Positions 1-34,033 of a DNA stretch of 34,033 bases are shown piece by piece. Under the pieces are notes generated by a model, which had not been told where the DNA came from, did not search any database, and saw nothing but the letters and a program-made list of their open reading frames with translations. How positions within the stretch are numbered: the stretch's first letter is position 1; every line of letters starts with the position of its first letter. The DNA is from Mycoplasma wenyonii (lineage in GTDB: Bacteria; Bacillota_I; Bacilli_A; Mycoplasmatales; Mycoplasmoidaceae): NCBI RefSeq assembly GCF_003265155.1, contig NZ_QKVO01000005.1:1-34033 (forward strand). The letters are read 5' to 3'. A program made the position numbers and the translations under genes.

Positions 1-132
1 AAATTACCTAATCACATCTATCTTTTTATTGTTTGAAAACTTTAAGCTCAAATATATATCAAAGAAAAACAAATTTTGAGATATAAATATTCAACTAAAG
101 AAGAATTTCCGAGATTAAAAAAATTAATTTAG

Positions 133-429
133 CTATCCTGGTATTGCAAACATAATTAAGATAGAAACAATTAGTCCATAAATAGCTACAGATTCACATA
201 CTGCAGCCCCCACAATAAACTGCTTAAAGATAAGAGCCTCTACTTCCGGATTTCTCGCTAAAGACTCTACAGCCTTACCTCCAATATATCCCTGAGCTAA
301 TGCAGCCCCTAGTCCTGCCAGTATGGCAATCCCCGCACCAATACCTTTAATTGCCTTATTATTGTCAAAGAAAATGAAAGAGCCCCCCCCAGCTTGAAAT
401 AACTCATTCAAAAAAGACCTTAGACTCAT
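133..429 (-). CDS. atpE: ATP synthase F0 subunit c, copy 1
   Basis: Subunit c forms the proton-carrying ring of the membrane FoF1 ATP synthase. The 98-residue product has the two-helix hairpin: a glycine-rich first helix (KGIGAGIAILAGLGAAL), the polar loop (ESLARNPEVE) and a second helix with the ion-carrying carboxylate, Glu79, in AAVCESVAIYGL. Typical c subunits are about 70-80 residues; the extra length is an N-terminal arm (MSLRSFLNELFQAGGGSF) containing glycines coded by a G8 run. Start ATG has no Shine-Dalgarno and lies 6 nt after a 22-bp palindrome. It follows the coiled-coil gene on the same strand. No other atp gene is present in the window. Two more copies lie at 7.9 and 9.6 kb, nearly identical from the first helix onward. 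Family assignment is secure; why there are three copies is unknown. Confidence 0.95.
   Translation of the reverse strand: MSLRSFLNELFQAGGGSFIFFDNNKAIKGIGAGIAILAGLGAALAQGYIGGKAVESLARNPEVEALIFKQFIVGAAVCESVAIYGLIVSILIMFAIPG
383..390 (-). repeat. G8 tract in atpE copy 1
   Basis: Eight G on the coding strand followed by C, encoding the Gly-Gly-Gly near residue 14. The frame is open at G8. One-base slippage would frameshift the gene before the first membrane helix. Confidence 0.9.
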
Positions 430-435
430 TAACTC

Positions 436-457
436 AATTCAGCTGATCAGCTGAATT
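436..457. promoter_or_regulatory. 22-bp perfect palindrome before atpE copy 1
   Basis: A perfect self-complementary sequence built on CAGCTGATCAGCTG with AATT/GAATT flanks. It ends 6 nt before the atpE ATG on the minus strand. A second inverted repeat (acttact...agtaagt) lies just upstream of it at about 461-477. The two could form RNA hairpins in the leader, act as an operator, or end transcripts of the upstream gene; no T-run follows, so a simple intrinsic terminator is not favoured. Confidence 0.6.
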
Positions 458-554
458 ATTACTTACTGTTTCTTAGTAAGTTATTTTTATTAACTACTAC
501 TAATTATTAAAGACTCAGAAATCAAACTGATTTTATTTTTATAACTAGAATCTT

Positions 555-1631
555 TTATTTTGGTTCTGAGGTTAATTGAACTTCTAAATCTTTATCATTT
601 TTATTCTTTAGTATTCTTCCTTTAAATATTTCTGATCAATCATGAAAAGTAGTTTCACTTTTCTTGTAAATGGTGTAATTAGTATGTGAACTATTTAACT
701 GACTTTGTAGATTATTAATTTCTTGAGATATCTCAGTAGATTGGTCACCATCCTTTTTAATCTCTTCCTCTAATGCTTTAACTTGCTCTTCCAATGTTTT
801 TAACATTCAGTCCAAGTATTTTAGGGCTACAGTGGCAATCTTTTCTTTTACAGTAGCATATCCTTGTTGCAAAGAGTATATGTCACTCTTTTGTTGTAAA
901 GTCTTAATTTGTTCTGAAAGAGCTTTTTGGACTTCTGCTAACTCTTTCTTTGCTTTTTCAGCCCCTTCAGCCGAAGAGCTACTTGATGATGAACTTGAAG
1001 AATCGCCCCCCCCAGTTTTGTCACTTGTTAATGCAGACGCTGTGGCCTCTACAAGTAGGGAAAAAAGGGAGGGGGAATTCTCATCTGACTTCTTGCATTT
1101 TTCATTTTCTTTATTATTCTCTTGCTTAATGAAGCAATTGATTTTACTCAAATAAGTGTCTCACTTAGTTAAGTGTTGTATTAAAGTAGAATAACTTTCC
1201 TTAAGTGTTTTCTGTAGGTTTTCTCTTTTTTGTTGATCTAGTTTTTGAGTAGAGTAATCGGTAAAGCTTTTTCTTTTTTCTTCTAGCTTAGTTAAAGAAT
1301 TAGTAATTTTTATAAATAAATTCTTGAGTTTTTCAGTGGTTGATGTAATAGTTGAAAATAGTCTCTCAATGTTTTGAAATTCTTGACTTTTTAATCATGT
1401 AGCTGTAGATTTAGCTGAAGTTAATCTTTTTAATCATTCTTCAAGCTTCTTTAATCTAGAACTTGCAGTTTTTTCTAAATGTTGAAAGTCATGTTGACTA
1501 TTTGATTTGTCTGCTTGATATAGTCAATTAACCAAGCCAGATTCTTTTAGATAAGGAATTACAACAGAGGAAACTGTACCTGTTGAGATAATTGCAGAAG
1601 CAATTCCTATCAACTTAGCAAAAAGATACAT
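555..1631 (-). CDS. membrane-anchored coiled-coil protein, paralog 1
   Basis: Not a recognised family. The 358-residue product (TGA read as Trp several times) starts with a hydrophobic signal/anchor segment (about residues 3-29, LIGIASAIISTGTVSSVVI). Long Lys/Glu/Gln-rich stretches with heptad character follow, suggesting a surface coiled coil. A G8 run near residue 207 encodes Gly-Gly-Gly, followed by ten serines in a row and then a second coiled coil. The N-terminus and 5' flank are almost identical to the 8395-9483 gene; the rest has diverged. ATG start without Shine-Dalgarno. It is followed by atpE copy 1. I infer an exported or surface-exposed, possibly phase-variable, lineage-specific protein. 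Confidence 0.8.
1006..1013 (-). repeat. G8 tract in coiled-coil paralog 1
   Basis: Eight G on the coding strand followed by C, in frame, directly before the polyserine run. Slippage would truncate the protein about 60% of the way through. Confidence 0.9.
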
Positions 1632-1665
1632 TATTTAAATGTCTTCGTGACTGTATAAATAAATT
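1551..1665 (-). repeat. duplicated 5' module (signal segment plus promoter region), copy A
   Basis: Near-identical to 9403-9515. It covers the first ~27 codons of the coiled-coil gene and about 35 bp upstream, including the shared string atttaaatgtcttcgtgact. The identity falls off sharply after the anchor segment, which suggests gene conversion or recent duplication of a promoter-plus-leader cassette. Confidence 0.8.
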
Positions 1666-1795
1666 AAAAAATTTTTTATAAGAAAATTACCTTGAATTAG
1701 TTGCTTCCTTCCTCTTACAAAAAGCCACTTGCATACCAATAAAACACCAATAGTAATAAAATCAAGTAAAATCCTAGGATTAATTCCAACAATTC

Positions 1796-2545
1796 ATGAG
1801 TGATTGTTTAGGAGAAGATAAGAAAGTAGGTGTGACGGGAGCCAATAAAGTTAACTGGTTAGACAGAATTAATAAGGCTATAGCTTCAGGAGAGTTTGCA
1901 AAGTTACCAGATTTTGATCAAATGTTCGATGAAATAAAGTTTTATGGCAATGTAAATCTACATGTCTTTATTCTTGCCTCTAGAGGAGGAGTTGTTTCTT
2001 ATCTAGATCACTTGTATGCTTTCTTGGAAGTTGTAGGTTCTAGAGGAGCTAAGCCTTTTGTACATCTATTTACTGATGGAAAGGATGTACCTGAGAAACA
2101 ATTCATAAATGATCTTCCTGAAATAGAAGAGAAAATAAAAGCAAATAACGCAGTATTATCCTCTATTTCCGGAAGATTCTTTGCTATGGACACAAATCTA
2201 ATGTGAGATAGAACAGATAGAGTTGCCAGAGCCTTTAATAAAGAAAAGGTGACTCCTATTTTTAAATCTGCAGAAGAGTATGTGAAGGCACAATATTCAA
2301 GTACTTCAGATCAATGAATAGTTCCTGCAATTTCTGAAGAATATATGGCAAGTTCAGCTTTAAAGAAGAATGATATATTTGTAAACCTTAATTTCGACTA
2401 TCTGGGAACTAGACAATTGTGTCACACGCTAGTTGGTTCTGGTGACTTGTATGTGCATGATTTAAGATCACTTCCTCATTTAGTTTTGTATGAAATGGTA
2501 GAAGACCCGCACATGTTTGTTTCAGGAACATTATTTAGATGGTAG
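1796..2545 (+). CDS. stand-alone iPGM insert-domain protein, probably not a working mutase
   Basis: The 249-residue product aligns only with the inserted transferase domain of 2,3-bisphosphoglycerate-independent phosphoglycerate mutase (usual length about 510). It starts near the INKAI segment and ends after the MTEYD-equivalent (YEMVED). The phosphatase-like domain with the metal ligands and catalytic Ser is absent on both sides. An in-frame TAA lies 12 bp before the ATG, so no upstream part is missing from this frame. Substrate residues are changed: family GGVHS is GGVVS, DGRD is DGKD, GRYYAMDRD is GRFFAMDTN, and the FRPDR arginines are not kept. Trp codons include TGA. It sits 47 bp before deoD and is probably co-transcribed. 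It may be a binding or regulatory relic; a complete mutase would have to be elsewhere. Confidence 0.75.
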
Positions 2546-2592
2546 TTAGATAGTTATTCAGGGAAGTAGTTTTTAAGCCTATTTAGGTAAAT

Positions 2593-3339
2593 ATGACAAC
2601 ACCTCATAATGCAGCGCCTAAAGGCTCAATCTCAAAATATGTTATTGTTACTGGCGATCCTCTCAGATGTAAGAAATTTGCAGAACAATTTTTAAATCCT
2701 TGAAAACTTCTTAGCTCAGTTAGAAATTGTTATTGTTATACAGGAACTTATAAAGGAGTTGAAGTAACCATTATGGGTCATGGAATGGGACATGGTTCTA
2801 TTGGAATTTATACCTATGAATTATTTTCTCCCGATATTTATGATGCGGAACTTGTTATTAGATGTGGTTCTTCGGGAGGCATGAGCGACAAAACCAAAGT
2901 TAATGACATAGTTGTAGTGGAAAATATTAGAACTAACTCTAACTATGGCGAGTGATTGAATATGCCTCACAACAAAGAAGACACTATCAAAGTAGATCCG
3001 AAATTAGTAGAATTGGCACATAAGTGTGCAAAAGAATTGAATATTCCTTTAATTAATACAACTAACTGATCAACTGATAATTTCTATACTCCCTATAACT
3101 TAAGAGAACAAGGAGAAAGATCTAAATGTGATACTGTTGAGATGGAAAGTTATGTTCTTGATACTAATGCAAGATACCATAATAAAAAAGGCTTAACCAT
3201 TCTTACAGTTACTGACGCAATGAATAAGGATGGTAGTTTCTCTTCTTTAACTTGACAAGAAAGAGAAACAACCTTAAGCAATATGTTTTTGATTGGTCTT
3301 GAAGTACTTGTTCAATATTCTAAATTAAATAAATCCTAG
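2593..3339 (+). CDS. deoD: purine nucleoside phosphorylase (DeoD type)
   Basis: Cleaves purine (deoxy)nucleosides with phosphate to free base and (deoxy)ribose-1-phosphate, in cytosolic purine salvage. The 248-residue product matches the hexameric family in length. The residues known from the E. coli enzyme are present: His in TTPH, phosphate-binding GDPLR, Arg in VRNCYCYTG, Arg in IRCGSSGG, nucleoside-binding EMES (family EME), catalytic Asp in TVTDAM and the later Arg in WQERETT. The family MGHGMG segment is also present. Two internal TGA codons read as Trp. ATG start with only a weak AGG upstream. It lies downstream of the iPGM-domain gene. Its products would feed the phosphoribosyltransferase and PurB steps of salvage. 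Confidence 0.93.
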
Positions 3340-3410
3340 AACTTAATCAACTTAACTCCCTTAGTTATTAAGAAGTACTTTTTACTACTTTAAAACCTTT
3401 AATTCTTCTA

Positions 3411-4061
3411 CTACCTAACTATCTCTTTTCTGTCAAAATCTCTAGCTAGATATTGAGCACCTCTGTAATGTCACAGTCCTGTATCTTGATGAGGAGAGCA
3501 GACAACAAATATGTGAGAATCATATCCTTCTTCTTCGGAGATTGAATAGACACAAGATTGTATTTCCTCTAGTTGAGTGTTGCTACTTGTATAGTTAGAG
3601 AAACCTGCTCATTGACTTTTTTCTAATTGAATATAGTTAGGATTGTTATTGGCATATTGTTTTAAGGAATCGGTGCGAGTATCACTTGCCGGTATTTTTT
3701 TTCCTCCTAAGAACTTATTATTCCCCTTTGCTTCTAATAGATAGTATTTGCCATCTTTATTAGGGCTTTTTAAAGAATGCTTTCCTCCTCTGAAATCTAA
3801 TTGAACATCATCAAGCCATAGGTTAACACTAGTAAATTTTTTGTCATCTTCATTTTCATCTCCTATTTCTATTTGCGATCCATCCTGTTTTTGTAAATCT
3901 ATAAGTCTGATATATAATTCCTTGCCATTATTCCCTCTTCCCAGGATTAATCTAGGAACTTTCCTATTCTTACTTAATAATTGTGGAATTGTAGAAATAC
4001 CTGTAACTGCCCCCCCCACAAATAGGATAGAGAAAATTCCCTTTAAGGGTAGAGAAGGCAT
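3411..4061 (-). CDS. membrane-anchored hypothetical protein with G8 tract
   Basis: No family recognised. The 216-residue product begins with a short hydrophobic anchor (MPSLPLKGIFSILFVGGAVTG), followed by a soluble region rich in Lys, Asp and Asn and a C-terminal part with SHIFVVCSPHQDTGLWHYRG. Internal TGA codons (Trp) must be read through to reach the TAG stop. Gly16-Gly17 are coded by a G8 run. Such a leader plus G-tract arrangement recurs in other unknown proteins here, so I infer an exported, possibly phase-variable protein. It lies convergent to deoD and downstream of 16S on the same strand. Confidence 0.7.
4010..4017 (-). repeat. G8 tract in 216-residue protein
   Basis: Eight G on the coding strand followed by C at codons 15-17, inside the anchor segment. 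In frame at G8. Confidence 0.9.
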
Positions 4062-4167
4062 ATTTTTATACCTTTATTATTATTTTCTCAAAAATCTAAA
4101 AACCTTAAACAAAAACCATTTAAAAAGAAACAAGTATTTGTTTTAAAAACATTAACTAAATAAAACA

Positions 4168-4206
4168 GATAGTCTTTGACAATAAGGTAACCCGAAACGG
4201 TACAAC
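4168..4206 (-). other. 16S rRNA trailer half of processing stem
   Basis: The 3' trailer is complementary to the 16S leader at 5712-5752: both contain GATAGT, a TTGACAATA block and AGGTAA when read on the plus strand. The pair can form a long, slightly bulged helix bringing both ends of 16S together, the usual RNase III substrate. It marks the native 3' boundary of the gene. Confidence 0.75.
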
Positions 4207-4219
4207 CTCTTCCAAATAA

Positions 4220-5711
4220 TTTAAAAGCTTTCCACCCGCACGTTCTCGTACGGGTACCTTGTTACGACTTAACTCCAATCAAAATTACCAATCTAGACAC
4301 AATTGAATGTGGTTTTGACTAGTACTTTCTTTCATAGTTTGACGGGCGGTGTGTACAAGACCTGGGAACGTATTCACCCTGATATAGCTGACACAGGATT
4401 ACTAGTGATTCCAACTTCAAATAGGCGAATTGCAGCCTTTTATCCGGACTGAGATAGGCTTTAGGTGATTAGCTCACTATCGCTAGTTTGCAACACATTG
4501 TACCTACCATTGTAGCACGTTTGCAGCCCAAGGCATAAGGGGCATGATGACTTGACTTGGCCCCAACCTTCCTATATCTTACGATTCAGTCACTCTAGAA
4601 CTAGGTAACTAGAGAGTAGGGTTGCGCTCGTTACGGGACTTAACCAAACATCTCAAGACACGAGCTGACGACAGCCATGCACCACCTGTCTTACTGATTG
4701 CCTCCACTATATTTCTATAGCTTTGCAGTAGATTGCAAGCCTTGGTAAGGTTTTTCGTGTATTATCGAATTAAGCAACATGCTCCACCACTTGTTCAGGT
4801 CCCCGTCAATTTCTTTGAGTTTCATATTTGCATATATACTACCCAGGCGGGGCATTTAACGCGTTAGCTACAGCACTCGACTAGATGTCAAATACCTAAT
4901 GCCCATCGTTTACGGCGTGGACTACTGGGGTATCTAATCCCATTTGCTCCCCACGCTTTCAAGCCTCAGTGTCAGTTATATCCTAGGTACTCGCCTTAGC
5001 CTCTGGTGTTCCTCAATATATCTACGCATTCCACCGCTACACATTGAATTCCAGTACCCCCTGATTAACTCTAGGGAGGCGATCTCCATCGCACACATTT
5101 GTTAAGCAAATGCCTTTAACAATGGATCAACCTCCCCACCTACGCTTCCTTTACGCCCAATAAATCCGGATAATGCTCGTGACCTATGTTTTACCGCAGC
5201 TGCTGGCACATAGTTAGCTGTCACTTATTCAATTAGTACCATCAAGGCGCGCTCATTTCCTAGCGCGCTTTTTTTCCTAAATAAAAGAACTTTACAATCA
5301 GAAGACCTTCATCGTTCACGTGGTATTGCTCCATCAGACTTTCGTCCATTGTGAAAAATTCCTCACTGCTGCTTCCCGTAGGAATATGGGCCATATCTCA
5401 ATCCCATTGCGGCTGTTCAACCTCTCAGTCCAGCTACCCATCACTGGCTTGGTGGGCCTTTACCCCGCCAACTACCTAATAGGACATATTCCTATTTTCA
5501 CGCGAGGCCCCCGAGGGAGCCTCTTTGATTTAGTTTATAAACCTATGGAGTATTAATAGTCCTTTCGAACTGCTATCCTCCTCGTAAAAGTAAGTTAAAT
5601 ATGTATTACTCGCCCGTTTGCCACTAGCAGAACAAGTTCTACTCGTTCGACTTGCATGTGTTATGCATACCACCAGCATTAATCCTGAGCCAGAATCAAA
5701 CTCTCATTAAA
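4220..5711 (-). rRNA. rrs: 16S ribosomal RNA, lacking anti-Shine-Dalgarno
   Basis: All universal 16S landmarks are present on the minus strand: AGAGTTTGATTCTGGCTCAG at the 5' end, GTGCCAGCAGCTGCGGTAA (530 loop, with A where most bacteria have U in GUAAUAC), GGATTAGATACCCC, AAAGAAATTGACGGGG, TAACGAGCGCAACCC, GTACACACCGCCCGTC and AAGTCGTAACAAGG. Length is about 1,490 nt; ends are set by alignment and by the flanking stem. Helix 45 is intact with compensatory changes. After it, the usual GGAUCACCUCCUUA reads GGAAAGCUUUUAAA, so the CCUCC core is missing. No 23S, 5S or tRNA is attached; a solitary 16S gene is known in hemotropic mycoplasmas. Confidence 0.97.
4234..4255 (-). other. 16S helix 45 (dimethyl-A loop)
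   Basis: RNA arms ACCCGUACG and CGUGCGGGU pair fully (one U-G) around the tetraloop AGAA. E. coli has GGAA here; the two adenines methylated by KsgA are kept, while G1516 is replaced by A. Paired changes relative to E. coli show that the helix is under selection and the sequence is not random error. Confidence 0.85.
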
Positions 5712-5752
5712 TTGTTCCGGTTTACCTTTTAAGCTATTGTCAAAAAACTATC
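5712..5752 (-). other. 16S rRNA leader half of processing stem
   Basis: Complementary to the trailer at 4168-4206. The leader contains TTGACA on the minus strand, but this belongs to the stem and has no good -10 at the right distance, so I do not call it the promoter. The rRNA promoter must lie within 5753-5800 or further upstream; a small inverted repeat (gaactt/aagttc) is at about 5766-5778. Confidence 0.7.
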
Positions 5753-5796
5753 CTAAAAACCTGAAGAACTTCAAGTTCTCCTAATCTATTTTATTT

Positions 5797-6870
5797 ATGA
5801 CTGAATTATCTTCTTTTCTTTATCAAAAAGATGTGAATTTCAATTGAGTTAAAGAAAAAACTTTAGTTAGTATGTTGGCGGATGTTTTGAGAATTAGAGA
5901 AGGAGACAAAATAGCTTTTTATCTTCAAGGAGGTGTAGGTAAAAAAGTAAGTTATTTGGAATATTTGTAGCTACATCTAGAGCATTTTTAGATGAGAATG
6001 ATAATAAGAATTTTTTAAGTAGTGAATTAGGAAAAGGACTTCTTTATAGAGTATTAATTAAGGGCTGAAAGGTTTTTGCAAAGGGAATTGAAGAAAGAGA
6101 CTATTTAGATGACATTTCTATTAAAGAATTTCCTTGACAATTGTGTTGAAGCTTAATTTATCGAAAGTTAAAAGGCAATAGAGGTTGTACTATGTTAACA
6201 GAATATGAGGAACAAGATTTAATCGATAGATTACACCAAATTAATAATGATGAATTCTTGGAGGGAGAAAATTTTTCTTTTGATTTAGAAAGAGAGGAAA
6301 TTATTACTTATCCACATAAGAAAAGTTATGCAGGAAGAAAGAATAGTTGTGATATTTCTGAAAGGTTAATTTGAAAGATAGAAAAAAGAGTTAGCATTTG
6401 AGACACATTTGCAAACTTATATTTTGCAAAAATTCGATACTTTACCTTTAAAAGAGATTTTGTTTCCTTTACCCTTTAATCCAATGTGAATTGGAAATGA
6501 AGTATTTTGTGGCACGGGAATGCAGAGAATAGATCTATTAATTAAGCAAGAAAATGAAGATTTCATATTTATAAAGATAATTGAGCTTAAAGATGACAAA
6601 ATTCAGCTTGATTGGGTTCAACAACAGCTTTCCTGATATATCAAATGAGTTTTATGATATATTGTCCCAAGTTACTTAAGCTCTACTAAAAAGAAAATAA
6701 TAGTCATCCCTTGTATTATTGTTCCAAGCGTTAAATCTTCACAATATTATGAACTCGCACAAGAAGAGATAGTTTGTCTTGAAGATCGTGTAGAAATCTC
6801 TAAATTAGAAGTGGTACTTTTTCATTCTTTGAATGATTTATTGAGTTTTAGAAAGGTCATCTTTAACTAA
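5797..6870 (+). pseudogene. broken type II restriction endonuclease-like gene (two frameshifts)
   Basis: Conceptual repair gives about 357 residues. The first part (ending FYLQGGVGKK) stays open only in frame 1. Reading resumes in another frame as SKLFGIFVATSRAF, which needs one more A in the A6 run at 5941-5946. A second shift back to frame 1 sits in the A6 run at 6382-6387, where one A fewer restores IEKELAFETHLQ. The C-terminal third has a PD-(D/E)XK-like pattern: RIDLLI, then about 15 residues, then IIELKD. The N-terminal part resembles a small PUA/EVE-like fold only by general pattern (inference). It is convergent with, and overlaps by 33 bp, a broken adenine methyltransferase, hence the restriction-enzyme call. 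Slippage, decay or sequencing error could each explain the A-run shifts. Confidence 0.65.
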
Positions 6871-7845
6871 ACAATGAAGGTATTCTATGGTAGTTTCATT
6901 CTTTTGTAATCTACTTGCTTTAAATTTCTTGTATTCTTGGGTAAAACAACTGTAGGTACCAAACTTAGACATAACATCTTTAATTTCTTTTGAAGCCATT
7001 AAGCCTTCATTGTTGTAACTTAAAAAGATGTATTTGAATCTAGAGTTAGAAATTAAATCTTCAAAGACTTTTAAAACTGTTCTTCTAGAACAATATTTAC
7101 TTTTTTGTGATTGATACTCTCTTAATCCTGTTTTTCCATAAACTAGAGGATCATCATATCTAGCTATTGTCTCTAATAAGTGATAGTTAGTACAGTATTG
7201 TCTAGAGTTATATGGAGGATCTAAATATAAAACATCACCAGATATTTTCTTTATTAATTCATTGATATCTTCATTAAATACTTTTCCTTTAAGACCAGAA
7301 ACTATAGGAAGAGCCTCTAATTGAAACTCTTTATTAGCAGACTTCTTTATATGCTTGAGAAATGCTCCATATACAGAAGCTGTATTTGCATATTTATCTA
7401 TGGAATTGAATAAAGAGGCTAGATAGTAAAAATATTCTTTTTCACTTATTTGTTTCTACTTAAATAATTTCTCTAACTCTAATCTGATGGCATCACATTT
7501 CTTTCTATTCTCATTAGAGAAGTAATTTCTACTACTTCCAGAACCAAAACAATAATTTTTGTATATAAACCCTTCTTCCCCTTTTAAAGAATTTAGGTGT
7601 TATAGTAATTGTAAATTAAGTTCAAAACTATTTTCTAGATAGTGTTTATTAAGTACAAAGCTATAGTACTGAATATCATTTGCTAGTACTGTACATCCTT
7701 TAGCTTTAAAATTAGCCCCTACTATACCAGTACCTGCAAATAAATCTGCAAATATAAAGTGATCTCCTTTATTAAATCCAGTTACTTGAAAGATAGTATC
7801 TTCAAGAAACTCAATTAGACTGTGTTTAGATCCTATATAGTTCAC
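6838..7845 (-). pseudogene. N6-adenine DNA methyltransferase (D12 class), two nonsense codons
   Basis: Modification half of a restriction-modification pair: would transfer methyl from S-adenosylmethionine to adenine N6. Start GTG gives NYIGSKHSLIEFL, followed by the AdoMet-binding motif FADLFAGTG and, near the middle, the catalytic motif DPPYNSRQY. The frame is interrupted by TAA at 7600-7602 and TAG at 7456-7458, both in the same reading frame as the conserved blocks on either side, so these are point nonsense changes and not frameshifts. As neither is TGA, table 4 does not rescue them. Full frame is 336 codons. It lies downstream of atpE copy 2 on the same strand and overlaps the endonuclease tail. 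Target sequence cannot be deduced. Confidence 0.8.
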
Positions 7846-7929
7846 TGATTATTTTTGTCTTAAGCGCTTACTTAAAAAGGTTAGAAAATTTAAAACAAGC
7901 TCCGGATTCCTAAAAAGAATAGATTCAAT

Positions 7930-8223
7930 CTATCCATTCATCGCAAACATGATCAAGATAGAAACAATTAATCCATAAATAGCTACAGATTCACATACTG
8001 CAGCCCCAACAATAAACTGCTTAAAAATAAGAGCCTCTACTTCAGGATTTCTTGCTAAGGACTCTACAGCCTTACCTCCAATATATCCCTGAGCTAATGC
8101 AGCCCCTAGTCCTGCCAGTATGGCAATTCCAGCCCCAATACCCTTAATGGCTTTCTCGTTTTGTAGGACAAAAGCACTGCCCCCCCCTTGGAGCAATTCA
8201 CTAATAAATTCTCTAAAATCCAT
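7930..8223 (-). CDS. atpE: ATP synthase F0 subunit c, copy 2
   Basis: The 97-residue product equals copy 1 from KAIKGIGAG onward except for a few residues near the C-terminus, with the ion-binding Glu in CESVAIYGL. Its N-terminal arm differs (MDFREFISELLQGGGSAFVLQNE). The arm again contains Gly-Gly-Gly from a G8 run. ATG start without Shine-Dalgarno. It follows the second coiled-coil gene, the same pairing seen at 0.1-1.6 kb. The 171-bp spacer upstream holds no gene that I can see. Confidence 0.95.
   Translation of the reverse strand: MDFREFISELLQGGGSAFVLQNEKAIKGIGAGIAILAGLGAALAQGYIGGKAVESLARNPEVEALIFKQFIVGAAVCESVAIYGLIVSILIMFAMNG
8180..8187 (-). repeat. G8 tract in atpE copy 2
   Basis: Eight G on the coding strand followed by C, at about codon 13, in frame. 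Confidence 0.9.
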
Positions 8224-8394
8224 TAGCTAAATCTAGTTATTTATTTGAATATTTTGTTTGCGAAAGATCTAAAAGATTTAAAAAAATAGTAAGGATTTAA
8301 CAAAAGAATTAGTAAATAAGACTATTAATGGGCTTTTAAATTAACTAATTTTATTTTTGATCTAGTATTTAATAGGCTTTAATGACCAAACAAA

Positions 8395-9483
8395 TTATCT
8401 TTTACGTTTTCGTCTCATCAAATCTGTTTCTCTTGCTTTATCATCCTTATTTTGCATTATTTTTTCTTCAAAATTTTCTTTCCATCATTGAAACAAAGTT
8501 TCCATTTTTTGTAGTAGAGAATAATCTTTGTAAGAATTCTCTAATTCTTGTTGGGCTTGAACGATTGTTTGTGTTTTTTCTTGCGAGGTGTTTTGGTTTT
8601 GTTGGATAGATTCTGTTAATTTTTCTATTTCTTTATTCAAAGAGTTTATGGTAACACTAAGAGCGACAAGCAACATGGTTGCAACTTTTTCCTTGGACAA
8701 GGCATATGTAGAGCGGACCCGATAAACACCGCTTTGTTTATTGAAGTCTTTTATAGCTTTTAATAAAGCTTCCTTTACTTTTTCTAAGTCTTTTTGCGCT
8801 TTTTCCGCCCCCCCCGGTATCCCATTTTCGTCCGTTTCGGTTACTCCATTTGTTGTCGCCTGTCCATTTTTCTTATCGAGAATAGCAGAAAATAAAGTAC
8901 CTACTGATTCAAAAAAATCAGTGATCTCACTTGTTTTTGATACACATTGTTCGCCACTTGAATCACCTTTATCTTTCTTTTCAATAGCACAACTTATTTG
9001 ACTTAAAGAGTCTTTTCACTGCTTAAGAATGTCTTTGATAGAAGAATATTTTGTTTGTAGTTCTTTGTGCAGTTTTTCTTGTTTGTCAGCTTCTAATTTT
9101 TTTGTTGAGGTACTAAACAATACTTCATTTTTTGTAACAAGATTTAATAAAGAATTAGAAATATCATCAAATAATTTCTTAACTTCTTCTTCAGTCTTAA
9201 AAATAGTTTCGAATAAAGGTTGTATTTTTTCAAGCGATGATTTTTTCAGTTCTTCTGAGGCAGTCTTGGCGGAAGAAAATTGATCAAATAAGCTATTTAG
9301 CTTCTCTAATCTTGTTTCAGTAGTCTTATCTAATTCTTTAAAGTCTTGACTATGTGCCTTAAAATCTCTATTAAATAACCAATTATTCTGAGTATTTTTT
9401 AAATAAGGAATTACAACAGAGGAAACTGTACCTGTTGAGATAATCGCAGAAGCAATTCCTATCAATTTAGCGCAAAGATACAT
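8395..9483 (-). CDS. membrane-anchored coiled-coil protein, paralog 2
   Basis: The 362-residue product shares the first ~29 residues with paralog 1 (MYLCAKLIGIASAIISTG as its opening), then runs as Lys/Glu/Gln-rich heptad-like sequence. A G8 tract near residue 223 encodes Pro-Gly-Gly, directly followed by AEKAQKDLEKV, which matches AEKAKKELAEV at the same place in paralog 1; the ten-serine insert of paralog 1 is absent. The C-terminus is very basic (RRKRKR). Two TGA codons are read as Trp before the TAA stop. It is flanked on the same strand by atpE copies 3 (upstream) and 2 (downstream). Function unknown; exported surface protein is an inference from the anchor and coiled coil. Confidence 0.8.
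8808..8815 (-). repeat. G8 tract in coiled-coil paralog 2
   Basis: Eight G on the coding strand after CC and followed by C, in frame, at the position homologous to the tract of paralog 1. Confidence 0.9.
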
Positions 9484-9515
9484 TATTTAAATGTCTTCGT
9501 GACTGCATAAATAAT
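9403..9515 (-). repeat. duplicated 5' module, copy B
   Basis: Counterpart of 1551-1665: same anchor codons and same upstream string atttaaatgtcttcgtgact, with scattered single-base differences. Confidence 0.8.
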
Positions 9516-9566
9516 TAAAAATTTTCTAAAAAATTATTGCAACTATTAAATCTTTAAAAGAATTAA

Positions 9567-9887
9567 CTATTGTTTCATAGCGAACATGATCAAAATTGCT
9601 ACTATCAAACCATAAATAGCTACAGATTCACATACTGCAGCCCCCACAATAAACTGCTTAAAAATAAGAGCCTCTACTTCAGGATTCCTTGCTAAGGACT
9701 CTACAGCCTTACCTCCAATATATCCCTGAGCTAAAGCAGCCCCTAGTCCTGCCAGTATGGCGACTCCGGCTCCAATTCCTTTTCCCAACAATTTATTGTC
9801 TTCAAATGGCGGAAGAAAAGAAGTGCCCCCCCCAGCCAAGCTGTCAATGAAATCACTAAATAGCTGTCTAATAGAAGAAAAACTCAA
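9567..9887 (-). CDS. atpE: ATP synthase F0 subunit c, copy 3
   Basis: The 106-residue product has the same c-subunit body as copies 1 and 2 (GIGAGVAILAGLGAAL, loop ESLARNPEVE, Glu in CESVAIYGL). Its N-terminal arm is longest and different (MSFSSIRQLFSDFIDSL, then AGGGTSF). No ATG is available: an in-frame TAA lies 15 bp upstream, leaving TTG at 9885-9887 as the best start. The Gly-Gly-Gly is again a G8 run. Upstream is a 170-bp spacer, downstream the coiled-coil paralog 2. Confidence 0.93.
   Translation of the reverse strand: MSFSSIRQLFSDFIDSLAGGGTSFLPPFEDNKLLGKGIGAGVAILAGLGAALAQGYIGGKAVESLARNPEVEALIFKQFIVGAAVCESVAIYGLIVAILIMFAMKQ
9826..9833 (-). repeat. G8 tract in atpE copy 3
   Basis: Eight G on the coding strand followed by C, at about codons 19-21, in frame. 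Confidence 0.9.
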
Positions 9888-9973
9888 TTTAAAGGTGACT
9901 AATTAGGTTGTTTATTTGCGACAAAGAAAATTGAAGAAAGTTAAATACTTTGCATTTTTTAAATAAAAAGCCC

Positions 9974-10014
9974 CCGAAATCAAATTACCTAATAGTAAAT
10001 TTAAACTCTTCGGG
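9974..10014. terminator. weak candidate terminator/hairpin between 366-residue-family gene and atpE copy 3
   Basis: CCCGAA and TTCGGG arms 29 nt apart in AT-rich sequence between two minus-strand genes. Stem is only 6 bp and the loop is long, so this is tentative. Confidence 0.3.
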
Positions 10015-10057
10015 AAATTAACAAGTAATTTTAAGTAAGAGTTTCAAGTAACTTTCT

Positions 10058-11159
10058 CTATCTTCCCATCCATCTAATAAGTTTTTTACCTACTTGTAAT
10101 TCAACAGAAGACTGTGTGTCTCCCAGAGCATTAAGATACTTATCTTTATCTCTATATACATGTGCAACCATAGCAGGACCCAGTACAGTTGCTAAAATTC
10201 CTTCAAATCTTTTACTACTCAAATAAGCCTCTAAAGCCTCTTGTGCCCCATCAATTAGACTCATAGCTTTTTCAAACTCTCCTTGATCTTTAAAGAAATG
10301 TCTATATGGATTTCTTAATCAACTAACTCAACCATAGGAATTTTCTTTATAGGGTCTAGGGTGAGCTAATATACCACTAGCTGTTCTATGTTCTACTTTT
10401 ATCTTCACTTTTTCTCTATCCCACTGAATATGATTTAGGGCACTTTGTACATTTTGAAGAAGCGGCATATCTTCTTGTGTATTTTTTGAAAGAACATCTA
10501 ACGAAACATCACTACCTTCACTCACTCCCTGAAGTTGACTATGATAATGTGGTCTTGTTGAGTTTAGATAGCTATAAATATCAAAAAATGTTCTTAGAGC
10601 AATCCTTTCTTTTTGAGTTAGGATGGGCATTTCTCTTGCCTCAGAAGAGGTTTTTGGTTTTTGTTCCAATCCCCCCTTCCTCTCTCATTCCCTAATTTTT
10701 TCAATAACTGACTCTAAGTCTGAAATCTTTATGTGTAATTCTTTATCCTGAATGGCTTTTTGATAGTCTTGCTCTACTTTCTCTTGAAGAATAGAGACTT
10801 CCCCTTCCCTTGTTATTTCTCTATAAATAGATAACACTGAATTTTTTGATTTATCTGAACCCATGTCTTCCCCATCCAAAGAGATTCTTAATTTGTGTTT
10901 GCGTGAAACCGTTGAGCTTAGATTGACTTTTATTTTTTGATCTTGTAATTTCAGATCCAGTGGATCTGAATTATCCCCTTTAACCGCTAATTCTTTTGAA
11001 GAAACGAAAAAAGACTTAGAAGTTAATAAGTTAGAGATTGCCCCCCCCCGAAATAGAAAAGTTATAAGCATTTAAACCACTTTCCAATATTGTCAAACCA
11101 GCACCATTCAAGCCAGCGAACCCAAGCAGTGTAGTAACTAACCTGATCTTTTTGTTCAA
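10058..11159 (-). CDS. anchored hypothetical protein, phase-OFF by G9 tract
   Basis: The main body (from GGAISNLL to the TAG at 10058) is open, with TGA as Trp, but its own frame offers only an unconvincing start (ATG at 11071, MLITFLFRGG). Upstream, starting at TTG 11157-11159, lies a typical anchor leader, MNKKIRLVTTLLGFAGLNG..., open through NFSIS into the G tract and then stopping at 11031-11033. With G8 in place of G9 the leader joins the body exactly (ISGGAISNLL), giving 366 residues against 368 for the tandem paralog upstream. The C-terminal halves share QWDREKVK and PYKENSYGW with that paralog. The leader TTG lies 10 nt after the paralog's stop, so both are one transcription unit. Function unknown; a surface or exported role is inferred. 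As sequenced, the full protein is not made. Confidence 0.8.
11041..11049 (-). repeat. G9 tract, frame-breaking
   Basis: Nine G on the coding strand followed by C, the only G9 among eight such tracts. It separates leader and body of the same gene by one base. Loss of one G restores a single open frame. Confidence 0.9.
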
Positions 11160-11169
11160 TTGATCAAAC

Positions 11170-12276
11170 TTATTTTTTAGTATTTAATTTACCCATTCAC
11201 TCAAATAGACTTTTTGCAACTTGATATTCCACTGTGTGCTCTGGACCTTCAATCCCCTTTTTAAATTCAGATAAGTCTCCATAAATAGCATCGGGGTGGA
11301 TACCAACCAGAAAACCAAATAGAGCACCAGCTCTTTTGCTAGCTACATACTCCTCAAGGGCTTGTTGTGAGTTATTGGATTCTTCCATAATCTTTTCGTA
11401 TTCTTCTTTAGAGCCAAAGAAGTGTCTAAAAGGATTTCTGGCTCAATTCCCTCAACCGTAAGAATTTTCTTTGTATGGTTTAGGGTGTCTGTTCTTTAAT
11501 GTTCCAGTTGGAGTTAGATATTTCACCTGCACCTTTACCTTCTCTCGATCCCACTGCATATCATTCAAAGCTTTTTGAATATCTCTTAATTCTGGAGCTG
11601 ATGTGGTTTTGAATGTGCTAGGAATATTTGCAGAACTATCTTTGCCGGCATCATAGAGTCTTGAGTGATAATGCTGGCTTTGTTGTGTTAGATAAGAAAA
11701 AAGATAGTAAAAGTCTCTTAAAGCAACCCTTTCTCCTGCAGTAAGTGCTGGCAATTCTTGAGATTTATCCCTCTTTTGTTTAATCCCTCCTTTATTAACT
11801 CAGCCTTGAACCTTACCTTTTATGGATTGGAAATTCTTTACATGATCATGAAGATTCTGACCACTCATCATTTGTTCATAAGTTTTCAGAATATCTTTAT
11901 CAATTCCTATGACTTGCCCTTCTCTAAAGATCTCTGAGAATATGTTTTTAATGGCGGAAAAAGAGGACAAGACATCGAAAGAGTCTGAAAGACCATCATC
12001 TAAAAACTTGAAATTTAAGTCTGGATTTAGCTCTAAGGATTTTAGGCCACCTGAAGAACCTAAATTCCCTAAATCTAAAGAGCCCATAGAATTCCCTTTA
12101 AACTCAACTCTCTTGCTAGAAGAATCTAAATCTCTTGAGTTAAAGCTCCTATTGGACGCCCCTCCCAGTGCAGGTAGAGGTACTAGATTTAGATGTCTAT
12201 TAAGTAAAAAGAAACCAACACCACCCAGTCCAATTAAACCTCCGACTCCAAGTATTCACCTATGTTTCCTGCTCAA
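11170..12276 (-). CDS. anchored hypothetical protein, tandem paralog with interrupted G tract
   Basis: The 368-residue product is unknown. TTG start at 12274-12276 follows an in-frame TAA and gives SRKHRWILGVGGLIGLGG..., a basic residue cluster and then a membrane segment (about residues 7-25). The next ATG would remove this anchor. The body has Gly/Ser/Leu-rich sequence, then QWDREKVKVQVKYLTPTG and PYKENSYGWGNWARNPFRHF, shared with the downstream gene. At the place of the downstream G9 tract it has GGGAGGGGC, encoding LGGAS: an interrupted tract that should not slip. A 7-bp inverted repeat (ctcaaga/tcttgag, 12272-12293) covers the start codon. The 85-bp spacer to purB suggests possible co-transcription. 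Confidence 0.72.
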
Positions 12277-12293
12277 GAGTTAGACTTCTTGAG
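12272..12293. promoter_or_regulatory. inverted repeat over the TTG start
   Basis: Arms CTCAAGA and TCTTGAG, 8-nt loop. The TTG start codon of the 368-residue gene lies inside one arm. It could hinder initiation, or end purB transcripts; no T-run follows. Confidence 0.45.
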
Positions 12294-12361
12294 AAAAACA
12301 CTCTTTTTATAAATAATTTTTAAGCAACTTTAGGGGTAATTAAAAAAGGAGATTAGCTCGC

Positions 12362-14272
12362 TTAAATGTCTGAAAGAATTAAAAGACCAAATCAATTAAC
12401 TAACTGCAGTTCACCATCAGGATTTCAGTTCTTGAAGTTAAATTCTCTTGCTTGTTTATCTTCATAACTACCAGAGAAGTCTAAGGGAGAAGTGGAAGGT
12501 TTATAGTATTCCGCGCTAAAGACTGCTTGTTTTTGAGTGCCTGCAGGGGTAAAGAATAAACACACACCCTTAATTTCCTTGATACTTTCTATATTCGATA
12601 ACTTACTGTATAAGAAACTAAGTGTCTCTTTTTTTTGAACCCTTTCTTTTATCACTAACACCTTAGTGCTCTTCTTTGATAGCTCTAATATTCTTTGATA
12701 AAAATCAGAACTGTCAAATTTCAAGAGTAGCTCTTCATCAGAATAAGGAATAGAAACGACAACCAGAGGGAAATTAAGTCAAGAGATTAACTTTCCAGAG
12801 AAACCTGTATCACTATCTACTAAAGAAACAACAATAATCTTTTCATTCAGCTTTAATGAGCTTGAGCCAAAATATCAATTAATTCTTTGTGCTAGATAAT
12901 ATGTCGCATTGTCTATTTCATATCTGTTAAATAATTTCCCTAGATCAGTTTTTTGACTAAATATTTGTTGGTGTAATCTAGGGAAATACTGTAGATAGTG
13001 ATTTAAGTCCTCTACTTTAGTTAGTGTTGATAAGGCTTTAGAGTCTTTGTAATTAGAGAAAGAAAGAGCCATCTTAAGTGAATCAGACTTTCCTTCTCTA
13101 ATATCTTTAGTTAGCTGAGAAATTGTTTTTCTTGCTTCTTTTCTAGAGCAAATCTTTGGATCTTCTAGTAAAGCCAGTGAAACTATTTGAGAGTGGATTA
13201 GCCCTTTAGTTAAAGCTAAGTTTTGTTTTAATTGAAGCTCATTAACACTTAGTTTTGAGAGAAAATCATTCATTTTTAGAACTATATTTCCAAGTAGAGT
13301 AGGACCATCTATTAAGCTAGATCTTTCATTGGACGAGTGAGAAATATCTCTTTCATCTCATAGCTCTATATTTTGCTCTGCTAGATTAGAAAGACTAGTT
13401 AATCATCTAGAGAGACCAGAAATATTTTCTAAACTAACAGGGTTTACTTTGTGGGGCATAGCAGAAGAACCTACTTGGGATTTGGTTGACTCTAAAGATA
13501 TTTCTGATATCTCTTCTCTAGATAAAGTTCTTAAGTTAACTGCTAAGGAATTAATTATTTTTCCTATCTGAGATAAGGAGAATAAATAAGAAGAGTGTCT
13601 ATTTCTGGGCAATGCTTGAGTAGTTCCTCAGATAGTCAATAGTCCTAGTCTATTGGCTAAGTCTTCTTGTATCTCAGGACTAATATGTGCAAAAGAACCT
13701 GTTGCCCCCTTAATAGTTATTACTTCTATATATCTTCTAGACAAATAGAGTTGTTCAAGAGCACTTTCTAATTCTTGATAACAGATAGCAAATTTATGAC
13801 CAAAAGAGATAGGTTCAGCATGTCTTCCATGTGTTCTACCTATTTGAACAGTATTTATGTATTTATGGGAAAAACCTTGTAGAGTCGTTTGTAGCTCTCT
13901 AACTCACTTAACTAACTTGTTATTGACTTCCTTGAGTAAAAGAGAGGTAGCGCTATCAATAATGTCTGAACTTGTTAGACCATAATGCAAGTATTTAGAG
14001 ATAGAAACAATAGATAATTTGCTCTCTAATACATTGAGAAAAGCAACAAAGTCATGTTTAGTTTGTTGCTCTTCTTCTTGTACTTCTGCCTCAGTGATTT
14101 CTATAGAGCCTCAAAGTTGTTCTAGTTTCTTGACTTGTGATTCATCAAGAGAAAGTATGTTGTTATTTAGTAGGGAATAGAGAACTTCTTTTTCTAGAAG
14201 GGCCCATCTTTTGTATTTAGCTTCCTCAGAAAATAAGAGTTCTAGTTCAGGAAGTTGATATCTCTTAATCAT
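12362..14272 (-). CDS. purB: adenylosuccinate lyase with C-terminal phosphoribosyltransferase-like domain
   Basis: PurB makes AMP from adenylosuccinate. The 636-residue frame is far longer than the usual ~430. Residues 1-430 carry the fumarase/aspartase-superfamily marks: TSSDIIDSATS, the His of GRTHGRHAEP and the signature GSSAMPHKVNP. From about 430 a second region starts (KLFNRYEIDNATYYLAQRIN), followed by alternating strands resembling hypoxanthine-type phosphoribosyltransferase: IIVVSLVDSDTGFSGKLISW, then VLVIKERVQKKETLSFLY where the PRPP loop should be. The family's acidic pair and TG.T are replaced (KERVQKKET), so this domain may not bind PRPP. The frame crosses the junction only through TGA (Trp466) and sense codons, with no TAA/TAG. 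The lyase assignment is firm; the C-terminal call is by pattern. Confidence 0.85.
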
Positions 14273-14347
14273 TTATGAAATCCCTAGTATGATTTAAGTT
14301 TTCAGACTAGCAATAGACTTGTTGTGAGTTAGTGTTTTTAAGGAAAG

Positions 14348-14368
14348 ATTCACTTCAAAGAAGTGAAT
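14348..14368. promoter_or_regulatory. inverted repeat upstream of dnaK
   Basis: Arms ATTCACTT and AAGTGAAT with a 5-nt loop, immediately before the dnaK -10 hexamer and covering the -35 position. A candidate operator or hairpin. Confidence 0.45.
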
Positions 14369-14369
14369 T

Positions 14370-14375
14370 TATAAT
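14370..14375 (+). promoter_or_regulatory. dnaK promoter -10
   Basis: Consensus TATAAT, predicting a transcript start near 14382, within the CIRCE-like element and about 40 nt before the ATG. The -35 is weak (TTCACT at 14349-14354, 15-nt spacing), as often found in Mollicutes. Confidence 0.6.
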
Positions 14376-14380
14376 AAATT

Positions 14381-14407
14381 TTAGCACTCTAAGGTTTAAT
14401 ATGCTAA
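14381..14407 (+). promoter_or_regulatory. degenerate CIRCE element (HrcA operator)
   Basis: Left arm TTAGCACTC matches the CIRCE consensus exactly, the 9-nt spacer has the standard length, and the right arm ATATGCTAA keeps TGCTAA but loses the first three consensus bases (GAG). Placed over the predicted transcript start of dnaK, as expected for HrcA repression of heat-shock genes. Confidence 0.75.
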
Positions 14408-16264
<1,857 letters not shown>

Positions 16265-16308
16265 ATTCAGGTCTTAGTTCTTTTATTTAATAGAGTTAAG
16301 AGTTAATT

Positions 16309-16331
16309 GGAGGAAAGGGTCTTTCCCCCTT
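16309..16331 (+). terminator. candidate terminator after dnaK
   Basis: Hairpin with GGAAAG and CTTTCC arms around a short loop, followed by a pyrimidine-rich stretch. It would separate dnaK from the downstream cluster. Confidence 0.45.
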
Positions 16332-16405
16332 CATTCAATTTCTTTTGCAATGTTTTTAAATTAAAAGAAGTGTTTTTCTGTCTTGATCTTTAGGTTGTTA
16401 GTTTC

Positions 16406-16413
16406 GGGGGGGG
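16406..16413 (+). repeat. G8 tract just before a start codon
   Basis: Eight G followed by CA and the ATG at 16416. The tract is between promoter region and start codon if that ATG is used; if the TTG at 16383 were the start, it would be coding and in frame. Confidence 0.88.
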
Positions 16414-16415
16414 CA

Positions 16416-16946
16416 ATGGCAGAGTCAGTTAATAAACCCAAGACAAACTTATCTGAAAAGCAAATAGAGGATATATTAATTAAGTTATTGCTAGTAGATC
16501 CAAAACCAATACCCTTTAATGTCTTAAAGTCCAAATTCTTTAGATATATTAGATTCCATCATTCTCAAGCATTTCTCTCAGATGAGACATTCTCTTGTAC
16601 TCTTAATTCCTTAAAGCAAAGATATCTTATAGGGGAAAATCAATATGGCAAATGATATATTGACTATTTGGACTATAAACCTAGTGGAAGATTTGGAAAG
16701 GGCTTTATAGATATAAATGAACAAGGAAATGGTTTTATTACTGTTAAGCAGGGGGCTGAAAAATTTAAGAAGTCTTCTCATTTTGTACACAGAAAGAACT
16801 TAAATGGTGCCAAATCTGGCAATTATGTTAAGTTTGAAGAATTAGAGCCTCAATTTAAGAAAAAAAGAGTCTCTAGATTCTCTTTAATTGATGCAACTGT
16901 TGTAGAGATTCTTGAAGAGCCAAATGACTCTAATGTAGCAAACTAA
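16416..16946 (+). CDS. RNase R N-terminal-like protein (HTH plus cold-shock domain only)
   Basis: The 176-residue product resembles only the N-terminus of RNase R: a winged-helix-like part (LSEKQIEDILIKLLLVDPKP ... LNSLKQRYLIGENQYGKWY), then an OB/cold-shock segment (GKGFIDINEQGNGFITV, HFVHRKNLNGAKSGNYVKF) and an ending like the start of the second cold-shock domain (DATVVEILEE). The catalytic RNB and S1 domains, about 500 residues, are absent; the next gene is a coiled-coil protein. It could bind RNA without cutting it, or be a relic. ATG 16416 is preferred over TTG 16383 because the extension is neither hydrophobic nor conserved. One TGA is read as Trp. The following gene starts 1 nt after the stop. 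Confidence 0.65.
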
Positions 16947-16947
16947 T

Positions 16948-18852
16948 ATGTCAATTATTCCTTCATTCTCCAAGAATAAAACAGAACCTTTATTTACATC
17001 ACCAACTCATAGTCCTACTACTGCAGAGATTTATAAATCAAAACTAACTAATGATTTGGGAATTGCCTCTGAGCCCCCAAGACAAAGTAAGAGAATATTT
17101 GCACTATATAAACTCTTTTCCTATTATCTCTTAAGATCTGAAACCAAATCCTATATAGCTTTAAAGATTGTAGAGATAGCTGAGAAACTTAAGGATAAAT
17201 ATGAAGAGAATATCTTCTTTATTAATGATCTCTTAAAGCACAAGGAATTAAAACAACCAGTAGAACTAAGAAGAAAGATTAACTTTATTAGCCATAAAGA
17301 TGTAGTAGAGTTCAAAGATGGAGAAGAGCAGATCCATTTCTTAAAACAACTACTTTACTACTATGACCAAAGAAAAGAAGGCAAATTAGAACTTCCAATC
17401 TCTAACTTAAAGCTGAATATTACTGCCCTAAAGAAGATAGAAGAAGAATCTTTTGAGTGTTTTCTAAGACTCTTAGATGTCAATTATGAACTCAGAAATA
17501 CTGTTATTGGGGCTGAAAACAAGAAAACAATTCACTTCCTATCTCAAAAGTATGTAGACTTACATACCATTATTGAAAGCTCTAGAGAAGATCTCTTAAC
17601 TGAATTAGAAAAGTTAAGAGAAAGTATGGTTCGCGAGTACTACGAGATTATGAGTAACTTTTCTCTCCCAACAACTAAATCACTTAACTTTAGACTATTT
17701 ATTCAAAAGAAATTGGAATCCCGAATGTATGAGGCTCAATTCTTAAAGCTACAAGCTACAAACTCAATCAACTATCAATTAAATGCCCTAGACAATAACT
17801 GCAATGAGTTAAAGAGACAATATCTTCTCAGTCTTAAGGAAATTTCAGCCATAGTTAATTTCTTTAAGACTAGGGTAATTAAGTATCAAGCCTTCTTCAG
17901 CTTTGAACTAGATAAGTTAATCACTTATTTGAAAGAAAACTATCTGAATCTTATAAATATGATCTTTACTAGACTAGGAGAGGCTAAAGATCACTTAAAA
18001 GGTAGAGCTGAATCACTTAACCCAGGAGAGTTAGATGTTGTTATAGCTTTAGAGAAAGAAAAAATGGAAGCAGGACTTAAAGAGCTTAAATTGAAGTACT
18101 CTAATGTATTGATACCACTTATAAGCTCTTTTGATTCTGAGATAGGAAGTATAGAAAATAAATATTGTTTTGATCTCAAATACTCTGAGAGAAGATATAC
18201 AACTTTAAAGAATCTAAAGAATAAATCTGTGGAAACTCTGGTTAAAAAGTTTGAACAGGAGAAAAAAAGAATAGAGGAGATAGTCTCTGAGAGAAAAGCA
18301 ATACTAGAGAATCTAGAGGGGAAGATAACTACTGACATCAATTCAATGGTTGAAGAGTTAAGGGAAGAGTGTAATACTATCTGTTGTGATCTTCTCAGGG
18401 AAAATCAATATTTCTGAGCCAAATACAATGCTGAATTTAATTCAGCTTCTAGAGAATATTTTGTAAAGCTCTACTATGAATATTCACCATATATCAGTAG
18501 TTGAAATGAAGGGGTTGAAGGTTGAATGCAAGAGTACCTCAAGCTAAAGGTCAATTTGGAATATCTAAAGAAGATAGGTTCTTCTATTAAGGAGTTCTCT
18601 CCTGAAGGAAAGTTCTATGTTAAGTGTTCTCAGTTAATAGATAGTTACTCCAATATCTTCAGAAATGTATGTATACAAAGAGATAAAACAGAGTATGAAT
18701 CCTTAATCTCATTGAATACTATTCCTAAGATTGACTATTCAAAAGTAGAGGAAAAACTAAACAAAAGCTTGAAAGAACTTAAGTGCTCTCACTCAGAATA
18801 CTTAAAATTAGCAAATGGAGCGTTAAAGAGCATTATTGGAGGTAAGTCATAG
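16948..18852 (+). CDS. large coiled-coil protein, unknown
   Basis: No family recognised. 634 residues, no signal peptide, so probably cytosolic. A Ser/Pro/Thr-rich N-terminus of about 45 residues is followed by long alpha-helical, Lys/Glu/Leu-rich sequence with heptad-like stretches to the end (for example KKFEQEKKRIEEIVSER). Several TGA codons near the C-terminus read as Trp. It starts 1 nt after the RNase R-like gene and ends 1 nt before the next, so it belongs to the same operon. A cytoskeletal or scaffolding role is conceivable but not shown. Confidence 0.8.
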
Positions 18853-18853
18853 G

Positions 18854-19459
18854 GTGAGCGATAATTCACCTGCCCCTAGATTAAGATCTAAAATAACTAA
18901 GAAAAAAGCAGTTCAGTGGGGCAAAGTCCTCAAAATAGAGAAACTTTACTTTAATGAATCATTAGTTAGAAATTTTGTAGAAACTTTGAAAGCTAATAAG
19001 CCAAAAATTTCAGAAGAAGAAATAGAACAAGAAAAGAAGAGAATGATTATGAGAGATAACTTCTTTAATATGGCAATGGATGAGGTCGCTTCAGCTTATA
19101 CAGTTGAATATGACACAGCTGAATTAGCTGAAAAAGAAGAGGAATTTAAGAAGGTTCATGTAAACTTCACTGAAGAACAAGTTAAGAACCATGCCAAAAT
19201 TACTATATTCAAACAATTGATATATGATGATTTGGCAAGAGACTGGGAAATAGTGGTGTCTGACGATCTAGCAAAGCATGTATTGGAAAATTATTACAAG
19301 CAAACTGGAAAATCAATAAGAGAATACTTTACTGATCCAGCAAAAATGTCTACCGTTAAGGAAAGTATCCTAGAACAACTAATTACTGAGAGAATTATGA
19401 ATGCTTTTGGAAGTCACTTTGACCTTCAAGCAAATAGCGATAATTCAACAAAGTCTTAG
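18854..19459 (+). CDS. trigger-factor C-terminal-like protein
   Basis: The 201-residue product resembles the C-terminal SurA-like chaperone region of trigger factor: charged helices such as EEEIEQEKKRMIMRDNFF, then AKITIFKQLIYDDLARDWEI, VSDDLAKHVLENYYKQTGK and LITERIMNAF. There is no ribosome-binding domain (GFRxGKxP) and no PPIase domain, so it is less than half the usual length. GTG at 18854 is chosen because it starts 1 nt after the previous stop; TTG at 18836 overlaps it. The stop TAG abuts the eno ATG. The similarity is by pattern; an unrelated helical protein is possible. Confidence 0.5.
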   Translation: MSDNSPAPRLRSKITKKKAVQWGKVLKIEKLYFNESLVRNFVETLKANKPKISEEEIEQEKKRMIMRDNFFNMAMDEVASAYTVEYDTAELAEKEEEFKKVHVNFTEEQVKNHAKITIFKQLIYDDLARDWEIVVSDDLAKHVLENYYKQTGKSIREYFTDPAKMSTVKESILEQLITERIMNAFGSHFDLQANSDNSTKS

Positions 19460-21013
<1,554 letters not shown>

Positions 21014-21014
21014 A

Positions 21015-21030
21015 TACTGAAATTTCAGTA
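21015..21030. promoter_or_regulatory. 16-bp perfect palindrome between eno and pfkA
   Basis: TACTGAAATTTCAGTA, followed by a second inverted repeat (TAGTTA/TAACTA) before the pfkA GTG. The 53-nt gap is the longest within this gene run, so it may hold an attenuator, RNA processing site or operator. Confidence 0.5.
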
Positions 21031-21066
21031 AGTTAGTTATCTTAGTTGGTAACTAGCTGGCTTTAG

Positions 21067-22047
21067 GTGAAAAAGGTAGCCCTTTTAACTTCTGGGGGAG
21101 ATTCCCCAGGTATGAATAGTGCTCTCTATTCTTTTAGCGAATTAGCTATATCTAAAGGGTTTGAGGTTCTTTATATTGCTGATGGTTACCAAGGATTTAT
21201 AGAAAACAGATTCACTGAGTTAAAACTGAACTGTTTAAGAGGCAAGACATATAATGCAGGCACTGCAATAGGTTCTAGTAGATCTTCTGAGTTTAGATCT
21301 TCTCCAGAGTTGAGAGAAAAAGGAGTGAAAGCTCTAAAGGAGAAAGGAGTTGAGGCTCTTGTGGTTTTAGGCGGAAATGGTTCCTATGAAGGAGCGAAGT
21401 TAATCTCTCAATTGGGACTTCCTGTAATTCTTTTGCCCGCAACTATTGATAATGATGTAAGTTCAACTAAATATACTATTGGATTTTTTTCAGCTTTAGA
21501 GGAAATAGGACAAGCTATTAAGAAGATTTGATACACTGCAAATTCCCATTCACAATTAACTATTGTGGAGGTAATGGGAAGGGATTGTTCAGACTTAGGA
21601 GTTTTGGCCTCTTATTCTTCTCCATTAGTTGAATTAGTGATCACTCAACAGAACGTACCAAGTTATGAACAATTAAGAGAAAAGATTAGACAGATTAGAG
21701 AGAAAAGAGGCAATAAAGGTATGGTTATAGTAGTTGTTGAAAAGACTTTAGGAGTGACTCAATTGCCATCTATGTCTGAGCTGACCAAAAAATTAGAATC
21801 TGATCTTAAGTTCACTGTGAGAGGTTGCTCTCTTGGACATACTCAAAGAGGGGCAACTCCAACTACATGAGAGATGTTTGTAGCTTCCTCTTTTGGTAGA
21901 GAAGCCTTTATTTCCTTTGAAAAGAAAGAGTTTGATGTAGCGATAGGATTTGATGGAGATAATTTCTATAGAACTAAGATAGCAGATGTTGTTGACAAAA
22001 GCAAGGGAGATAGAATTGCTTTGATTGAAACTAAAGGCAAGTTCTAA
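21067..22047 (+). CDS. pfkA: 6-phosphofructokinase, with altered metal and allosteric residues
   Basis: Phosphorylates fructose 6-phosphate; glycolysis. 326 residues, normal length. Present: TSGGDSPGMN, IGSSRSSEF, catalytic PATIDNDV (Asp127 equivalent), VVEVMGRDCSDLG, LGHTQRGATP. ATP-type Gly is kept in GGNGSYEGA, but the Asp of the family GGDGS (Asp103 in E. coli, Mg site) is Asn104 here, and Arg21/Arg25 of the E. coli effector site are Tyr and Glu (GMNSALYSFSELA). This suggests lost ADP/PEP regulation and perhaps altered catalysis. GTG start at 21067; two TGA codons are Trp. pyk follows after 5 nt. Confidence 0.95.
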
Positions 22048-22052
22048 ACGCA

Positions 22053-23627
22053 ATGCCTAGTTTTAAGTTAGGATGTACCAAGATTGTTGCAACTATTGGA
22101 CCTGCAATTACTCTGCAGTTACAAATTAATTCTGAGAGAAATAAGTCAAACCCAGAGTACTTAAAGGTCTTAAATCTATTTACTGAGTTATTTTTTAATG
22201 GCTTAAGTTGCATTAGATTTAACTTTTCTCACTCCAATAATGAAGAAAGACTATTTAGATTAGAGGTTTGGCGGGACGCTAAGGAAGAATTCTACAAGAT
22301 CTTTAACAAGATAGAACAAGGCGGTAATTCTCCTAATAAAGTTAGATTCCTCTTCCCAATAGCCGAGTTAGCTGACACTAAAGGACCAGAAATTAGAGTA
22401 TGGGATATGAAAGAAAAGGAAAAAGGGCAACTATATAGAAGAGGGGAGATTATTGAAATTTTCTGTAAAGATAAGAAGGCGGGGGATGCTACTTGTTTTT
22501 CAGTCACTGACTCTACAGCTAAATACAATATGGCTTTAGATTGTTCAGTAGGAGAAAAGGTATTAGTTGATGATGGAAAGCTTTCTCTATTAATTCAATC
22601 TGTAGATGTGGACTCCGGAGTTGTTAGAGTGATGGTGGAAAATGATCACTATCTGAAAGCCAATAAGAGAGTTAATCTTCCAAATGCAGATTACTCCCTT
22701 CCATTTGTGAGTGAAAAAGACAGAGGAGATATTCTCTTTTCTCTAGAACAAAGTTTTCAATTTATTGCTCTATCTTTTGTTAACAAGTTAGAAGACATAC
22801 TCGAAGTTAGAAAGCTAATTAAGGAAAATTGTACAGGCAAAAAATTACCTCTAATTATCTCTAAGATAGAAACCACTCAATGCTTAAAGAATATAGATGC
22901 AGTTATTAAGGAATCAGATGGAATTATGATAGCTAGAGGAGATCTTGCCCTAGAAAGTCCTTATTATCACGTTCCATACTGAACTAAGGAAATACTGAGA
23001 AAAACAGCTAAAGCTAAAAAATTTACTATTGTCGCTACACAAATGTTGGATTCTCTAGAAAGGACTGTAGTTCCAACCAGAGCAGAAGTTGCAGATGTTT
23101 ATAGAGCAGCTGAGTTAACTTCTGACTCCACTATGCTTTCTGGAGAAACTGCACAAGGACTATTTCCTTCAATTGCTCTTGCAACTATGTCTGAAATCAT
23201 TAAAGCTGCAGAAAAGAAATGCAACTATGAGAAATTGTTTACTCACTTCTCTAGAGAAAATAAGTCAGAAAGATTAAGAACTCTAAGTAGTCAATTCTTC
23301 TCAGAGATTGACAAGTTAACTACTATTATCGCCTGCTTCCTATTTGCAGATGAACTATTAGAAGAAGAAATAAATCAACTATCTTCTCTTAAACTTCCAT
23401 TCCCTTTTGTAGTCTTTTATAGAAAGAAGAGTTACCTAGAAGCGGAAAGTGATTTCGAGCTTAAATGCAGTGCAATTAATAGAGGAATATATAAGATTGC
23501 ATTAGTGGGATCCACAGATGAATCTTTGGAAGACTGCTCTAAGACTTTCTTGGAATTGTGTGGTTATCCTTCTAAGAGCCAAATAGCTTTGTATCAAGCG
23601 AAGGAACTTCGTTTTATAAGTAGTTAG
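22053..23627 (+). CDS. pyk: pyruvate kinase
   Basis: Makes ATP and pyruvate from phosphoenolpyruvate. 524 residues. Recognisable in order: TKIVATIGPA, IRFNFSHSN, ADTKGPEIRVWD, the B domain (VDDGKLSLLI), catalytic Lys/Glu in ISKIETTQ, GIMIARGDLALE, ATQMLDSLERTVVPTRAEV and DSTMLSGETAQG. The C-terminal domain is present but divergent. An insert near residues 22-35 (NSERNKSNPEYLKV) and another at EEFYKIFNKIEQGG lengthen the N-terminal barrel region. One TGA (Trp) lies after HVPY. ATG start 5 nt after the pfkA stop. Confidence 0.95.
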
Positions 23628-23636
23628 CTTTAGTTT

Positions 23637-31604
<7,968 letters not shown>

Positions 31605-31605
31605 A

Positions 31606-31657
31606 AAAGGCTTTACCTTATCTTCAGGGGAACCCCTTAGGTTTAGGGTTAGCCTTT
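31606..31657 (+). terminator. terminator after rpoBC
   Basis: Outer arms AAAGGCT and AGCCTTT enclose an inner GGGGAACCCC hairpin. It begins 2 nt after the rpoBC stop and precedes an AT-rich spacer, as expected for the end of the operon. Confidence 0.65.
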
Positions 31658-31701
31658 ACTAATTTGTAGAATCTAAACATTTAGTTATTTTCTAGATTCC
31701 T

Positions 31702-33081
31702 ATGTGGTGAAAGAAGTTATTGTTGGAGGGGACTGCTATTGGTGGGTTTGGAGGCGGTGTAGGGGGGTGATTAGGTAACAGGTATGGTTTGGTTGAGATA
31801 CCAATGGATGGAGAGCAAGCTATATTGACTGAGGAATATTCCTTATCTAAGGAGAATAAGAAAGACGAAAAGAAGTCAAAGCATACTGGGGTAATTAGTG
31901 AACTAAATCACACTGTCCTTGGTTCTTGAAAGTACCAAAGTGAAGGGGTTGAGGATAAATTGATGTTGGTTTCTGGTTGGGATGCAAATGGGAAACATAA
32001 AAATATAGAGAGCAATAAGTTATCACAGGGAAAACGTCAATTATGAGGCGGTAGAAAGGTGACTTCTGGAAGTAAGTGGTTTGGTCCCAGAGATAGAAAT
32101 AAAGAGATTGAGGATCTTGAAAAAGCTAAGAAAGAAATGCAGGGAAAGTCTTATTGACCACTGATTCAAAAGGCGGGAGATTATGTTACTGAATCTGATT
32201 TGAAGGGAATTAGTGAGAAATGAAAGGGTAGGGATTTGAATCTTGAGACCCAAATATTGGAGTTGTATAAGGCAAGAAAGTGATGGTTGGATAAGATGGG
32301 GAGAAGTCGTCAAGGGGATCGTGTTGATTTGGAATTCAATTTAGAGATAATCAAGAAGATACTTGATACTGGTGAGGACCAGTTGAAGGCGAGAAGGTGG
32401 AATTATGGACAGTTAGCTAATAATGGGAAATTGACTCTCGTTAGAACGATTGGAAATCCTGAAGCAGTTGCTTGAAATTACTTCAGGAAATATGCCTGAG
32501 GTAAGGAATCGGAAGTTAAAAGGTTAAAAGAAGTTAATTTAGTGAATACCATTGTTAAATTGATGACTGGTGAATCTGTTGGGTTTCCTTGTGTTAGTTA
32601 TGGGCGAGAATCGTTTGTTGCTGATGGTTTATTTGATGAATGCAAGAATACTCCGTGATGAGGAAGGGATGAGATTAAGGTTAAGTCTGTTTTGAAGAGT
32701 GTTGTACCAAGCTTTGCGAAAGGAAAGATTCCGACACAAAAAGGGAGGGGTGGTTGGAAATCTCAACAGGATGCTGGAGATAATTGATCAAAAATATATA
32801 ACGAAAATTTTGATGAGTCTAAAGTGATTAATGAAAAATGTGAACCAGACAATTGATGGTCTTTATTTACTGATCAGGAATTGAAGATACGACAAGAAGT
32901 ATGTGATTTAATAATCAGACCTTGATTCGGGGACCAAGTCTCTGAGAAACGATTATGCCTAATTGAGGCTACAGAATACAAAAATTACCTTAGGTTGAGC
33001 ACATATTTAAATGTCCTTCAAATACCTGAATGACATAACAAAAGTACATTCTGAACAAAATGTTCTAATTACGGAATTTAA
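31702..33081 (+). CDS. anchored hypothetical protein, Trp-rich, paralog of the end gene
   Basis: No family recognised. The 459-residue product (many TGA-coded Trp) begins MWWKKLLLEGTAIGGFGGG, a glycine-rich hydrophobic segment suggesting a signal or anchor. A Lys/Glu-rich region follows, then a basic middle (KMGRSRQGDRVDLEFNLEI) and a C-terminal half with VNTIVKLMTGESVGFPC, KVKSVLKSVVP and EKCEPDNWW. That half is repeated in the convergent gene at the window end. Its codons use G more freely than the operon upstream (GGG, GGT, TTG), which fits an accessory, faster-evolving gene. ATG start; no Shine-Dalgarno. Confidence 0.75.
32502..32595 (+). repeat. 94-bp perfect inverted repeat, arm 1
   Basis: Identical to the reverse complement of 33940-34033. 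It lies in the coding region around VNTIVKLMTGESVGFP. The repeat may extend further, because arm 2 runs into the window edge. Confidence 0.95.
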
Positions 33082-33216
33082 AGAACGGTAATTTTTTAGA
33101 TATTTTTGAAATTTATTTTTCGATCATCCGGTGGGGAGGGAAAAAAGATTGTATTATTAGAAAATTTTTTTATTTTTTCGCGCGAATTTTTGAAAATAAT
33201 AATTTCAAATAATTTT

Positions 33217-33240
33217 TTCAGGGGTACATGTACCCCTGAA
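33217..33240. terminator. 24-bp perfect palindrome
   Basis: Self-complementary around GGGGTACATGTACCCC, with TTCA/TGAA flanks. It may act as a terminator for the plus-strand gene ending at 33081, or as a protein-binding site; no strong U-run follows on the plus strand. Confidence 0.45.
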
Positions 33241-33551
33241 TCATAAATTTAAAACAAATATCCCTCTCTTTTATAACTTTTTTGACTAATATAATAAGTT
33301 TTTTATATATACCCCCCTAATTCCAATCTATTTTTTATTATGTTTAAGTTTCGATAAATCTATATTGAATATTTATCCTCCCAATACTTCTAATTGACTC
33401 ATAATTTAATTCTTTTTAAAAATAAATAGAAAATAAGAAATATTTATATAAAAGTAACAAATTATCTTTTATTACTTTCCCTTCACCCAAAAAACCCCCC
33501 CTCTTAGAAATCTCCCCCACTTCATCATATAAATTTTTTACTTTGTAAATT

Positions 33552-33576
33552 AAATGAGGGGAAGTTCCCCTCATTT
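33552..33576 (-). terminator. candidate terminator of the end gene
   Basis: Arms aaatgagggga and tcccctcattt (11 bp, fully paired) with a 3-nt loop, about 50 nt after the minus-strand stop at 33628 and in AT-rich surroundings. Confidence 0.6.
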
Positions 33577-33627
33577 ATATATAAACTTTTTAAGTTATTT
33601 TTAAATTTAAAAACTAAAAATAAAAAC

Positions 33628-34033
33628 CTAAAATTTACTATTAAATTTCAACTCCTGATCAACAATTCATGACCACACACTATCTGGTTCACACTTTTCA
33701 TTAATCACTTTAGTTTTATCAAAATCATCATTGTAAATTTGACGTCAATTTTTAGAAGCATCCATTTGACGATCTCACCTGTTTGGAGAACCTTTCGTCG
33801 GCACCTTATACTGCTTAAAGTTAGGCACAACACTTTTTAAAACAGATTTAACTTTGAACTTATCTTTTGCCCACCACGCATCACTTTTACATTCTTTAAA
33901 CAATTCCTCGGCGGTAAATCTCTGTCCACTCCCAACCTCAACACAAGGAAACCCAACAGATTCACCAGTCATCAATTTAACAATGGTATTCACTAAATTA
34001 ACTTCTTTTAACCTTTTAACTTCCGATTCCTTA
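33628..34033 (-). CDS. paralog of the 459-residue protein, 5' end outside window
   Basis: The 3' part of a gene read on the minus strand, 134 codons visible before TAG (TGA as Trp). It repeats the C-terminal region of the 31702-33081 product: VNTIVKLMTGESVGFPC is identical, then FKVKSVLKSVVPNF, and KVINEKCEPD before the end. It stops early at DQELKFNSKF, lacking the last ~55 residues of its paralog. Converges on that gene. Function unknown; the N-terminus cannot be seen. Confidence 0.7.
33940..34033 (-). repeat. 94-bp perfect inverted repeat, arm 2
   Basis: Reverse complement of 32502-32595 without mismatch; diverges abruptly after CCTTGTGTT. Confidence 0.95.

Follow-up and report, generated by a model that had tools for sequence, protein, structure and literature searches.

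A predicted reciprocal division of labour between PurB-HGPRT fusion paralogues in Mycoplasma wenyonii and related hemoplasmas

The window, the whole stretch of 34,033 nucleotides analysed here, lies on contig 33 of the draft assembly of the hemoplasma Mycoplasma wenyonii INIFAP02 (G000; 596,665 bases in 37 contigs, ~94% complete). It was read with genetic code 4, in which TGA encodes Trp. Under this code, purB1 forms one unbroken open reading frame of 636 amino acids on the minus strand (14272-12362), and the frame appears broken only when TGA is taken as a stop. We compared it across the seven genomes of what is here called the suis group, which also contains M. suis Illinois (G001), M. ovis (G002), 'Ca. 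M. haemolamae' (G003), M. wenyonii Massachusetts (G004), 'Ca. M. haemominutum' (G005) and M. parvum (G006). The haemofelis group is represented by M. haemofelis Langford 1 (G010), M. haemocanis Illinois (G019) and G028 (~0.9 Mb in ~20 contigs), which is probably 'Ca. M. haemobos'. The features of interest in the window are as follows.

12362-14272, minus strand: purB1, encoding a 636-aa predicted adenylosuccinate lyase with a degenerate HGPRT-like domain (code 4; ORF and profile matches)
12962-14272, minus strand: lyase part of PurB1, residues 1-437 (residue comparison)
13811-13840, minus strand: GRTHGRHAEP, the His141 region, intact in the window and lost in haemofelis-group PurB1 (residue comparison)
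13439-13474, minus strand: VGSSAMPHKVNP, the mobile catalytic loop (Ser262-Lys268), intact (residue comparison)
12362-12961, minus strand: degenerate type-I PRTase (HGPRT-like) domain, residues 438-636 plus stop (hhalign, AF2, Foldseek/VIA)
12623-12649, minus strand: KERVQKKET, the degenerate PRPP-binding loop, residues 542-550 (alignment)
12545-12562, minus strand: CLFFTP, the site of the lost purine-binding Lys165 equivalent (alignment)
12425-12511, minus strand: insert EYYKP...REFNFKNW, found in suis-group PurB1 only and partly kept even in the dead copies (alignment)
12362-12400, minus strand: VNWFGLLILSDI-stop, where the frame terminates ahead of the GYGxD...RN motif (alignment, downstream frames checked)
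2593-3339, plus strand: purine nucleoside phosphorylase (DeoD-like), on the same salvage route but outside the fusion (Pfam PF01048, E 3e-28)

The window also holds features unrelated to purB1. rpoB and rpoC form a single frame of 2655 amino acids (23637-31604, plus strand), with Pfam Rpb2 domains followed by Rpb1 domains. Their junction is open, with TGA codons only, in all seven suis-group genomes, but not in the haemofelis group or in two outgroup genomes, where it is split or interrupted; the RpoB-RpoC fusion is apparently specific to the suis group. ATP synthase subunit c is encoded by three genes (PF00137; 133-429, 7930-8223 and 9567-9887, minus strand) whose N-terminal extensions all differ, and which lie near paralogous hypothetical proteins of 358-362 amino acids (555-1631 and 8395-9483). 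A 249-aa frame (1796-2545, plus strand) contains the iPGM_N domain of phosphoglycerate mutase only, without the metalloenzyme domain, and may be a truncated gene.

The first part of PurB1 resembles adenylosuccinate lyase (ASL) over its whole length. TIGR00928 (purB) covers residues 1-430 against positions 1-428 of the 436-position model (E 3e-92, 309.6 bits), a score 17 bits below the curated cut-off of 326.2, which the haemolamae orthologue passes with 350.4. In a phmmer search of the PDB, the closest solved relatives were bacterial adenylosuccinate lyases, with that of T. maritima first; the matches listed were lyase-superfamily proteins only. In the solved S. aureus PurB site, subunit A contributes Asp69, Ser94, Thr95, Gln212, Ser306 and Arg310, with His68 near Ser94, while subunit B contributes His141 and subunit C contributes Arg4, Tyr5 and Asn276 (PMC2917274). 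From their closeness to Asn276, we infer that the 262-270 loop and Glu275 also belong to subunit C. In T. maritima/B. subtilis numbering, PurB1 keeps His68, Asp69, Ser94, Gln212, Ser306, Arg310, Thr140, His141, Arg4, Tyr5, Ser262/263, Lys268, Asn270 and Glu275, and thus catalytic and phosphate-binding residues of all three subunit roles. Judged by these residues, PurB1 1-437 is an ASL in which every catalytic residue tested is kept. It matches S. aureus (2X75) and T. maritima (1C3U) PurB throughout the sequence pattern and in the active-site sets that each of the three subunits contributes, and differs from them in the C-terminal PRTase domain and the shortfall against the NCBIfam cut-off.

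The preliminary description of this locus held that the purB frame runs about 200 residues beyond the normal lyase end into a hypoxanthine-PRTase-like region, and both points are borne out, with the extension starting at about residue 438 (12961). The last 199 residues matched no credible family in Pfam or NCBIfam: NCBIfam returned none, and DUF3930 (Pfam E 0.07) was rejected as a chance match. The extension was recognised solely through profile-profile comparison and structure. A profile of the three closest extension copies matched a standalone HPRT profile with an hhalign probability of 94.4 (E 8.7e-8). An AF2 model of residues 430-636, built on a shallow alignment of 22 rows, reached a pLDDT of 74.7 and a pTM of 0.72. 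The best 50 matches listed by Foldseek against the PDB were all HGPRTs (E 5e-7), and VIA aligned the model to M. tuberculosis HGPRT with Z 14.9 over 144 residues. The domain thus adopts, in the model, a type-I PRTase fold nearest to HGPRT.

Despite this fold, the active site has been dismantled. The PRPP loop reads IKERVQKKET where T. tengcongensis HGPRT has VEDIIDSGLT and the haemolamae orthologue EDIVDSKTT. The preliminary description had correctly read this loop as KERVQKKET and stressed the missing acidic pair; the E-D pair has indeed become K-E, but the replacement of the catalytic Asp137 equivalent by Gln is the more telling change. The purine-binding Lys165 equivalent, the Lys of ILDKP in T. 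tengcongensis, is lost, and the frame stops before VGYGIDYAEKYRN, the region of the GYGxD...RN motif; no remnant of GYGxD was found downstream of the stop in three frames. Gone together are the 5'-phosphate loop, the Lys165 equivalent, and the C-terminal stretch carrying the purine-stacking residue and the Asp193 and Arg199 equivalents. PurB1 438-636 shares fold and origin with HGPRT but fails every residue test for a working enzyme. By its residues it is a catalytically dead HGPRT-type PRTase domain, as had been suspected.

The PurB1 fusion is kept in seven of seven suis-group genomes, and its extension is open without a stop in M. wenyonii Massachusetts, in M. ovis (55% identical) and in the four remaining genomes. 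Such a lyase-PRTase fusion is unusual, as the preliminary description had remarked, and the fusion itself is already known: one sentence of a 2014 paper describes M. suis MSU_0708, a member of the same fusion family, as a 'partial HPRT domain fusioned to adenylosuccinate lyase' (PMC3958358). The degree of decay varies across the group. The likewise fused haemolamae and haemominutum proteins retain LEDIVDSK, LFVK and GFGLD/GYGLD...RN, and decay in M. suis and M. parvum is of an intermediate degree (LEGVVESK, LFKK, GSGMD/GAGMD). In the latter two species (L007, L008), this partly degenerate fused domain, with the Asp134 equivalent replaced by Gly, is the sole purine PRTase. M. wenyonii Massachusetts and M. 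ovis show the same C-terminal truncation as the window gene, so the truncation is probably older than the split of M. wenyonii and M. ovis.

The preliminary description had suggested looking for an intact hpt elsewhere in the genome, and one was found. PF00156 matches G000 at three places: prs, upp and, on contig C11, a gene for a protein of 501 amino acids, here called PurB2. No apt, and no hpt besides PurB2, was found in any of the suis-group genomes. The HGPRT domain of PurB2 matches TIGR01203 (E 1e-24; 87 bits, under the cut-off of 150) and has T. tengcongensis HGPRT as its best solved match (E 1e-19). Its motifs are near-complete (FDDIIDQGIT, AKP and GYGFDTLYKHRN), with the PRPP motif, Lys165 and GYGxD...RN all present. 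The first 313 residues match the PurB profile (hhalign E 1.1e-12), and an AF2 model of this N-terminus, made from a similarly shallow alignment of PurB2 and PurB3 rows alone (pLDDT 77.4), superposes on S. aureus ASL in VIA with Z 25.2 over 304 residues. The lyase fold is thus predicted to persist, but the catalytic residues are lost for all three subunit roles. PurB2 appears to be the only intact HGPRT of the G000 genome and is a fusion homologous to PurB1; the genome thus has two copies of one two-domain protein, each alive in the half that is dead in the other. The suis-group genomes with PurB2 are only those in which the PurB1 PRTase is dead (both M. wenyonii strains and M. ovis); haemolamae, haemominutum, M. 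suis and M. parvum lack it.

We then considered selection on the four domains among G000, G004 and G002, using NG86 with code 4 and a codon bootstrap; synonymous change is nearly saturated (dS 0.9 to over 2), which makes the ω values rough. In PurB1, ω was 0.08-0.11 for the lyase and 0.05-0.25 for the PRTase (upper limits 0.11-0.42); in PurB2, it was 0.26-0.46 for the lyase and 0.06-0.16 for the PRTase. All four domains thus have ω below 1. The ratio of PRTase to lyase dN was 2.5-2.6 in PurB1 (CI 1.9-3.5) and 0.35-0.52 in PurB2 (CI 0.25-0.69). The relaxation of constraint is mirrored between the two proteins, and neither dead domain evolves freely.

These values bear on what the dead PRTase domain is. 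It could be a neutral relic, decaying slowly without a role and with few frame-breaking changes so far, a reading we consider unlikely. Relaxed constraint relative to the lyase part, with dN 2.5 times higher, speaks for it, as does the C-terminal motif already missing in all three species of the clade. However, not only ω but also the uncorrected pN/pS of the domain (0.31-0.44) stays well under 1, no stop or frameshift was found in its ~200 codons across three species that differ at more than 60% of synonymous sites, and a dead PurB1 PRTase in M. haemofelis and M. haemocanis has an ω of 0.02.

The preliminary description raised the idea that a dead PRTase might bind purines and regulate the lyase; as a purine sensor, the domain would recognise hypoxanthine, IMP or GMP. 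A retained fold under purifying selection despite lost catalysis would suit such a role, but we regard it as improbable because most of the purine pocket is gone. Loss or truncation has affected the phosphate loop and the Lys165 equivalent, as well as the segment that carries the purine-stacking residue and the Asp193 and Arg199 equivalents. Moreover, the residues conserved among the three dead copies sit mostly outside the pocket, including in the insert specific to the suis group. It is less probable still that the PRTase remains active through an unusual mechanism or on another substrate. The domain is retained and folded, and M. suis, having no other purine PRTase, must use its partly degenerate domain or import nucleosides or nucleotides; yet the window clade has lost the Asp137 equivalent, phosphate loop, Lys165 equivalent and C-terminal motif together, and it has an intact HGPRT in PurB2. 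Finally, a read-through or assembly error linking purB to a pseudogene, conceivable in a draft of 37 contigs, can practically be dismissed, as can a sequencing slip or chance, since the same frame is open in six further genomes, each listed as a single contig.

How the two fusions arose can be approached from gene order. In several relatives within the family, hpt lies directly downstream of purB, overlapping or abutting it, with purA adjoining in some (L011, L012, L062, L066, L067); in G015 and G013, the hpt start overlaps the purB stop. Fusion of neighbouring purB and hpt is the simplest origin, and we infer a single event, although the analysis neither established nor ruled out one clade of all fused PRTases against the separate hpts (AU p 0.33). 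In G031 the lyase groups with unfused PurB, so the fusion there may have arisen independently.

PurB2 forms one clade in the PRTase tree (95/95) and, in the wenyonii/ovis genomes, lies divergently oriented beside guaB (L034 3239-4324; G000:C11:140610-141692). The guaB of these genomes is 80% identical to that of G028 and 61% to that of M. haemofelis, against 45-47% to their own group. In the guaB tree it groups with G028 (100/100), and monophyly of the suis group is rejected (AU p 2e-86), while the purA tree is vertical. With a single guaB found, the wenyonii/ovis genomes no longer have the native suis-group gene. The wenyonii-to-haemofelis distance was 5.6 times the within-wenyonii distance in PurA and 8.7 times in the PurB1 lyase, but 2.2-2.4 times in PurB2. 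Nesting of PurB2 in the haemofelis group in the rooted tree has moderate support (88/92, and 88/33 in another tree). Transfer of guaB between hemoplasmas is well supported, and PurB2 was likely transferred with it; direction and timing are less sure. Both the distance ratios and the guaB tree speak against the alternative that PurB2 descended strictly vertically and was lost several times.

An earlier study explained WEN_00280, the M. wenyonii hpt, as a transfer from Babesia equi and described it as homologous to MHF_0098, which belongs to a pair of proteins of 475 to 498 aa (PMC3958358). These lengths agree with PurB3 and PurB2, and G004 PurB2 is located at 56-58 kb; position, homology and sizes together suggest that WEN_00280 is G004 PurB2. 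A Babesia origin does not fit a gene whose ASL half is dead yet conserved and whose orthologues occur in the haemofelis group. The passages of that paper on the hemoplasma 'hpt' genes (WEN_00280, MHF_0096/0098) mention neither the dead-lyase fusion nor the mirrored decay.

In the haemofelis group, the lyase activity itself may be divided. None of the three genomes encodes a complete ASL chain. PurB1 keeps all tested subunit A and C residues, and the subunit-B pair Thr140-His141 alone is missing, with DRK..EKYI or DGK..QI in place of GRTHGRHAEP. A fourth paralogue, PurB4 (546 aa in L086/L087, 521 aa in L088), is related to PurB across 396 columns (E 7e-53); in it, the subunit-B segment GRTHG(V/M)HAEPTSFGH is intact and nearly all other active-site residues are lost. 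PurB1 and PurB4 are the only PF00206 proteins in each of these genomes, purA is retained, and the lyase parts of both are under strong purifying selection (ω 0.04 and 0.08). The residue partition tracks subunit roles, as a mixed tetramer would require, and suggests that haemofelis-group ASL is hetero-oligomeric. A search of genome contigs with the PRTase part of the PurB2 alignment identified M. haemofelis and M. haemocanis. These two species also carry PurB3 (L020 69-1496, L016 57-1496), dead in both domains and under purifying selection (ω 0.08-0.12).

Mixed tetramers of ASL and argininosuccinate lyase mutants defective in different subunit roles can rebuild active sites, a phenomenon known as intragenic complementation. 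In the haemofelis group, such a partition appears fixed in two separate genes. Dead paralogues kept alongside live ones are also known from trypanosome AdoMetDC prozyme and deoxyhypusine synthase. The hemoplasmas similarly retain a dead partner beside a live one, but here the death, as read from sequence and fold, is reciprocal and affects two domains of two fusions. We lean slightly towards a broader reading in which hemoplasma purine salvage runs on hetero-oligomers of PurB-HGPRT paralogues with activities split among chains, the haemofelis-group ASL site being completed only between two gene products; PurB2, with its live HGPRT, and PurB3 would be possible members.

In salvage, HGPRT converts hypoxanthine to IMP, PurA and PurB carry IMP through adenylosuccinate to AMP, and GuaB and GuaA lead to GMP; purA and guaA are present in seven of seven suis-group genomes and guaB in six. 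We consider it probable that an early purB-hpt fusion, whose separate counterparts still adjoin in relatives, produced a bifunctional ASL-HGPRT protein in hemoplasmas, and that its duplicates then divided the work domain by domain. In the window organism, PurB1 would supply the lyase step and PurB2, on another contig, the HGPRT step, each carrying a dead half as judged from residues and fold. The ancestor of M. wenyonii and M. ovis probably gained the guaB-PurB2 pair from a haemofelis-group hemoplasma, as indicated by the tree for guaB and by distances and a moderately supported tree for PurB2. The incoming PurB2 would have made the native PRTase redundant, leading to loss of its active site and C-terminal motif; if HGPRT activity has moved to the sister protein, whose own lyase is dead, the decay has a simple cause. 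The dead domains, under relaxed purifying selection, are most likely needed for folding or assembly, perhaps as surfaces in a mixed PurB1-PurB2 complex that may keep salvage enzymes together. Against this account, M. suis and M. parvum lack PurB2 and yet have a partly degenerate PRTase (LEGVVESKST), so decay is not strictly tied to PurB2. Also counting against it, G028 carries PurB2 with apparently intact PRTases on both copies, and the Asp137 position of PurB2 is Asn in M. ovis and Glu in M. haemofelis.

In the literature searched, we found no description of the reciprocal decay, the probable guaB-PurB2 transfer or the split ASL of the haemofelis group, which appear to be new. PurB1 and PurB2 would represent an unusually clean natural case of duplication, degeneration and complementation at the level of domains, in a reduced genome, in which the retention of dead domains is expected to carry a cost. 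Instead of the Babesia origin published for it, the M. wenyonii hpt would be a hemoplasma PurB-HGPRT fusion lying beside a guaB of haemofelis-group origin. A testable prediction follows for M. haemofelis: its adenylosuccinate lyase should be obligately heteromeric, the active site being shared out according to subunit role. If true, this would inform the question of how homo-oligomers give rise to obligate hetero-oligomers. These animal parasites, among them M. wenyonii in the blood of cattle, are uncultured, and purine salvage is essential to them.
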